Shown: piece by piece, positions 1 through 64,000 of the stretch
Layout of the letters: the number at the start of each line of letters is the position of its first letter
Numbering within the stretch: position 1 is the stretch's first letter
Source of the DNA: Flavobacteriales bacterium
Lineage (GTDB): Bacteria > Bacteroidota > Bacteroidia > CAIKAF01
Reading direction: 5' to 3'
Assembly (NCBI GenBank): GCA_018401695.1
Contig: JAGYKD010000003.1
Location: 310,001 to 374,000, forward strand
Length of the DNA: 64,000 nucleotides
Notes under the pieces: model-generated
What the model was told of the DNA's origin: nothing
What the model saw: only the letters and a program-made list of their open reading frames with translations
Database searches by the model: none
Translations under genes and position numbers: made by a program

Positions 1-2102
1 GCTTGAATCACAGAGTGTCCCGGGGAATACGTTTGAATGAGCACCAAGCCTCTGTTATGTCTTCGGCCCGCCCTACCGCTAACTTGCAAAAGCAATTGAA
101 AGGCGCGCTCTTGAGCTCTGAAATCCGGAAAGTACAAAAGGGTGTCGGCTTGAAGCACACCCACTAAATGTAGCCTTTCAAAATCAAGGCCCTTGCTTAC
201 CATTTGGGTTCCGGTCAAAATATCGGTTTCCCCACAGGCGAATCTGCCAATGATTTCTTTGAATGCATTTTTTTTGCGTGTTGTATCCAGATCCAGACGC
301 TCCACCGAGGCTTTTGGGAAATAATGGTTGAGTTGTTCTTCTACTTTTTCGGTCCCTAAGCCAATGCGCAGCAGTCTTTGGCTTTGGCAGGATGGACATT
401 TTTCGGGAACCTGAATGCTGTAGCCGCAATAATGGCAACGCAGCTCTCTGCTGCTTTTATGAAAAGTAAGACTAATGTCGCAATGCGCGCACTGAGGGAC
501 TTCGCGGCAATCCAGGCATTTGAGCATCTGAGAAAAGCCGCGCCGATTTTGAAAAATAATGGTCTGTTTTTTCTGCTGGAGACACTGAGTAATTTTTTCG
601 AGTAATTCCGGGCTAAATTGTTTGTCTTCGTGCTCTTCGGGGGTTCTGGATAAATCTACTATTTGGATTTGAGGCAATTGAACCTCTCCAAACCGCTCGG
701 TAAGGGTCACTTTGTGGTAGTTGCCTTTGGATGCCAAATGCCAGCTTTCGAGGGATGGAGTGGCCGAACCTAAAAGAATAGGGATTTCGAGGTGTTTTGC
801 CAACCAAAGCGCCACATGTACCCCATGATACCTTGGGGCCGGGTCTTGTTGTTTGAATCCGGGGTCATGGGCCTCATCTACCAGAATTAAACCCGGACGT
901 TCGAGGGGTAAAAATAAGGCCGAACGAGGACCAAGTACAATGGAGGGTTGTTTTTCTTTGTTTCCCAAGCATTGCAAAAATACCTCGGCACGTTCGGCTT
1001 CCGACAAATGAGAATGGTATACGGTTACTTCGCCGGGAAATCGTTCGGCTACACGGTCTATAAGTTGAGTGGTAAGGGCAATTTCAGGAATCAGATACCA
1101 GACTTGTTTGCCGGCAGCAATGGCTTTGGCAATCAATTCGAAATAAATGGCTGTTTTTCCGCTGCCCGTAACCCCATGAAATAAAACCGGGAGCTGAGCT
1201 TCGATGCCTAGGTTTATTTCTTTAAGTGCTTTTTGTTGTGCATCGCTCAACTGAAACAACTCTCCTTTGCTGCTCCCAAAAGTAGCCATGCGGGCTACCG
1301 TAGACTCTTCGCTTACCAAAATTTCTTTTTCTATTAAGGCTTTTATGGCAGGAGCACCGTTGGAAACCGAGGAACTAAGCCTTTGGCTATTTACGGGCAG
1401 AGGATTGGGGCTAAAGGCATCGGAAAGTGAAAGGAACTGCATTAAGACCTCCAACTGTTTGGGCGCTTTGGTGAGCTCATCCATTACTTTCCTTAATCGG
1501 TCCGGATCGTGCATTTCGGACCGAAGCCTAATCATTTTTACGGTTTTGGGTTTGTACTGGTTTTTTACCTCAACTTGCATGGATATTAATCCCTGATCCA
1601 GGAAGGTTTTTAATAAGGGCTGAACGCGTTTTTGGTTGAGGATAGACTGTATTTCTTTCAGGCTCAACTTTTCTTGAATTTGAAAAGCCTCCCATAAAAT
1701 ATAGGCTTTATCGCTTAGGCTTTCTTCAACGGGTTGTGCATGAGGTTTTCGTACAAAAACCTGCTCGGAGCTGGGCTTTAATCCAGCGGGGAGAGCCGCA
1801 GTCAAAAGATCTCCCGGGCGACACAAATAGTAGCTTAGCATCCATTCAAACAAAGGCCATTGATAGGGTTGAAAAACCGGAAATTCATCCGGGATTTCAT
1901 GTATGGTTTTTAAGCCTGTTGCATGTTCGGGAGGTGTGGAAAAAACCGAGTGAATAACTCCGGTTACCAGTTTATTTCCCCCTAAAGGGACCAATACCCT
2001 GAATCCTGGTTTTGCTTCTTCGCAAAGTTCTTCCGGAACCTTATAGGTAAGTGTTCCGGGAAGGGCAAGGTTCACCCAAACATTGGCGAAGCGGGGCTTC
2101 AT
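1..2102 (-). CDS. priA: Primosomal replication restart helicase PriA (3' end outside window)
   Basis: PriA is the superfamily-2 helicase that recognises stalled forks and reloads the replisome. My translation from the ATG at 2102 gives about 700 residues before the window edge. It shows an N-terminal DNA-binding part, a Walker A (HGVTGSGKT, near residue 310), a DEAH box (VDEAHD, near 410), and the zinc-binding cysteine pairs typical of PriA (CLDC, CAHC, CHYC, CPSC, about 527-575). The last 100 or so residues lie beyond base 1. The start lies two bases after the pfkA stop, so the two genes are probably co-transcribed. Identification is from family motifs and is secure; only the C terminus is unseen. 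Confidence 0.95.
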   Translation of the reverse strand, partial: MKPRFANVWVNLALPGTLTYKVPEELCEEAKPGFRVLVPLGGNKLVTGVIHSVFSTPPEHATGLKTIHEIPDEFPVFQPYQWPLFEWMLSYYLCRPGDLLTAALPAGLKPSSEQVFVRKPHAQPVEESLSDKAYILWEAFQIQEKLSLKEIQSILNQKRVQPLLKTFLDQGLISMQVEVKNQYKPKTVKMIRLRSEMHDPDRLRKVMDELTKAPKQLEVLMQFLSLSDAFSPNPLPVNSQRLSSSVSNGAPAIKALIEKEILVSEESTVARMATFGSSKGELFQLSDAQQKALKEINLGIEAQLPVLFHGVTGSGKTAIYFELIAKAIAAGKQVWYLIPEIALTTQLIDRVAERFPGEVTVYHSHLSEAERAEVFLQCLGNKEKQPSIVLGPRSALFLPLERPGLILVDEAHDPGFKQQDPAPRYHGVHVALWLAKHLEIPILLGSATPSLESWHLASKGNYHKVTLTERFGEVQLPQIQIVDLSRTPEEHEDKQFSPELLEKITQCLQQKKQTIIFQNRRGFSQMLKCLDCREVPQCAHCDISLTFHKSSRELRCHYCGYSIQVPEKCPSCQSQRLLRIGLGTEKVEEQLNHYFPKASVERLDLDTTRKKNAFKEIIGRFACGETDILTGTQMVSKGLDFERLHLVGVLQADTLLYFPDFRAQERAFQLLLQVSGRAGRRHNRGLVLIQTYSPGHSVIQ

Positions 2103-2104
2103 GA

Positions 2105-3091
2105 TTATAAAGAAAGGATTTCTGCGATTTTTATAAGGTGTAGGTTGATTTTGCCGGTGTCTTTAATGGCATGATCAAAAGGGGTGTAGACTACTTCGTT
2201 GTTTTGAATGCCTACCATAAGTCCGGATTTACCTCTGGTTAGGGCTTCAACGGCTTCGTAACCCAGTCGGCTTGCCAGGATTCGATCACTAGCTGTGGGT
2301 TTTCCTCCCCGTTGGATATGACCGAGCACCGAAACCTTGGTTTCGTATTGCGTAAATTTCGCCTTTACTTTTTCTGCTACTTGGTACGCTCCCCCCAATT
2401 CATCGCCCTCGGCCACGATAATAATGCAGGAACTTTTTCTTCGAAGCCAACCTCGTTCCAAGGAATGAATCAATTGATCTATTCCAAGTCTGGTTTCCGG
2501 AATTAAGATGGCTTCCGCGCCGACTCCAATACCGGAAGCCAGGGCAATCATTCCGGAGTCTCTTCCCATGACTTCAATAAAGAACAAACGGTCGTGGGAA
2601 GCAGCAGTATCTCTGATTTTGTCTACCGCATCTATTACGGTGTTTATGGCCGTATCGTAGCCGATGGTAAAATCAGTTCCCAAAAGGTCGTTGTCAATGG
2701 TGCCCGGAATACCCATGCAGCGGATATCGGGAAATTCTTGCATAAGCACCATGGCACCTGTGAATGTGCCATCCCCACCAATGGCTATAAGGGCATCTAT
2801 TTGGTGCTTTTTAAGTTGCTCGTAGGCTTTTTCTCTCCCTTCTTTGGTTCTGAATTCCTGACTTCTTGCTGTTTTAAGGATGGTACCTCCACGCTGAATA
2901 ACGTTTGAAACCGAGTAAGAGTCCATAGGTTCTAAATCGCCCTGAATGAGCCCTGCATAGCCTCTTTTAATGCCAAAGACTTCCAAACCGTTAAAAAGTC
3001 CTGTGCGTACAACGGCTCGAATGGCTGCATTCATGCCCGGGGCATCTCCTCCCGAGGTCATAACGGCGATACGTTCAAGGTTAGAAATCAT
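2105..3091 (-). CDS. pfkA: ATP-dependent 6-phosphofructokinase
   Basis: This enzyme phosphorylates fructose 6-phosphate in the committed step of glycolysis. The protein has 328 residues, close to the usual 320 of bacterial PfkA. Seen motifs are the N-terminal SGGDAPGMNAA (13-23), GGDGT at 105-109, the catalytic GTIDND at 130-135 and MGRDSG at 175-180. A glycine after GGD, rather than aspartate, is the mark of ATP-dependent and not pyrophosphate-dependent enzymes. A TACCTTTG element lies upstream at 3110-3117. It is the first gene of a likely pfkA-priA transcript. Confidence 0.97.
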   Translation of the reverse strand: MISNLERIAVMTSGGDAPGMNAAIRAVVRTGLFNGLEVFGIKRGYAGLIQGDLEPMDSYSVSNVIQRGGTILKTARSQEFRTKEGREKAYEQLKKHQIDALIAIGGDGTFTGAMVLMQEFPDIRCMGIPGTIDNDLLGTDFTIGYDTAINTVIDAVDKIRDTAASHDRLFFIEVMGRDSGMIALASGIGVGAEAILIPETRLGIDQLIHSLERGWLRRKSSCIIIVAEGDELGGAYQVAEKVKAKFTQYETKVSVLGHIQRGGKPTASDRILASRLGYEAVEALTRGKSGLMVGIQNNEVVYTPFDHAIKDTGKINLHLIKIAEILSL

Positions 3092-3109
3092 GAATTTTTG
3101 CTATACCTG

Positions 3110-3117
3110 CAAAGGTA
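3110..3117 (-). promoter_or_regulatory. pfkA promoter, -7 box TACCTTTG
   Basis: On the minus strand TACCTTTG matches the Bacteroidota -7 consensus TAnnTTTG. A TTTG lies 17 bases further upstream, near the expected -33 position. The box is 18 bases before the pfkA ATG. Confidence 0.65.
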
Positions 3118-3236
3118 ATTAAATCGGGCATGAGCAAAGGACATGGTATGCTAAAGCTCGTTAAGGGAGTAAAAACCGGTTTCATTTAGCCCTGTTGCCT
3201 AACTTTGTGCCTCGTTTTTGGGATTAAACCCGGAAT

Positions 3237-3311
3237 CGGGGTGTAGCGCAGCCCGGTTAGCGCGCGTCGTTCGGGACGACGAGGTCGGAGGTTCGAATCC
3301 TCTCACCCCGA
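3237..3311 (+). tRNA. tRNA-Pro (anticodon CGG)
   Basis: The sequence folds into a cloverleaf. The acceptor stem pairs CGGGGTG (3237-3243) with CACCCCG (3304-3310), followed by discriminator A. The anticodon stem CGTCG/CGACG encloses the loop TTCGGGA, giving anticodon CGG. The T loop is GGTTCGAATCC. The CCA end is not encoded, as is common in Bacteroidota. Confidence 0.95.
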
Positions 3312-3342
3312 CATTTTGATTTTTTAGGAAGCCTGTTATGGG

Positions 3343-3502
3343 AAGATGAACCCGGGGCAGGGATAGAGCAGGGTAGCCTGCCGAAGCCAAGCCGCACATT
3401 TTCTTGGGCGGTGGAGGCAGCAATGCCTTGCTGACCCCGCAGGCCCAAAGAAAATGGCGGCTTGGAGAGGGAGCTACCCGCGAAAGCCCGGTCGCCCCCC
3501 TA
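3343..3502 (-). repeat. Structured intergenic repeat, copy 1
   Basis: Member of the ten-copy family described in the findings. Arms at 3389-3409 and 3443-3463 pair almost completely. The apical motif is GCGGGGTC / GCCTCC around a small AGCAA/TTGCT hairpin. Orientation is given by the strand that reads GGGGTC before GCCTCC. It lies between the tRNA gene and the guaB promoter. Open frames that cross it are not believable genes. Confidence 0.75.
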
Positions 3503-3568
3503 AAAACATATTTAATAAATTGTAAAAACTGGCAAGATAGCCTCAAACGGTCCTTTAGGAGTAGGTAA

Positions 3569-5101
<1,533 letters not shown>

Positions 5102-5124
5102 ATTCAAGGTTGACCTTGTTTTTG

Positions 5125-5132
5125 TACTTTCG
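5125..5132 (+). promoter_or_regulatory. Possible promoter, TACTTTCG
   Basis: TACTTTCG differs from TAnnTTTG at one position and lies 23 bases before the foldase ATG at 5156. No clear -33 element was seen, so the gene may also be read from guaB. Confidence 0.35.
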
Positions 5133-5155
5133 TGTGCCTGTAAAATTCAGTGTGT

Positions 5156-7099
5156 ATGAAAACCATTTGGAGGATAAGCCTCATTCTATTGCTTGGATTG
5201 AACGTGAATGCTCAGTCTAAGGACCCGATTGTTATGAGCGTGGGCTCCGAAAAAGTGAGCCTTTCTGAATTTGAAGCTATTTTTAAAAAAAACAATCAGG
5301 AGAAGTCTATTAGTAAGGCTGAGTTGGATGAATACATGGATTTGTTTCGTGTATTTAAACTTAAGGTATATGATGCCAAGCAGCAAGGTTTGGATACCAG
5401 TGCTGCCTTTAAGCGGGAGTTGCAAGCCTACGTAAAGCAATTGGCCAAGCCTTTTTTAAGAGACACCGCAGCCGAGCGTTCATTGGTAAGGAATACGTGG
5501 AACAGGATGCAAACTGACCGGAAAATTCGGCAGATTTACCTTGAACTTCCGGTCTGTGCAGCCCCTTCCGATACCCTTAAGGCCTACAACAAGCTGGAAG
5601 ACATTCGAAAGGATATTGAGCGGGGAAAAGTAGATTTTGCCACAGCCGCCAAAAATTACAGCGAAGACGAGCGTTCCGCCGGCAATGGAGGACTTATCGG
5701 TTGGTTTACTGCTCCAAATGCAGCCTTAAATTTTGAACGGGCCGTGTATGATGCCCCGGTTGGCGGATTGTCCCATATTGTGCGGTCATCCATCGGTTAC
5801 CATTTAATTATGGTAGAGGAGGAACGTCCTGCTAGAGGGCGCGTAGAAGTTTCGCACATTTTTGTAAGTGCTGATGCCAGCAATAGTGGGTCGGTTGAAA
5901 TAGCCCGGAAGCGCATTCTCGAAGCCAAAGAAAAAGCCATGTCGGGAACCCCATGGGAAGAGGTGGTGCGCGCCTATTCCGAAAACTACAAAACAGCTAC
6001 ACGGGCAGGTAAATTGCCGTCCTTTGGAATCAATGAGTATTCTCCGGATTTTGAGCAAGCGGCCTTTTCTTTGAAAAAGGTTGGTGACCTCTCCGAGCCT
6101 ATTCTAACTCCTCAAGGGTTTCATTTATTGCGTTTAGAACAGCCTGCCGGTTTGCCTGCTTTTGCAGAATTTGAGGATGAGCTTACCAAAATGCTGGCCA
6201 AATCAGCACGATGGAAAGAACCTAAAAGAGTTTTTGTAGAGCAATTGAAAGGCCGGTACGGTTTTACCGAACCTGCGCTTGAGTGGAGCAAATACACCAA
6301 CCAAGAGGGGCTGATAAGCCTTGCCAGTTTAGAGGAGCATAAGGACTTGGTTTTGGCCAATTTCCAGAATAACGCCTTGAGTGTCGCCACTTTATTGGAC
6401 TATTTAGATGCTGAGCGCCTAGAGCTTAAAGCACTTCCTCCCTGCCTTTTCCAAAAAAACTATGTGGTTCCGTTTTTTGAATCCGTATTGTTAAGCTATA
6501 AGGAACAGCAGTTGCCTCAAGAGAACTTAAAGTTTCGTTACCTGGTCAACGAATACCGCGAAGGCATTTTACTCTTTGGATTAATGGACGAAAAGGTTTG
6601 GAAACGTTCGGTGCGTGATTCTAGCGGTTTAGAAAGCTATTTTGCAGAACATAGAGATCGTTACAGGTGGGAACAGCCAAGAATGAAGGCTTGGTTGGTA
6701 GATTGTAAAAACGATGAAGCCGAGAAACTTGCGCGAAAGTATGCCGAGAAAGTAGCCAGCGGAAAGTGGGATATCAGCAAATTTACCGGAAAACTTAATA
6801 AGAACGTTCCGGACAACGTTTTGGTGACCCAGGGCACCTTTTTGCCGGGTGATCATCCGGTTGTTGACCTGGCCAACCAACAAGTAGGAGTTGGAACAAC
6901 CTTGCGTAGCGAGAATAAAATTCGTTTTGCGATGGTGACCGAAGTATTAGCTCCCGGGCCAAAGGAGCTTAGGGATGTTCGTGGTAAGGTTATTTCTGAT
7001 TATGCTTCTTGGCTAGAACAGTCTTGGGTGGAAGAGCTGGAGAAAAAGTATCCGGTATCCTTAGATAAAGAGGTTCTTTATCGATTGGTAACCCCTTAA
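5156..7099 (+). CDS. Periplasmic peptidylprolyl isomerase with two parvulin domains
   Basis: A 647-residue secreted foldase of the PpiC/SurA type. Residues 1-20 are a signal peptide (ending in NVNAQ). A helical N-terminal region leads to two parvulin-like domains at roughly 120-225 and 227-335; the first carries the typical YSED...GNGG LIGWF pattern and the second SHIFV. A long C-terminal part of about 300 residues has no motif I recognise. The ATG at 5156 is preferred over a GTG six bases upstream because it begins the signal peptide directly. It is the first of three foldase-like genes that probably act on outer-membrane or secreted proteins in the periplasm. The domain call is firm; the substrates are unknown. 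Confidence 0.88.
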   Translation: MKTIWRISLILLLGLNVNAQSKDPIVMSVGSEKVSLSEFEAIFKKNNQEKSISKAELDEYMDLFRVFKLKVYDAKQQGLDTSAAFKRELQAYVKQLAKPFLRDTAAERSLVRNTWNRMQTDRKIRQIYLELPVCAAPSDTLKAYNKLEDIRKDIERGKVDFATAAKNYSEDERSAGNGGLIGWFTAPNAALNFERAVYDAPVGGLSHIVRSSIGYHLIMVEEERPARGRVEVSHIFVSADASNSGSVEIARKRILEAKEKAMSGTPWEEVVRAYSENYKTATRAGKLPSFGINEYSPDFEQAAFSLKKVGDLSEPILTPQGFHLLRLEQPAGLPAFAEFEDELTKMLAKSARWKEPKRVFVEQLKGRYGFTEPALEWSKYTNQEGLISLASLEEHKDLVLANFQNNALSVATLLDYLDAERLELKALPPCLFQKNYVVPFFESVLLSYKEQQLPQENLKFRYLVNEYREGILLFGLMDEKVWKRSVRDSSGLESYFAEHRDRYRWEQPRMKAWLVDCKNDEAEKLARKYAEKVASGKWDISKFTGKLNKNVPDNVLVTQGTFLPGDHPVVDLANQQVGVGTTLRSENKIRFAMVTEVLAPGPKELRDVRGKVISDYASWLEQSWVEELEKKYPVSLDKEVLYRLVTP

Positions 7100-7162
7100 A
7101 AGCTTCAATGGAGGTTCTGAGGGAATGCTGCGATGCCCGCTTGCAAATGGCCTAAGCCTATG

Positions 7163-7170
7163 TACCTTCG
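7163..7170 (+). promoter_or_regulatory. Possible promoter, TACCTTCG
   Basis: One mismatch to TAnnTTTG, 27 bases before the ATG at 7198. Weak evidence on its own. Confidence 0.35.
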
Positions 7171-7197
7171 TATAGCTTATTATATTTTAGCTATTCT

Positions 7198-8187
7198 ATG
7201 AACGGCCAAACCATACCCATGAGGGGGGAGCATGTAGGGAGCAATGGATATCAATATCTGGCTATTAGATGTTTATTTGAAACACCGGTATTTTTTGATC
7301 GATTTGGATTTCGTGGCAACTGGGCACTTGTTTTCTGGGTGCTGCTCAGCTGTGCATCCTTCCTTTTTTCTTCCTGTTCGAGGGAGAATAGGCCGAGTGC
7401 GGGTAATTCAACTGTGGCATTGGCAGAGGTAGGCAACCAAAAGTTATGGTGGAGTGACTTGTCCTCTTTTAACTTTGGGGAGAGTAAGGAGGATAGCCTA
7501 CTGCGCCTAAAAGCCTATGTAGATCAATGGGTAAAAGAGCAAGTACTGCTGCAACAGGCCGAAAAGGGGCTGGGAGAGGAGCTAAAGGCAATAGAGGTTA
7601 AGTTAGAAACTTACCGCAAAGCATTGCTTATTTTTTCCTTTCAGGAGCAAATGTTAGCCAAGAATTTGGATACCCTGGTTTCTGAGGAAGAAGTGGAGGC
7701 ATATTACCGGGCAAACCGGGAGAATTTTCAATTGCGTCAAAATATAGTACGGTATGGACTTTTGGAGTTTCCTTTAAGTCATAGCCCCAAGCCCAGAGTG
7801 AAACATTGGTTTTTGAGCAAGAAAGCATCCGATATTGAAAAGCTGGAAAACTATTGCCAAAAGCGAGCCAAAGCCTACATACTGCGTGATACAGGATGGA
7901 CTGCCTTTGCCGAGATAGAAAAGATGGTACCTTTGGCCTATTCGAGTCAGGAATTGTTTCTTAAGCAAAACAGGTTTGTGGAAGTGCGGGATACTGCTAC
8001 CTTGTATTGGTTGCGATTGGACGCATTTCGAATGAAAGAAAGCCAGTCGCCGCTTGAGTTTGAAGCTCCAAAGATTCGTGCTATTTTACTTCAAAAGAGA
8101 AAAAGGGCATATTTAGAGGGCTTAGAGCAACAGTTGTTGCAAGAGGCCGTTGAACAGAAAAAAGCAATTGTTTATGTGGAACCCTAA
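7198..8187 (+). CDS. SurA-N-like lipoprotein without a clear isomerase domain
   Basis: A 329-residue protein between two parvulin-type foldases. A hydrophobic stretch at about 42-59 ends in FSSC, which looks like a lipobox with the lipidated cysteine near residue 60. The 41 residues before it are unusually long for a signal peptide; a second ATG at 7219 shortens this only slightly, and I see no better start. The mature part is mostly charged helix with an EEVEAYYRANRENFQL segment like the N domain of SurA/PrsA proteins. No parvulin core is visible. The gene overlaps the next one by 14 bases. Likely a periplasmic chaperone subunit; this is inferred from context and helix pattern. Confidence 0.7.
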   Translation: MNGQTIPMRGEHVGSNGYQYLAIRCLFETPVFFDRFGFRGNWALVFWVLLSCASFLFSSCSRENRPSAGNSTVALAEVGNQKLWWSDLSSFNFGESKEDSLLRLKAYVDQWVKEQVLLQQAEKGLGEELKAIEVKLETYRKALLIFSFQEQMLAKNLDTLVSEEEVEAYYRANRENFQLRQNIVRYGLLEFPLSHSPKPRVKHWFLSKKASDIEKLENYCQKRAKAYILRDTGWTAFAEIEKMVPLAYSSQELFLKQNRFVEVRDTATLYWLRLDAFRMKESQSPLEFEAPKIRAILLQKRKRAYLEGLEQQLLQEAVEQKKAIVYVEP

Positions 8188-9520
8188 ATCCTGGTATTTC
8201 CTAGGGATTATTTTACTTTTTCCGCCCCTAATGCATGCACAAACCGTGGTAGATGAGATGGTAGCGGTTGTCGGAAACCAAGTAATCCTTAGGTCTGAGG
8301 TCGAAACAAGGGCGTTTCAAATGGAAGCCGACGAGCGGGGAAATCGAACCCGCGAGATAGACCGCTGTGAGGTGTTGGAGGATATGGTAATCCAAAAAAT
8401 GCTGGTAATGCAAGGCGAATTGGATTCGGTGGAAGTTACCGATGAAATGGTAGAAGACGAACTTCAAAGGCGTATTGCGCAAACCGCAGCTCAAGTAGGT
8501 GGAGAAAAGCGTCTGGAAGAAATGATGGGCAAAACCGTGGATCAATTGAAAGAAGATTCGCGTCCCAACATCTACGAACAGTTGATGGTAGAGCGCATGC
8601 AAATGGACATTACCGGCTCTGTACGGGTTACACCCTCTGAGGTTGAAGCCTTTTTCCGTTCCATGCCCTCCGACTCATTGCCTCCGGTGCCCGGAGAGGT
8701 CGAATTGGCACAAGTCGCCTTGATTCCCGAAATACGCGAGGAAGAAAAAGAACGCGTTAAGCAGGAGTTGATGGATATCCGGAAAGACCTTTTGTCTGGC
8801 AGCAACTTTTGCATTAAGGCCAAATTTTACTCCGAAGATCCAGGCTCGGCAGAAAACTGCGGAGAACTTGGTTATGTAAAACGCGAAGACCTGGTTCCGG
8901 AATTTTCGGCCGTGGCTTTTGGCTTAGAAATAGGGGAGATTTCCGAACCTGTGGAAACTCAATATGGTTTTCATATTATTGAAAAACTGGGCCAACGTGG
9001 TCAATATGCCAGTTTTAGGCACATCCTTATTAAGCCCGAAGTGGCCTTGGACGACCTTATTGCAGCCGAAGAAAAACTAAATGCCCTTTTGGTCAAATAC
9101 GACTCCCTTGAATTCAATACTTTAGCTTTTCGTTTTAGTCAGGATGAGTCTTCCAGTGCCAACGGTGGTAAACTCACCAACCCCAGAACCGGAGGAACCC
9201 GTTTTATGATGGAGGAATTGGACCCTCCCACCTTGCGTTTGATTCAAGGTTTGAGCCAGGGGGAAATTTCCGACCCTCAAATTGCATCCAACCAAATAGG
9301 TGATAAAATGGTGAGAGTCATTAAAATAGTAAAAAAAATTGAGCCTCATGTGGCCAATCTCAGGGAGGACTACAATAAAATTCAACAAGCTGCCCTTTCC
9401 GAAAAAAAAGTTAAGGTGCTCAGAGAATGGGTCTCGCGCCGAGAAGATGACTTATATTTGAATCTTACAGGATATTTAGAACAATGTCCGGCATTGAAAA
9501 AGTGGCATCAAGCACCATGA
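8174..9520 (+). CDS. surA: SurA-like periplasmic chaperone/peptidylprolyl isomerase
   Basis: A 448-residue SurA homologue, assisting folding of outer-membrane proteins. Residues 1-23 form a signal peptide ending HAQ. The mature N terminus ([20 protein letters not shown]) is the standard SurA N-domain start. Two parvulin domains follow at about 172-271 ([17 protein letters not shown]) and 280-387 ([19 protein letters not shown]). I chose the ATG at 8174 over a TTG at 8150 because it places the signal peptide at the N terminus. It overlaps the gene before it and the moxR-type gene after it, so the foldases and ATPase are one operon. Confidence 0.92.
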
Positions 9521-10479
9521 GGTTTAGTAACGACAAAGAAGGCATTGAGGCTTTGGCCGAAGCCAATAAAAGATTGAAAAAAGAAATCGCTCAAGTAATT
9601 GTTGGCCAGGATTCCATTGTCCAAAACTTACTGTTGAGCATATTTAGTAGAGGACACTGCCTGTTGGTTGGGGTGCCTGGTTTGGCCAAAACGCTTTTGG
9701 TGCACACCGTTGCCGAAGCTTTAGGCCTCGATTTTAAACGCATACAGTTTACTCCCGATTTAATGCCCGGAGATATCACCGGCTCAGAAATCTTGAATGA
9801 CCAACGAAAATTTGAATTCGTAAAAGGGCCATTGTTTTCCCAGATTCTGCTTGCCGATGAAATCAACCGGACACCTCCTAAAACCCAAGCAGCTCTATTA
9901 GAAGCAATGCAAGAACGGGCAGTAACCGTAAGCGGTAAAAGGTATCCCCTTGATCGACCGTTTTTTGTTTTGGCAACCCAAAACCCCATTGAACAAGAGG
10001 GAACGTATCCGCTTCCCGAAGCTCAGTTGGACCGTTTTATGTTTAGCCTGGAACTTGGATACCCGAGCTACGAAGAAGAATTGGATATTGTGAAGCGCAC
10101 CACCGGTAATGAGCAAAAAAGCGCTCAAAAAGTAATGGAGGCGCAAGATATTCTTGACTTTCAAGAATTGCTAAGGAAGGTACCTGTTCCCGACAGCGTT
10201 TTTGCTTATGCCGTAAAACTGGTGGGTAAAACCCGTCCCAACCAAATAGGAGCCGATGCTTTAGCCAACGACTACCTCAGTTGGGGCGCAGGACCAAGAG
10301 CCAGCCAAAACCTAATCTTAGGCGCCAAATGCCATGCCGCATTAAATGGCCGCTTCTCGCCAGACAAAGAAGACGTACAGGCGGTAGCTCATGCCGTATT
10401 AAGGCACCGAATCATTAGAAATTATAAAGCTGAGGCCGAGGGGATTTCTACCGATCACCTGGTTAGCAAACTTTTTTAG
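9517..10479 (+). CDS. MoxR-family AAA+ ATPase
   Basis: MoxR ATPases act as chaperones, usually with von Willebrand A-domain partners. This 320-residue protein has Walker A GVPGLAKT (about 51-58), Walker B LLADEINR (about 111-118) and the sensor motif [21 protein letters not shown] chose the ATG at 9517, whose ATGA overlaps the surA stop by four bases; an ATG at 9484 would add 11 residues and a 37-base overlap. No DUF58 or VWA gene follows here, so its usual partner must be elsewhere. Co-transcription with the foldases suggests a role in envelope quality control, which is inference. Confidence 0.92.
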
Positions 10480-10503
10480 GCAACGCATCCGGTTTGCTTT
10501 GCT

Positions 10504-10511
10504 TATTTTTG
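10504..10511 (+). promoter_or_regulatory. hpt promoter, -7 box TATTTTTG
   Basis: TATTTTTG fits TAnnTTTG and ends 14 bases before the hpt ATG. Confidence 0.55.
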
Positions 10512-10525
10512 TCCTTTAAGCAAAA

Positions 10526-11059
10526 ATGGAGCTCCGGATACACGATAAAACTTTTTCCTCTTGGATCGATAGAGGCGAAATTGCAGCCACCGTAAAGGAG
10601 CTTGCAGTAAAAATTCGTGCGGATTACCCCAACCAACGATTGCTCCTTATTTGTGTGATGAAGGGGAGTCTGGTTTTTTTTTCTGACCTGATGCGTTCTT
10701 TAGATGGGGAAATGGAAATGGCATTTATTTCGGCTTCTTCGTACCAAGGAACCCATTCTTCGGGCATTGTGCAAGTACATGCCCGTTCAGAATTGGGAAT
10801 CAAAGGTAAGCACTGCTTGCTCATAGAAGATATTGTAGACTCAGGACTCACCATTCAAGCACTTGAGGAGCTTTTGTGGAAAGAAGAACCCGCGTGCTTG
10901 GATATTGCTACCCTGCTGTTTAAACCCGATGCATTTAAGGGCAACAAACGCCCCAAATTTATTGGGAAAGAAATTCCCGACCGTTTTGTAGTTGGCTACG
11001 GTATGGATTATAACGAACTGGGACGAAACTTGCCCGATATTTATCAATTGAAGCTTTAA
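10526..11059 (+). CDS. hpt: Hypoxanthine phosphoribosyltransferase
   Basis: This purine-salvage enzyme joins hypoxanthine or guanine to PRPP. The 177-residue length is normal. The PRPP-binding motif LLIEDIVDSGLT is at about 98-109, the flexible loop SSYQGTHSSG near 71-80, and the C-terminal VVGYGMDYNELGRNLP is typical of HPRT. It has its own promoter box and is followed after seven bases by adk, giving a nucleotide-metabolism pair. Confidence 0.95.
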   Translation: MELRIHDKTFSSWIDRGEIAATVKELAVKIRADYPNQRLLLICVMKGSLVFFSDLMRSLDGEMEMAFISASSYQGTHSSGIVQVHARSELGIKGKHCLLIEDIVDSGLTIQALEELLWKEEPACLDIATLLFKPDAFKGNKRPKFIGKEIPDRFVVGYGMDYNELGRNLPDIYQLKL

Positions 11060-11066
11060 TAAGCAC

Positions 11067-11633
11067 ATGAAAAATTTGATTGTTTTTGGTGCTCCAGGCG
11101 CCGGAAAAGGTACGCAGTCTGCACGTATTGTTCATAACCACCAATTGGTGCACCTGTCCACCGGAGAACTGTTTCGTGAGGCCTTGAAAAACCAAACCCC
11201 CGTGGGAATGGAAGCCAAGGCGTACCTTGATAAAGGACTTTTAGTGCCCGATGAAGTGGTCGTTCAAATGATTCGGGAGGCTTTGCATGCGCATGCAAAC
11301 GCCCCCGGATTTATTTTTGATGGATTTCCTAGAACCAAAGCTCAAGCCGCTGCATTGGACAAATTGCTTGAAGATATAAAGGCTCCAATTACCCATGTAA
11401 TTTTGCTCGAAGTCCCCGATGAGGAACTCAAGGAGCGCCTTAAAAAGCGCGCCGAAATTAGCGCTAGAAGCGATGATGCCAATCCCAACATCATCGAAAA
11501 GCGTATTGAGGTCTACAAAGCCGAAACCTACCCTCTAAGAGATTATTATGCCGAACACGGCAAGCTTTTTGTGGTGAACGGGGTAGGCAAAGAGGATGAA
11601 ATTGCACAAAAAATCCAAGCTATTATTGCTTAA
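11067..11633 (+). CDS. adk: Adenylate kinase (short form)
   Basis: Adenylate kinase balances ATP, ADP and AMP. The P-loop GAPGAGKGTQ is at residues 8-17, and STGELFR, DGFPRT and KRIEVYKAET follow in the expected order. At 188 residues it lacks the longer zinc-type LID domain, as usual in Bacteroidota. It ends at a strong terminator. Confidence 0.97.
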   Translation: MKNLIVFGAPGAGKGTQSARIVHNHQLVHLSTGELFREALKNQTPVGMEAKAYLDKGLLVPDEVVVQMIREALHAHANAPGFIFDGFPRTKAQAAALDKLLEDIKAPITHVILLEVPDEELKERLKKRAEISARSDDANPNIIEKRIEVYKAETYPLRDYYAEHGKLFVVNGVGKEDEIAQKIQAIIA

Positions 11634-11724
11634 ACCCAAGGCTTGTGCCCTGAGGTTTTTGGTTTGTGCTCGCTAGGGAAGACCACATAACTCTCCGGAA
11701 TTTACAGGTTTATTTGATTCAAAA

Positions 11725-11753
11725 AAAAAGAGCCGATTTTTCGGCTCTTTTTG
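11725..11753. terminator. Bidirectional terminator between adk and the Sua5-like gene
   Basis: AGAGCCGA (11729-11736) pairs with TCGGCTCT (11741-11748) around a TTTT loop. A run of A precedes and a run of T follows, so it can stop transcription from both convergent genes. Confidence 0.9.
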
Positions 11754-11779
11754 TGGATTAATGCCTAATGGAAATAGGT

Positions 11780-12397
11780 TTAGGCTACTTCTTCCAATGC
11801 TCCAATGCCTTTCCTAAGAATCACCACTTCGTTTCCTGTGCAGTCTAGGACCGTGCTGGCTTCGTTGTGGCCAAAACCGCCATCAACCACCATACCTACT
11901 TGCTTTTGATACCGCTCCCAAATAATTTCAGGGTCCGTAGTATACTCTAAAATTTCGTCTTCATCGTATACAGAGGTAGTCACCAAGGGGTGCCCCAAAG
12001 CCTCAATTACATGGAGCGGTATTTGATGGTTGGGAATACGCACGCCCAGTTCTTTGCGGTTGGGAAGGCTTTTCTTGAGGCTGTATGAAGCCGGCAAAAC
12101 AAAAGTAAAGGGTCCGGGCAAAAGCCTGCGCATAAGTTTATGCACCGGGTTTGAAAGTGGCCTCACGTAATCGTTGAGTCCGGAAATCTGGTGAAACATA
12201 TACGCGAATCGAGCCTTATCCTTACTAAGACCTTTAATTCTGGCCAGTTCTGCAATGGCTTCCGGCTGACTTCCATCGCATGCAAAGCAATAGACCGAAT
12301 CGGTTGGAAGAATGACCACCTGACCTTCCTTTAAGGCCTCGGTAATTTGCTCAATGTGTTTGGGGGCAGGATTCTTGGAATACACTTTAAGACGCAT
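11780..12397 (-). CDS. Sua5/YciO/YrdC-family protein (threonylcarbamoyl-AMP synthase-like)
   Basis: The fold binds L-threonine, bicarbonate and ATP in the first step of tRNA t6A synthesis; YciO-type paralogues have less certain roles. The 205-residue protein shows ILPTDSVYCFACD near residue 30, IKGLSKDK near 54, the LLPGPFTFVLPAS segment and GVRIPNH. The short form without the Sua5 extension, and the Y-C-F in place of Y-G-L after PTDT/S, point to the YciO branch. I therefore leave the symbol empty. It is convergent with adk. Confidence 0.85.
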   Translation of the reverse strand: MRLKVYSKNPAPKHIEQITEALKEGQVVILPTDSVYCFACDGSQPEAIAELARIKGLSKDKARFAYMFHQISGLNDYVRPLSNPVHKLMRRLLPGPFTFVLPASYSLKKSLPNRKELGVRIPNHQIPLHVIEALGHPLVTTSVYDEDEILEYTTDPEIIWERYQKQVGMVVDGGFGHNEASTVLDCTGNEVVILRKGIGALEEVA

Positions 12398-12444
12398 ACG
12401 TTTTTTGGGTTTGGGGGTTAAAAAGAACGCGGCGCCAGTAGGCT

Positions 12445-13104
12445 TTATCCTTGCTGCGCATTCCGGTGGTCGGCCAGGAACTTTTCAAGCCCTTGGTCGG
12501 TCAGTGGGTGCTTTAGTAAAGACAAAATTGGAGCTAAAGGGCAAGTAACTACATCGGCTCCTAATTCTGCACAGCGCACAATGTGCATGGCATGACGAAT
12601 ACTGGCGGCCAATACTTCCGTTTTGAATCCGTAGTTGTCGTAAATCTGCACGATTTGTCCGATGAGCTCAATGCCATCTGTCGAAACATCGTCCAAACGG
12701 CCAAGAAATGGAGATACATAGCTTGCTCCGGCTTTGGCAGCCAATAGAGCCTGACCTGCCGAAAAAACTAAAGTGCAATTGGTTTTAATCCCCTTGTCGC
12801 TAAAGTACCTGAGGGCCTTTACACCGTCTTGAATCATGGGTACTTTTACCACAATTTGCGGATGCAAGGCAGCCAACGCTTCTCCCTCCTTTACCATCTC
12901 TTCGAAGCTGGTGCTGATTACCTCTGCACTAACATCCCCATCCACTATAGAGCAAATGTCTAAATAGTGTTTTTTGATGTTTTCTTCTCCTGAAATGCCT
13001 TCCTTGGCCATAAGCGAGGGATTCGTAGTTACTCCATCCAATACGCCTAAGGCTTGTGCTTCCCGAATTTGATCCAAATTGGCTGTGTCAATAAAGAATT
13101 TCAT
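12445..13104 (-). CDS. Transaldolase / fructose-6-phosphate aldolase, small type
   Basis: A 219-residue class I aldolase of the FSA/TalC type, linking the pentose phosphate pathway and glycolysis. FIDTANL begins the barrel, TTNPSL is at 26-31, and the Schiff-base lysine is probably Lys87 in [14 protein letters not shown] and [12 protein letters not shown] are also diagnostic. Whether it acts as transaldolase or F6P aldolase cannot be told from these motifs; in Bacteroidota the transaldolase role is usual. Confidence 0.93.
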
Positions 13105-13224
13105 GTGGTTGTGTAATTGAACCGTGAATTCAGCTTTCGGAAAACATTAGGGTAATGTAAGAAAAATGTTACCGATACTGCAAGTCGCCCGGCTATTTTT
13201 AATTTAAAAAAGGTCAAAGAAAAA

Positions 13225-13321
13225 GGGCAAGTTACTTGCATCGCACCGCTACAACCTTCTACCCTTGCTTCATTCCTGACCTGGGGGAGTTCAAAGGGAG
13301 CTGGTCGTACAAGACTTGCCC
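13225..13321 (-). ncRNA. ffs: Signal recognition particle small RNA (4.5S type)
   Basis: The ends pair: GGGCAAGT at 13225-13232 with ACTTGCCC at 13314-13321. On the minus strand the centre reads CCAGGTCAGGAATGAAGCA, the conserved SRP domain IV with its GGAA-type loop and asymmetric internal loop. A TACATTTG promoter box lies six bases upstream and a T-rich tract follows the 3' end. The RNA binds Ffh for membrane-protein targeting. The call rests on core sequence, hairpin ends and promoter spacing. Confidence 0.88.
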
Positions 13322-13326
13322 GGCCA

Positions 13327-13334
13327 CAAATGTA
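13327..13334 (-). promoter_or_regulatory. ffs promoter, -7 box TACATTTG
   Basis: TACATTTG on the minus strand ends just before the predicted 5' end of the SRP RNA. A TTG lies about 15 bases upstream. Confidence 0.65.
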
Positions 13335-13420
13335 TACATTTATTTAGTCCAACGAAGCTTTATTTCGCCCTGCTTTTTAACTATGCCCTTATAGTAACCT
13401 GCCTTTCCCACGGGTTTTCG

Positions 13421-13428
13421 TATCTTTG
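13421..13428 (+). promoter_or_regulatory. Glycosyltransferase promoter, -7 box TATCTTTG
   Basis: TATCTTTG fits TAnnTTTG and lies 58 bases before the ATG at 13487. Its position rules out starts upstream of about 13430. Confidence 0.6.
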
Positions 13429-13486
13429 CAGGCCAAATTCCTTTGATCTGAAAACGCTCCATCATTCGCATAGTCTAAACCTTAGC

Positions 13487-14437
13487 ATGGTCATTCCATT
13501 GCTCAACGAAGCAGAGTCCTTGCCCGAACTTTGCGCCTGGATTCACCGTGTGATGGACGCCCATCAATGGACCTACGAAATTTTACTCATCGACGACGGA
13601 TCTACCGACAATTCCTGGGAGGTTATTGGCCAATTAAGCCAAGAAAACCCCAACATCAAGGGCATCTCTTTCCGTAGAAATTACGGCAAATCAGCAGCCC
13701 TCAATACCGGATTTGCCGAAGCACGTGGTCAGATTATCGTAACCATGGATGCCGACCTCCAAGATAGTCCCGAAGAAATTCCCGAACTGCGCCGAAAAAT
13801 TTTAGAAGATGGCCTTGATTTGGTTTCCGGATGGAAACGCAAACGCTACGATCCGCTAAGCAAAACGCTTCCTACCAAACTCTTCAATTGGGCCACACGC
13901 AAACTCTCCGGAATTTACCTCCACGATTTTAACTGCGGACTCAAAGCCTATCGCTTCGAAGTCGTAAAAGCCATTGAGGTCTATGGCGAAATGCACCGCT
14001 ATATTCCCGTTATTGCCAAAGCCGCCGGCTTTAAAAAAATCGGAGAACAAGTAGTCCAACATCAAGCCCGAAAGTACGGCAGCTCTAAGTTTGGTATGGA
14101 ACGCTTTGTAAATGGTCTGCTCGACCTCATGTCCATTACCTTCATTAGCCGCTTCTCTAAAAAACCTATGCATTTTTTCGGCAGCTTGGGACTAATCGTA
14201 TTCGTGCTCGGCTTCTTTATGACGCTTTGGATGGGGGTGTATAAACTGGTGCTTACCTATGGGCTCAACGAACGCGCCGATCGAATTACCGATAGCCCCA
14301 TCTTTTATTTGGCCTTGCTCTCCATGGTGCTCGGTACCCAACTTTTTTTGGCCGGTTTTCTAGCCGAAATGGTCGCCAGAAATGCCCCGGACCGTAACCA
14401 TTACGAAATAAGAGACCGGTACCCCAACCATGGATAA
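13487..14437 (+). CDS. DPMS-like family 2 glycosyltransferase with C-terminal membrane segments
   Basis: The protein transfers a sugar to a lipid or polyprenyl carrier at the inner membrane. It has LLIDDGSTDNS near 33-43, MDADLQDSPEEIPE near 88-100, and a KYGSSKFG segment before two membrane helices at about 228-256 and 272-300. The first ATG after the promoter is 13487, giving 316 residues, but this begins inside the first strand of the fold (MVIPLLNE). The frame is open upstream and LNLS would complete the strand, so a non-ATG start between 13450 and 13487 is possible. The long version from 13316 is excluded because it runs through the SRP RNA and promoter. It overlaps the next glycosyltransferase by eight bases. 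Confidence 0.85.
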   Translation: MVIPLLNEAESLPELCAWIHRVMDAHQWTYEILLIDDGSTDNSWEVIGQLSQENPNIKGISFRRNYGKSAALNTGFAEARGQIIVTMDADLQDSPEEIPELRRKILEDGLDLVSGWKRKRYDPLSKTLPTKLFNWATRKLSGIYLHDFNCGLKAYRFEVVKAIEVYGEMHRYIPVIAKAAGFKKIGEQVVQHQARKYGSSKFGMERFVNGLLDLMSITFISRFSKKPMHFFGSLGLIVFVLGFFMTLWMGVYKLVLTYGLNERADRITDSPIFYLALLSMVLGTQLFLAGFLAEMVARNAPDRNHYEIRDRYPNHG

Positions 14438-15458
14438 ACTTTCGCTGTGGCATCGCGGCAAAAAGGATAAGGTGCGCTACAGCCTTATCTCACCTACCTT
14501 TAAACGGGCCGATGAGGTCGCGGAGTTTTTGGACTCCTTACAAGACCAAGATTTTCCTGATTTCGAAGTAATCTTGGCCGATGGAACCCCAGAACAATCT
14601 TTGGAGCAGGTAGCCGAGGCTCACCGGGGAAAACTCGACCTGCATTTCCTTTACCAATCGGGCTTGCCGGTGAGCGATGCACGTAATGCAGCCGCACAGG
14701 TGGCGCGTGGCACGTTTTTTATTTTTCTCGATTCCGATTGCCTTATTCCTCCCGATTATTTGAACAAAATCGAGGCCCACTTGAGCCTACAAGCCCTAGA
14801 CTTGTTTGGTGGACCCGATGCCGCACACCCCAACTTCACCCCGGTACAAAAGGCTATTTCCTATACCATGACCTCCTTGTTTACCACAGGAGGCATCCGT
14901 GGCAAAAAGCAGGGAATTGGCACTTTTCACCCACGTGGATTCAATATGGGCATTCGCGCCGATTGGTTTCGTAAGGTGGAGGGATACAATACCAAGCTGG
15001 TTTGCGGCGAAGATGTAGACCTCAGCATTCGACTCATTGCCGCCGGTGCAACATCCGCACTAATTCCGGAGGCTTTTGTATACCACAAACGACGCACCGA
15101 TTTCCGGAAGTTTTTTAAACAGGTATTCCGCTTCGGGGCAGCCCGCATTCACTTGTTTCGGCAGCACCCCGGTGAACTTAAAATCACCCATTTGTTTCCT
15201 GCCGTTTTTTTGCTTGCCCATCCCATAACTTTGCTTTTGTTTTTGATTTCCTGTCCTTTAGGCCTTTTGGCAAGTCTTGGTTTGGCCTTATACGGACTGG
15301 CTTTATTTCTGGATGCCTGGCGCAGCGAAAAAAGCCTTTGGGTCGCCCTTTTGTCGGTCCGCGCGGCCTGGACTCAGCTATTTGGCTACGGTTGGGGATT
15401 TTTGCGCAACCTTTGGGCCACCTATGTGCTCCGCAAAAAAGAGGGACTGCGTCTTTAA
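14430..15458 (+). CDS. Family 2 glycosyltransferase
   Basis: A 342-residue GT2 enzyme. The GT-A fold begins with YSLISPTFKRADEV, followed by ADGTPEQS (about 50-57), FLDSDCLIPP (about 99-108), and the GEDVDLSIR motif near 193 for the catalytic base region. Two or three hydrophobic segments at about 252-300 anchor it in the membrane. It is translationally coupled to the previous gene and probably acts on the same surface glycan. Donor and acceptor are unknown. Confidence 0.88.
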   Translation: MDKLSLWHRGKKDKVRYSLISPTFKRADEVAEFLDSLQDQDFPDFEVILADGTPEQSLEQVAEAHRGKLDLHFLYQSGLPVSDARNAAAQVARGTFFIFLDSDCLIPPDYLNKIEAHLSLQALDLFGGPDAAHPNFTPVQKAISYTMTSLFTTGGIRGKKQGIGTFHPRGFNMGIRADWFRKVEGYNTKLVCGEDVDLSIRLIAAGATSALIPEAFVYHKRRTDFRKFFKQVFRFGAARIHLFRQHPGELKITHLFPAVFLLAHPITLLLFLISCPLGLLASLGLALYGLALFLDAWRSEKSLWVALLSVRAAWTQLFGYGWGFLRNLWATYVLRKKEGLRL

Positions 15459-15469
15459 ACCCTTTTTTG

Positions 15470-15630
15470 TTTTGGGGGCCTTTTCCTGCTGTCTGCGGTA
15501 GTTGGTAGTCCAAAACACCCGGCATGCCGGCACTCCGGGGTCCCCGAAGTGTCGGGGCCTCCTCGCTGCACGGCCTGCCAAGGGTTTTGAACCACCAAGC
15601 TACCTGCTTCCATCAGGGGCCCGTGCCCAA
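15470..15630 (+). repeat. Structured intergenic repeat, copy 2
   Basis: Begins just after the glycosyltransferase stop. Arms near 15512-15532 and 15567-15588 pair (AAAAC.CC.GGC with GCC...GGGTTTT). The apex reads CCGGGGTC, a CCCGAA/TTCGGG-like hairpin, then GCCTCCTCGC, as in copy 3. Confidence 0.7.
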
Positions 15631-15765
15631 TGCAAAAATCCGAAATAGAGGAAATTATTGACCCTAATTGGTTCTTGCGAAGGTCTTTTTGCGGCAATTC
15701 TTGAGTGTAAAGAACGTTCCATTCGGACCAAAGCTTAGCATTAAGTTCCAAAACAAATGCGCCAT
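15631..15765. other. Spacer between convergent repeat copies 2 and 3
   Basis: About 135 bases that belong to neither element. On the minus strand a short open stretch encodes ELNAKLWSEWNVLYTQEL, which might be a relic of a gene, but I recognise no family and see no start or ribosome site. Confidence 0.3.
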
Positions 15766-15920
15766 CTGCGGCCCGGCGCAGGCGAAAAACCCGCAATGGG
15801 AAAGCTTAGGGGGGCGCGCCACGAGGAGGCTTTCCGAGCCTTCGGAAAGACCCCGCAGGGCCCGCCACACTTAGCTTTCCAATGAGGATTTGCAGCCGGA
15901 GACGGATAAGCCGCCCAGAC
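15766..15920 (-). repeat. Structured intergenic repeat, copy 3
   Basis: On the minus strand it starts directly after the stop of the transglutaminase-like gene. Arms GGAAAGCTTAGG (15799-15810) and CTTAGCTTTCC (15870-15880) pair. The apex is GCGGGGTC, a TTTCCGA/TCGGAAA hairpin, then GCCTCCTCG. It faces copy 2 tail to tail. Confidence 0.75.
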
Positions 15921-18005
15921 CTAAGTCCAAATAAAACTTCCTCTCCAATGCTTGTAAATTACCCGCATCCAATGCTCAAATGCTTTAAATTGGTCCGGGG
16001 CGAGTTCCCCAATATGGCTTTCCCATTGCCATTGAAGCCTCAGTTGGTTGGCCTTTAGCTCGATAAGGTTCCAAGATAGCTTTCCGTAATCGGAGCTAAT
16101 GTGGCCGGGAGTCAGCAGCCATTCAGGCATTTTAGGGGCTTGCATGGTTTCAGGCCAATGCATGCTAAGATCAAATGCAGAAGCTTGTGGGAAATCTTCG
16201 GCAAAACCTCCGGGAAAAGCGTCCAAAGAAGCCGGAGACAAAGGCATAGGAAATAAGCGCCTCAGATTCAAAGCAAAACCTCGTGCCGGATGGGTTTTGT
16301 GATGCAAAGGGTAGCTCAAGTTTGCGTCAAATAAAAATGGGGAAACCGAGGATAACTCTTTGGTTTTAATTGAAATATCTCCCAGGCTGTCGTTGGGAAG
16401 CGCTGTGGGAAGCAGGGCATAGTCCGGGTGTGCCAAACTGTCTACAAAACCATGCAGCAGTCGTCCGCGAAGAAGGGTAGACCAATCTCCCTTTAGGGAA
16501 ACCTCCATTTCTACACGGCTTTTTTGTGCTGCTTCAAAAAGAAACAAAGAAGCCCGAATATTCCTTTCTGCCGGGGTTTTGGAATGATTTTTGATTTCTT
16601 TGAGTTGGATGGGGATGCCTACCGGTCGGTTGAGCCAGTCGGCGTAGTCGCTGTTGATGGGAATATGCCAGTGCCTAATGCCCCTCAAATAAAAGGCAAG
16701 TTCGTTGGCTTCCCAGCCGAATGCGTGTTGGCGGGGCACCAGGTAGCTAAGACCGCTGTCGGTTTCAACGGCAAGGCCTTGCATGGGCCAATAGGGTGCC
16801 CAGTGCACCAAGCTATCTTCGGAGAGGGTGCGGTTTCGGTGTCTAAACAGCACCAAATAGGCTTTTGCACCGCTGCGGTAAATAAGCTCTTTATATACCC
16901 TAAAAAGACTCATTTGACGCAGAATACCTTGGCTTAAAAAGCTTCGTAACCGTTCCAGTTTTACGTCCTCACCTGCAAAAAAGAGGCTGTCGTTCTGAAA
17001 ACGGAATTGGTGGGTGAGCATGGCCTGAATTCGTCGCCAACTTTCGGGGGAGTTTCCACTAAAGGTATCCGGGACGGCATGGAGATACAAGCGGTTGAGC
17101 TGAAGAGATAGGGGACTAAAAGGGCCGGCAAAGAAGGAACCGGAGGGATTGGGTTGGTAGTCGGCTAATTCGGATAAAACATGGCGCCAATCCATGGCCT
17201 GCTTTTGCGGTTGGTAGGGGTCAGGTGCTCCAAAGCTTAGCCAGAGCATGTTTTCGGGGCGTTGAAAATAAGGTGCAGGGTTAATGGCCGGGATCTTGTG
17301 CATTTCGCTGCGCAATACCTTTCCGGAGAGGCTATCGAATTTCCAACCCTCGCTAAACATGAGCAAATAATGCTCCGGGGGTCTTCCAATAAGCTGTACT
17401 TCCAAACGTTGGGTAGGAACTTCTTGGTAGGGAATCAGTCGAAAGGTAGCAGGCATGTTGTATCTCAGCAAGATTTCCAACTCGTCTCCCGGCGCAAGTT
17501 CCAAGGCCCTAAAACCATAAGCCCAGGCCTGCACTCTAGATTTGTTGCCAATAAAGGAGCGGTTTAGGGCCCATTGTTTGAGCAAAACCTGGTGGGCGGT
17601 GTCGCCCTTTAATTTTCTGGCATCCAATTGCCGAATGTCCGATTCTCCAAACCAATGGGTCGGGTTTTTGCGGCGCGGGTAACGCAGCGGATCTACATTA
17701 AAAGGAATGTAAAAGTTATTGAAGCGCAGCAGACCCAATGCGTTTTTAAATAGCCAGCGCTGATATACCCGAATTTCTCTTTTGTTAAAATCTAAGCGCA
17801 ATTGCATGTCCAAGATGAGGGCATCTTCTTGGGAATATTCCGGGAGAGGTTCCATAACCACCGGGTGAAACTCCGACCAGTCGGTTCGGAAGTTTCGGTA
17901 CGAAAAGTCTTGAGAAAAAACAGAAAACGGAGCGCAAAACAGGCCAATCCAAAGCCCTAAGGTCAGGCAAATACCTGCAATAGAACCTGGCTTTGGGGAT
18001 TGCAT
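15921..18005 (-). CDS. Secreted transglutaminase-like protein, catalytic cysteine apparently lost
   Basis: A 694-residue exported protein with a signal peptide at 1-31 (ending VFSQ). The first third is beta-rich. The region near 380-470 (REDVKLERLRSFLS-like segment, then SLFRVYKELIYRSGAKAYLVLFRHRNR) resembles the transglutaminase core of DUF3857-type proteins. At the place where those have a nucleophilic cysteine this protein has RQMSLF, so I doubt it is an active protease or transglutaminase. The start codon overlaps the previous stop (TAATG). Function unknown; it belongs with the PhoD-like and amidohydrolase genes in one operon. The homology call is tentative. Confidence 0.6.
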   Translation of the reverse strand: MQSPKPGSIAGICLTLGLWIGLFCAPFSVFSQDFSYRNFRTDWSEFHPVVMEPLPEYSQEDALILDMQLRLDFNKREIRVYQRWLFKNALGLLRFNNFYIPFNVDPLRYPRRKNPTHWFGESDIRQLDARKLKGDTAHQVLLKQWALNRSFIGNKSRVQAWAYGFRALELAPGDELEILLRYNMPATFRLIPYQEVPTQRLEVQLIGRPPEHYLLMFSEGWKFDSLSGKVLRSEMHKIPAINPAPYFQRPENMLWLSFGAPDPYQPQKQAMDWRHVLSELADYQPNPSGSFFAGPFSPLSLQLNRLYLHAVPDTFSGNSPESWRRIQAMLTHQFRFQNDSLFFAGEDVKLERLRSFLSQGILRQMSLFRVYKELIYRSGAKAYLVLFRHRNRTLSEDSLVHWAPYWPMQGLAVETDSGLSYLVPRQHAFGWEANELAFYLRGIRHWHIPINSDYADWLNRPVGIPIQLKEIKNHSKTPAERNIRASLFLFEAAQKSRVEMEVSLKGDWSTLLRGRLLHGFVDSLAHPDYALLPTALPNDSLGDISIKTKELSSVSPFLFDANLSYPLHHKTHPARGFALNLRRLFPMPLSPASLDAFPGGFAEDFPQASAFDLSMHWPETMQAPKMPEWLLTPGHISSDYGKLSWNLIELKANQLRLQWQWESHIGELAPDQFKAFEHWMRVIYKHWRGSFIWT

Positions 18006-19504
18006 TAGGGTTTGGGGATTTGGCGAATGCTGTGGGCCTGGTTGCTTTTAAGCTCAATAAACCGTGGCTCTTGGGAGGCTTCAAAATGCATGCTAAACCT
18101 GCCCTTATCGGGGATAACCTGTGCTTCAATCAAGCGGCCCCAGCGGTTGCGAACCAGGGCAACACCTCCTCTAAATTCTGTAGAATCAGAAAGGTAAAGA
18201 CTTTTAGGAGTTAATTGAACCTTAGTTTCTTGCTCGGTGTTTGCCTTTGGCATGGCTTTGCAAAAGGTGTAGGTCATTAAGGTTTCGGGTTCGGCTCGAG
18301 GCCCTTGAAGTCGGTAACCCTGTATTTGAAAGAGTAGAGCATCGTTTCCATCGTCTACTACTTTAATTTTGGCGTATTGTCCACTTCCCAGAGGGGGAAT
18401 GTGCACTCCTTCGGAGTAAGTGCCCCCCTTGTTGCTGCCAAAGCTCAAAAGTGCTCCGGCCTGCAGCACCGGAATGGCTTGTTGGCTAAGTTCAAAGTCA
18501 GTAGCGGAACTTCCATTATCCATGGCAAGCATGTGGGCATCTCCACAAATAAACATAAGCCTATCGTGTCCTAGATTTTGGAGAATGGATTGCAGTTGGC
18601 TGCGTTCTTGCGGAAAACCACCCCAATTGTCGTCTTCGGTGCCATACCAAGAAACCGAACTTACCAAAACGGTAAACAAACCCTCTTTGGCATGGGCTTG
18701 AAGCCTTTGTTCTAACCACTGCATTTGTCCGGGGTGCATAATTTTTTCGCGGCTTCGTTCAGAGCGTAAATCCATAAGTAAAAAAGCCACTCTCCCTTGT
18801 CGAAACTCACGTGCAATACCTGCGCCTTCTTGGTAAGGCTGGTGCGAAGGCACGGCTTGTTGGTAAGCCAGACGGGCTGCTGCTCCACAGGGACTTTCCC
18901 CCAGGCTGTTGTTGCCGCAAAAGTCATGGTCGTCCCACACATAAATCAAGGGCATTTTTGAAAACAATTGCTGCTCTGCTTCGCCCTGCAATACCCTCTG
19001 AATATAGGCTTTTCTATGGGGTTCGGCCCTTTCGGAGTTTGGGTTGGCATAATGCAAATCGCCCACATTTAAATAAAAGAGTGCCTCTTGTTTGGCCATA
19101 TGCGCATGCGCCGGGTTATTGGGAAAGAATCCGCAAGAGGAACTAAGAAAACTAAATGAGGTAGGCCCCTGGCTTAGGGTTTGGAATTGTCCGGGCTTTC
19201 CCTGGTTTTCTTGTTGGTTTTGAAAGTGGTAGAAATAGGTGGTATTCGGCAAAAGTTCAGAGGCTTCAAAGCTAAACCAGCCGGGAGCTCCCTCCACCGG
19301 ACGGCCTTTGATTTGATGTTCGCTACCGCGTGCAGGGTCAAACAACAGCCAATCTAAATCATTTGTATTGGGGGCAAACACCTTGGCTCGCACGCCATTA
19401 TCGGTAGGGGCACCTACCCAAGCCAGCCAATCCGAAGAATCCTGAGCCTTGAGGGCAGGCAAAAGCAGGGTGCAAATGCCTAAGAAAAAAAACAGTTTAT
19501 TCAT
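18005..19504 (-). CDS. PhoD-like metallophosphatase, secreted
   Basis: A 499-residue calcineurin-fold phosphatase or phosphodiesterase of the PhoD type. A signal peptide (1-20, ending LKAQ) follows the ATG at 19504; an upstream ATG at 19531 would delay it and overlap the previous gene. An N-terminal fibronectin-like domain precedes metal-binding motifs NVGDLHY (about 148), YVWDDHDFCGNN (about 186) and CGDAHM (about 316). PhoD enzymes release phosphate from phosphodiesters. A C-terminal beta domain (about 400-499) is extra. It sits 13 bases after the amidohydrolase stop. Confidence 0.88.
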   Translation of the reverse strand: MNKLFFFLGICTLLLPALKAQDSSDWLAWVGAPTDNGVRAKVFAPNTNDLDWLLFDPARGSEHQIKGRPVEGAPGWFSFEASELLPNTTYFYHFQNQQENQGKPGQFQTLSQGPTSFSFLSSSCGFFPNNPAHAHMAKQEALFYLNVGDLHYANPNSERAEPHRKAYIQRVLQGEAEQQLFSKMPLIYVWDDHDFCGNNSLGESPCGAAARLAYQQAVPSHQPYQEGAGIAREFRQGRVAFLLMDLRSERSREKIMHPGQMQWLEQRLQAHAKEGLFTVLVSSVSWYGTEDDNWGGFPQERSQLQSILQNLGHDRLMFICGDAHMLAMDNGSSATDFELSQQAIPVLQAGALLSFGSNKGGTYSEGVHIPPLGSGQYAKIKVVDDGNDALLFQIQGYRLQGPRAEPETLMTYTFCKAMPKANTEQETKVQLTPKSLYLSDSTEFRGGVALVRNRWGRLIEAQVIPDKGRFSMHFEASQEPRFIELKSNQAHSIRQIPKP

Positions 19505-19517
19505 ACCATATCCTTGC

Positions 19518-22500
19518 TTAATGGAGGCCACATCCGCACATATGTTGCCTTAAATCTTGACCCTCTTCCCAAGGGTAGGAAACCGGACTATCTTCCATTT
19601 GCCAATAAAAGGGAGTGGGTCTAAACTTCCCTGTAAATACTTCAATTAGAGAAGAGGGGTCATAAAACCTTCCGTTAAGCATCACCAAATCGATGTGTTC
19701 GGTAGCTTGAATGTTTTGTAAAGGGTTTCCGTCAATAAAAATCATATCGGCCAGTTTGCCCGCTTCCAAAGAACCCAGTTCATGGTCGAGTCCAAGATAT
19801 GCAGCACCATCTATGGTGGCCGCTTTAAGGGCATTTAGGGGAGTCATACCTCCTTGGGCCAGCATCCAAATTTCCCAGTGCGCCCCTAAGCCTTGAATTT
19901 GACCGTGAGAGCCCATGTGCATTCGAACTCCATGGCTTTGGAGCGCAGCACAACTTTGGGAGCTGAGGATGTGCCCGTTTTCGTATTCCTCCTCAGGAAT
20001 TATGGTGCGGTGTCTGGACCTGCTGTCTATTATTGGCCTTGGAGTAAAGGCCAACAAGCGTTCTTTTTCCCAAACCTTGCTTTTTTGATACCAATAATAT
20101 TCGCCATTGATACCGCCATAATTCACAATTAGGGTAGGGGTATTTCCTGTTTGTGTTTTGCTCCAAAAATTCAATACATCGCCATACAAAGGAGCAACCG
20201 GGATGTTATGCTCAATTCCTGTGTGGCCGTCCACAATCATAGACATGTTGTGGAAAAAGTGTGAACCACCTTCAGGCATTACCAAAACCCTTTGTTTCTC
20301 TGCTGCCTGTATGACCATTTGCCGTTGATTTCTTCGAGGCTGGTTATAGGACTTTACCGAAAAGGCGCCAAAAGCTTTGGTGCGGGCAATGGCCCGTTCT
20401 GCATCTCTGTAGGTTTCTATGGGAGCTCTAAAGTCGCCATCGGCACCATACAAAATGGTTCCCGTCGAAAAAAGCCGTGGACCAAGCATCCTACCTGCTC
20501 TTAGCATTTCGCTTTGGGCAAATACCATTTCTGTATTGGCCGATGGGTCATGGGTCGTGGTAACTCCATAGGCTAAATTGGCGTAGTATTCCCATTGTTT
20601 TTCCGGACTAATACCATGCCTAAAGTTTCCGGTATGCGCATGCACATCAACCAAACCGGGCATTAGGGTACTGCTGTCCATCATCAGTAATTCCCAATCT
20701 TTTTGCGGTGGAATATCCTCCGGGCGACCTACCTGCAAGATTCGATTTCCTTTTACCACCACCACTCCCGGTTCCAAAACGCCTTGCTCACCCATGGTGA
20801 TGATGCGCTTTACCCGTATATAAAAGGTGCTTTGATGGACGTCGGCCGCCAGCTCCAATTTTATGGTGTCTGCACTCACTTGGCTTTGGCCGCTAAGGGT
20901 ATCTGATTGTCCCTGACTCAACCAGTCGAATTGCTTGCTAAGTTCAGTTTCATAGACCACAGGACCTAAAGTCCAGCGCAGGGTTTGGCTATTGCCCAAC
21001 CAATGGAGCGCAATGCCGGCATCGTCCGAAACTTCGGAAATGGGTAGCGCTCCTGCCTTTCCGCTTAATTCAAAGGATTGTCCATAGGAAGGCATGGGCA
21101 TAAGAAATACTTTGTGCAGTTCTGTGAATGCCAACCACTGCCCATCGGGGCTAGGTGCGTAGTAGCCTGCATATTTGGACTTGGTAAGCACCTGAGATTT
21201 GCGCTTTTCTAAGTCAAAAATTTCAAAGGTTTTGTTTAGGCTTCCAAAAACAATACCTCCGGTTTGGTAATAAAATTTGGTGCCCGAAGGGTGCCACCAG
21301 GGGTTTTCGCCCTTTTCGGAAACTTTTTCTGTGGTTTCGGTCCGGAAATCGTAAAGGTAAATGCCGGGTTCATAACACCAAGCGTAGCCCAAATGGCGGT
21401 TCCCAGACTCTTTTACAAAGAGCAGTTTGCTGCCGTCGGGAGAAAGCCTAGGTGTACGGTAAATGCCTTTAGGCAGGTTTAGGCGAGTAAACTCCCACGC
21501 TTTTTTGGCTTTTTGAGCCACAATAATAGAACCCATGGCCGTGTCTTGCCAGGAAACAAAACTCAAACGCTTTCCATCCTTGCTGTAACTTGGATCAAAT
21601 TGTAGACCGGGCAAGTCTCCCAGCACATCTATGCTTCCGTTTTCTTGAATATAGAGCTTACCTGCGGCATGAAAAATGCGAGCCCTTCCTTCGGGATGGC
21701 TGCACATGTGTCGAATGGCTTTGGCATAAAACCGGTTCTCTAATTTGCCTTGTTTGAACCTAAGGGCGGGTTTCACCACTTGCTGCACTTTGGCTTCAAA
21801 AGGAATGGAAATGGCCTCCCCACTGCTCACATCCACTTTTTGTATGCCTCCTTTGGCCCAAATGTAAATGTACTTATCGTCCGGCGACCAGGCAAAACCG
21901 GGATATACTCCAAAAATGGCCCAAGCTTCCTGTTGGTCTTTATCTAAATCGGCATAAACCGCTTTGGCTTTGCCACTGACCAGGTCTTGCACAAAAAGTA
22001 CGGTTTGGGTGCGTACGCGACGCACAAAAGCCAGTTGGTCGCCTTTATGAGAGGGAGTAGGGCGCACGGCACCGCCGGGTCCTGTTGCCTCATTTTTGAC
22101 CTTTCCCTGCGCAAAATCGTAGCTCCGGCTAATGTAAATTTCGCTGTTGGGGTCTTTGTTGTATTGAAAATAGCCCCCCGGGTACATATCTTCGGAGAAC
22201 CAAATTTTGCTTCCGTCCGGATGAAAAAAGGGTTCATTTACGTCCTGTTGATCGTTTTTGCGTTCAGTAAGCTGCACCCCTTGTCCCCCTGAGGTATGGT
22301 ACAACCAAATTTCACCGGCTCCTGCAGAACGGGTGGAGGTAAAGTGCTTGCGAGCAGCAATATACTTGCCATCGGGCGACCACACGGGGTTGTTGAGTAA
22401 GCGAAAATCCTCTTTGGTGATTTGCCTAGCATGTTTGCCTTCCCGATCACAAACCCAAATATTGTCACCACCTCCCAAGTCTGAGGTAAAGGCGATTTGG

Positions 22501-22808
22501 CTTCCATTAGGGCTAAAACGCGGTTGAACTTCCCAAGCAGGACCCGTCCTAATGGCCTTTGCAACACCGCCCGCACTGGGCATCACATAAATATCGCCTA
22601 ACAAATCGAATACCAACCATTTACCGTCCGGACTTAGGTCCAAATTCATCCAAGTACCCTCACGTGTGGTAAAGGAAATCGTGTCCGCCTTGTCAAATAA
22701 GGTACTGTCTACCTTCCACTTAGGCTCAGCATCTTGTGCTTTGGCAGTCTTGCCGAAGCAAAAAGGCAAAACAAGGGCAAAACAAGCGAAATAGCGCAAA
22801 AAATTCAT
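19518..22808 (-). CDS. Secreted beta-propeller/amidohydrolase fusion protein
   Basis: A 1096-residue protein with signal peptide 1-24. Residues about 50-640 hold repeated PD40/TolB-type blades (LSPDGKWLVF, FSPNGSQIAF, WSPDGKYIAA, LSPDGSKLLF). Residues about 680-1070 form an amidohydrolase: the metal pair VDVHAHTG near 719, then EGGSHFFH, GHTGIEH and the C-terminal GSLEAGKLADMIFIDGNPL. Such fusions hydrolyse cyclic amides or peptides; the substrate is unknown. The C terminus carries CGCGLH. A TATCTTCG box ends four bases before the ATG. First gene of a three-gene operon. Confidence 0.9.
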   Translation of the reverse strand: MNFLRYFACFALVLPFCFGKTAKAQDAEPKWKVDSTLFDKADTISFTTREGTWMNLDLSPDGKWLVFDLLGDIYVMPSAGGVAKAIRTGPAWEVQPRFSPNGSQIAFTSDLGGGDNIWVCDREGKHARQITKEDFRLLNNPVWSPDGKYIAARKHFTSTRSAGAGEIWLYHTSGGQGVQLTERKNDQQDVNEPFFHPDGSKIWFSEDMYPGGYFQYNKDPNSEIYISRSYDFAQGKVKNEATGPGGAVRPTPSHKGDQLAFVRRVRTQTVLFVQDLVSGKAKAVYADLDKDQQEAWAIFGVYPGFAWSPDDKYIYIWAKGGIQKVDVSSGEAISIPFEAKVQQVVKPALRFKQGKLENRFYAKAIRHMCSHPEGRARIFHAAGKLYIQENGSIDVLGDLPGLQFDPSYSKDGKRLSFVSWQDTAMGSIIVAQKAKKAWEFTRLNLPKGIYRTPRLSPDGSKLLFVKESGNRHLGYAWCYEPGIYLYDFRTETTEKVSEKGENPWWHPSGTKFYYQTGGIVFGSLNKTFEIFDLEKRKSQVLTKSKYAGYYAPSPDGQWLAFTELHKVFLMPMPSYGQSFELSGKAGALPISEVSDDAGIALHWLGNSQTLRWTLGPVVYETELSKQFDWLSQGQSDTLSGQSQVSADTIKLELAADVHQSTFYIRVKRIITMGEQGVLEPGVVVVKGNRILQVGRPEDIPPQKDWELLMMDSSTLMPGLVDVHAHTGNFRHGISPEKQWEYYANLAYGVTTTHDPSANTEMVFAQSEMLRAGRMLGPRLFSTGTILYGADGDFRAPIETYRDAERAIARTKAFGAFSVKSYNQPRRNQRQMVIQAAEKQRVLVMPEGGSHFFHNMSMIVDGHTGIEHNIPVAPLYGDVLNFWSKTQTGNTPTLIVNYGGINGEYYWYQKSKVWEKERLLAFTPRPIIDSRSRHRTIIPEEEYENGHILSSQSCAALQSHGVRMHMGSHGQIQGLGAHWEIWMLAQGGMTPLNALKAATIDGAAYLGLDHELGSLEAGKLADMIFIDGNPLQNIQATEHIDLVMLNGRFYDPSSLIEVFTGKFRPTPFYWQMEDSPVSYPWEEGQDLRQHMCGCGLH

Positions 22809-22812
22809 CCTA

Positions 22813-22820
22813 CGAAGATA
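22813..22820 (-). promoter_or_regulatory. Amidohydrolase promoter, TATCTTCG
   Basis: One mismatch to TAnnTTTG. It ends four bases before the ATG at 22808, so the transcript would have almost no leader. Confidence 0.5.
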
Positions 22821-22844
22821 CTAAACCTATCGATGTGTGCTTGT

Positions 22845-22996
22845 TTTTGGGCGGCTGCGGGCCATTCACTCTAGTCCTCCCCTTTGTACTAAGCTACTGC
22901 TGGTGGTACGTGGGCTTCCTATGGTCGCCTCCGCCCACCGGCAGTACCTAAGTACAAAGGCTCCGGGCTGCCGCTGCTGTCCCTGCCGCTTGTACG
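22845..22996 (+). repeat. Structured intergenic repeat, copy 4
   Basis: Arms at 22881-22906 and 22934-22960 form a near-perfect stem (CCTTTGTACTAAG with CTAAGTACAAAGG). The apex reads GTGGGCTTCCTATGGTCGCCTCCG. The 3' block contains CTCCGGGCTGCCG. It ends at the rsmI stop, on the opposite strand. Confidence 0.8.
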
Positions 22997-22997
22997 T

Positions 22998-23726
22998 TCA
23001 AAAAGGCTCTTTGGACCTGGTCTCTGTTTTTTTTGAAGCTTCCTCCTTTGGGCCAATAACCAACACCATTTCGCCCTTTCTGGGTTGCTCTACCAAGGCT
23101 TTTTCAAGCGCTTCCAAGCTACCATGAATGGCCTCTTCGTGCACTTTTGAAATTTCTCGAACCAAACTGGCCTGCCTATGTGGGTCCAAATAGCTAACCG
23201 CTTCTTTTAGGGTTTTACTAATCCTATGTGGACTTTCATACAAAACAAGCGTGCAGGGTAAGGACTGTAGAAACAACCACCTGGTCATGCGTCCTTTTTT
23301 ATGGGGCAAAAAGCCTTCGAAATAAAAGGAATCGCAGGGAAGCCCGGACATTACCAATGCTGGAACAAAGGCAGAGGGGCCTGGTAAGCAGCTCACCGCA
23401 ATGCCTTCCGAGCGACAAGCACGGCTAAGGAGAAAGGCAGGGTCACTAATTCCGGGAGTGCCTGCATCGCTTACCATGCCCACTTTTTGACCTGATTTGA
23501 GCAGATGAATTACATGCTCTAGAGCCCTGTGTTCGTTATGGGCATGGAAGGCCATGAGTTTAACAGAAATGCCGAGCCTTTTGAGCAGCTGGCCCGTATG
23601 TCGAGTGTCTTCGGCCAAAAGCAAATCCACTTCATTTAGCGCATTCAAAACCCTTGGACTAAGGTCGTCTATATTTCCAATCGGGGTTGGAATAAATATT
23701 AACGCTGCTTCAGATAGGGATTCCAT
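22998..23726 (-). CDS. rsmI: 16S rRNA 2'-O-ribose C1402 methyltransferase
   Basis: RsmI methylates C1402 in the ribosomal P site. The 242-residue tetrapyrrole-methylase fold shows IFIPTPIGNIDDLSPR at the N terminus, AEDTRHTGQLL, the SAM-binding VSDAGTPGISDP and CLPGPSA, and FEGFLPHKKG. It overlaps the upstream M28 peptidase gene by 28 bases, so the two are translated from one message. Confidence 0.95.
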   Translation of the reverse strand: MESLSEAALIFIPTPIGNIDDLSPRVLNALNEVDLLLAEDTRHTGQLLKRLGISVKLMAFHAHNEHRALEHVIHLLKSGQKVGMVSDAGTPGISDPAFLLSRACRSEGIAVSCLPGPSAFVPALVMSGLPCDSFYFEGFLPHKKGRMTRWLFLQSLPCTLVLYESPHRISKTLKEAVSYLDPHRQASLVREISKVHEEAIHGSLEALEKALVEQPRKGEMVLVIGPKEEASKKTETRSKEPF

Positions 23727-25030
23727 TCAGGAGATTCCAAGGTTTTAATAAAGTCAACAAAAAGCCAATGTAAATCGTCTGCCTTTTCCATCGGAACATG
23801 TTCGGCCCTATCGTAAATGTCATGGTAGGCTTTTACTTTTCCTTCGGTGTAAATAAAAAAGGCCGGAACCCCCATCTCAGAAAAAAAGTAGTGATCGCTG
23901 TTGGCGGCCGGACCTCTTCTTCTTATCCTTCCTATGCGCTGGTCTTGGGTATTTATCTGTTCCAATATTCCTGTGATTTCAGGATGCTTGGTCGCATTTA
24001 CCACGGTAATGCCTTCTGCCGAGCCCATAATGTCAATGTTCAATAAAAAGCGGGTACGCTTCAAGGGAATTACCGGGTTTCGCACGTAGTGCAAGGAGCC
24101 GAGCAAGCCCGCTTCTTCCCCGCCAAAAGCAATAAAGGCAATGGAATACTCGGGTTGGTTTTCGGGTTGGGAAAAGTATTTGGCTAGGGCAAGCATGTGA
24201 CCTATGCCACTGGCATTGTCGTTGGCTCCCGGATACATAATGCGGTTTCCCAGTCTGCCTAAATGGTCAAAATGGCCGGTAACCACAATAAAGGTGTCTC
24301 GCACGCTTTTGCCCGGCACATAACCCACCACATTAACGGTATTAAAATCGGACATTTGCACCGATTGAATCCGCAAACGGACTTGCTTGTACCTTCGTTG
24401 GATTAAGCTGTCGGCCACTTCTATTACCGGAGTTTTTCCGGGAGCTTGAGAAACACTCCATGTCAATTTAGATTTAGGCTCAATAAAACCGGCAGCTCCA
24501 AAAACATTTTTCCGCAAATTGTTGGCTGCATTTTGCAATTCCTTGCTTTTAATAGAACCAACATCCATCACTAAAAAGCTCTTGGATAAATCTTGTTTGA
24601 CTAACTTCTTCCAGGCTTTGTCGTTGGAAAGGCTTAGGCTATCAATCCAAATCAAGTCAAAAGTTCCATGAATTGGGGGGCAATCGGGTGCCGGATGGAA
24701 ATCTCTCCCCGGAACCAAAAAGTCTTCATCAAAAGCCAGTACAGGGACTTCCGGAAATACATTGGCACTCATGGTAAAGCTCTGGTAAAAGCCGGGTGCG
24801 GGAAACAAGGTTTTCAATCCCAGCTTGTAAAACTCGGTGGCAATATGGTAGGAAGCCATTTTATGCCCGTCCTTAACATAGCCTCTGCCATGAAAGACAT
24901 CGCTGGCAAGGGTGTCTTTGTTCAATCGGGCATAGGCTCCGTAGCTAAGGGAATCGTTTTGTGCTCGGGTGGTTTTTAGGCTTAACCAACATAAGGTGGT
25001 TAATACACCTAGGGTCCATCGTAGCTTCAT
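23699..25030 (-). CDS. M28-family zinc peptidase, secreted
   Basis: A 443-residue aminopeptidase-like protein with signal peptide 1-23 (TTRAQ). Metal and catalytic motifs are VTGHFDHLG (about 248), GANDNASG (about 267), GGEEAGLLGS (about 303), NIDIMGS and a late YHDIYD histidine. The protein probably trims peptides in the periplasm or outside. Its start overlaps the stop of the preceding gene (TAATG). Confidence 0.92.
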   Translation of the reverse strand: MKLRWTLGVLTTLCWLSLKTTRAQNDSLSYGAYARLNKDTLASDVFHGRGYVKDGHKMASYHIATEFYKLGLKTLFPAPGFYQSFTMSANVFPEVPVLAFDEDFLVPGRDFHPAPDCPPIHGTFDLIWIDSLSLSNDKAWKKLVKQDLSKSFLVMDVGSIKSKELQNAANNLRKNVFGAAGFIEPKSKLTWSVSQAPGKTPVIEVADSLIQRRYKQVRLRIQSVQMSDFNTVNVVGYVPGKSVRDTFIVVTGHFDHLGRLGNRIMYPGANDNASGIGHMLALAKYFSQPENQPEYSIAFIAFGGEEAGLLGSLHYVRNPVIPLKRTRFLLNIDIMGSAEGITVVNATKHPEITGILEQINTQDQRIGRIRRRGPAANSDHYFFSEMGVPAFFIYTEGKVKAYHDIYDRAEHVPMEKADDLHWLFVDFIKTLESPEWNPYLKQR

Positions 25031-25890
25031 TAGGCAAATTTGTGGTAAATAAGTTCAAAAAAGTCCTGAGCCGTTGCATCCTCGGCATTCCAGGAGCGCT
25101 CTTGCTGGGTTTGTTTAAGCAGCGCCTCTGCTGAGGCCCAATCCTGGCATGCATTTAAGTTTTCCAACAATTCATTAAAAGGCCCATTGTCGCCTTCAAA
25201 CAATTCATTGATGAATCTGAATTTCTCGTGAAGGGGCATGGACTTTTTTAAGTCTTTGCTTTTGGCTTGTTTTAGTTTGTCTGCTAAGCTTCCTCCTGTT
25301 TGGTGGGCGGCTTTATCGTTAAAACTAAGGCTGCTTCCGGGGGCAATATCTGACCCTTCGGCGGGCGAAGGATGCGTTATAGGGCTATCTTTAGTTTTTG
25401 AGGCTTCTGCAGATTCAACTTGGACCTCTTTAGGTTGAGCCTCTTTGTTTTTGAGAGATGGGGCCGCCAAATCTTCTTTTGGATTTTGATCCGGCTTATA
25501 TTCTTGTTGGGCCTCTTCGGTTTGGGAATCTTGGCTAGATTTTGGTGTCCTTTTTGCCTCCACCTTTGGCTCCGGATTTGGGGCGGAGCTTTGGGCTATT
25601 CCTGTTTCTTGAATCGATTCCGGCACTTGGGCTTTGACCTCTGGTTGGGGAGGAGTTGGGGTGTCAGTCGCTTGTGCTTGGGGAAGAGGAATGCCCGCAA
25701 CCACTAAAGAGGGCACCTGTTGATTGCTCAGAAATTTGTAAATTAACACATCTTCATGGAGGTCTCTTGCCAGTTGCACCGTGCCGTTTAACCAAAATTC
25801 GTCCGGACCTTCATTTTCAATTTTATTAAGCAACTCCTCCATTTTCAGCATGTTGCGTCGGATTTTTTGAATTAGTTTGGCTTTATCCAT
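25030..25890 (-). CDS. Conserved hypothetical with low-complexity linker
   Basis: A 286-residue cytoplasmic protein. Residues 1-60 are a charged helical domain, about 75-200 a Pro/Ala/Glu/Lys/Ser-rich linker, and about 215-286 a second helical domain (HEKFRFINELFEGDNGPF...). The C-terminal domain resembles a conserved Bacteroidota domain of unknown function that I cannot name. First gene of the operon with the M28 peptidase and rsmI, divergent from tdk. Confidence 0.8.
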   Translation of the reverse strand: MDKAKLIQKIRRNMLKMEELLNKIENEGPDEFWLNGTVQLARDLHEDVLIYKFLSNQQVPSLVVAGIPLPQAQATDTPTPPQPEVKAQVPESIQETGIAQSSAPNPEPKVEAKRTPKSSQDSQTEEAQQEYKPDQNPKEDLAAPSLKNKEAQPKEVQVESAEASKTKDSPITHPSPAEGSDIAPGSSLSFNDKAAHQTGGSLADKLKQAKSKDLKKSMPLHEKFRFINELFEGDNGPFNELLENLNACQDWASAEALLKQTQQERSWNAEDATAQDFFELIYHKFA

Positions 25891-25955
25891 TCCTTGGTTT
25901 TTGGTGGGTAAATGGGATTGCTCTATTTTTCGACTCTAATTTACGGTAAAGGTAC

Positions 25956-26555
25956 ATGTTTGTAGAGAACACCCTTAAAGAAGGCGAAAGAAGAGGTTGG
26001 ATTGAAGTGGTTTGCGGCTCAATGTTCTCCGGTAAAACCGAAGAATTGATTCGACGCCTAAAACGTGCGCGTATCGCCAAGCTTAAGGTGGAAATTTTTA
26101 AACCTGAGGTGGATATTCGGTACGACGAAAACCATGTGGTAAGCCACGATTCCAACGCTATTCATAGCACCGCTGTTCCTAGTGCGGCACACATATTATT
26201 ATTGGCCAATACTGTCGATGTTATTGGGGTAGACGAAGCCCAGTTTTTTGACGACGGTTTGGTGGAGGTCTGCAATACTTTGGCAAATAGGGGAATACGA
26301 GTAATTTGTGCCGGCTTAGATATGGATTATACCGGCAAGCCCTTTGGGGTTATGCCCAAACTCATGGCAACGGCAGAGTTCGTTACTAAAGTACATGCCA
26401 TTTGTGTCCGCTGTGGACATATTGCCAACCATTCTTATCGCTTAACCAAAGACGAACAGGTGGTGTTGTTGGGCGAAACAGATGCATATCAAGCCTTGTG
26501 CCGCGACTGCTTTCATAAAGTAACCGATTCAGACAAACCATCCCATGATTCGTAA
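25956..26555 (+). CDS. tdk: Thymidine kinase (type II)
   Basis: Phosphorylates thymidine in pyrimidine salvage. The 199-residue protein has the P-loop [11 protein letters not shown] (21-31), the Walker B-like [10 protein letters not shown], the lasso region [12 protein letters not shown], and two zinc cysteine pairs, CVRC near 149 and CRDC near 183. Normal length. It overlaps the murF-alr gene by 11 bases. Confidence 0.96.
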
Positions 26556-28998
26556 GGAACCGGTCCATTTGCCGGAACTTGCTTCTGCTTTAGGCTGGGA
26601 AATCCTGCAGGAGGGCAAACACGCTTGGATTTCTCAAATAAGTCAGGATACGCGAACCTTAAGAGCCGATAGCCCCTCTTTGTTTTTTGCTTTAGATGGG
26701 CCTAACCACGACGGACACCTTTTCTTACAGGAGGCAAAAGCTGCGGGAGCGGTTGCTGTGGTTGTGGAAAAGATTCCCCCAAGTTTCCCCACCGACATCT
26801 ATGTGTTTCGTGGCCCCGAAAGCACCTTGCACGCTTTGCAGCATTTGGCCCGATTCATTCGAAGTTCCTCCAAGGCAACCATAGTAGCTATTACCGGTAG
26901 CAATGGAAAAACCGTGGTAAAAGAATGGGCCTGGCGCTTGATTTCACCAGATTTTGATGTACTTCGAAGTCCGGGAAGCTATAATTCTTCTATTGGGGTT
27001 CCTTTATCTTTATGGCCCTTATCTCCAAACCATCAACTCGCATTAATTGAAGCCGGGGTAAGTCAACCCAAGGATATGGATAGGTTAGAGTCCATGATTC
27101 AACCCCATATTGGACTTTGGACACACATGGGCAATGCCCATGTAGGCAATTTCCCAAACGAAATCTCGCTAATACAGGAAAAGGCCAAGCTTTTTAAAGA
27201 AGTTGATTTTTTAATTTATGGTAGCGATCATCCCTTAGTTAAGGCTACTGTTAAGGACCTGCCTTGCGCCAAACTGGATTACGGAATAAACCGGGAGGCC
27301 GCCTTGCGCTATGGATGGAACTCCTCCTGTATTCAGTTTCAATGGAAAAACCAAACCTACCAAATTCCCTGGGATACTCCCGGCTCTGTAGATGCAGAAA
27401 ATTTGGCGTCCGCTTGGGCTTTGGCTTTGCATTTAGGAATAGCACCTGAGGCCTTGGTAAAGCGGTCTGCCATCCTTTTCCCGGTGTCTATGCGCTTGGA
27501 AACCCTCGAAGGCTTGCAGGGAAGATTGCTATTGAACGATACCTACTCTGCAGACTTAAATGCCTTAGAGTTGGCCCTAAAAAAGTTGCAAGAGATTGCC
27601 CAGAACAGGCCCAAAGCGGTCGTCCTTTCTGATTTTTCGCACCTAGAGGCCGATTCCTACTTTTATGAAACTCTCCTTGAGACCCTTTGTGTCTATGGCA
27701 TTGAGCAATGGGTAGGTATTGGAAAGGCCTGGCCAAAACTTTCCGTGCCGGAAGGCATGAAAGTTCATTTTTTTGACAATTTGGAGGAAGCAAAAGCACA
27801 AATCAATACCGTTTTACTCCACAATGCTGTGGTACTAATCAAAGGCGCTCGAAATCAAAGGCTAGAATCCTTACTTAGCCATTTGCAATACCAGCACCAC
27901 GGCACCCAAATGGAAATTTCCATGTCGGCCTTGGTCCATAACCTTGCCTATTTTCGCAGAAAAATCGGGAGCCAAACCAAACTTATGGTAATGGTGAAAG
28001 CCGCCTCCTATGGAACCGGCAGATTCGAGGTCCCCGCCTTACTCAATTATTATGGAGTAGACTATTTGGCCGTAGCTTATCCAGACGAAGGGGTCGCTTT
28101 ACGTAAGCAGGGCATTAATATTCCAATTTTGGTGCTTAACCCGGGAGTGCAGGATTTTGATTTACTCCTGCATTTTAGTTTGGAGCCTGAACTGTACAGC
28201 ATTCCCATGCTTAGCGCCTGGCTGCATTTTGCAGCACTACATGTAGAGGTTCCTGCTTGCCATCTTAAATTCAATACCGGAATGAATCGATTAGGGATTG
28301 AAGAAGAGGAGCTTTCCCATGTGCTTAGCCTTTTCCAAAAGAGCCCCACAAGGCTATCCATAGCCTCTGTATTTAGTCATTTGGCTGCAAGTGACGACCC
28401 CGGCCAAGACCACTTTACTAAAGAACAAATTAGAAGCTTTTCAAGAATTGCAGTGTCCGTAGAAAAAGCCCTGGGAATACAGGTCTTAAAACACATAAGC
28501 AATAGTGGAGCTATTCAGCGCTTTCCTGAGGCACGGTTCGATATGGTGCGCCTTGGAATTGCTTTATATGGCTATGGGGTAGGCGAAGATGCCCTTGCGC
28601 TTGAACCTGCCGTAAGTCTGAAAAGTAAAGTTTTGCAGGTGCGCACCCTTAAAGCAGGAGCCTCTGTGGGCTATGGCCGGAGCTATATGGTGCCCAAAGA
28701 CACCCAAATTGCCATAGTTTCTATTGGCTATGCCGATGGATTGCCCCGAAGACTTAGCAATACCAAAGGAAAACTTTGGATTGGAGGAATAGCCTGCCCA
28801 ATTGTAGGAAAGGTGTGCATGGATTTAACCATGATTGACGTAGGGGATTTGCCCTTTAAAGTGAAACCCGGGATGGATGTGTGGGTGTTTGGTCCTGTTT
28901 ATGACTTAGAACGGTTTGCTGAAGATTGCCAGACCATTCCTTACGAAGTAATTTCAACCATTCACCAAAGGGTGCCAAGGCTTTACATTAGGGATTAG
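26545..28998 (+). CDS. Bifunctional MurF ligase - alanine racemase
   Basis: An 817-residue fusion. Residues 1-450 are UDP-MurNAc-tripeptide:D-Ala-D-Ala ligase (ATP site [10 protein letters not shown] near 117, [23 protein letters not shown]). Residues about 455-817 are a fold type III alanine racemase, with the PLP lysine in [10 protein letters not shown] (about 485) and the catalytic tyrosine in SVGYGRSY (about 707). The racemase gives the D-Ala that MurF's substrate needs. The fusion is known in Bacteroidota and is not a frameshift artefact. In this copy the PLP motif reads VKAASYG where many racemases have VKADAYG. Confidence 0.95.
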
Positions 28999-29007
28999 AC
29001 AATGGCT

Positions 29008-29033
29008 GTTTGCTTTTTTTAAGCAATTTCTTT
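29008..29033 (+). terminator. Weak terminator after murF-alr
   Basis: TTGCTT and AAGCAA pair around T5 and are followed by TTTCTTTT. Short and AT-rich, so only a modest candidate. Confidence 0.35.
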
Positions 29034-29144
29034 TGAACCTCTTTATCTTGACCATTCCCTAGGGTTTCTTAAGCCAAATTCTGATAAATTTTCAGCTTTC
29101 TCCTTTAGCTCCCTTTTTTCATTCGTGAATATAGGCCTAATCAT

Positions 29145-29152
29145 TACCTTTG
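29145..29152 (+). promoter_or_regulatory. E2 gene promoter, -7 box TACCTTTG
   Basis: TACCTTTG fits TAnnTTTG, 20 bases before the ATG at 29173. TTCG lies 19 bases upstream, near the -33 consensus TTTG. This supports the ATG at 29173 over one at 29125. Confidence 0.65.
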
Positions 29153-29172
29153 GGCATCTAAATTTGAACAGC

Positions 29173-30528
29173 ATGGCGCAGGTAGAAATCAGGATGCCCA
29201 AACTTGGTGAAAGCGTAATGGAAGCCACCATTACTTCATGGTTAATTGAGGAAGGAGGGGTCATTGAAGCAGACGACGCTTTGGTAGAAATTGCTACCGA
29301 TAAAGTTGACTCGGAAGTGCCGGCACCTGAAAGCGGAAAATTAATAAAACGCTTGTTTAATGAGGGCGATACGGTTAAAATAGGGGATGTCTTTGCCATT
29401 CTTGAAACCGAAAGTCAAGGAGCTACAGGAGCAGATGCTGCCCATGCCGCACACAATGCTGAGTCTGCTGACCAGAAAGAGGAAACGTTTACACCTGCCG
29501 CCCAAGCTCCCACCGCTGCTGTTGTGGACAATGGAAAAGCACCTATTCCCAGCCGTAGCGATTCCGGTAGGTTTTACTCGCCCTTGGTGCGAACCATTGC
29601 CCAAACCGAAGGAATTTCTCTAAACGAACTGGAAGCCATTGATGGCACCGGATTGGAAGGCCGTCTAACCAAGGAAGACTTAATGGGCTATTTGGCGCAC
29701 AAAAGCTCTGCTCAAGTTGCGGCTCCTTCAGCTGCCGCTCCTCCGAGCGCTCCGAACCCAACTTCAAAACCAGCAGGCACCATACCTGAGGCCAAACTAC
29801 CTGCTGTAAGTGTTTCGGGTGAAGATGAAATTGTGGAAATGGACCGTATGCGCAAAATGATTGCCGCCAATATGGTCTTGTCTAAACATACTTCTGCCCA
29901 TGTAACCAGCTTTGTGGAAGCTGATGTTACCAATTTGGTGCGGTGGAGAGAGGCCAACAAAACCGCATTCCAACAAAAATATGGAGAGAAACTCACCTTC
30001 ACTCCCATGATTTTGGAAGCTGTAGTTCAAGCCATTAAAGAGTTTCCCGGTATCAACGCCTCGGTAGACGGAGACCGAATTATCTATAAAAAGCGAATCA
30101 ATGTTGGAATGGCTGCGGCTCTTCCTTCCGGCAACTTAATCGTACCCGTAATTAAGCAAGCCGATCAAATGAATTTGCTTGGCTTAGCCAAAGCGGTGAA
30201 TGACCTTTCTGCCCGTGCCCGAATTAATAAATTGAAGCCCGATGAAATTGCAGACGGTACGTACACCGTATCGAATGTGGGAACCTTTGGCAATGTCATG
30301 GGAACGCCTATTATTAGCCAGCCCCAAGTGGCTGTTCTTGCGGTGGGTGCTATCCGCAAAAAGCCTGCGGTGATTGAAACTCCTGAAGGAGATTTAATTG
30401 GTATCCGGCACATGATGTTCTTATCTCATTCTTACGACCATAGGGTCGTGGATGGTGCACTTGGTGGCAGTTTTGTGAAGCGTGTTGCCGACTTGCTCGA
30501 AGCCTTTGACCCCAATCGAATCATTTAA
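29173..30528 (+). CDS. Dihydrolipoamide acyltransferase (E2) of a 2-oxoacid dehydrogenase
   Basis: A 451-residue E2 core protein. Lipoyl domain at 1-77 with lipoylated Lys44 in EIATDKVDSE, an Ala/Pro linker, an E3-binding domain at about 125-165 (YSPLVRTIAQTEGISLNEL), a second linker, and the catalytic domain at about 215-451 with SYDHRVVDG. Motif details do not separate branched-chain from 2-oxoglutarate complexes; MPKLGESVMEATI is common in branched-chain E2 proteins. No E1 or E3 gene is adjacent. Confidence 0.93.
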   Translation: MAQVEIRMPKLGESVMEATITSWLIEEGGVIEADDALVEIATDKVDSEVPAPESGKLIKRLFNEGDTVKIGDVFAILETESQGATGADAAHAAHNAESADQKEETFTPAAQAPTAAVVDNGKAPIPSRSDSGRFYSPLVRTIAQTEGISLNELEAIDGTGLEGRLTKEDLMGYLAHKSSAQVAAPSAAAPPSAPNPTSKPAGTIPEAKLPAVSVSGEDEIVEMDRMRKMIAANMVLSKHTSAHVTSFVEADVTNLVRWREANKTAFQQKYGEKLTFTPMILEAVVQAIKEFPGINASVDGDRIIYKKRINVGMAAALPSGNLIVPVIKQADQMNLLGLAKAVNDLSARARINKLKPDEIADGTYTVSNVGTFGNVMGTPIISQPQVAVLAVGAIRKKPAVIETPEGDLIGIRHMMFLSHSYDHRVVDGALGGSFVKRVADLLEAFDPNRII

Positions 30529-30538
30529 CTCCATAATT

Positions 30539-31297
30539 TTGAGTCTTTTTTTAAACCGACCTATTGTTTTCTTTGATATTGAATCCACAGGACTTCATGT
30601 AACCAAAGACCGTATTGTAGAATTGGCTCTACTGAAGGTGTTTCCTGATTCAAGCCAAGAATCATTGAACTTTAGAATTAATCCGGGAATACCGATTGCA
30701 CCCGAAGCTACTGCAGTGCATGGCATTTCCAACGAGGATGTCGTTTTCGAACCTCGCTTCGAACAATTAGCCCCCAGAATTTTTGAATTTATCGAAGCTT
30801 GCGACCTGGGTGGCTTCAATGCGTTGCGTTTCGATATTCCAATGCTTATGGAAGAGTTCCTAAGGGTTGGAATGGACATTGGCATTGAATCAAGAGAAGT
30901 AATCGATGTTCAAGTGATTTTCCATAAAATGGAAGAGCGCACCTTGTCCGCCGCCTACCGCTTTTATTGCAACAAAAACCTAGAAGATGCACACAGCGCC
31001 AAGGCAGATACCCTGGCTACTTGGGAAGTCTTTAAAGCTCAAACCGAACGATACCCCTCTTTACCTAAATCCATAACCGAAATTGCCAAGTTTACAGGCA
31101 ACGATAAACGAGTAGACCTCGAAGGCCGATTGGTGAAAAACGACCAAGGTCAAGTTGTGTTTAATTTCGGTAAACACCGAGGCAAGTCAGTGGCAGAGGT
31201 GTTTGCCAAAGAATCAGGATATTACAATTGGATGATGGAAGGGGACTTCCCCGCATACACAAAAAAAATTATTACTCAAATCCGCATGGGCCAATAA
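30539..31297 (+). CDS. DEDD 3'-5' exonuclease with ExoX-like C-terminal domain
   Basis: A 252-residue nuclease of the DnaQ/ExoX type. Exo I motif FFDIESTG at 11-18, Exo II GFNALRFDIPML near 103, Exo III HSAKADTLAT near 163. Residues about 200-250 hold the FNFGKHRGKSV domain seen at the C terminus of ExoX-like proteins. The best start is a TTG at 30539, which gives the family's usual N terminus (SLFLNRPIVFFDIE). A GTG at 30482 would overlap the E2 gene by 47 bases. Role in repair or proofreading is not determined. Confidence 0.85.
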   Translation: MSLFLNRPIVFFDIESTGLHVTKDRIVELALLKVFPDSSQESLNFRINPGIPIAPEATAVHGISNEDVVFEPRFEQLAPRIFEFIEACDLGGFNALRFDIPMLMEEFLRVGMDIGIESREVIDVQVIFHKMEERTLSAAYRFYCNKNLEDAHSAKADTLATWEVFKAQTERYPSLPKSITEIAKFTGNDKRVDLEGRLVKNDQGQVVFNFGKHRGKSVAEVFAKESGYYNWMMEGDFPAYTKKIITQIRMGQ

Positions 31298-31362
31298 GCC
31301 CTATTAGGCGAATTAATTACCAATTCATTTGCTGAACAATTTCAAAATCTTGAATTAAATTC

Positions 31363-31370
31363 TATTTTTG
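31363..31370 (+). promoter_or_regulatory. OmpA-family gene promoter, -7 box TATTTTTG
   Basis: Exact TAnnTTTG match, 45 bases before the ATG at 31416. Confidence 0.55.
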
Positions 31371-31415
31371 CAGCACCAAGTTGGTTGAGCCCAAAGTAAA
31401 TGTAAGAGTGTTCCT

Positions 31416-33662
31416 ATGCGCTATCTTCTCCTATCTGTATGTTTTTGGATTGGATTTTTTTCCCTGTCCCAAGCCCAAAGCGTCACTTTTGACCCCATAA
31501 ATTTCCCCGGCAAAGAAGCGGAATTGGGTCAAGCTATTGATGCTTACGAAAAGGGTGACCGGTACTACGAAAGAGGCCCACACCATTTCGAAAAGGCGCT
31601 CGGCTTCTATAGGCAAGCCTACCAGTTTAATCCAGAAAATGGAAGATTGAATTTTCAAATTGCCTCCATCCATGAGGATATGTCCAGACCTGATTCCGCT
31701 GCCTTCTATATGGAACGTGCCATGGTCTTAGACCCTCAGTACAAGTCTTTTGGGGTGTATCTGCAAGCCGTTCAGCATCACCGAAACGGAGAATGGCAAG
31801 AAGCCATCGAAACCTACAAAGAGTATATTCGTTTGGCTTCCGTAAATTTGGAATTTATGGACGCCAGGCAGCGGCTTGACCTCGAATCTGACGTTGCTGT
31901 TATCAACCGCCGCATCATTCAATGCGAAAACGGTATGGTAATAACCAAGGATACGCTTCCTATAATGGTAACCAACTTGGGAGACCCCATCAACTCAACG
32001 TACCCCGATTATGCGGCTAGCGTAAATGCCGATGAAACCTACATGATTTTTACCTCTAGAAGAGAAGGCAACACCGGAGGTAAAAAGCCTAAAGAAGAAG
32101 TATTCGAATACGAAGACGTCTATTTCTCACAAAAATCCGAAGGCGGTTACTGGGTCCCCGCACAAAAATTGGATGGGGTTAATACCAACCGACACGATGG
32201 TTCGGTTTGGCTGTCATCAGATGCCAGCAAAATGATCATATACCGCTTTAAAAATAACGGCGATTTATATCTTTCGGAGCGAAGTGGCGGCGATTGGAGC
32301 AAGCCCGAACCCATGAAAATGCTAAACTCTAAGTATAGAGAAGCACATGCCTCCATGACTGCCGATGGCAATACTATTTATTTTACCTCCAATAACCCCG
32401 AACTTGGAACCCAAAGCCTCGATATCTACAAAGTGATGATCGATACCAATACCGGGGAGTGGACCAAGCCCCTGAATTTAGGCGGTATCATCAATACAGA
32501 ATACGACGAAGAGTGCGTTTTTATTAGCGAAGACGGAAAAACCCTCTATTTCTCTTCCGAAGGACACAACTCCATGGGTGGAAAGGACGTTTTTAAATCC
32601 GAATTGGACGAAGACGGCAAGTGGTCTAAACCGGTCAATATGGGATACCCCATGAACTCTCCCGCCGAAGATATCTTCGTATCTTTTATCCCAGGCTCCG
32701 ACAAGGTCTATATGGACTCCGACCGTATCAAGACCACCGGGGATAAGGACATCTTTCTCGTGGAATTGCTCGAAGGAAAAACCATTCCTTACTATTTCGT
32801 AGTTATGGACTCCGCCACAGGCGAAACCATACAGGCCTCTGTGCAAGTTGTAGGTAGCAAAGACCAAAAAGAATTCAAAATTTACGAACAACCCGATGGA
32901 CACATGGCTGTGCTGCCGGTATTTCAATCCTTTTACATCAAGGCTACTTCCCTTGGCTACAAAAGCTACATCGGTTCCATCTCAACACGTTACGAAACCG
33001 CTGACGTTACCGAGCTTCGCGATACGATTTACATGAACCTTGGCGAAGATGTGGTTACGCTTGCAGGTACCGTTTACGACGCCTTTACCCGTGAAAAAAT
33101 TACCGGAAAAATCGAAATCAGCTCCGAGGACCACTTTGCACAGCTCATTCGTGCCGATCAATCCGGTCGTTTTAAAACAGCCATTACCCCAGAGCAATTG
33201 TATACCATTAAGGTAAGTGCCGAAGGCTATGAGGCCGTAGTAGAAAAAGCAAAATTTGATGTGGATCCAGAAATCCCTGAGTACATCAAAGACTTTTACT
33301 TGGATAAACTCGATTTCGACAAGGACTACCGACTCAACAATATTTATTTTGACTTTGACCGTGCTACCTTACGTCCGGCCTCTATCAAAGAGTTGCGTAA
33401 CCTCAAATTCTTGCTTGAAAGGTATCCCGATGTACGGGTAGAACTCTCTGCGCACACCGATAATGTGGGATCCAGAGCATACAACCAAGTGCTCTCTCGC
33501 CGCCGTGCCGAGTCTGTTGTGGCTTGGTTGATTAAAAACGGTATTCCCAAGAAACGCTTGGTACCCAAGGGTTACTCTTTCGACAAGCCTGTGGCGCCTA
33601 ACGACTCTCCCGAGAATCGTCAGCTGAACCGTCGCGTAGAATTTAAATTCCTTCGCGACTAA
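31416..33662 (+). CDS. OmpA-family envelope protein with TPR, PD40 propeller and carboxypeptidase-like domains (PorE-like)
   Basis: A 748-residue exported protein, signal peptide 1-20. Domains in order: TPR repeats (about 30-150), PD40 beta-propeller blades (about 190-450; ISEDGKTLYFSSEG), a carboxypeptidase regulatory-like domain (about 550-610; VTLAGTVYDAFTREKITG), and an OmpA C-terminal peptidoglycan-binding domain (about 635-748; LSAHTDNVGSRAYN, SRRRAESV). This order matches PorE of the type IX secretion system, but many Bacteroidota proteins share it, so a PorE role is only suggested. No other secretion gene is adjacent. Confidence 0.9.
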   Translation: MRYLLLSVCFWIGFFSLSQAQSVTFDPINFPGKEAELGQAIDAYEKGDRYYERGPHHFEKALGFYRQAYQFNPENGRLNFQIASIHEDMSRPDSAAFYMERAMVLDPQYKSFGVYLQAVQHHRNGEWQEAIETYKEYIRLASVNLEFMDARQRLDLESDVAVINRRIIQCENGMVITKDTLPIMVTNLGDPINSTYPDYAASVNADETYMIFTSRREGNTGGKKPKEEVFEYEDVYFSQKSEGGYWVPAQKLDGVNTNRHDGSVWLSSDASKMIIYRFKNNGDLYLSERSGGDWSKPEPMKMLNSKYREAHASMTADGNTIYFTSNNPELGTQSLDIYKVMIDTNTGEWTKPLNLGGIINTEYDEECVFISEDGKTLYFSSEGHNSMGGKDVFKSELDEDGKWSKPVNMGYPMNSPAEDIFVSFIPGSDKVYMDSDRIKTTGDKDIFLVELLEGKTIPYYFVVMDSATGETIQASVQVVGSKDQKEFKIYEQPDGHMAVLPVFQSFYIKATSLGYKSYIGSISTRYETADVTELRDTIYMNLGEDVVTLAGTVYDAFTREKITGKIEISSEDHFAQLIRADQSGRFKTAITPEQLYTIKVSAEGYEAVVEKAKFDVDPEIPEYIKDFYLDKLDFDKDYRLNNIYFDFDRATLRPASIKELRNLKFLLERYPDVRVELSAHTDNVGSRAYNQVLSRRRAESVVAWLIKNGIPKKRLVPKGYSFDKPVAPNDSPENRQLNRRVEFKFLRD

Positions 33663-33682
33663 CAAGAAAAAGAAATGTGTAA

Positions 33683-33713
33683 AGAGGCGCTGATTCGGCG
33701 CCTCTTTTTTTTG
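33683..33713 (+). terminator. Terminator after the OmpA-family gene
   Basis: AGAGGCGC and GCGCCTCT pair around a short loop and are followed by eight T residues. Confidence 0.9.
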
Positions 33714-33910
33714 CCTTAAAGGATAACTTAGCTTTTAAGCAGATTCTTTAATACACCCCAATTTGCTAAGGGCTTTTGCTACACCCTTGTGAAGGTCAAT
33801 AGAACAGCCAATGAGCCATGCTTTCGGCATGCACGTTCGAACCCTTTGGTATGGATTTAGCAGCTTAAGCTTTTTGCAGATGAGCTACAAACAGAATCAG
33901 CAAGGGCCGC

Positions 33911-34648
33911 TTAGGCTTGTCGATTTCTTTTGAAATATCCGATTAAAATAGGAAACACAAAAACCGCAAGCGTTAATACCGAAACTGCGGTATCGGCATG
34001 CTCGGTTTCCAGCCAAGCCATAAACGGATTTTCCGGCCAAAAATGATGCCCGGTAGAAAGTAAGAGTTTAAGGCCAAGAATGCCAATAACTACAAAAGCC
34101 GCTGCCTCCAGCTGAGGAAATTTTTCCATGATGCGCACAAAGCCTTGAGCCACAAAGCGCATGGCCAATATGCCAATAAAAACCCCAATCCAAATCACGT
34201 ATAAATTGTCGGACAGACTTACCGCCGCAAACACGTTGTCCAGAGAAAAGGCCAGGTCCACAAGTTCTACAGATACCACTACCGCCCAAAAGGGACTAAG
34301 AAAGCGATGCAGCCAAGATTCCATTTTGTGCGAAGCATCGAGGGATTGGCGGTCTTCTTCTTGCTTTTTTTTAGGACTTAAAAACAAGTGATGCAGAAAC
34401 AAATACAGCAAATATGCACCGCCCAAAGGCTTTAGCCACCAAATTTGAATAAGAAAACTGGCAAATACCAAGGCCAAACCACGAAAAACATAAGCCCCAA
34501 TAATGCCGTAACGAAGCGCTTTACTACGTTGTTTTTCAGGTAAATCCATGACCATGGTGGCAATTACCGCTGCGTTGTCTATGGACAACAGACTCTCAAT
34601 CAAAATGAGGTTAAGGATTACCAACAGGTACTCTTGCATGAATTCCAT
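33911..34648 (-). CDS. TerC-family integral membrane protein
   Basis: A 245-residue protein with about seven membrane segments. TerC proteins are linked to metal-ion export during protein secretion and to tellurite resistance. The conserved acidic motifs are LLSIDNAAVIA near residue 20 and LAFSLDNVFAA near 140. The ATG at 34648 is chosen because a TACCTTTG box lies five bases upstream and a start at 34672 would precede it. Confidence 0.9.
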   Translation of the reverse strand: MEFMQEYLLVILNLILIESLLSIDNAAVIATMVMDLPEKQRSKALRYGIIGAYVFRGLALVFASFLIQIWWLKPLGGAYLLYLFLHHLFLSPKKKQEEDRQSLDASHKMESWLHRFLSPFWAVVVSVELVDLAFSLDNVFAAVSLSDNLYVIWIGVFIGILAMRFVAQGFVRIMEKFPQLEAAAFVVIGILGLKLLLSTGHHFWPENPFMAWLETEHADTAVSVLTLAVFVFPILIGYFKRNRQA

Positions 34649-34652
34649 GGCG

Positions 34653-34660
34653 CAAAGGTA
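34653..34660 (-). promoter_or_regulatory. terC promoter, -7 box TACCTTTG
   Basis: Exact TAnnTTTG match on the minus strand, ending four or five bases before the ATG, which implies a very short leader. Confidence 0.6.
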
Positions 34661-34683
34661 CGCTCTTTCCATGGTGTTTGGAT

Positions 34684-34835
34684 TAGGGCGCCATTTCCGG
34701 CCCTCCCTGCAAGCCCCGTCGCTAAAGGCTCATTCCTGCAAGGGTGTGCGGGGCGTTTGCTGCGCGCCACGCCCGCCCGCCCGCAGGAATGGCCATTAGC
34801 TTCCGGGGGCTTTCCGTACCGGTCCGGGGCGCGTG
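34684..34835 (+). repeat. Structured intergenic repeat, copy 5
   Basis: Arms CTAAAGGCTCATTCCTGC (34722-34739) and GCAGGAATGGCCATTAG (34783-34799). 5' block contains CCCTGCAAGCCCCG; apex GCGGGGCG; 3' block CCGGGGGCTTTCCGT. It faces copy 6 tail to tail. Confidence 0.75.
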
Positions 34836-34867
34836 ATTCTTTCAAAAATTTTGAAACGGAGCTTAAC

Positions 34868-35013
34868 CGCCCCGGCGCAGCCGAAAAACCCACAGCCCAA
34901 AAGCTTAGGGATGCAGGCAACGAGGATGCCCCCAATACTTTGGGGGCACCCGGAGTGCTTGCAGCCCTTGGCTTGTGGGCGAGGATTTGTAGGCGGAGAC
35001 GGATTAGGCGGCC
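34868..35013 (-). repeat. Structured intergenic repeat, copy 6
   Basis: On the minus strand it starts two bases after the EamA transporter stop. Arms near 34889-34905 and 34964-34979 pair (CCCACA...GGGC with GCC...TGTGGG). The apex holds a TGCCCCC/GGGGGCA hairpin followed by ATCCTCGTTG. The 5' block reads ATCCGTCTCCGCCTACAAATC, very close to copy 3. Confidence 0.75.
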
Positions 35014-35014
35014 C

Positions 35015-35914
35015 CTAAACCTGTTTTGTTTTCTTTTTGGCGCGTTGCTGCCAAAGGCTATAGCCAATTACCCCACCTATAATGAGTAAACTGCCCACAT
35101 AAAACCAAGGCGTAAGCTTTTCGTTTTCATTGAATATCCAGGCGGCCAGCAAATATCCGTACACCGGTTCCATGTTAATGGCCAGCACCAAAGTGTAGGC
35201 CGATAACTGTTCCAGCAATTTCATGGTAATCCAAAAGGCAAGGGCAGTGCATACGCTGCCCAATAAAAACAGCCATAAAAGATCGCTCCCCTGAGGAACT
35301 TTTGTAAAATGTTCGGGTTGGAGAATAGCTAAATAGATGGTGAGGCCTCCAAAGGCCCCCAGCATTTCATAAAAGGTCACGGCCAAGGGGCGCTTGGTGG
35401 CCGTGGCCAGCTTGCGGTTGAGTATGGTAAATAAGCCGGCTAGAAATGCCGAAATCAAGCCCAAGCCCATAGCGGCCTCATGACCGGGTTCTACGCCCAA
35501 AATAAACAGCAAGCCACCAATGACCACCAAACCGGTGATGGGTTCGGCCCAGCCTACTTTTTTACGAAAAAGCAAGGGTTCCAAAAAGGCCACCATAACC
35601 GTGGTGGACGACAGGCAAGCCAAAGTTATGGAGACGTTGGAGAGCTTAATGGTTTGGAAAAAAGTGGCCCAATGGGCGCCTACCACCAATCCGGTGCCAA
35701 GGGTGGCCCAAAGCATGCGCGGTGGCAGCATGGGTTTTCGGGTGGTGAAAATAAAAATGGGAAGCAGGCTAAGAGCGGCAATGCCAACGCGCCACCAAAC
35801 CAGTGACGGGCCGTTGAGGCTGATTAGTCCACCTAAAATTCCGGTAAACCCTAGAATGACCACGGTGAAATGGAGCAACAGCTGCTGCGACCATTCCTTA
35901 GGCAGGCTGGCCAA
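35015..35914 (-). CDS. EamA/DMT-family transporter
   Basis: A 299-residue protein with ten predicted membrane helices in two EamA halves; the second half contains the conserved AINMEPVYGYLLAAWIFNE. The family exports amino acids, nucleobases or other metabolites; the substrate cannot be assigned. It starts three bases before the small protein downstream of ccmC ends its region, but lies after it on the same strand, so it may be read from the ccm transcript. Confidence 0.92.
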   Translation of the reverse strand: MASLPKEWSQQLLLHFTVVILGFTGILGGLISLNGPSLVWWRVGIAALSLLPIFIFTTRKPMLPPRMLWATLGTGLVVGAHWATFFQTIKLSNVSITLACLSSTTVMVAFLEPLLFRKKVGWAEPITGLVVIGGLLFILGVEPGHEAAMGLGLISAFLAGLFTILNRKLATATKRPLAVTFYEMLGAFGGLTIYLAILQPEHFTKVPQGSDLLWLFLLGSVCTALAFWITMKLLEQLSAYTLVLAINMEPVYGYLLAAWIFNENEKLTPWFYVGSLLIIGGVIGYSLWQQRAKKKTKQV

Positions 35915-35917
35915 TGT

Positions 35918-36418
35918 TTAGGTTTTTGTTTGTGTTTTTTCCCACTTGCGCAGGCTTTGTTGCTGATACAACAACAAACCAATAAGGGTGAGAAACAAGA
36001 CAAAAACAACCGCAATAACCACCCCGATTTTTCCGTTGGCGCGCAGCCCGGTAGCCATTTCGATTTTGTCTGAAGAAACATGAATCGTCAATGTACCTTG
36101 TTGAGTAAGCACCCGGATTCGGTTCTCGTAAAATTCGTTGTCGGCGGTTTTAGTTTTGATTTCCAAGTGGGGTAGGCGGTCCCCTTCTACCACGTCTTGC
36201 GCCAAAATGACATGTCCTTGGTTGCTCATTTGATACCAAGTGCTGTCCCCTAAATCGACTTGAAACTCCAAAATTCCACGATTCAAGGCATTGAGATCGG
36301 CAAGGGTGTCACCGGCTTGGGCAAGAACGCTAGCGGATGCTTTTGTGCTGTCTTGGGCGGTAAGAGGTGCCTGAGAAAAGATTAGGCAGCAAAGGGCAAA
36401 AAACCGGAGGTAGGTCAT
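35918..36418 (-). CDS. Small exported protein with C-terminal membrane helix, in the ccm operon
   Basis: A 166-residue protein with signal peptide 1-21 (PLTAQ), a beta-rich periplasmic part and a membrane helix at about 131-152, then a short basic tail. Its ATG overlaps the ccmC stop (ATGA). By position it could take the role of CcmD, which also anchors in the membrane near CcmC, but CcmD is much shorter. It lacks the HxxxY heme motif of CcmE. No family recognised. Confidence 0.75.
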   Translation of the reverse strand: MTYLRFFALCCLIFSQAPLTAQDSTKASASVLAQAGDTLADLNALNRGILEFQVDLGDSTWYQMSNQGHVILAQDVVEGDRLPHLEIKTKTADNEFYENRIRVLTQQGTLTIHVSSDKIEMATGLRANGKIGVVIAVVFVLFLTLIGLLLYQQQSLRKWEKTQTKT

Positions 36419-37080
36419 GCTTTAGTTGTGTTTTTAAGGCGCTGAATGCGGAGGGAAAGTTCAAAAATCCACCAACCAATGAGGGTCCAGGCCAGAATGG
36501 CCGGATAAAAGACCAAGCGCATGTCGTTGGACAAATCGTATTTGCCAAAGCTAGGATTTCCACCTTTGCCCGGGTGTAAGGAGTCTACAGGCTGAAGTCT
36601 GGGTAAAACCAATACCAAAACCACCATGAGTACAAAGGCAAAAATGCCATAAACCGCAGAAATTTCGGCTTTTTTTCTAGGGTCGTTGATGGAATTTCTA
36701 AGCACAAAATAGGCCAAGTAGGCCAAAATGGTAACCGCTGCTCCATTGAGTTGGGGGTCTTTTATCCAAAGCTTTCCCCAAGTAAATTGGGCCCAAATCA
36801 TACCGGTAACAATGCCAATAAGCCCAAAAACAAGGGCTATTTGCGTTAAGAGCGCAGCCTTTAAGTCCCAATCCAAATCCTGTTTTCGAAGGTAGGTGAT
36901 GCCCGAAAAAACCGCCCCTCCAAGCAAGATAAACATAGAGAACCACATGGTAACATGCCAATACAAATTCCGGATGGTTTCATGCAAAATAACTTGCACA
37001 GACACCTCGCCTAAAAAGGCCAGGGGAATAACGCCGGCCATTATTAAGACGGCCATCCATTTCCAAAGGGGATGCATCAT
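36415..37080 (-). CDS. ccmC: Heme exporter / cytochrome c maturation protein CcmC
   Basis: A 221-residue six-helix membrane protein that presents heme for transfer to the chaperone CcmE. The tryptophan-rich heme-handling segment reads WAQFTWGKLWIKDPQL (about 98-113), flanked by conserved histidines (for example ILHETIRNLYWH). I use the ATG at 37080, one base after the ccmB stop; a longer frame from 37182 lies inside ccmB. The C-terminal extension with SLHPGKGGNPSF resembles Bacteroidota CcmC. Confidence 0.92.
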   Translation of the reverse strand: MMHPLWKWMAVLIMAGVIPLAFLGEVSVQVILHETIRNLYWHVTMWFSMFILLGGAVFSGITYLRKQDLDWDLKAALLTQIALVFGLIGIVTGMIWAQFTWGKLWIKDPQLNGAAVTILAYLAYFVLRNSINDPRKKAEISAVYGIFAFVLMVVLVLVLPRLQPVDSLHPGKGGNPSFGKYDLSNDMRLVFYPAILAWTLIGWWIFELSLRIQRLKNTTKA

Positions 37081-37081
37081 A

Positions 37082-37747
37082 TCAATCGGTCCAAAGGTAG
37101 GGAAATAATACGTAGCCAAGGGCCAAGGAGAGGCTGCACAAACCCACCAAAAGGCCGGCATGTCCAAGGGCCGGCCACACATGCCCGTCCCAAGCCAATA
37201 CGCTTCCTTTGGCCGATGCCATGAGCGATGGAACCAACAGCGGCAGCCCTAAAATGGCCGATAAACCCATTCCTTGACCGGATTTGGCAGCCATGGCCGC
37301 AATAAAGGTCATGAGGGCTGCTTGGGCTGCAGCTCCTGCAATTAGCACGGCCACAAAGGAGGGCCAATGGCCTTCGGGCAAGCCCATAAACACGGCAAAC
37401 AACAGAAGGCCTTGTAGCGCCAACACCATGTTCAATACCATTTGGTACAACATACGCGCCAGAATCAGGGTTCCCGGACGAATAAGCTGGTGAATAAGCA
37501 AATGTTTGCCCTGATTTTCGTTGGTAAAGGACCTGGAAGCGGCATTAATGGAGGAAAACAACATAATTATCCAAAAAAGAGCGGTCCAGGTATTGGGCTC
37601 TGAGAGGCTACCAAATACTTGATAGGCCACCAGCACAATGCAAAACATATACAGCAAAAAGCCCTGAAACGTGGTTCGGTTGCGCCGTTCCAGCTTCCAT
37701 TCCAGCAGCATCCACTCCCAAAGTATATTTTTTGAGGGTTGTTTCAT
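37082..37747 (-). CDS. ccmB: Heme ABC exporter permease CcmB
   Basis: A 221-residue protein with six membrane segments. FSSINAASRSFTNENQGKHL and the LLIHQLIRPGTLILAR region match CcmB, the permease of the CcmAB transporter used in cytochrome c biogenesis. The ATPase CcmA is not in this window. The start overlaps the upstream nuclease gene by four bases (ATGA). Confidence 0.92.
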   Translation of the reverse strand: MKQPSKNILWEWMLLEWKLERRNRTTFQGFLLYMFCIVLVAYQVFGSLSEPNTWTALFWIIMLFSSINAASRSFTNENQGKHLLIHQLIRPGTLILARMLYQMVLNMVLALQGLLLFAVFMGLPEGHWPSFVAVLIAGAAAQAALMTFIAAMAAKSGQGMGLSAILGLPLLVPSLMASAKGSVLAWDGHVWPALGHAGLLVGLCSLSLALGYVLFPYLWTD

Positions 37748-39153
37748 GCCAATGTTCGGGTTTGTCCTCTATCTGGAATTTCAATATTTGGATAACCCTG
37801 GCGGTGCATGCGCGAAGCCAGAGCCAATTGCGATTCGTAATCGCCATGTACCAGAAAAACCGCCTTAAGCCGGCCTTGGTTTAAAGGGTGCAAATAATGC
37901 AGGATTTCCCGATAATCGGCATGCCCCGAATAAGATTGAATCACCTCTACACGCGCTTTTACTTGAAGGTCTTGGCGGAATAAGCGTATAGTTCTGGCTC
38001 CATGGGTCAATTGACCGCCCAAAGAGCTGGGCTCCGAATAGCCAACAATAAGTAGGGTATTGTTTGGGTTTTCGATGTGGTTAAACATATGATGCCGAAT
38101 TCTTCCGGCCTCCATCATGCCGCTGGCCGAAATGATTATGCAAGGGTCCGGGCTGTCGTTCAGGGCCTTGGACTCGTCTGCCGACTCAATAAAGTGCAAT
38201 TGTGGAAACGCAAAGGGCGTGGCGTCTTGTGCCAAATACCTTTGAAACTGTGCGTTAAAAGCCTCCAAATGCTTGCGGTAAATTTCCGTGCCTTTGGTGC
38301 TGAGGGGACTATCGACGTATACCTGAATAGGTGGCAGCATTTCGAAATTGTGCAAATAATCTAAGGCAAATACAATTTCTTGAGTTCTGCCAATGGAAAA
38401 GGCCGGGATAATGAGCTTCCCTTGCCGTTCTACGCAGGTTTCCCGTATGAGTTGCACCAAATCGCTTAAACCAAAATCCTGATTGTCGTGCAGCCGGTCT
38501 CCATAGGTGCTTTCGCAAATGAGGTAATCTACCTCAGGCAAAGGCATAGGAGCTTTGAGCATGTTGGGCTCAGGTCGGCCTATATCACCGGTGTAGGCCA
38601 AGCGCCGTTCGGCACCTGAGGCTTGATCTTTCCAAGACACTACCACCGCTCCACTGCCCAGCAAATGACCGTTGGGAATGATTTGAAAAGCCAAATCTTC
38701 TTCCAGCTCATGCCAATCATAAAAGCTTACCGCTTTAAATTGTTTCAGGCAGGCATAGGCATCTTTTACCGTGTATAAAGGCTTTTTGAGGGCTCTTCCG
38801 TCGCGTTTCCTAAACTTATTGGAAAAGGCAACATCGGCTTCTTGAATGTGTCCCGAATCGGGAAGCATAATGCCACACAAATCGATGGTAGCTTGGCTGG
38901 CAAAAATAGGCCCCGTAAATCCATCTTTCACCAGTTTGGGAATAAGTCCCGAATGGTCGATATGGGCATGACTTAAAATGAGGAAATCAATACTTCTTGG
39001 GTCAAAACCAAAGTGGGTGTTCAGGGTAGGGTTGCGGGGGTCTCGGCCTTGAAATAATCCACAGTCCAACAAAACCGTTTTTCCGGATTCGGTGCGCAAC
39101 AGGTGTTTAGACCCGGTTACGGTTCGTGCTGCCCCAAATGAAGTGAATTCCAT
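37744..39153 (-). CDS. Metallo-beta-lactamase/beta-CASP RNA nuclease
   Basis: A 469-residue CPSF-type nuclease, likely in RNA processing or decay. The zinc-binding motif LSHAHIDHSG lies near residue 61, with GHLLGSGA, YTGDIGR, the beta-CASP motif IISASGMMEAGR near 345, and the C-terminal histidine segments SYSGHADYRE and FLVHGDYES. The ATG at 39153 gives the usual N terminus (EFTSFGAARTVTGS). Curiously it heads an operon with ccmB and ccmC. Confidence 0.92.
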   Translation of the reverse strand: MEFTSFGAARTVTGSKHLLRTESGKTVLLDCGLFQGRDPRNPTLNTHFGFDPRSIDFLILSHAHIDHSGLIPKLVKDGFTGPIFASQATIDLCGIMLPDSGHIQEADVAFSNKFRKRDGRALKKPLYTVKDAYACLKQFKAVSFYDWHELEEDLAFQIIPNGHLLGSGAVVVSWKDQASGAERRLAYTGDIGRPEPNMLKAPMPLPEVDYLICESTYGDRLHDNQDFGLSDLVQLIRETCVERQGKLIIPAFSIGRTQEIVFALDYLHNFEMLPPIQVYVDSPLSTKGTEIYRKHLEAFNAQFQRYLAQDATPFAFPQLHFIESADESKALNDSPDPCIIISASGMMEAGRIRHHMFNHIENPNNTLLIVGYSEPSSLGGQLTHGARTIRLFRQDLQVKARVEVIQSYSGHADYREILHYLHPLNQGRLKAVFLVHGDYESQLALASRMHRQGYPNIEIPDRGQTRTLA

Positions 39154-39170
39154 AAATTTTTTTAGCATCT

Positions 39171-39178
39171 CAAAGGTA
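39171..39178 (-). promoter_or_regulatory. Nuclease-ccmBC promoter, -7 box TACCTTTG
   Basis: Exact TAnnTTTG match on the minus strand, 17 bases before the ATG at 39153. Confidence 0.6.
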
Positions 39179-39220
39179 AGGTAGTCAAACAAAATACGCC
39201 CCCATCCGTTTTTTTACTAA

Positions 39221-39829
39221 ATGCACATTATGTACTTAACAACCATTTCTCTGGGTATCGCCTTGCTGGGTTTGAGCTGTTTTTCTCCCGAAAACTCAGT
39301 GGAATCTAAGGCAACTTCACTCCAAAATCAAAATCAAATGATGAGCAATACTACCTTTCACAGTTTTGAAGCCACCGATATCGACGGAAACTCTTTTGCC
39401 ATGAGCTCCCTTAAGGGCAAAAAAGTAATGGTGGTGAACGTGGCCTCTAAATGCGGATACACCAAGCAATACGAGCCGCTTCAAAAACTTTATGAAACCT
39501 ATAAAGACAAGGGGTTTGTAATCCTTGGCTTTCCCTGCAACCAATTTTTAGGGCAAGAACCCGGCGAGGAATCCGACATTAAGGCTTTTTGTCAAAGAAA
39601 TTATGGGGTTGATTTTCCCATGTTTTCTAAAATAGACGTAAAAGGCAATGACCAACATCCCATCTATACCTGGTTAACTCAAAAAGAGCAGAATGGGGTA
39701 GAAGACAGCAAAGTGAGCTGGAACTTTAATAAGTATTTGATTGATGAGGACGGTAAGTATGTACGCCATTTAGACAGCGGTACCGACCCCTTTGATGCTG
39801 AAATTACCGCTTGGATTGAAGGCAAGTAA
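39221..39829 (+). CDS. Glutathione peroxidase-family lipoprotein
   Basis: A 202-residue thiol peroxidase. A lipoprotein signal ends in LLGLSC (Cys20). The peroxidatic cysteine is Cys78 in NVASKCGYT; GFPCNQFLGQEPG supplies the resolving cysteine, and SWNFNKYLID completes the triad. As these bacteria use bacillithiol and thioredoxin, thioredoxin is the likely reductant. An in-frame ATG at 39230 is an equally good start. Confidence 0.92.
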   Translation: MHIMYLTTISLGIALLGLSCFSPENSVESKATSLQNQNQMMSNTTFHSFEATDIDGNSFAMSSLKGKKVMVVNVASKCGYTKQYEPLQKLYETYKDKGFVILGFPCNQFLGQEPGEESDIKAFCQRNYGVDFPMFSKIDVKGNDQHPIYTWLTQKEQNGVEDSKVSWNFNKYLIDEDGKYVRHLDSGTDPFDAEITAWIEGK

Positions 39830-39858
39830 GCCAAACAGCATGTAATTGTTTTCTTTGG

Positions 39859-39894
39859 AACGGTGCAGAGCTTTGTCTTTGCACCGTTTTTTTT
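39859..39894 (+). terminator. Terminator after the peroxidase gene
   Basis: AACGGTGCA pairs with TGCACCGTT around a 12-base loop, followed by a run of T. Confidence 0.85.
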
Positions 39895-39968
39895 GAAAGC
39901 TTACAGATAAAACCTAAAAAGATCAATTCAAAGGATTTACAGAACTTAGCAATTCCTATTACACCTAT

Positions 39969-40682
39969 ATGACCGAACAAAAAATCGATGTGCTGGCATT
40001 TGGCGCTCATCCCGACGATATAGAACTTGGCGCCGGAGGAACCTTGGCAGGTTTAAGCCGACAAGGCAAATCCATTGGCTTGGTAGACTTAACGGCCGGA
40101 GAAATGGGAACCCGCGGAAACGTTAATATTAGAGCCGAAGAAGCACAAAAGGCAGCCACCATACTAGGTGCTTCCTTACGACTGAATTTGGGCTGGCCCG
40201 ATGGTTTTTTTGAGCACAATACAAATCATTTAACTCAAGTGATAACGTTGCTTAGGCGTTACCGACCGGATTTGGTCATCTTAAATGCCCCCAATGACCG
40301 CCACCCGGATCATGGAAGGGCCTCAAAGATTGTCTCCGATGCCATTTTTTATGCCGGGTTGCGCAAGTTTGAAACCAAAGGTTTGGAAGCCTGGCGACCC
40401 AGAGCCCAGTACCATTACGTGCAGTTTTACACCCTTGAGCCTAGCATTTTGGTGGACGTAAGTCAAGATTTTACTACCAAAATGGAGAGTATTCGGGCCC
40501 ATGCCTCACAGTTTTATGACCCCCATTCCAAAGAACCCGAAACCGTCATCGCTTCCAAGTCTTTTTTTGACTCCATCGAGGGCAGAGCTTTGGACTTGGG
40601 TAAGCTTATTGGAGTGCGCTACGCAGAGGCATTCGTCTGCCCACGCACCCCCGGAGTGTCCGATTTAACCCAACTGCTGTAA
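39969..40682 (+). CDS. bshB1: Bacillithiol biosynthesis deacetylase BshB1
   Basis: A 237-residue zinc deacetylase of the LmbE/PIG-L type, removing acetate from GlcNAc-malate during bacillithiol synthesis. AHPDDIELG is at 13-21, DLTAGEMGTRG near 40, and NDRHPDHGRAS near 109. The C-terminal half (SQFYDPHSKEPETVI, GVRYAEAF) is typical of BshB1. It is followed after one base by the peptidase gene. Confidence 0.93.
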   Translation: MTEQKIDVLAFGAHPDDIELGAGGTLAGLSRQGKSIGLVDLTAGEMGTRGNVNIRAEEAQKAATILGASLRLNLGWPDGFFEHNTNHLTQVITLLRRYRPDLVILNAPNDRHPDHGRASKIVSDAIFYAGLRKFETKGLEAWRPRAQYHYVQFYTLEPSILVDVSQDFTTKMESIRAHASQFYDPHSKEPETVIASKSFFDSIEGRALDLGKLIGVRYAEAFVCPRTPGVSDLTQLL

Positions 40683-40683
40683 G

Positions 40684-42786
40684 ATGAAAAACCTTTGCCT
40701 CCTTTTGGGACTGAGCTTTAGCTGCCTTGCGATGGCTCAAGGCCCATTGAAATACCCCGATGCAATCGCCGACAAGGCCGTAGCCAATGGCGATCGTTGG
40801 TACAATTGGGCCGATGGCTTCCGATGGCTGGAAGACGAAACACAGGAACGCACGCAAGCCTGGATTGAGGCTCAAAAAGAACTGTTCGCCTCGTACATGG
40901 CCAACAGAACCCAAGTATTGGCTTGGAAGCAACAACTCCAATCCTATTACGATTACCCAAAATGGGGAAGCCCGGTACTGGCCGGTCCTTATCGTTTGCA
41001 AACCTATAATCCGGGCCTGCGTAATCAGCCTTGGCTGCTTAGATATACCGAAGGTGCCGACCATCCCGACACCTTGGCCGACCCTTTGCAATGGGCGGTT
41101 GATGGAAGCCAAAGCATGGCTGCTTGGGCGCCCGATACATCCGGGCGTTGGTTGGCTGTGGCCGTTTCTGATGCCGGATCCGACTGGCGCACCATCCGTA
41201 TTATGGATTTAAGCACCCGGCAATGGTTGGACGAAGAGATTTCCCAAGTGAAGTTTTCAGGAATGTCTTGGGCCGGAAAGGGATTCTTTTACAGTAAATT
41301 CCCGCAACAAAGGCAAGACCTGACCAGCCAAAACCAAGGGCAACAATTGCGGTACCATGTGGTGGGAACTTCCGTAGAGCAAGACCCCGTTGTTTTTGAA
41401 TGGCCCCAAAATCCAAGATATGGGGTGTATGGTTACACCACCCCCGACGAACAATGGTTGATTGTTTCTATATCTCCCGGAACCTATGGCAATATGCTCA
41501 AGGCCGTTCGCCTGAAGGATGGAATCCCGGTATCGAACCATTACAGCATCATTACCCGTGAATTCGATTCGGAATCCTCCGTGGTTTGGCACCACAACGA
41601 CCGTCTATACCTCTACACCAACCACGAAGCGCCCAACCGCAAATTGGTGCGGCTCAAACCGGGCGACCAATCCCGCCAATGGGAAACCATCCTTCCTGAG
41701 CATCCCGAAAAAGTACTGCAAAGCGTAAAACCTTGGAAAAAGGGATGGTTGGTCTTGTATACACATCAAGTGGCTTCTGAACTTTGGTACTTTAGAGAAG
41801 GGAGTAATCCCATGCCTATCGAATTGCCTTTCAAGGGCTCCGTATCCGGCTTAAGCGTTAAGGAAAATCATTCCACTGCCTATTTTACCTTGACTTCTTA
41901 CGCTACTCCTCCTAGGGTTTTTACTTTAGCATACGGTCAGTCTATTCCTATCCCTATGTATGCAAGTCCTAAGGAAGGGGAGGGCATAGCCATAGATATT
42001 CGGCAGGAATGGATGCAAGCCTCCGATGGAGCTAGCGTGCCCATGTATATCGTCCGGCGCAAAGACCGAAAACCCGGACCAGGTCCTTGTTTACTTTACG
42101 GTTACGGTGGATTCAATATCTCCATCCTTCCCTTTTATCAGCCTTGGTTTCATGCTTTTGTAGAGGCCGGTGGCACTTTGGTCGTACCGGCCTTACGCGG
42201 CGGCGCTGAATTTGGCGAAGCTTGGCATCACGCAGGTATGAAAGACCGCAAGGAACGCGTCTTTTTAGATATGGAAGAGGCCGCAGAGTTTTTGATTGAC
42301 AAAAACATTACGCGTCCTCAATGGCTGGCTGTGCACGGAAGATCTAATGGAGGACTTTTGGCGGCTGCTGTGCTCACACGCCGTCCCGACCTCTTTGCGG
42401 TGGCCCTTCCTTCGGTGGGCGTATTGGATATGATGCGATTTCATAAATTTACCATAGGGCATGCCTGGCGAAGCGAATATGGAGACCCCGACGATTCTCT
42501 AGATGCTTTGGCCTTATTGCGCTATTCCCCGCTGCATAACCTTAATTTCAATGCCCACTATCCAGCAACTTTAGTACTCACCGCCGATCACGACGATCGG
42601 GTGGTGCCTAGCCACAGCTACAAGTTCACTGCCGCTATGCAGCAAGCGGCTTCCTTACATAAACCTGTATTCATTCGCATAGACACTTCGGCAGGCCATG
42701 GGGCCGGAAAGTCCATCGATGCCCAAATAAATGAAGCGGCCGAAGTGCTGAGCTTTATGGAATTGTGGATGAATCCTTGGCCTTGA
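40684..42786 (+). CDS. Prolyl oligopeptidase family serine peptidase (S9A)
   Basis: A 700-residue secreted enzyme cutting after proline in short peptides. Signal peptide 1-18 (LAMAQ), a seven-bladed propeller (about 80-420), and an alpha/beta hydrolase domain. The nucleophile is in HGRSNGG (about Ser554), the acid in TADHDDRVVP (about 637), the base in SAGHGAG (about His670). Complete and normal in length. Confidence 0.94.
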   Translation: MKNLCLLLGLSFSCLAMAQGPLKYPDAIADKAVANGDRWYNWADGFRWLEDETQERTQAWIEAQKELFASYMANRTQVLAWKQQLQSYYDYPKWGSPVLAGPYRLQTYNPGLRNQPWLLRYTEGADHPDTLADPLQWAVDGSQSMAAWAPDTSGRWLAVAVSDAGSDWRTIRIMDLSTRQWLDEEISQVKFSGMSWAGKGFFYSKFPQQRQDLTSQNQGQQLRYHVVGTSVEQDPVVFEWPQNPRYGVYGYTTPDEQWLIVSISPGTYGNMLKAVRLKDGIPVSNHYSIITREFDSESSVVWHHNDRLYLYTNHEAPNRKLVRLKPGDQSRQWETILPEHPEKVLQSVKPWKKGWLVLYTHQVASELWYFREGSNPMPIELPFKGSVSGLSVKENHSTAYFTLTSYATPPRVFTLAYGQSIPIPMYASPKEGEGIAIDIRQEWMQASDGASVPMYIVRRKDRKPGPGPCLLYGYGGFNISILPFYQPWFHAFVEAGGTLVVPALRGGAEFGEAWHHAGMKDRKERVFLDMEEAAEFLIDKNITRPQWLAVHGRSNGGLLAAAVLTRRPDLFAVALPSVGVLDMMRFHKFTIGHAWRSEYGDPDDSLDALALLRYSPLHNLNFNAHYPATLVLTADHDDRVVPSHSYKFTAAMQQAASLHKPVFIRIDTSAGHGAGKSIDAQINEAAEVLSFMELWMNPWP

Positions 42787-42790
42787 AGTT

Positions 42791-42821
42791 TTTGCATCTT
42801 TGTTGCAAGTTCGTATCTTTG
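42791..42821 (+). promoter_or_regulatory. TonB-receptor promoter with overlapping dyad
   Basis: TTTG (42791-42794), 19 bases, then TATCTTTG (42814-42821): an exact fit to the Bacteroidota -33/-7 pattern. The dyad TTGCA-N7-TGCAA (42792-42808) covers the -33 box and spacer, the place for a repressor. The ATG follows four bases after the -7 box. Confidence 0.7.
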
Positions 42822-42825
42822 TAGT

Positions 42826-45219
42826 ATGTGGTGGACGCTCCGGAGGATTGGTTTGGTTCTTTGTGCTGCTTGTTTTTGGGTTATAGGGCAAAGTCAATCT
42901 TGCCCTCCCCACCTACAAGTTTTTGATGAGTATCATCAAGCAGTACCGGGAGCCTATCTCTTCATTCATGAAAATTACCAACAGGCCCTTACGGACTCTT
43001 TAGGAATGGCCATATTTCCAAACCTAAAGCCCGGAGTCTACCACATCCATATTCGCTCCTTGGGTTTTGAGCAGCAAATCGTTGATCTAAAGCATAGTTG
43101 CCCTGCCGAAACCCTTCAATTGGCACTTCACAGCTCCTCCCACCATATTGGGGAGTTTACCGTGGAAGACGAGCAATTAAAAACCCGTTTAAGTGAATCT
43201 ACTCTCCGCATTGAGTCGGTAGACGAAGCCTACCTCAATACCCATTCCGGTCAAAATTTTTTGCAACAGCTCGACGATTTGCCGGGCTTTCAAGTTATGT
43301 CTGCAGGTACCCATGTGGCCAAACCGGTAATCCGCGGCTTTAGCTTTAACCGGGTGGCGGTTATTGATCGAGGCATAAAACAAGAAGGCCAACAGTGGGG
43401 CTGGGACCACGGTTTGGAGCTCGATCAGTTTGACATCTCCCGGGCGGAACTAATTCGCGGACCTACCTCCTTGGCTTATGGCTCCGATGCCGTTGGTGGT
43501 GTGCTCTTGCTGCGACCTCCAAGGCTTCCCGAACCCAATACCCTCGAAGCGGATGTACTTCAATCCTTCCGCAGTGTGAACGACCTCCATGCCCAATCTT
43601 ATGCCTTGCAATGGCGGCACAAAACCAAGTGGATTTTTAGATTCCGCCATTCCCGGCAGGATTTTGGTGACTTTAGAGTACCTGCCGATTCCTTTTTGTA
43701 CAATGGTTTTTGGCTGCCCATTCAGGAGCAAAGACTAAAAAATACGGCCGGACAGGAACGCAACTTTAGTGGCACTGTTGGATATACAGGCGATGCCGGT
43801 TACTCCCTGCTTAGTTTCTCTCAAGTGCATCAACAAATCGGCTTTTTTTCAGGTGCGCATGGCATTCCAACCGCGAATAGCCTTAGCCACGACGGTGATT
43901 TTCGAAACCTGGATTTTCCTTACCAAGACGTAATGCACCGCAAAGTGCTTTGGAACAGCAGTCTAAAAATCAAAGAAAGCTGGCTGGAAGCAGATATTGG
44001 GTTGCAGCACAATTATCGACAAGAAATTTCCTATCCCCATACCCACGGCGATTTTTACCCTCCCGACGCCGGAAACCTGGAACATGGTTTTGACCTTAAA
44101 ACCCTGTCTTGGAACATCCGTTGGCGCAAATCCGGGGCCAAATGGGCACCCAAGTTGGGTGCTTCCGGTCAAATCCAACAAAACAGGGTATCCGGCTTTT
44201 CCTACCTCATTCCCAATTTTGATGCCTGGCAATCCGGGCTCTGGGCTATGGTTACGCGGCCTTTAAACACCCGTTGGTCCTTCAGCGGAGGGGCCCGAGT
44301 AGATTTTGCCGGGCAATCCGTGCAAACCTTCGATCAAGTGCGTTACAATCAGAACGACGAAATTGTGGACACGCTCCGGCTGCTGCAAGGGTTTCAACGA
44401 ACCTACGCCAATTGGAGTGCCTCCTTGGGATTTGTATACAATCCCAGCAAGAAATACCGCTGGCGATTCAACCTGGCCTCCAGCTTTCGTTTGCCCACCG
44501 TTCCAGAACTGGGTGCCGATGGCGTACATCATGGCACCTTTAGGCACGAACAAGGCAATCCCAACCTACGCTCCGAAAGAGGCTGGCATTTGGATGTAGC
44601 CTGGGAGGGAGAAACCCGCAACAGCCATTGGTCGGTTACGCCCTTCTTTTATTACTTCGATCGATTTATTTTCCTAAACCCTACCGGACAGTTTTCTCCG
44701 CTTTCCGGCGCAGGACAGCTCTTTGCCTACCAACAGGCCCAAGCCTTGCAAAGTGGCCTGGAAATGAGTTTCGATACCCATTTAGGCAAGCATTGGCAAA
44801 TCAAATCTTGGCTCGATGGCGTCTTTGGCTACAACCTCACCGACGGTTATCCTTTGCCCTTTATTCCTCCCGCCTCCGGCGGGGCAGAAGTGGAGTTCCA
44901 TTTAGAAGACAGCAAGCGATGGAAACATCCTTTTGTGCGCATCAATCTGCGCGGCGCAGCTCCGCAATACCTCATTGCCCGCAACGAACGCCAAACCGAA
45001 GGCTATTTTCTGGTGGGAGCTGCCTTGGGAACCTCCTTTGAGTTTTCGGGAATGATGATTGATGTGCAAGCCGAGGTGCAGAATCTGTTGAACCAATCGT
45101 ATATGGTGCACATGAACCGCTACCGATTGTTGAACATTCCGGAACCCGGCCGCAACCTGTTCCTTACCTTACGCATTCATTTTGGTCATACCTTTACACG
45201 TAAATCTACAACATCATGA
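42826..45219 (+). CDS. TonB-dependent outer-membrane receptor
   Basis: A 797-residue receptor. Signal peptide about 1-24, a carboxypeptidase regulatory-like domain (about 25-105), a plug (about 115-220; PVIRGFSFNRVAVID, RAELIRGPTSLAYGSDAVGGV), and a beta-barrel to the end, whose last strand ends near LFLTLRIHF. It overlaps the DUF4625-type lipoprotein gene by four bases. The partner's histidines, and several histidines in loops (SYPHTHGDFYPP), suggest uptake of a metal such as zinc; this is inference. Confidence 0.92.
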   Translation: MWWTLRRIGLVLCAACFWVIGQSQSCPPHLQVFDEYHQAVPGAYLFIHENYQQALTDSLGMAIFPNLKPGVYHIHIRSLGFEQQIVDLKHSCPAETLQLALHSSSHHIGEFTVEDEQLKTRLSESTLRIESVDEAYLNTHSGQNFLQQLDDLPGFQVMSAGTHVAKPVIRGFSFNRVAVIDRGIKQEGQQWGWDHGLELDQFDISRAELIRGPTSLAYGSDAVGGVLLLRPPRLPEPNTLEADVLQSFRSVNDLHAQSYALQWRHKTKWIFRFRHSRQDFGDFRVPADSFLYNGFWLPIQEQRLKNTAGQERNFSGTVGYTGDAGYSLLSFSQVHQQIGFFSGAHGIPTANSLSHDGDFRNLDFPYQDVMHRKVLWNSSLKIKESWLEADIGLQHNYRQEISYPHTHGDFYPPDAGNLEHGFDLKTLSWNIRWRKSGAKWAPKLGASGQIQQNRVSGFSYLIPNFDAWQSGLWAMVTRPLNTRWSFSGGARVDFAGQSVQTFDQVRYNQNDEIVDTLRLLQGFQRTYANWSASLGFVYNPSKKYRWRFNLASSFRLPTVPELGADGVHHGTFRHEQGNPNLRSERGWHLDVAWEGETRNSHWSVTPFFYYFDRFIFLNPTGQFSPLSGAGQLFAYQQAQALQSGLEMSFDTHLGKHWQIKSWLDGVFGYNLTDGYPLPFIPPASGGAEVEFHLEDSKRWKHPFVRINLRGAAPQYLIARNERQTEGYFLVGAALGTSFEFSGMMIDVQAEVQNLLNQSYMVHMNRYRLLNIPEPGRNLFLTLRIHFGHTFTRKSTTS

Positions 45220-45992
45220 ATCCACGCACCTTATTTTCCGCTCTAGGCTTTGCAACTTTACTAATGGTGGGCTGCGGAGTAGACGATATTATGCCCGAAA
45301 TCACCATCAACAACCCCAAAGAGAACGATGTGTTCGAAACCGGAGACACCATCCGTGCTCAGTTGCAATTTTCGGACAACGAGGCCCTTAGCCAGTACAA
45401 AATTGATATTCACGGCAACCATGATGGCCATGGCCACGGCAAAGGACAGGCGGCGCTGCCGGCTTGGGACACGCTGGTCATTGGCGATTTGGAAGGAAGC
45501 GCCGGAACCATCGATGCGGAGTTTATCATTCCTGCCAACATTTTGCCCGGACCCTACCACATGACTGTTTTTGCGCTTGATTTAAACGGCAACGAGAGCA
45601 ATCAAAGCCGTGCTATTGTGTTTGTAAACAACACAGATACCGTTGCTCCCCAAGTAATTCTTAGCTCTCCCACCAACGGAGCCACGTTAAGCAGCAATTT
45701 CAACATCACCGGCAGCATCAGCGACTTTTTGACCAACGGCAACGCGGCCGGCGAACTCCATCAAATTGAAATAACGGTAGAACCTGCCGGAGGAGGCACC
45801 GAAATCGTAGTGGCTTTGTACGACAATACCGACGAAATCAATGCCGTATGGGATGCGGGTACAGGAAGCTTTAGCGCCACCGGACTGGATTTTCCAAGCA
45901 ATACCGAAAGTGGAAATAATATCTTGAGTTTGAAGGTTTGGGATCGGTATTTTAACCAAAGCAAAGCCACTGTATCTATTGTAGTGAATTGA
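45216..45992 (+). CDS. DUF4625-like lipoprotein with histidine-rich loop
   Basis: A 258-residue lipoprotein; LLMVGC places the lipidated cysteine at residue 20. Two immunoglobulin-like beta domains follow. The first carries HGNHDGHGHGKG at 66-77, a clear metal-binding candidate; the second (about 140-258) is a VAPQVILSSPTNGATL type module. Coupled to the TonB receptor by ATGA overlap, so it probably works with it at the outer membrane. The DUF assignment is from memory of the family pattern. Confidence 0.85.
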   Translation: MNPRTLFSALGFATLLMVGCGVDDIMPEITINNPKENDVFETGDTIRAQLQFSDNEALSQYKIDIHGNHDGHGHGKGQAALPAWDTLVIGDLEGSAGTIDAEFIIPANILPGPYHMTVFALDLNGNESNQSRAIVFVNNTDTVAPQVILSSPTNGATLSSNFNITGSISDFLTNGNAAGELHQIEITVEPAGGGTEIVVALYDNTDEINAVWDAGTGSFSATGLDFPSNTESGNNILSLKVWDRYFNQSKATVSIVVN

Positions 45993-45994
45993 TT

Positions 45995-46150
45995 TTGGGG
46001 CGCTCATCGGGTGCTCCCCTTTACTCCCCCGCAGCCCTTGTGGGGAAAAATAGCCGGGCGGGGCGTTCCGCAAAGCTCCACACCCGCCCGGCTTTTTTCC
46101 CAACACAAGCGCTGCGGCGGCGGTATCGGCTCGCCCCCGGCGCTGGGAAC
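45995..46150 (+). repeat. Structured intergenic repeat, copy 7
   Basis: Starts three bases after the lipoprotein stop. Arms at 46037-46062 and 46083-46109 pair (CTTGTGGG, GCCGGGCGGG with CCCGCCCGGC, CCCAACACAAG). Apex GGGGCGTTCCGCAAAGCTCCAC. 5' block shares CCTTTACTCC with copy 9. Confidence 0.7.
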
Positions 46151-46206
46151 AGAGTGAGCGTGAGCGTGAGCGTGGAAGTGGGAGCGAGTGAGCGTGAGCG
46201 TGAGAA
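46151..46206 (+). repeat. Short tandem repeat GTGAGC after copy 7
   Basis: Repeated GTGAGC units with interruptions. A similar GTGAGG run follows repeat copy 9, so the tail may belong to this subfamily. Confidence 0.6.
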
Positions 46207-46299
46207 TGATTATTAGCTTGGGAGAGGTTGGTGTTCGCCGTAAGGCTTTCGGGGTTAAAACTGGCCCTTGGCTAATGGTAACAACTTCCCATCCTAAGA

Positions 46300-46817
46300 T
46301 TAAACATATCCTTGCTGCTGCAATGCATCCTCCAACCCTTCACGGAGCAACTGTACTAAATCTTTGTCCATATACTGAGACCGTTGACGCGTTGTGTTTT
46401 CAAGGCGAATTAAGGCACGGACAAATGGAAAGTCCCCTGACGCTTCGGTCAGGACAGGCCGCAGTTTACTGGTTGTAAATGAGGAACTTGAAATTTGGCC
46501 GTAACGCAAAGTCGCCGGCAGAATAGCAGCGCGTCAACGGTCTCATACTCGTATTCATCCGGAATGGAAAGGACTTCTATGGTAGGCAATTCCAGGTGAG
46601 GGTAAAGCGTACGGATTTTCTTGGAGTGTTTATGTTCCATCACCAGCACCAAATCGGCCCAAAGCAAATCCTTTTCCGAGATTTTCCGGTTGCTTTTTGG
46701 GCTTAAGCCTGCGGATCGGATATGAAATCTTGGGTCGTTTTTAAAAAGATATTCAGCGGTTCTGCTGCGTCGTTTGTTTTGGCCGCAGAGGATTAGGAGG
46801 TTTGGTTTGGGGGGCAT
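46300..46817 (-). pseudogene. Low-molecular-weight protein tyrosine phosphatase-like gene interrupted by a MITE
   Basis: The start (ATG at 46817) encodes LLILCGQNKRRSRTAEYLF, a phosphatase P-loop in the small family of about 110 residues, then KISEKDLLWADLVLVMEHKH and IPDEYEY. There the frame enters a 168-bp insertion and ends after 31 foreign residues at 46449. Past the insertion the true end reads YMDKDLVQLLREGLEDAL and stops at 46300. Removing the insertion and one copy of its 5-bp duplication restores a 345-bp frame for 114 residues. The truncated 122-residue product keeps the P-loop, so some activity cannot be excluded. Confidence 0.88.
46372..46549. mobile_element. 168-bp MITE with 15-bp inverted repeats and 5-bp target duplication
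   Basis: The element spans 46377-46544. Ends are GAGACCGTTGACGCG (46377-46391) and its exact complement (46530-46544). ATACT flanks it on both sides (46372-46376, 46545-46549). It carries no transposase frame; a CCTGAC/GTCAGG hairpin lies at 46436-46453. It must be moved by a transposase elsewhere. The parent insertion sequence is not identified. Confidence 0.9.
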
Positions 46818-46852
46818 CCTCTAGGTTTGTAAACCATTCAATTTAGAATTGA

Positions 46853-47311
46853 TTACTTATCGTGCAGCAATTTGTTTGGATTTATAATGGGCAAAATAAA
46901 GTTTTGTAGAGCGGTGCCCTGCAATCGGGTCAAAAGAATGCCTCGTGAGGTAGAATAGGTTACCGAGGAAAGGGCATTGGCTAAGGCAGGATTCAATTCA
47001 ATGAACCGGTTCTCCCTGGGTTTTGCCAGGTTGTTCAGACCTTCTACCTGATAAATAAATACCAGGTGAAAATTGCCCGTAGCTTCCTTTTTGTTTAGGT
47101 TTTGACTCTCGGTTCTTATTTCAATCGTGAAATCCGCCTTTACCAATTTCTCGTCAATATTAAATCCTAAATCCAAGGCGTTTTCTACATAATGCCCCAT
47201 AACATGCATCGGTTCAAAGTCCTCGGGCACATCCACCATCCCTTTTACCAATTTGTGTTCAACCATGCTGATATTTTCGGGCTTAAATATGGGTTGGTCT
47301 TTATCCGACAT
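46853..47311 (-). CDS. SecB-like chaperone of a TAC module
   Basis: A 152-residue protein resembling SecB-like chaperones: beta-sheet segments with DFTIEIRTES and FHLVFIYQVEGL, then ALSSVTYSTSRGILLTRLQGTALQNFILPIINP, comparable to the C-terminal helices of SecB. In toxin-antitoxin-chaperone systems such a protein folds and protects the antitoxin. It overlaps the antitoxin gene by 11 bases. The family call is by pattern and context. Confidence 0.75.
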   Translation of the reverse strand: MSDKDQPIFKPENISMVEHKLVKGMVDVPEDFEPMHVMGHYVENALDLGFNIDEKLVKADFTIEIRTESQNLNKKEATGNFHLVFIYQVEGLNNLAKPRENRFIELNPALANALSSVTYSTSRGILLTRLQGTALQNFILPIINPNKLLHDK

Positions 47312-47708
47312 TGTTTACTGAAGTTAATTCATTCGCTTTTTGCCACCGAACCGTCTTTGCTGTTTTTGAAGAGTCTATTTTCTTGTGAACAAAATAGGTA
47401 TGCAGGCTGCGCCTGTAGCTGCTTATAAAATTGGCCTGTGATTTTCGTTTGGACACCTCCAATAAAGGTTCTCCCAGCTCAGCCGATAATTTAGCCAGGG
47501 AACGTAAGGTAAAGTTATGTTCTCCACTCAGCCATTTGGAAATTTCGGAGGGTTGCTTCCCCATTTTTTCTGCAAGTTCCTTTTGGCTGAGGTTTTTCTC
47601 CTTCAACAATTGATGGATGCGAACTACGAGGTCTGCATACCAGTCCACAAATAAGTCAACATCTTCCGGAGTGTTGTCTAGTATTCTTTGAAAAACCTTA
47701 CTTCTCAT
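47301..47708 (-). CDS. XRE-family antitoxin (HigA-like) of a TAC module
   Basis: A 135-residue DNA-binding protein. The helix-turn-helix is at about 37-80 (LSQKELAEKMGKQPSEISKWLSGEHNFTL). The basic C-terminal 45 residues may be the chaperone-addiction tail seen in TAC antitoxins. It begins 12 bases after the putative toxin gene and overlaps the chaperone gene, so all three are one operon. Confidence 0.85.
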   Translation of the reverse strand: MRSKVFQRILDNTPEDVDLFVDWYADLVVRIHQLLKEKNLSQKELAEKMGKQPSEISKWLSGEHNFTLRSLAKLSAELGEPLLEVSKRKSQANFISSYRRSLHTYFVHKKIDSSKTAKTVRWQKANELTSVNNVG

Positions 47709-47720
47709 TTTGCTTGTCTC

Positions 47721-48239
47721 TTAAATGAATATTTCTTTACTGCCGTTGTAATAGAAGAATGATCGGTGATCAGAACCTATCAGAATTTCTTTTCCATTTA
47801 AAGCATCTAATATGCGTTTTGCAAAAAGGTTAGCTTCCTGAAATGCCATGCTTGTTTTTCCTCCTTGGGCGGTAGTGCTTGTTTTCTCACCTCCGTTAAA
47901 TAGAACAACCAAGGTTTCCGAAATCCGCAAACAGTAAAGACGAAGAGGGAAATTGCCGAAATTGATGGAAAGATGCTCCACTTTGTACCTGCCTGAGGGA
48001 GGAAGTGCCTGGGCTGCGTTTTCAAATCTGAAGAAATACTCCAATGCCCCAAATTTATCCCCAATTTCATTGGAAATAAACGTTGCCAATTCTTGGATTG
48101 ACCTTTGGAAAATGATGTGGATTTCATATTTCATGAAAAACTTATCGGTTTCTGAAATGGGGGAGTCTTCCCATCTTACCGTATAGAAGGTGCAAACCTG
48201 TCTTTCGTTATCAAATACCTCAAGAGCAAATGTATTCAC
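47721..48239 (-). CDS. Putative toxin of a TAC module (HigB/RelE-like C-terminal part)
   Basis: A 172-residue protein. Residues about 95-165 (FPLRLYCLRISETLVVLFNGG, then QEANLFAKRILDALNGK) look like the RelE/HigB fold, in which LRLYC..., V.L..G... strands and a C-terminal helix occur. The N-terminal 90 residues (EVFDNERQVCTFYTVRWED) are extra compared with normal HigB of about 100 residues. First gene of the operon, as is usual for HigBA. Toxicity is inferred. Confidence 0.65.
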   Translation of the reverse strand: MNTFALEVFDNERQVCTFYTVRWEDSPISETDKFFMKYEIHIIFQRSIQELATFISNEIGDKFGALEYFFRFENAAQALPPSGRYKVEHLSINFGNFPLRLYCLRISETLVVLFNGGEKTSTTAQGGKTSMAFQEANLFAKRILDALNGKEILIGSDHRSFFYYNGSKEIFI

Positions 48240-48833
48240 TTATAACTGAAATTTGGGACGGTTTGTTTCATTTTTAAGTAAACTTATTGAGGGTTATATG
48301 TATTTATTTGCTAATCAAATGTTTATAATCCGAGCAGTTTCATTTTCTCTAGTTTTACTTTTCCAAGTATTTTGTCCACCTTCCGTAGCTTTTCACACAC
48401 CAATTCCTTGGATTTATTTCGTTGGTTTATTCTTCGGATGCTCAATCTCCAATTCCCGGACCTGATACCTATGTCTCAAAGCCTTGGGATTGCAAAAAAA
48501 CCTTTAGGGGGATTTGTTGAGTCCTTGGCCGGTTACCACGATAGGCTGCTCTACTACAAATTTAAATTATTGTTGGCAGTTTACCAAGCCTTGGATTGAT
48601 GGTTTGAGCTTAGGTTTGATTGGTCGGTTTTTAATGGTTTGGATTGTTGGTGATTGGTGGGTGTGCTGCCAGGCCGGACATGCAATAAATCTATAGCCTG
48701 ATTTTGTTAGGGTAGGCTAATGACAAGAAAGCAGCATTTCCCTGTAAGAAAGGTTTTAAAATGGAGTTTAATTTTAAAAATTCAGCTGGAAAATACCTTT
48801 TCCTCCTAATCCTCCATTGGTTAAGAATCTCAT
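48240..48833. other. Non-coding or decayed DNA upstream of the TAC operon
   Basis: No convincing gene. On the minus strand near 48270-48490 two frames joined by a shift read RHRYQVRELEIEHPKNKP and KSKELVCEKLRKVDKIL, which look like the degraded end of a gene. The AT-rich part next to 48240 must hold the TAC promoter; TAAGTTTA is the nearest -7 candidate. Confidence 0.35.
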
Positions 48834-48996
48834 CCCGCCCGGATGGAACGGAAAGCCCGGAGCGGCCAAAGGCTAAAGCCACTTAGCGGGTGGAGGCTGA
48901 CCGTTTTTGCGGGCAGACCCCACACCGCTTAGTGGCTTTGCCTTTGGAAGCGAGGACTTGCAGGGACAGCCGGATCAGCGGGCCAAATTACCCCCC
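48834..48996 (-). repeat. Structured intergenic repeat, copy 8
   Basis: Arms at 48866-48889 and 48925-48947 form a near-perfect stem (CCAAAGGC, AAGCCACTTAGCGG with CCGCTTAGTGGCTT, GCCTTTGG). Apex GTGGGGTCTGCCC...GGTCAGCCTCCAC. 5' block CCGGCTGTCCCTGCAAGTCC; 3' block CTCCGGGCTTTCCGT. One of the clearest copies. Confidence 0.8.
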
Positions 48997-49415
48997 CCCT
49001 TCTTTCCCCTTTTTTAGTTCTAAAGGCCGATTGGCGACCCTGTTCCTCCCAAAAAACTCAGGTTCAGCCATGCTTTTCCCCTACAATGCACCTCAAAGCA
49101 ATTATTTAATCTTTATACAACAATCTACTTTTTGTTTACTATTGCTGAGAAATCTTTACTTAAGTGACCTGAGTCGATTGCTGTTGGAACTTGAGGTTGA
49201 ATTAGGCCTGCTTGAGTAAACGGCCTTTTTGGATTAGTAATAATTCGTTTTGGGCAATTAAAAATATTGTTTAATTTAGGATTGGGAAACGTAGGGCTAG
49301 CTCCCAGAGCCCAACGGGTATTCCTCCACACTATGAACGACAGGGGCATACGTGCCCCTGTTTTTGTTTACTTTTTTAACGCCGGGGTAACTTTCGATTC
49401 GGAATAATTTTAGGT
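48997..49415. other. Intergenic region with an orphan terminator
   Basis: No gene recognised. It ends in a strong plus-strand hairpin-T tract at 49341-49365, although no plus-strand gene precedes it. An AGGCC/GGCCT hairpin with T run lies at 49204-49230. A small RNA on the plus strand is possible. Confidence 0.4.
49341..49365 (+). terminator. Orphan plus-strand terminator
   Basis: CAGGGGCA and TGCCCCTG pair around TACG, followed by TTTTTG. On the minus strand no T run follows, so it does not serve gmhA. Confidence 0.75.
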
Positions 49416-50027
49416 CTAAGATATGCGCGCGTCGTAAGTGGCGCCCATGCTGCCGGAGTGGGGGAGCACCTCCATCACCTGCTTTTTGACCATGTTGAAA
49501 ACCGCCATATGGACGTCTTCGGTTACCTCCATGTCCATGACTTGGGCATGGATGACCAAATCGGCCAATTCTGCAATTTTCCCACCTTTAAAACCACACA
49601 TGGCCACCGTAATGGCGCCTTTTTCTTTGGCGTAGCTGAGGGCTTGCACCACGTTTTTGCTGTTGCCGCTGCCCGAAATGCCAATCACCACATCGCCGGA
49701 TTGCAGGTAGTTTTTGAGCGGTTCCACAAATATATCGTCCCAGCTGCTGTCGTTGGCTATGGCCATCATGGAGGGGATGTTGTCGTTTAGGCACAGCATT
49801 TTAAAACGCTTGTCCAATCCATAGCTGGCGCCTTTTAAAAAATCGCCGGCTGCATGGCTGGCGGTGGCTCCGCTGCCTCCGTTGCCAAAAGTGAAAATCT
49901 GTTTTTCTTGTTCCCAAGCCCTCAAAAAATAGGTGCTTAGGGCATTTACCTTGTTCAAGTCGAGCGAAGCCAAGGTGCTTTGCAGCAATTCCAAATACGT
50001 TGCACTGGTGGCCTTATTTATGTTCAT
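49416..50027 (-). CDS. gmhA: Sedoheptulose-7-phosphate isomerase
   Basis: A 203-residue SIS-domain isomerase making D-glycero-D-manno-heptose 7-phosphate, first step of heptose precursor synthesis. FTFGNGGSGATASHAAGDF (about 45-63) binds phosphate; DVVIGISGSGNSKNVV near 112 and the TEDVHMAVFNMV helix are characteristic. Its start overlaps the hddA stop by four bases. Last gene of the heptose operon. Confidence 0.92.
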   Translation of the reverse strand: MNINKATSATYLELLQSTLASLDLNKVNALSTYFLRAWEQEKQIFTFGNGGSGATASHAAGDFLKGASYGLDKRFKMLCLNDNIPSMMAIANDSSWDDIFVEPLKNYLQSGDVVIGISGSGNSKNVVQALSYAKEKGAITVAMCGFKGGKIAELADLVIHAQVMDMEVTEDVHMAVFNMVKKQVMEVLPHSGSMGATYDARIS

Positions 50028-51007
50028 TGCTCCCTTCCATAATAAATCAACGTGCTGCCTTCGGATTCAAAGGCAAAGTCAAAGGTACGTAATTTGTGCA
50101 GGGCTTGTTTCAACTTTTCTTGCCGTTCGGGTGGACAAAAGAACAGCAAGAAGCCACCTCCGCCCGCACCCAACAGTTTGCCGCCCAAGGCGCCCGCCGA
50201 TCTTGCCGCCTCGTAGGCCTGTCCAATCAATGGGTTGCTTATGCCCGAGGCCAACTGCTGCTTGAGCATCCAGTTTTCGTGCAGCAAATGCCCCATGGCC
50301 TCCAAATTTCCATGCACCAGGGCTTCTTTTAGCTCGTCTACCAAAAGGGTCATTTGCCTCAGAATTTCGATTCGGTTGTTTTGGGGCAGATTTTTTTTCT
50401 GTTCCGCCAATATTTTGGAAGCGCTGCGTTGCTGACCGGTATAAAACATAACTAGGTGCGATTCCAAGGCCTTCCATACCTCGTCGTTCATATACACCGG
50501 TTCAATATTTACCTTGCCGTTGGGCAAAAATCGCAATACATTCATTCCTCCCAAAGCTGCGGCATATTGATCTTGCTTTCCAATGGGTTCTTTGAGTTGC
50601 TCAATTTCCAGTATACACGCCTCTTCTGCAAGTTGTTCTTTGGATACCAGGCGTCCCTCGGCTGCGTGTAAATTGTGCAACAGCCCCACGGTAAATGCGG
50701 AGCTGGAGCCCATGCCTGTGCCGGAGGGAACGTCGGCAATGGAGCTTATTTCAATCCCTTTTTTGCCGTAGGCTTTAAGGGCTTCGCGTAAAATGCGGTG
50801 TTCTAATTCTTCTGGGTTCGATACCGTTTCTGTTTGGGAATATTTTACCCGAATTTTGTCGGGTTCAAAAAAGCGGTGGGAACTGATGTACATGTACTTA
50901 TTGATGGAAGTACTCAATACCGCTCCGGGGTATTGGCTGTAAAAGGCTTCCATGTCGGAGCCACCTCCCACAAAACTTATTCTAAAGGGTGTTCGTGTGA
51001 TAATCAT
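50024..51007 (-). CDS. hddA: D-glycero-alpha-D-manno-heptose 7-phosphate kinase
   Basis: A 327-residue GHMP kinase that phosphorylates heptose 7-phosphate at C1. The GHMP ATP motif PSGTGMGSSSA is at 94-104; the N terminus RTPFRISFVGGGSD and the C-terminal GALGGKLLGAGGGGFLLF are those of HddA. It lies between the fusion gene and gmhA, matching the GDP-heptose route. Confidence 0.93.
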   Translation of the reverse strand: MIITRTPFRISFVGGGSDMEAFYSQYPGAVLSTSINKYMYISSHRFFEPDKIRVKYSQTETVSNPEELEHRILREALKAYGKKGIEISSIADVPSGTGMGSSSAFTVGLLHNLHAAEGRLVSKEQLAEEACILEIEQLKEPIGKQDQYAAALGGMNVLRFLPNGKVNIEPVYMNDEVWKALESHLVMFYTGQQRSASKILAEQKKNLPQNNRIEILRQMTLLVDELKEALVHGNLEAMGHLLHENWMLKQQLASGISNPLIGQAYEAARSAGALGGKLLGAGGGGFLLFFCPPERQEKLKQALHKLRTFDFAFESEGSTLIYYGREQ

Positions 51008-51016
51008 GGCCAGGTC

Positions 51017-52909
51017 TTAGCGTTCTTGAGGGCGCGTATATACAAAATCGGCTTTTTGAACCAAAGCTGCAATTTCACGGTACTCGGTTGCTTCTCTTTT
51101 TTCCCAAAGGGCTAGCCTTTCTTCTTCCAAATAGCCTTTCCATGCATACAAGGCATGGACCCTTTTCTCCAATTCGTCTTTACTTTCTTTGAGGCCAATG
51201 GAACAGGTCCAAGGCAGGGCATCGAGGCTATCATGCAAGGCGGGAACTCCTTCTACCAGCACAATTTCTTCATTTTGGCGTTGGTATTCCAAGGCTTTGG
51301 CTTGCTGTTTCGGATGCCGTGCATAGCCGGGAACCATTACGGGTTTTCCTTGCAAAATGTCGTTTAAATCGCCGGCCAATCTATGGAGCCTAAAGCTATG
51401 TTCAAAATTATCTTCGCCGGGTTTACGTTTTTTGCGTGGTACAATCCAATCGTCCAGGTGAATCACCAGCACGCGCTTTCCTTGAAGTCTTAGGTGCCTG
51501 GCCAGCCAGGTGCAAAGGCTGGTTTTGCCTGAGCCGGTATTGCCGCCAATGCGCACCAATCCCAAGCTGTTGCTTGGGCGCATGGCCAAGGCACTATCGA
51601 TATCCTGCAATGCTTTTTCCCAGGGATTAGAAGTTAAAAAACGAACGGCATCCAAGAGGTTGGGGAAAAACAGGTCGGGTTGAGTTTGTCCGTCTTTCAG
51701 TCCTTTCCCGGTAGCTACACCAATGGTGGTGCAACCGGCTGCGGCCCCTGCTTGCAAGTCGCGCTCGTTGTCGCCCACCATAAAACTGGCTTGCAAATCG
51801 ATATTGAATCTTCCGGCGGCTTCGAGCAACATGCCGGGTTTGGGTTTGCGGCAATTGCATTCGGTCTTAAATTCCGGATTCTCCTCCGGAAAGCCTTTGT
51901 CGGGATGATGCGGACAAAAATAAATGGCGTCCAAATAGGCACCTTCCCGGCCCAAATCCGTTTCCATGCGGTGGTGGATTTTTTGCAAACCCTCAAGACT
52001 GGTAAGGTTACGCGCAACCACCGATTGGTTGGTGGCCAAAATAGCCAGCATGCCGCTTTTGTTGAGCTGTTTAATGGCTTCTGCGGCAAACGGATAAACC
52101 TGCATTTGCTCCGGGGTGGAAATGAATTCCGTATCGTCGTTTACTACTCCGTCTCGGTCCAGAAATACAGCCACCTTTCGCTCGCTCAAGCGCTTTTTGG
52201 CAGGAAGACCGGCCAAGACGTCTTTTTCTACTTTTTCCAAACGGTCGGGCGTACCCATATCTTTCATATACTCCGGGGTATTGTAGCCGTACATCTTGCA
52301 TTGACCAACCCAATTGGGGAACAAATCTCTGCCGAAATCGGGGGTTCCTTGCGCCGGAATTTGGCGACAAAGTATTGGCTCTAAGAGGTACAATCCCGCA
52401 TTCACCAAATTGGGGAGCCAAAGTCCTTCTTTGCGTGGCTTGGCATGAAATGCCACAATGCGGTCTTTGGCATCGGTTTCCACCAAGTCGCTGTCGTGTG
52501 GGTGATCGTTGGGATGCAAAACCAGGGTAGCCTCCGCCTGTTTTACTTTATGAAAGGAGAGCAGCCGCTTTAGATCCACTTCCATGTACACATCGCCATA
52601 CACTACCAGTACTGTTTCGTTTAGGGAGGAGTGTATATCGTAGAGCGCGCCAGCCGAACCTCTGGGCTGGGGTTCTATATAGTAGTGCAGAAGAGGGTAA
52701 TTCCCGCCCCCCTGGCCAAAATGTTGCTGAACAGCTTCCGGTAGGTAGTTGAGGGTAATCCAAGCTTCTTCCACACCTTCTCGCTTTAGCCAGGAAAGGC
52801 TGTGTTCGAGCAAAGGTTTTCCGGCAACTTCCACCATGGGTTTGGGAAGCGCTTGGGTTTTTTCCTTTAGTCTACTGCCTTTTCCCCCGGCCAATACTAC
52901 GGCAATCAT
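51017..52909 (-). CDS. Three-domain fusion: heptose-1-P nucleotidyltransferase, GmhB-type phosphatase, P-loop kinase-like domain
   Basis: A 630-residue protein joining three enzymes. Residues 1-235 are a sugar-phosphate nucleotidyltransferase (VLAGGKGSRLKEKTQALPKP, YGDVYMEVD), like HddC. Residues about 245-430 are a HAD phosphatase of the GmhB type, with D251xD253 in FLDRDGVVND and zinc ligands in CPHHPD and CNCRKPKPGM, removing the C7 phosphate. Residues about 440-630 are a uridine-kinase-like P-loop domain (GGNTGSGKT 455-463, HLDDW 484-488) of unknown substrate. With hddA and gmhA the operon covers all steps from sedoheptulose 7-phosphate to NDP-heptose. It overlaps the methyltransferase gene by four bases. 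Confidence 0.9.
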   Translation of the reverse strand: MIAVVLAGGKGSRLKEKTQALPKPMVEVAGKPLLEHSLSWLKREGVEEAWITLNYLPEAVQQHFGQGGGNYPLLHYYIEPQPRGSAGALYDIHSSLNETVLVVYGDVYMEVDLKRLLSFHKVKQAEATLVLHPNDHPHDSDLVETDAKDRIVAFHAKPRKEGLWLPNLVNAGLYLLEPILCRQIPAQGTPDFGRDLFPNWVGQCKMYGYNTPEYMKDMGTPDRLEKVEKDVLAGLPAKKRLSERKVAVFLDRDGVVNDDTEFISTPEQMQVYPFAAEAIKQLNKSGMLAILATNQSVVARNLTSLEGLQKIHHRMETDLGREGAYLDAIYFCPHHPDKGFPEENPEFKTECNCRKPKPGMLLEAAGRFNIDLQASFMVGDNERDLQAGAAAGCTTIGVATGKGLKDGQTQPDLFFPNLLDAVRFLTSNPWEKALQDIDSALAMRPSNSLGLVRIGGNTGSGKTSLCTWLARHLRLQGKRVLVIHLDDWIVPRKKRKPGEDNFEHSFRLHRLAGDLNDILQGKPVMVPGYARHPKQQAKALEYQRQNEEIVLVEGVPALHDSLDALPWTCSIGLKESKDELEKRVHALYAWKGYLEEERLALWEKREATEYREIAALVQKADFVYTRPQER

Positions 52910-53682
52910 GATTCCTTGGGTTTATGACCGATGTACAGCATTTCGTTTTCCGGAAGGCCATAGTGGCCCCGTTCCTCGGCAGTCAGGGTTTGAACAAAAG
53001 CATTGATTTCCACGCGAAACCCTGCATTTTCAAGCCGTTGGGCATAGTCTTTGCCGTACAACCTAAAGTGATCGGCTTGCAAGAATCTGCGTTCCCGTTC
53101 TTTGGGGTCGGTGAGTGTCAAGTCCTCCTGGGTTTCTTCCCAATCGGGATGCATAGGGACTTGCAAGATGGCCCATCCTCCTGGTTTTAGCACCCTACAA
53201 ATTTCGGAGGCTGCGTGAACATCATCCGGAATATGCTCTAAAACATGATTGCAAAACACCACATCAAAGGTATTTGCGTCAAAGGGCAGGGCGTTAATGT
53301 CTAACTTTATGTCGGCCCAGGGAGATTCTAAATCTCCGCTGATATAATCCAGATTTTTCTGAGCTTTAAAGCGCTTGATAAAGCAATATTCTGGAGCTAT
53401 ATGCAGCACCTTTAGCGGGGCTTCAAAAAAAGAAGTTTCTCTTTGCAAATAAAGCCACATCAGTCGGTGCCTTTCCAAACTTAAACTTCCCGGGCTAAGG
53501 GCATTGGGTCTGGACTTAACACGTCCATAGGGCAAAAAGCTTCGGTAGCTGTGGCCGGATATGGGGTCGGTTACTTTATTTCCCTTATAAAAAAGAGCAA
53601 CCCCACGAAGTGCCCAATGGCTTACATGGTGTAGGTACTTTCGGGGTACCATGCGCGTGGCCAGACTTATGATCTTTTTCAT
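52906..53682 (-). CDS. SAM-dependent methyltransferase (class I)
   Basis: A 258-residue methyltransferase heading the heptose operon. The SAM site is LKVLHIAPEYCF followed by SGDLESPWAD; FDVVFCNHVLEHIPDD near 145 and CRVLKPGGWAILQVP are the post motifs. It may methylate a sugar or lipid in the same surface glycan. The ATG at 53682 is preferred over one 15 bases upstream because the MKKI start is more typical. Confidence 0.88.
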   Translation of the reverse strand: MKKIISLATRMVPRKYLHHVSHWALRGVALFYKGNKVTDPISGHSYRSFLPYGRVKSRPNALSPGSLSLERHRLMWLYLQRETSFFEAPLKVLHIAPEYCFIKRFKAQKNLDYISGDLESPWADIKLDINALPFDANTFDVVFCNHVLEHIPDDVHAASEICRVLKPGGWAILQVPMHPDWEETQEDLTLTDPKERERRFLQADHFRLYGKDYAQRLENAGFRVEINAFVQTLTAEERGHYGLPENEMLYIGHKPKES

Positions 53683-53898
53683 ATGTTTTTGCGGCAATGT
53701 ACCCGGGGGTTAACCTTGACCTTTATGGGGTATTAAGTCCATGAAGGCACAAACCCTCGCTGTTTCTTTGTGCCGAAACTACATAAATCCGAGCGAACCT
53801 TAGGCATGATTTATGCACAGTACATGTTAATATCACCGCACAGAATCCGGTAGGCCTGTTTAATTTAGCTACAATAATAGCTACCCGTTTTGTGTTTG

Positions 53899-53906
53899 TA
53901 TCTTTG
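53899..53906 (+). promoter_or_regulatory. YwqK-like gene promoter, -7 box TATCTTTG
   Basis: Exact TAnnTTTG match. It ends one base before an ATG at 53908 and seven before the ATG at 53914, favouring the latter. Confidence 0.6.
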
Positions 53907-53913
53907 TATGCGC

Positions 53914-54678
53914 ATGAAAGCATTAATTCCATTTCTTATTTGTCTGTTCGGGGCTTTTGGCTTCTCCGTCTGGGCGCAAAACGCTACCAATGCACAAGGA
54001 AAGCGCACCGGCAAATGGGTGCTGACCGACACCACCGGCAGAAAAACAGCCGAAGGAATCTATAAGAACGGTGCACGTATAGGCTTGTGGACCTTTTACC
54101 GCGAAAGTGGCGCTGTAAAAGCCGAAACCGAATTTATGCAAGATGGCCAAACCGCCAACTTTAAATTTTTTCATCCCAACGGAAAGGTCGCCGGCGAAGG
54201 ATTGTACCTGCACCAAAAGCGCCATGGCAAATGGCTCTTTTACGATACCGACGGCAGCCTCTTGTCCGAAGAAAATTACTTAGAAGGAAAACTCCACGGA
54301 GTCGTACTCAACTACCATATCAATGGACAGCTCTACGAAAAATGGACTTACGAGCAGGGACATAAACAGGGGTTGTGGGAACAGTATTTCGATACCGGAG
54401 TATTAAAAGCCAGAGGCGCCTACGAACAAGGAAAACTAAACTCCCCAGTAGTGTACTTCTACAGCAGTGGGCGCATGTTTTTGTCCGGGAAATACCAAAA
54501 CGACCTTAGAGAAGGACCTTTTACCTATTACAAAGAAAACGGTCAGGTAGAAATGGTGCTGCGTTACCACAAGGGAGTATTGCACCCCGAGGATCAAGAA
54601 AAACTTGGAGAAAAATCAGACCCACAATATTTGCCTGAAGATATTATCAGGCAAAAATTTATGGAAGAAGGACCTTAA
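53914..54678 (+). CDS. Secreted MORN/YwqK-repeat protein
   Basis: A 254-residue protein with signal peptide 1-22 (SVWAQ) and about eight repeats of 22-24 residues with the pattern G-x-W-x-x-Y-x-x-x-G-x-(L/V)-x-x-E, as in GLWTFYRESGAVKAE and GKWLFYDTDGSLLSE. This is the MORN-like YwqK family. Repeats form a beta-hairpin ladder; the role of the exported Bacteroidota forms is unknown. The mnmA start lies eight bases after its stop. Confidence 0.85.
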   Translation: MKALIPFLICLFGAFGFSVWAQNATNAQGKRTGKWVLTDTTGRKTAEGIYKNGARIGLWTFYRESGAVKAETEFMQDGQTANFKFFHPNGKVAGEGLYLHQKRHGKWLFYDTDGSLLSEENYLEGKLHGVVLNYHINGQLYEKWTYEQGHKQGLWEQYFDTGVLKARGAYEQGKLNSPVVYFYSSGRMFLSGKYQNDLREGPFTYYKENGQVEMVLRYHKGVLHPEDQEKLGEKSDPQYLPEDIIRQKFMEEGP

Positions 54679-54685
54679 TCAAATT

Positions 54686-55777
54686 ATGAGCAAACACGGA
54701 CGCGCTTTAGTAGCTATGAGCGGTGGAATTGATAGCTCAGTAACGGCTTTGCTCTTGCATGAGGCCGGCTACGACGTGGTTGGAATTACTATGAAAACCT
54801 GGGACTACGCCAGCTCCGGTGGTTCACGCAAAACTACCGGCTGTTGCAGCCTCGACGATATCAACGACGCCAGAGCCATGGCCGTGGAACTTGGATTTCC
54901 GCATTACATCCTCGACATCCGTTCCGAGTTTGGAGAGTCCATTATTGATAACTTTGTGGACGAATACCTCGCCGGTAGAACCCCCAACCCCTGTGTGTTG
55001 TGCAATACCCACATCAAATGGGATGCCTTGGTAAAACGCGCCGAACAATTGGATTGCGACTTTATTGCTACCGGGCATTATGCCAAAGTGAGGGAAGAAA
55101 ACGGTCGCTACATCGTTAGTAAAGGTTTGGACCATGCCAAAGACCAAAGCTATGTGCTTTGGGGACTCAAACAAGAAAATCTGGCAAAAACCATTTTTCC
55201 TGTAGGTGGCTACCACAAGAAAGAAATTCGAGACATAGCCGCCAAAGCAGGCTTTGAAGCACTAAGCAAAAAGGCCGAGAGCTATGAAATTTGTTTTATT
55301 CCCGACAACGATTACAGGGGTTTTCTCAAACGCAAGCGCCCCGACCAATTGCATAGCCTGGATGGAGGAACCTTTGTTGATAAACAGGGGAATACCTTGG
55401 GTAAGCACCATGGATACCCATTCTTTACTATTGGCCAGCGCAAAGGCCTTGGTATTGCCTTGGGAGAACCTGCCTATGTTACCGCCATTTCGCCCGAAAC
55501 AAACCAGGTAACCCTTGGGCCACGCGAAGATTTGGAGCGGCAAACCATGCGCGTGCGCGACGTAAATACCATTAAATATCCGGTCATTGAAAACGGCTCC
55601 AAAGCCGTAACCAAAATCCGATACAAAGACCAGGGAAAAGCATCTGCCCTGTTCTGGGAGGGCAACGCCTTAGAAGTAGTTTTTGAAGAAGCCGCTGAGG
55701 CCGTTGCACCCGGTCAGTCTGCCGTATTTTACGACGGCGAGGATGTGATTGGAGGAGGTTTCATTGCCCGGGGTTAG
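54686..55777 (+). CDS. mnmA: tRNA-specific 2-thiouridylase
   Basis: MnmA thiolates U34 of tRNA-Lys, -Glu and -Gln. The 363-residue protein has the PP-loop SGGIDSSV (12-19), the catalytic Cys103 (NPCVLCN) and Cys203 (YEICFIP), ATGHYAK, and GQRKGLGIALGEP. A longer frame from 54605 overlaps the upstream gene and adds nothing conserved. It ends in a four-base convergent overlap with the SDR gene. Confidence 0.95.
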   Translation: MSKHGRALVAMSGGIDSSVTALLLHEAGYDVVGITMKTWDYASSGGSRKTTGCCSLDDINDARAMAVELGFPHYILDIRSEFGESIIDNFVDEYLAGRTPNPCVLCNTHIKWDALVKRAEQLDCDFIATGHYAKVREENGRYIVSKGLDHAKDQSYVLWGLKQENLAKTIFPVGGYHKKEIRDIAAKAGFEALSKKAESYEICFIPDNDYRGFLKRKRPDQLHSLDGGTFVDKQGNTLGKHHGYPFFTIGQRKGLGIALGEPAYVTAISPETNQVTLGPREDLERQTMRVRDVNTIKYPVIENGSKAVTKIRYKDQGKASALFWEGNALEVVFEEAAEAVAPGQSAVFYDGEDVIGGGFIARG

Positions 55778-56556
55778 CCGCGAATGCTGCCGTCCTTTTT
55801 TCGAACCTTGGTAGCCGTGGCTTGAGCTGAGGCCGTAATGTGTACCTCCGGCAAATTCACATGCTTAGGCAACGAAAGGCAATAAGCCACCACATCGGCT
55901 ATGTCTTCGGCCTTCAAAGGCTCAATATCCTCATATACCTGTTGGGCACGGTCGACATCCCCGGCAAAGCGCACCAAACTAAACTCCGTTTCCACCAAAC
56001 CCGGATTAATGCTCGTGAGTTTAATGGGCCAAGGCAACAATTCCAGTCTTAAGGTACGGTGGATAGCATCGAGGGCATGCTTGGTAGCGGAATATACCGA
56101 GCCACCCGCATAGACTTCGCGACTTACCACCGACGACATATGAACGATATGGCCGCCTTGGGGTGTTTTAAGCAAAGGAATGCCGTATTTTAAAACATAC
56201 AAAGCCCCTTTAACATTCGTATCAATCATACGGTGCCAGTCCTCTAAATCTGCCGCATCCACCGCCGCCAATCCTGCCGCCAATCCTGCATTGTTTACAA
56301 TCACATTGGGACGCAATTCCCCGGATGCTAAGTCATTAAACAATCCCCTTACCGCCTCGGCCGACCGCACATCCAAGGCAAAAGTAAACACCTGAATATG
56401 GGGAAATTCTTTTTGCAATTCTTGCTGAAGAGATACCAAGCGCTCTTTTCTGCGGGCTACAAGCCAAAGATGGCAACCCTTTGCGGCCAAGGACCGGGCA
56501 ATGGCCTCGCCAATTCCGGAGGAAGCGCCGGTAATTAGAACATGTGTATACTGCAT
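55774..56556 (-). CDS. Short-chain dehydrogenase/reductase (YdfG-like)
   Basis: A 260-residue NAD(P)H-dependent oxidoreductase. TGASSGIG at 9-16 binds the cofactor, RRKERL suggests NADPH, VNNAG is near 87, and the catalytic SS...YSATK near 140-160. The SINPGLVETEFSLVRF segment resembles YdfG-type 3-hydroxy acid dehydrogenases. The ATG at 56556 gives the standard N terminus. Substrate not determined. Confidence 0.92.
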   Translation of the reverse strand: MQYTHVLITGASSGIGEAIARSLAAKGCHLWLVARRKERLVSLQQELQKEFPHIQVFTFALDVRSAEAVRGLFNDLASGELRPNVIVNNAGLAAGLAAVDAADLEDWHRMIDTNVKGALYVLKYGIPLLKTPQGGHIVHMSSVVSREVYAGGSVYSATKHALDAIHRTLRLELLPWPIKLTSINPGLVETEFSLVRFAGDVDRAQQVYEDIEPLKAEDIADVVAYCLSLPKHVNLPEVHITASAQATATKVRKKDGSIRG

Positions 56557-56644
56557 AGTAAGCAAGGTAAAAAAGAAATGCCGGACCAAAGGTCAGGAAT
56601 TTTTGAATTTTTGTGGAAAGGAGGAAAGCTAAGATGCCCTTTGG

Positions 56645-56792
56645 TTTTTGGGGCGTTCCCGGGCCCTTACCTTTACTCCTCGCCGCCACCGCACGGAGCG
56701 CTAGGGCCCAAAGGAGCTTTCTCCGGCAGCTCTTTGTGCCCAAGCGCTCCGGCGGTCGCGACTGCGGGGTACCGGTGCGGTCCCTACGCCAA
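56645..56792 (+). repeat. Structured intergenic repeat, copy 9
   Basis: Arms at 56694-56718 and 56728-56751 pair (CGGAGCGCT, GGGC, CAAAGGAGCT with AGCTCTTTG, GCCC, AGCGCTCCG). The 5' block GGGGCGTTCCCGGG...CCTTTACTCC matches copy 7. The usual apical GGGGTC motif is missing. A GTGAGG-type tail follows at 56799-56824. Confidence 0.65.
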
Positions 56793-56824
56793 GACAGAGT
56801 GGGTGTGAGGGTGAGGGTGGGGAT

Positions 56825-57079
56825 GTAGCGACGCATCATCATGCGTCGCCATGGTTTGTAGCGACGCATCATCATGCGTCGCCATGGTTTGTAGCGACGC
56901 ATCATCATGCGTCGCCATGGTTTGTAGCGACGCATCATCATGCGTCGCCATGGTTTGTAGCGACGCATCATCATGCGTCGCCATGGTTTGTAGCGACGCA
57001 TCATCATGCGTCGCCGTGGTTTGTAGCGACGCATCATCATGCGTCGCCATGGTTTGTAGCGACGCATCCCTATGCGTTG
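56825..57079. repeat. Tandem array of 33-bp hairpin units
   Basis: Seven units of 33 bp, nearly identical (one CATGG to CGTGG change in the sixth), plus a diverged eighth. Each holds a perfect hairpin, GCGACGCAT and ATGCGTCGC around CATC. There are no unique spacers, so it is not a CRISPR array. It lies downstream of the membrane protein gene and just after repeat copy 9. Confidence 0.95.
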
Positions 57080-57081
57080 CG

Positions 57082-58395
57082 CTATTCCTTTTTTGGCCCG
57101 ATTTTTAGTCCTAGCCGTCGGGTCCATTGTTCCAAACGAGCTACCGTGCTCGGAAAGGTCAAAAACAAGCCCCAAACTAAGGGCCAAATAGGCGCTTTAT
57201 ATCGAAACAATCCCCCCAAAACAGGCGTGCTAAGGCCCAACAGTAACAAAAACGCCGCTATGTAAAGCCAGGTAAGCATTTGCCGCGCCTGGTTTCCTTT
57301 GGCTCGGGATACACTTAAAAAGGCCACCCAAAGCAAAAAGAGGTTTTCCAAAAGCATGAGCCATGCCCCGGGCTGCCTAATTTGCCAAGGCAAGGGGCGT
57401 AAGGTGGCGTTGTATAAAGCTTGAGGAATGGTTTGAATGACCGATGCCCAATTGGGTTCCAGGCGCTCCAGCGGGATTAAACTTCCCGCAGATTCGGCTT
57501 CGGATAGGTTTATAAAATCGTTTTGTTTAAGTACCAAGCGTTGGAGTAATGGGTCTTTTCCACTTTGATGTACATAGCTTGCATAAATTACACCAAGAAT
57601 CAAAAATCCTAAAACTACCGATTGCCCTAGCTTTAATTTTTCGTGAAATAAGCGATGCAATAGGACCGAAGGAACCAATGGAAGAGCGATGGCCAACACG
57701 TAAAATTTGGTTTTCCATAGCAGGGCAAAACCCGCCAAAAGGCCTAGGATTCCCAACAGGGGTTTTTTGCTTAAGAACCAAGCTGCCCAAAGACACATGG
57801 CCATGCCTAAAAGCACCATGGGCTCTTTGAGCGGTGCCGAGGCCCAAAGCCAAAGGCTCGGAAAAAAGAGGATGCCCAATATGCACCAGTCTTTGCGGAT
57901 TTTAAACCATAGAGCCACAACATTGCCCAAAGCATAGGAGGCCCCAAAGCCAATCCAGGCAAACAACAAGCTGTGTTGCCAAATGCTTCGATCCGAAATA
58001 AGGGCAAAAAGGGCATGAATGCGTATAACAATGCGGTTGTCGTTGTACATTCGATTGCCGTGTGGAAGGGTCCAATTGGCCATTCGGTCAAAGTATTTGC
58101 CGTCGTAATCGAAGTCTTGGGCTAATCCAAGCCAATTGCGCCAAAACCCAGAGGGCTGTTGGGCATACAAATCGGCCAGCGCCATGCCATCGTTAAAGTA
58201 GCGGTACACATCGGCTTTGGAAGGGTCGGTATAGTACCAGGTATAGATGGCCACAATACCCAGTCCGGCCAAGAGTTTAGCCACAAATGCTAAGGCTAGG
58301 GTATGACTCGGCCAGGCCTGAAACGGTGCAGGCTTTTTGCGCCAAAACCAAACCAAAAGAGCAATACTTACGAACCAGGGCCACAGGCTGAGCAT
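57082..58395 (-). CDS. Polytopic membrane protein, glycan polymerase/transferase-like
   Basis: A 437-residue protein with about ten membrane helices. Between the second and third is a loop with DPSKADVYRYFNDGMALADL and an acidic DFDYDGKYFDRM, and later a YNDNRIVIRIHALF segment. The arrangement recalls GT-C glycosyltransferases or O-antigen polymerases, but no decisive motif is visible. A TATCTTTG box lies four bases before the ATG. The array of hairpins follows its stop directly. Function unproven. Confidence 0.8.
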   Translation of the reverse strand: MLSLWPWFVSIALLVWFWRKKPAPFQAWPSHTLALAFVAKLLAGLGIVAIYTWYYTDPSKADVYRYFNDGMALADLYAQQPSGFWRNWLGLAQDFDYDGKYFDRMANWTLPHGNRMYNDNRIVIRIHALFALISDRSIWQHSLLFAWIGFGASYALGNVVALWFKIRKDWCILGILFFPSLWLWASAPLKEPMVLLGMAMCLWAAWFLSKKPLLGILGLLAGFALLWKTKFYVLAIALPLVPSVLLHRLFHEKLKLGQSVVLGFLILGVIYASYVHQSGKDPLLQRLVLKQNDFINLSEAESAGSLIPLERLEPNWASVIQTIPQALYNATLRPLPWQIRQPGAWLMLLENLFLLWVAFLSVSRAKGNQARQMLTWLYIAAFLLLLGLSTPVLGGLFRYKAPIWPLVWGLFLTFPSTVARLEQWTRRLGLKIGPKKE

Positions 58396-58399
58396 GGTT

Positions 58400-58407
58400 C
58401 AAAGATA
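58400..58407 (-). promoter_or_regulatory. Membrane-protein promoter, -7 box TATCTTTG
   Basis: Exact TAnnTTTG match on the minus strand, ending four bases before the ATG at 58395. Confidence 0.6.
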
Positions 58408-58448
58408 GCTGGTTGAGGCCACTTAGCGGAAGCGCAGACTAGAATCCC

Positions 58449-58456
58449 TATTTTTG
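58449..58456 (+). promoter_or_regulatory. Potassium-channel promoter, -7 box TATTTTTG
   Basis: Exact TAnnTTTG match, four bases before the ATG at 58461; divergent to the promoter at 58400. Confidence 0.6.
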
Positions 58457-58460
58457 GGCT

Positions 58461-58799
58461 ATGGTCATAAAAGCATTTGTTTCCGTAATTCGTCCTTTGC
58501 TTAGGGATCCAGAAATCGTTGTGCTGGGAACAACTATTGTTTTGCTGTTGGGTTTAGGCAGTCTTTTTTACCATCAGCACGAGGGCTGGAGCTTGGTGGA
58601 CTCCCTGTATTTTTGCTTTATGACCATGAGTACGGTAGGCTATGGCGATTTAACGCCCAGTACCGATACCAGCAAGCTGTTTACTATTGCCTACACTGCG
58701 CTTAGTGTAGGATTGTTTATTCTTTTTGCTACCAAAATTGCTACCGTGCATTTAAAGGAAACCATGAGCCGAGGAAAAAATACCATTTTAAAAAAGTGA
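58461..58799 (+). CDS. Two-helix potassium channel
   Basis: A 112-residue ion channel of the KcsA-like (Ion_trans_2) type: one membrane helix at about 19-37, the pore loop with selectivity filter TVGYGD at 58-63, and a second helix at about 73-93. Functional as a tetramer in the inner membrane. There is no regulatory RCK domain. The GNAT gene follows after three bases. Confidence 0.92.
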   Translation: MVIKAFVSVIRPLLRDPEIVVLGTTIVLLLGLGSLFYHQHEGWSLVDSLYFCFMTMSTVGYGDLTPSTDTSKLFTIAYTALSVGLFILFATKIATVHLKETMSRGKNTILKK

Positions 58800-58802
58800 A
58801 GC

Positions 58803-59270
58803 ATGCGTATTGAAGCATTGAATCATGTCGCGCATTTACAAAAGGAAGCGATAGAGTATATTTGGAAGTGTTGGGGCAACCAAAACAACAGGAAGTTTTA
58901 TGAAGACTGCATAAATCATGCCTTTTTGGGGGCGCAATCCCTTCCCGGTTTTTATCTTTTGCTGGAGGGCAACCAAATTCAAGGGTGCTATGCTTTGCTC
59001 ACCAACGACATCATAAGCCGACAAGACTTAATGCCTTGGTTGGCCTGTTTGTATGTTAATGAATCGGTTAGAAATCAGGGATGGGCAGGAAAATTATTGG
59101 AGCACGGGCTAGAGGAAGCTAAGCGGATGGGTTTTTCTACCTTGTATTTAAGCACAGATTTGGAAGGTTTTTACGAGAAAAAAGGGTGGAAGCTGTTTGG
59201 GAGAGGCTATAATTTGTGGGATGAGCCCTCCAAAATTTACCTGCACTTTACCGGAGGTTTCAAAGAATAA
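58803..59270 (+). CDS. GNAT-family N-acetyltransferase
   Basis: A 155-residue acetyltransferase. The acetyl-CoA motif is VNESVRNQGWAGKLLEHGLEEA near 81-102; LYLSTDLEGFYEKKGWKLFGRG is the usual C-terminal strand-helix. Substrate unknown. Probably co-transcribed with the channel. Confidence 0.9.
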   Translation: MRIEALNHVAHLQKEAIEYIWKCWGNQNNRKFYEDCINHAFLGAQSLPGFYLLLEGNQIQGCYALLTNDIISRQDLMPWLACLYVNESVRNQGWAGKLLEHGLEEAKRMGFSTLYLSTDLEGFYEKKGWKLFGRGYNLWDEPSKIYLHFTGGFKE

Positions 59271-59273
59271 TTG

Positions 59274-59414
59274 CCCCCGGGCGAACGGAAAGCCCGGAAG
59301 CCCAAGGCCCGCCAAGCTAAGGCAACGGAGGCTGAGCTTAGGAAGCCCACGGATGCCCTAGCTAGGCGTGGCCTTGGGCTGAGGACTTGCAGGGAGCACG
59401 GGATACAGGCCCAA
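59274..59414 (-). repeat. Structured intergenic repeat, copy 10
   Basis: Follows the trxA terminator on the minus strand. Arms at 59300-59323 and 59355-59379 pair (GCCCAAGGCC, GCC, AGCT with their complements). Apex GTGGGCTTCCTAAGCTCAGCCTCC, like copy 4. 5' block CTCCCTGCAAGTCCTCAG, 3' block CTTCCGGGCTTTCCGT. Confidence 0.8.
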
Positions 59415-59444
59415 AAAACAAAAAAACCTCCGCAAGGGGAGGTT
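59413..59444 (-). terminator. trxA terminator
   Basis: On the minus strand AACCTCC and GGAGGTT pair, followed by TTTTTG and more T residues. Confidence 0.88.
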
Positions 59445-59470
59445 GTATGTTGTTTGAGTTTGCGCAGGGA

Positions 59471-59788
59471 TTATAGCAATTTGTCCAGCTTTTCGGCCAA
59501 AGCGGCTTTGGGCACTACGCCCACTTGGCGGTCGACCAATTCGCCGTTTTTGAAAAACAAGAGGGTAGGTATGGAGCGTATGCCAAGGCTTGATGCCACT
59601 ACCGGGTTGGAGTCTACGTCGAGTTTGCCAATGACGGCTTTGCCTTCGTATTCGCCGGCGAGTTCTTCCACCACGGGGCCAATCATTTTGCAAGGGCCAC
59701 ACCATTCGGCCCAAAAGTCAATCAATACGGGTTTGTCGGAGCCTTTTACGAGTTCTTCGAAGTTGCTGTCGGTTATTTCAAGTGCCAT
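59471..59788 (-). CDS. trxA: Thioredoxin
   Basis: A 105-residue thioredoxin with active site WCGPC (Cys30, Cys33), the cis-proline segment [10 protein letters not shown] and FWAEW before the active site. It reduces cytoplasmic disulfides. Located between dnaE and repeat copy 10, with its own terminator. Confidence 0.97.
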
Positions 59789-59860
59789 AATGTGTTGTTT
59801 GTTGGTACATAAATACGAAAAATGGGGGATAGGGTTGCCCCTTTAGTGTTTATTAACCGA

Positions 59861-62800
59861 TTAGGAGAAACGGATTTCGATTTCGGGCATGGCTTCAAGT
59901 GCCTTAAACAGGGCATTTGTTGGCTCCACGCCTCCCTGTTGGCTTTTGAGCTGTGTGGCCATTTCCCCTTCCCAATCTACCACTTGGAGCTGCAAGGGGA
60001 TGTCTCCGGGGAATTGGTCGAAGAGGCCTTTGAGCTGGTCTATACTTTCTTGTTTTATAGCGCTAAGCTGCATTCGAAGATTAAGGGCTTTTAGTTTGCG
60101 GCCACGGATGTCTTGCAAAAGCTCAATTTGGTGCACTTTGAGTTCGAGCTGGTCGCTGTCTCTAAATCTGGGCCGCACTTGTGCCGTGCAATACAAGAAG
60201 GCACCGGTTTCCATAAAGTGCTTGAATTTGAGGTAATCGTCGCCAAAGAGGGCCAGTTCGGTACTTCCTTGAAAATCTTCGAGGGTGAGAATGCCGAAGT
60301 TTTTGCCGTTTCGGCTTAGGCGGTGTTGCACGTCAGTGAGAATGCCTGCAAATTGCACGGTTTTGCCGTTGAGGGCTTGCAAATCGGCCAGTTCTTTAAG
60401 GCTGTGGCTGCAAAACAAATCCAAATCCATCCGAAACTCATCCAAAGGGTGTCCGCTCAGGTAAAATCCGGTAACGGCCTTTTCTTGAGCCAGGGCCTGA
60501 AGTTCGGTCCAGGGTTCGGTGTCCGGGATTTCGGGAGTGCTAATGGCAACGTCTTGCATGTCGCCAAAAAGACTATTGGCAGCCTGGGCTTGCTGCTGCT
60601 GAAAGGTATTTCCCCAGCGCACCAATTTTTCAAGAACGGTATGTTCGGCTCCTCCGGCAGCAGCAAAGTACTGGGCACGGTGCAAGGGCCCCAAATTGTC
60701 CAAAGCTCCGGCCAAGACCAGTTGCTCAATGTTTTTTCGGTTTACGGCCCTAAGGTTCACGCGCTTTATAAAGTCAAAGATGTCTTGGTAGGGCCCCTTG
60801 GTTTCTCTTTCTTCTACAATAGCTTCCACGGCGGCTTCGCCTACGCCTTTTATGGCGGCCAGGCCAAAGCGGATTTGTTGTTTTTTATTTACGGCAAAGC
60901 GGAGTTTAGATTCGTTTACATCCGGTCCTAAAATGGCAATGCCCAACCTGCGGCACTCTTCCATAAAGAAGATGAGCTTGTCCATGTTGTTGAGGTTGTT
61001 GGACAAAACGGCGGCCATGTATTCGGCAGGGTAGTGGGCTTTGAGGTAACCGGTTTGGTAGGCCACAAAAGCGTAGCAGGTGGAGTGCGATTTGTTAAAG
61101 GCATAGCTGGCAAAGGCCTCCCAATCGGTCCAAATTTTTTCGCAGACTTTAAGGTCAAAGCCATTTTTTTCGCAGCCTTGCATAAACAAGGTTTTGAGCT
61201 CATCCAATACGTCCTTTTTCTTCTTTCCCATGGCCTTCCGCAGGGTGTCGGCCTGACCTTTGCTAAATCCGGCCAGCTTTTGAGAGAGCAGCATTACCTG
61301 TTCCTGGTACACGGTAATGCCGTAGGTTTCTTTGAGCAGCTCTTCTTGCTCTTGCAGGTCGTAGGTAATGGGTTTTCTGCCGTGTTTTCGGGCAATGAAT
61401 TCGGGAATATATTCTAGGGGCCCCGGACGGTAAAGGGCGTTCATGGCAATGAGGTCTTCGAACTGGTCGGGTTTAAGTTCCCTCAAGTATTTTTGCATGC
61501 CTTTGGACTCGAACTGAAAGGTAGCGTTGGTTTCGCCCTTTTGGTAAAGTTCAAGGGTTTTAGGATCATCGAGGGGGAGGGTATCCAAATCGATGGGCTT
61601 GTTGTGATTTTCTTGAATAAGCTCCAGCGCATCGCGTAAAATGGACAGGGTTTTGAGGCCCAAAAAGTCCATTTTAATGACCCCGGCATCTTCTACCACT
61701 GAACCATCGTATTGGGTCACCAAAAGGTCGGAGTCTTTGGCGGTAGCAACGGGAATAAGATCGGTTAAGTCTTGAGGAGCAATAATAACTCCGGCGGCAT
61801 GAATGCCTGTGCCGCGCACGGAGCCTTCGAGAATAACGGCCTCCTTAAGTATATCCGATTCCTTTCCCGGGCGTTCGTAGATTTCTCTAAGTTTTTTAAC
61901 GGCACTTAAATCGTCTTCTTGCAGCTTTTCTTTTTCCTTTAGGCTGTCGGCACCGCTGAGCGGGGCATGCAAGATTCGGTTGAGTTTAATTCCGGGCTTG
62001 TCGGGCACCAGTTTGGCCAGGGCATTGGAATCTGCAATGGGAAGGTCCATGACCCGCGCTACGTCTTTTATGGACATTTTGGCAGCCATAGAGCCGTAGG
62101 TAATGATGTGGGCTACTTGGTTTTTGCCGTATTTGTCTACAACATAGTCAATAACCTTTTGGCGGCCTGCATCGTCGAAGTCGGTATCGATATCGGGCAT
62201 GCTCTTACGCTCCGGGTTTAGGAACCGTTCGAAGAGTAAGTCGTATTTGATGGGGTCAATATTGGTAATGCCAATGCAGTAGGCTACTGCCGAACCGGCC
62301 GCCGAACCTCTTCCCGGGCCAATAAGGACGCCCAATTCTCGTCCGGCTTTAATGAAATCGGCAACAATAAGAAAATAGCCGGCAAAACCCATTTGCTCAA
62401 TGGTAAAGAGCTCAAAGTTGAGCCGCTCCTCTACTTCCGCACTCATTTCTTTATACCTGTCTCTGGCTCCTTCCATGGTAAGGTGGCGCAAATAGGTATT
62501 TTGATCCGGAAACTCGGGCGGAATTGGAAAATTGGGCAGCAAAATATCCTTGAACAGGTTCAGAGGCTTTACTGCATCCACAATTTGGTTGGTATTGTCG
62601 AGTGCTTCCGGCAAATCCGAAAACACTTGTTCCATTTCGCCGGTGGTCTTAAAAAAGAATTGGTCGTTGTAAAAGGCAAAGCGCTTGCCTTTTACAGAGG
62701 AGTCGTCGTCCGAAAACTCGGTAAGCTTTTCCGTACTTTTCTTTTCACCGGTATTGATGCAAAGCAAAATATCGTGGGCATTGGCATCTTTTTGGTCCAC

Positions 62801-63451
62801 GTAATGGCTGTCGTTGGAGGCAATGACGGGTACTTCGTATTTGGCGGCAAAGCGCAGCAATACTTCGTTCACCTTTTCTTGATCGGGAATTTGGTGGCGT
62901 TGAATTTCCACATAATAGTCCTTTCCAAACAAGTCCAACCACCATTTAAAGAGCTTTTCGGCCTCGGCTTCACCTTTGCGAAGTATGGTTCTGGGAATTT
63001 CGGCGCCTAAGCAACAGGTGGTGGCAATAAGTCCTTCGTGGTATTGAAGTATCAGTTCTTTGTCAATGCGCGGATATTTGCCGTACATTCCTTCCATGAA
63101 TCCATAGGAACAGAGCTTGCAAAGGTTTTGGTAGCCAATTTCGTCTTTGGCCAACAACAGTTGGTGGTAGCGAAGGTCTTTTTCTTCGCGGGTAAACTGT
63201 CTTTTGTGGCGGTCGGCCACCAAATAAAACTCACAGCCTACAATAGGCTTAACCAAAGGGTTGCCTTGGGCATCTTTACGTTTCCAAGCTTCGGCCACAA
63301 ACTGAAAAGCACCAAACATATTGCCGTGGTCGGTAATGGCCAGGCCGCGCATACCGTCTTTTTGGGCTTTGTCGTATAGTTTACCAATATCGGCAGCGCC
63401 ATCCAATAAGGAGAATTGGGTGTGCACATGCAGGTGATTGAAACTGGGCAT
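59861..63451 (-). CDS. dnaE: DNA polymerase III alpha subunit
   Basis: The replicative polymerase, 1196 residues. The PHP domain starts at HLHVHTQFSLLDGA (6-19); the catalytic palm includes GPGRGSAAGSAVAYCIGIT and PDIDTDFDD (about 415-425); a fingers region, a helix-hairpin-helix (about 880; GLAAIKGVGEAAVEAI) and an OB fold near 1020-1100 follow. The ATG at 63451 gives the usual MPSFNHLHVHT start; the 42-residue extension from 63577 is not conserved. No intein seen. Shorter C-terminal end than in E. coli is usual here. Confidence 0.96.
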   Translation of the reverse strand: MPSFNHLHVHTQFSLLDGAADIGKLYDKAQKDGMRGLAITDHGNMFGAFQFVAEAWKRKDAQGNPLVKPIVGCEFYLVADRHKRQFTREEKDLRYHQLLLAKDEIGYQNLCKLCSYGFMEGMYGKYPRIDKELILQYHEGLIATTCCLGAEIPRTILRKGEAEAEKLFKWWLDLFGKDYYVEIQRHQIPDQEKVNEVLLRFAAKYEVPVIASNDSHYVDQKDANAHDILLCINTGEKKSTEKLTEFSDDDSSVKGKRFAFYNDQFFFKTTGEMEQVFSDLPEALDNTNQIVDAVKPLNLFKDILLPNFPIPPEFPDQNTYLRHLTMEGARDRYKEMSAEVEERLNFELFTIEQMGFAGYFLIVADFIKAGRELGVLIGPGRGSAAGSAVAYCIGITNIDPIKYDLLFERFLNPERKSMPDIDTDFDDAGRQKVIDYVVDKYGKNQVAHIITYGSMAAKMSIKDVARVMDLPIADSNALAKLVPDKPGIKLNRILHAPLSGADSLKEKEKLQEDDLSAVKKLREIYERPGKESDILKEAVILEGSVRGTGIHAAGVIIAPQDLTDLIPVATAKDSDLLVTQYDGSVVEDAGVIKMDFLGLKTLSILRDALELIQENHNKPIDLDTLPLDDPKTLELYQKGETNATFQFESKGMQKYLRELKPDQFEDLIAMNALYRPGPLEYIPEFIARKHGRKPITYDLQEQEELLKETYGITVYQEQVMLLSQKLAGFSKGQADTLRKAMGKKKKDVLDELKTLFMQGCEKNGFDLKVCEKIWTDWEAFASYAFNKSHSTCYAFVAYQTGYLKAHYPAEYMAAVLSNNLNNMDKLIFFMEECRRLGIAILGPDVNESKLRFAVNKKQQIRFGLAAIKGVGEAAVEAIVEERETKGPYQDIFDFIKRVNLRAVNRKNIEQLVLAGALDNLGPLHRAQYFAAAGGAEHTVLEKLVRWGNTFQQQQAQAANSLFGDMQDVAISTPEIPDTEPWTELQALAQEKAVTGFYLSGHPLDEFRMDLDLFCSHSLKELADLQALNGKTVQFAGILTDVQHRLSRNGKNFGILTLEDFQGSTELALFGDDYLKFKHFMETGAFLYCTAQVRPRFRDSDQLELKVHQIELLQDIRGRKLKALNLRMQLSAIKQESIDQLKGLFDQFPGDIPLQLQVVDWEGEMATQLKSQQGGVEPTNALFKALEAMPEIEIRFS

Positions 63452-63782
63452 AGTGTTTGTTTTGTATGGTTGCCCTAAACCTGGCCAAACCGTTGGATAT
63501 TGCTTTGGGAAACGAAGTAATCTTGGGCTAATCAACGAAAAGCCTTTGATTGCTTTGCTATTTTTTGTCCACAACAAAAAACATCCGGCTTGCCCTAAGG
63601 TAAGGGCATAAGCCCAAAGTTACCAAAAGCAGACGGGCGGCTTTGCGTTGTGGAAAAATTGTGAACAAAGGTCAATGCGGTTTGCGGGAGGCATACCCCA
63701 TGCCCCTTGCATCAGATGCCATACCTTTTCTGCGCCAACGAGGGGTGCCTAAAAGCCAAAAGGGGGAGCGAAATAGTATCGA
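63452..63782. other. Intergenic region between dnaE and the DUF3276 gene
   Basis: No gene recognised. A hairpin at 63587-63613 (GGCTTGCCCT with AGGGCATAAGCC) is followed on the minus strand, after five bases, by TTTTTTG and may be a weak terminator of the DUF3276 gene. No clear TAnnTTTG box for dnaE was found. Confidence 0.35.
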
Positions 63783-64000
63783 TTATAAGTCGTCGAAGTT
63801 TCCTCCTTCGCCGTACTCGTCTTCGTGTTCCCGCGGCACATAAACTTGCTCTTCAACAGGGGTAGGATTGTTTTCTCGCACATAATCCATTACCTCTTGC
63901 AAGCCATCGGCAAACTTAATTAAGTCCTCTTTGTAAAGAAAAAGCTTGTGTTTTTCGTAAAAGAAGCTGCCATCGGGCCGCATTTTGCGTTTGCTTTCGG
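63783..64000 (-). CDS. DUF3276/PUR-alpha-like nucleic-acid-binding protein (5' end outside window)
   Basis: The visible 72 or so C-terminal residues include KMRPDGSFFYEKHKLFLYKEDLIKFADGLQEVMDYV and an acidic tail (EHEDEYGEGGNFDDL). This matches the second half of the PUR-domain DUF3276 proteins found across Bacteroidota, thought to bind single-stranded DNA or RNA. The frame runs open to base 64000, so the gene starts beyond the window. Confidence 0.82.
   Translation of the reverse strand, partial: ESKRKMRPDGSFFYEKHKLFLYKEDLIKFADGLQEVMDYVRENNPTPVEEQVYVPREHEDEYGEGGNFDDL

Follow-up and report, generated by a model that had tools for sequence, protein, structure and literature searches.

Results

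The window, by which we mean the whole 64,000-nucleotide stretch of contig JAGYKD010000003.1 (Flavobacteriales bacterium) that was analysed, carries by ORF calling a module of three minus-strand ORFs in the order toxin-antitoxin-chaperone (Table 1). Three closely spaced or overlapping genes had been described here in the first-pass annotation, and they are indeed present, with a gap of 12 bp between the toxin and antitoxin genes and an overlap of 11 bp between the antitoxin and chaperone genes. Dozens of other Bacteroidota have the same three proteins in this order and with this spacing, so the module is not a chance arrangement. Downstream of the module, at 35 bp from the chaperone gene, a 122-aa ORF (46449..46817, minus strand) resembles low-molecular-weight phosphatases (Pfam LMWPc, E 1.5e-5); lacking a relative in the other loci fetched, it was rejected as part of the module.

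Table 1. Features of the module (positions in the window)
Feature	Position	Strand	Description
Toxin gene	48239-47721	-	172 aa, GTG start; predicted RelE/HigB fold, PADLOC PDC-M64B/A family
XRE antitoxin gene	47708-47301	-	135 aa; HTH at residues about 31-84 plus basic 51-aa C-terminal tail
Antitoxin tail-coding part (with stop codon)	47301..47456	-	51 aa; putative chaperone-addiction region
SecB-like chaperone gene	47311-46853	-	152 aa
Operator-like near-palindrome TTCAGTTATAAGTGAA	48235..48250	.	16 bp; overlaps the start codon (GTG) of the toxin gene
Second, weaker operator-like copy TTTACTTAAAAATGAA	48267..48282	.	32 bp further upstream

At the sequence level, only the antitoxin was recognized by Pfam, as an XRE protein (HTH_3, E 2e-13), and its tail is strongly basic (pI 10.8, net charge about +9), in agreement with the initial description of an XRE antitoxin with a basic tail. 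The toxin matched no Pfam model, those of the RelE superfamily included, and NCBIfam gave only a weak RelE/ParE hint (TIGR02683, E 0.16). The chaperone had no Pfam match either, the SecB profile PF02556 missing it, and a profile scan of the window's genome detected no PF02556 SecB. Sequence searches of the PDB returned nothing credible for the module proteins. On the other hand, all three proteins matched the PADLOC models of the system PDC-M64 (toxin, E 1.7e-50; antitoxin, E 5.1e-37; chaperone, E 9.2e-23), which is the sole PADLOC system whose models match the toxin. PDC systems were identified by "guilt by embedding" and are for the most part unvalidated candidates (PMC12988326), and in the literature searched, bioRxiv apart, PDC-M64 was not named and nothing was found beyond the PADLOC models.

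The structure of the toxin was predicted from 57 sequences (pLDDT 89.2). Foldseek alone yielded a weak lead to HigBA of S. pneumoniae (E 0.07), and VIA-align superposed residues 15-150 of the model on S. pneumoniae HigB (Z 10.2) and residues 11-158 on HigB1, the toxin of the M. tuberculosis TAC (Z 9.5). In the VIA-align ranking HigB matches came at the top, followed by toxins of the RelE, YoeB and ParE types, with the ParE toxins below the HigB and RelE RNases. These results bear out the earlier identification of a RelE/HigB-like toxin, and the model indicates a single RelE domain of the HigB/Gp49 type that is too divergent for Pfam. They do not agree with two further suggestions of the first-pass annotation, namely that the protein carries about 90 extra N-terminal residues and that, being unusually long, it may belong to a different toxin class: since the predicted fold already spans residues 15-150, the first 90 or so residues are mainly the front half of the fold and contain no added domain. 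What the protein has in surplus over HigB toxins of about 120 aa is an N-terminal strand (residues 4-10), an insert at about residues 74-95 and a C-terminal end of some 20 residues.

For the chaperone, a model predicted from a 41-sequence alignment (pLDDT 90.1) had the M. tuberculosis TAC chaperone Rv1957 as its best Foldseek match (E 2.9e-6), with SecB next, and VIA-align gave Z 11.2 for SecB and Z 9.9 for Rv1957. The predicted fold is thus that of SecB. The protein had been called SecB-like from the outset, with the proviso that failure to match SecB profiles would argue against the name; the fold upholds the name, while the PF02556 search did fail. We do not consider this failure decisive, because it is outweighed by the structure comparison and because some TAC chaperones fall outside PF02556 (PMC4257090).

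In the family alignment of the toxin, E73, R100, G116 and K119 were near-invariant over 97 distinct rows, R100 being conserved in 95 of 96 letters and K119 in all 95. A weak profile-profile alignment (probability 16%) placed R100 opposite a conserved Arg, and K119 opposite the first Lys of an F-x-K-K motif, of the Gp49 toxins of Bacteroidota. The toxicity of M. tuberculosis HigB1 requires R77 and K95 (PMC9098466), and, as read from the motifs, these residues probably correspond to R100 and K119. The Arg of the ELR motif of HigB toxins has no evident counterpart in this family and, for this reason, RNase activity of the toxin, which we propose by analogy, is graded only as likely. The window's own genome also encodes a Gp49-like toxin of the Pfam type (L117, G000:C1:899563-899823, E 5.3e-22).

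To describe the distribution of the family, 395 Bacteroidota genomes were sampled. Searched with the window toxin, 37 of them gave a match, two of these (G166 and G387, E 3e-4 and 1e-3) lying within ORFs of about 600 aa that are ABC transporters and were discarded; the family profile found matches in 45 genomes. A scan of genome contigs yielded 73 loci, all with Bacteroidota organism titles, the nearest, at 78% identity, being in Mongoliitalea lutea. For collection scans the full family alignment (A1) proved too diverse; viral contigs were scanned with alignments A3 and A2. No relative was found in them or in phage records, a negative that holds for these collections at the sensitivity used. 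One copy lies on a Hymenobacter plasmid, and the copy at L034 is near a topoisomerase-like gene in a possible mobile element. Another plasmid, from Bacteroides thetaiotaomicron, has phage genes (portal, KilA-N, antirepressor) and also carries a toxin-HTH-chaperone set of this family (L036:5986-7328). In a Sphingobacteriales genome (L096:4001-4529) the toxin ORF seems broken, a 97-aa fragment standing beside an intact antitoxin.

Chaperone-bearing relatives often adjoin restriction genes. Genes like hsdM and hsdS lie beside the chaperone-bearing loci L040, L044, L045 and L093, an hsdS-like gene beside L047 and an hsdR-like gene beside L064, both of these loci also chaperone-bearing. In L037 and L043 the module comes after a GmrSD-like gene (the contig of L043 ends before the antitoxin). 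In samples of 43 neighbouring proteins each, type I methyltransferase models matched seven and specificity models six of the proteins next to chaperone-bearing loci, whereas the 25 families listed for chaperone-less loci included no type I restriction model and one PtuA-type match, a contrast that is suggestive, the samples being small and related. The window copy has no adjoining restriction gene among the ORFs read. A conserved 109-aa protein (MMQEVFNEHY...) is encoded after the two-gene modules of Mucilaginibacter (L002, L059, L065 and L067), some of which are near a lantibiotic dehydratase gene.

The length of the antitoxin tail, measured from the end of the HTH, was compared with the presence of the chaperone in 91 distinct rows placed on the toxin tree. 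With a chaperone, the tail had at least 29 aa in 66 of 66 rows and, without it, at most 26 aa in 23 of 25, the exceptions being the chaperone-less L027 and L029, whose tails have 46 and 39 aa. L016 was scored as chaperone-bearing, as it is followed by a SecB-like ORF that was missed by the profile and found by eye. The tree implies about seven switches of chaperone state, at least five of them forced by well-supported branches, and in independent pairs the tail changed in the same direction in 4.3 of five and never in the opposite one, these pairs being too few for a sign test to reach 0.05. The most natural reading of a tail and a chaperone that are kept or lost together is that they bear the signature of chaperone addiction, a phenomenon demonstrated for M. 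tuberculosis HigA1 (PMC5105189, PMC6377645). Most antitoxins of chaperone-bearing loci end in S, G, A, I or V, and such a small or aliphatic terminal residue might mark the protein for degradation.

In most homologues the toxin gene is preceded by a conserved 16-bp palindrome (TTAACTTATAAGTKAA type), which often overlaps the start codon. When no more than one mismatched pair was allowed, palindromes occurred in 97 of 107 upstream regions as compared with about 16 in shuffles (counts that include related and repeated loci), and most of them share one consensus. In the window, TTCAGTTATAAGTGAA is the single exact copy in its genome, and the weaker TTTACTTAAAAATGAA aligned with TTAACTTAAAAGTGAA, which occupies the same place in close relatives. 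By analogy with related systems, the XRE antitoxin would autorepress the operon at this palindrome. A TAnnTTTG box within the start of the toxin gene was weighed as a promoter element and rejected, since the N-terminal codons can explain it and not all groups keep it.

Discussion

The trio is a divergent TAC of the HigBAC type in Bacteroidota, a chromosomal operon that corresponds to the PADLOC candidate PDC-M64. The evidence was computed directly and consists of the folds, the gene order, the tail-chaperone linkage, the conserved palindrome and the restriction-system neighbours of relatives. We put the probability that the module is a TAC with a RelE-fold toxin and a SecB-fold chaperone, as the models predict, at about 0.9. 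The first-pass annotation had also read it as a TAC, and the gene order, the SecB-fold chaperone, the RelE-fold toxin close to HigB, the tailed XRE antitoxin and the linkage of tail and chaperone all sustain that reading.

The closest parallel is the M. tuberculosis TAC (HigB1-HigA1-SecB-TA; Rv1955-1957), with which the module shares the toxin-antitoxin-chaperone order, a toxin of RelE/HigB fold, a C-terminal extension of the antitoxin and the fold of the chaperone, of which Rv1957 is the best Foldseek match. However, sequence comparison of its proteins with solved structures gave no usable similarity, and the toxin is about 45 residues longer than the mycobacterial one (short N-terminal strand, insert and C-terminal end) and shows no evident ELR motif. 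With Gp49-like HigB toxins (PF05973) it has in common the fold and the colinear Arg/Lys motif, although it is longer and is missed by the Pfam model. E. coli HigBAC and CmdTAC follow the same three-gene logic, and their SecB-like chaperone can sense phage proteins (PMC11618068 for CmdTAC; HigBAC as reviewed in PMC11980606); the window module differs in that its host phylum is Bacteroidota and in that a phage trigger is proposed for it by analogy. As for PDC-M64 (A/B/C), its models match all three proteins of the module, and the TAC nature, the folds, the operator and the tail-chaperone linkage were established in this analysis.

We infer a mechanism from these relatives, which are also our source for toxicity, addiction, autorepression and a role in phage defence; RNase activity, tail binding, autorepression, degradation and the phage trigger are modelled on HigBAC, CmdTAC and the M. 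tuberculosis TAC. The RelE-fold toxin would most likely cleave mRNA on the ribosome, and the XRE antitoxin would bind the toxin and repress the operon at the palindrome by the toxin start. The C-terminal tail would destabilise the antitoxin unless the SecB-like chaperone holds it, so that a phage protein, or another unfolded protein, could titrate the chaperone and lead to the degradation of the antitoxin, whereupon the freed toxin would stop translation and the infection would be aborted. We consider this full sequence of events, with its RNase step and its phage trigger, probable, although clearly less secure than the TAC assignment.

The function of the toxin could be different. Both RNases and gyrase poisons occur within the RelE/ParE superfamily (PMC11980606), and the elusive ELR Arg would fit a ParE-like gyrase poison, or some other non-RNase, in place of a ribosome-dependent RNase; yet structural comparison ranks HigB and RelE RNases first and the ParE toxins lower, and K119 and R100 align, in a weak profile alignment, with the conserved Lys and Arg of Gp49, so that we regard this alternative as rather improbable. 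Even less can be said for the idea that the toxin is an ADP-ribosyltransferase, as CmdT is, and the system CmdTAC-like. CmdTAC has the same gene order, a SecB-like third gene and a tailed antitoxin, but RelE-superfamily toxins fill the upper match list of the toxin model, residues 15-150 are taken by the RelE fold, the antitoxin is an XRE protein and in PADLOC the toxin is matched only by PDC-M64 models. An ADP-ribosyltransferase was rejected on the fold, and we give this explanation almost no weight.

A more serious competitor accepts the TAC module and disputes its role, which would be that of a stress-response or stabilising (addiction) element, the chaperone reporting general stress in protein export or folding and not phage infection. 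The solitary position of the window copy among other genes fits this explanation, as does the lack of a detected PF02556 SecB in its genome, and on the Hymenobacter plasmid, the phage-like Bacteroides plasmid and the possible mobile element of L034 addiction would serve the element itself. Against it, relatives adjoin type I restriction and GmrSD genes, and PADLOC classes PDC-M64 as a defence candidate. On balance we think a role outside phage defence unlikely, if well worth bearing in mind, and favour the chaperone-guarded defence outlined above.

Conclusion

These results explain a defence candidate that was catalogued but undescribed, PDC-M64, and bring a large group of Bacteroidota, with proteins that are missed by sequence profiles, into the range of TAC systems. 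It is conceivable, though we advance it tentatively, that PDC-M64 forms a TAC family extending across the Bacteroidota, and that several gains or losses of a tail-plus-chaperone cassette have switched one toxin-antitoxin pair between two states, a chaperone-guarded defence that senses phage and lies next to restriction genes, and a simple two-gene toxin-antitoxin system. The two-gene relatives, whose toxins are about 45% identical to that of the window, make the evolution of chaperone addiction testable by swaps of tail and chaperone.
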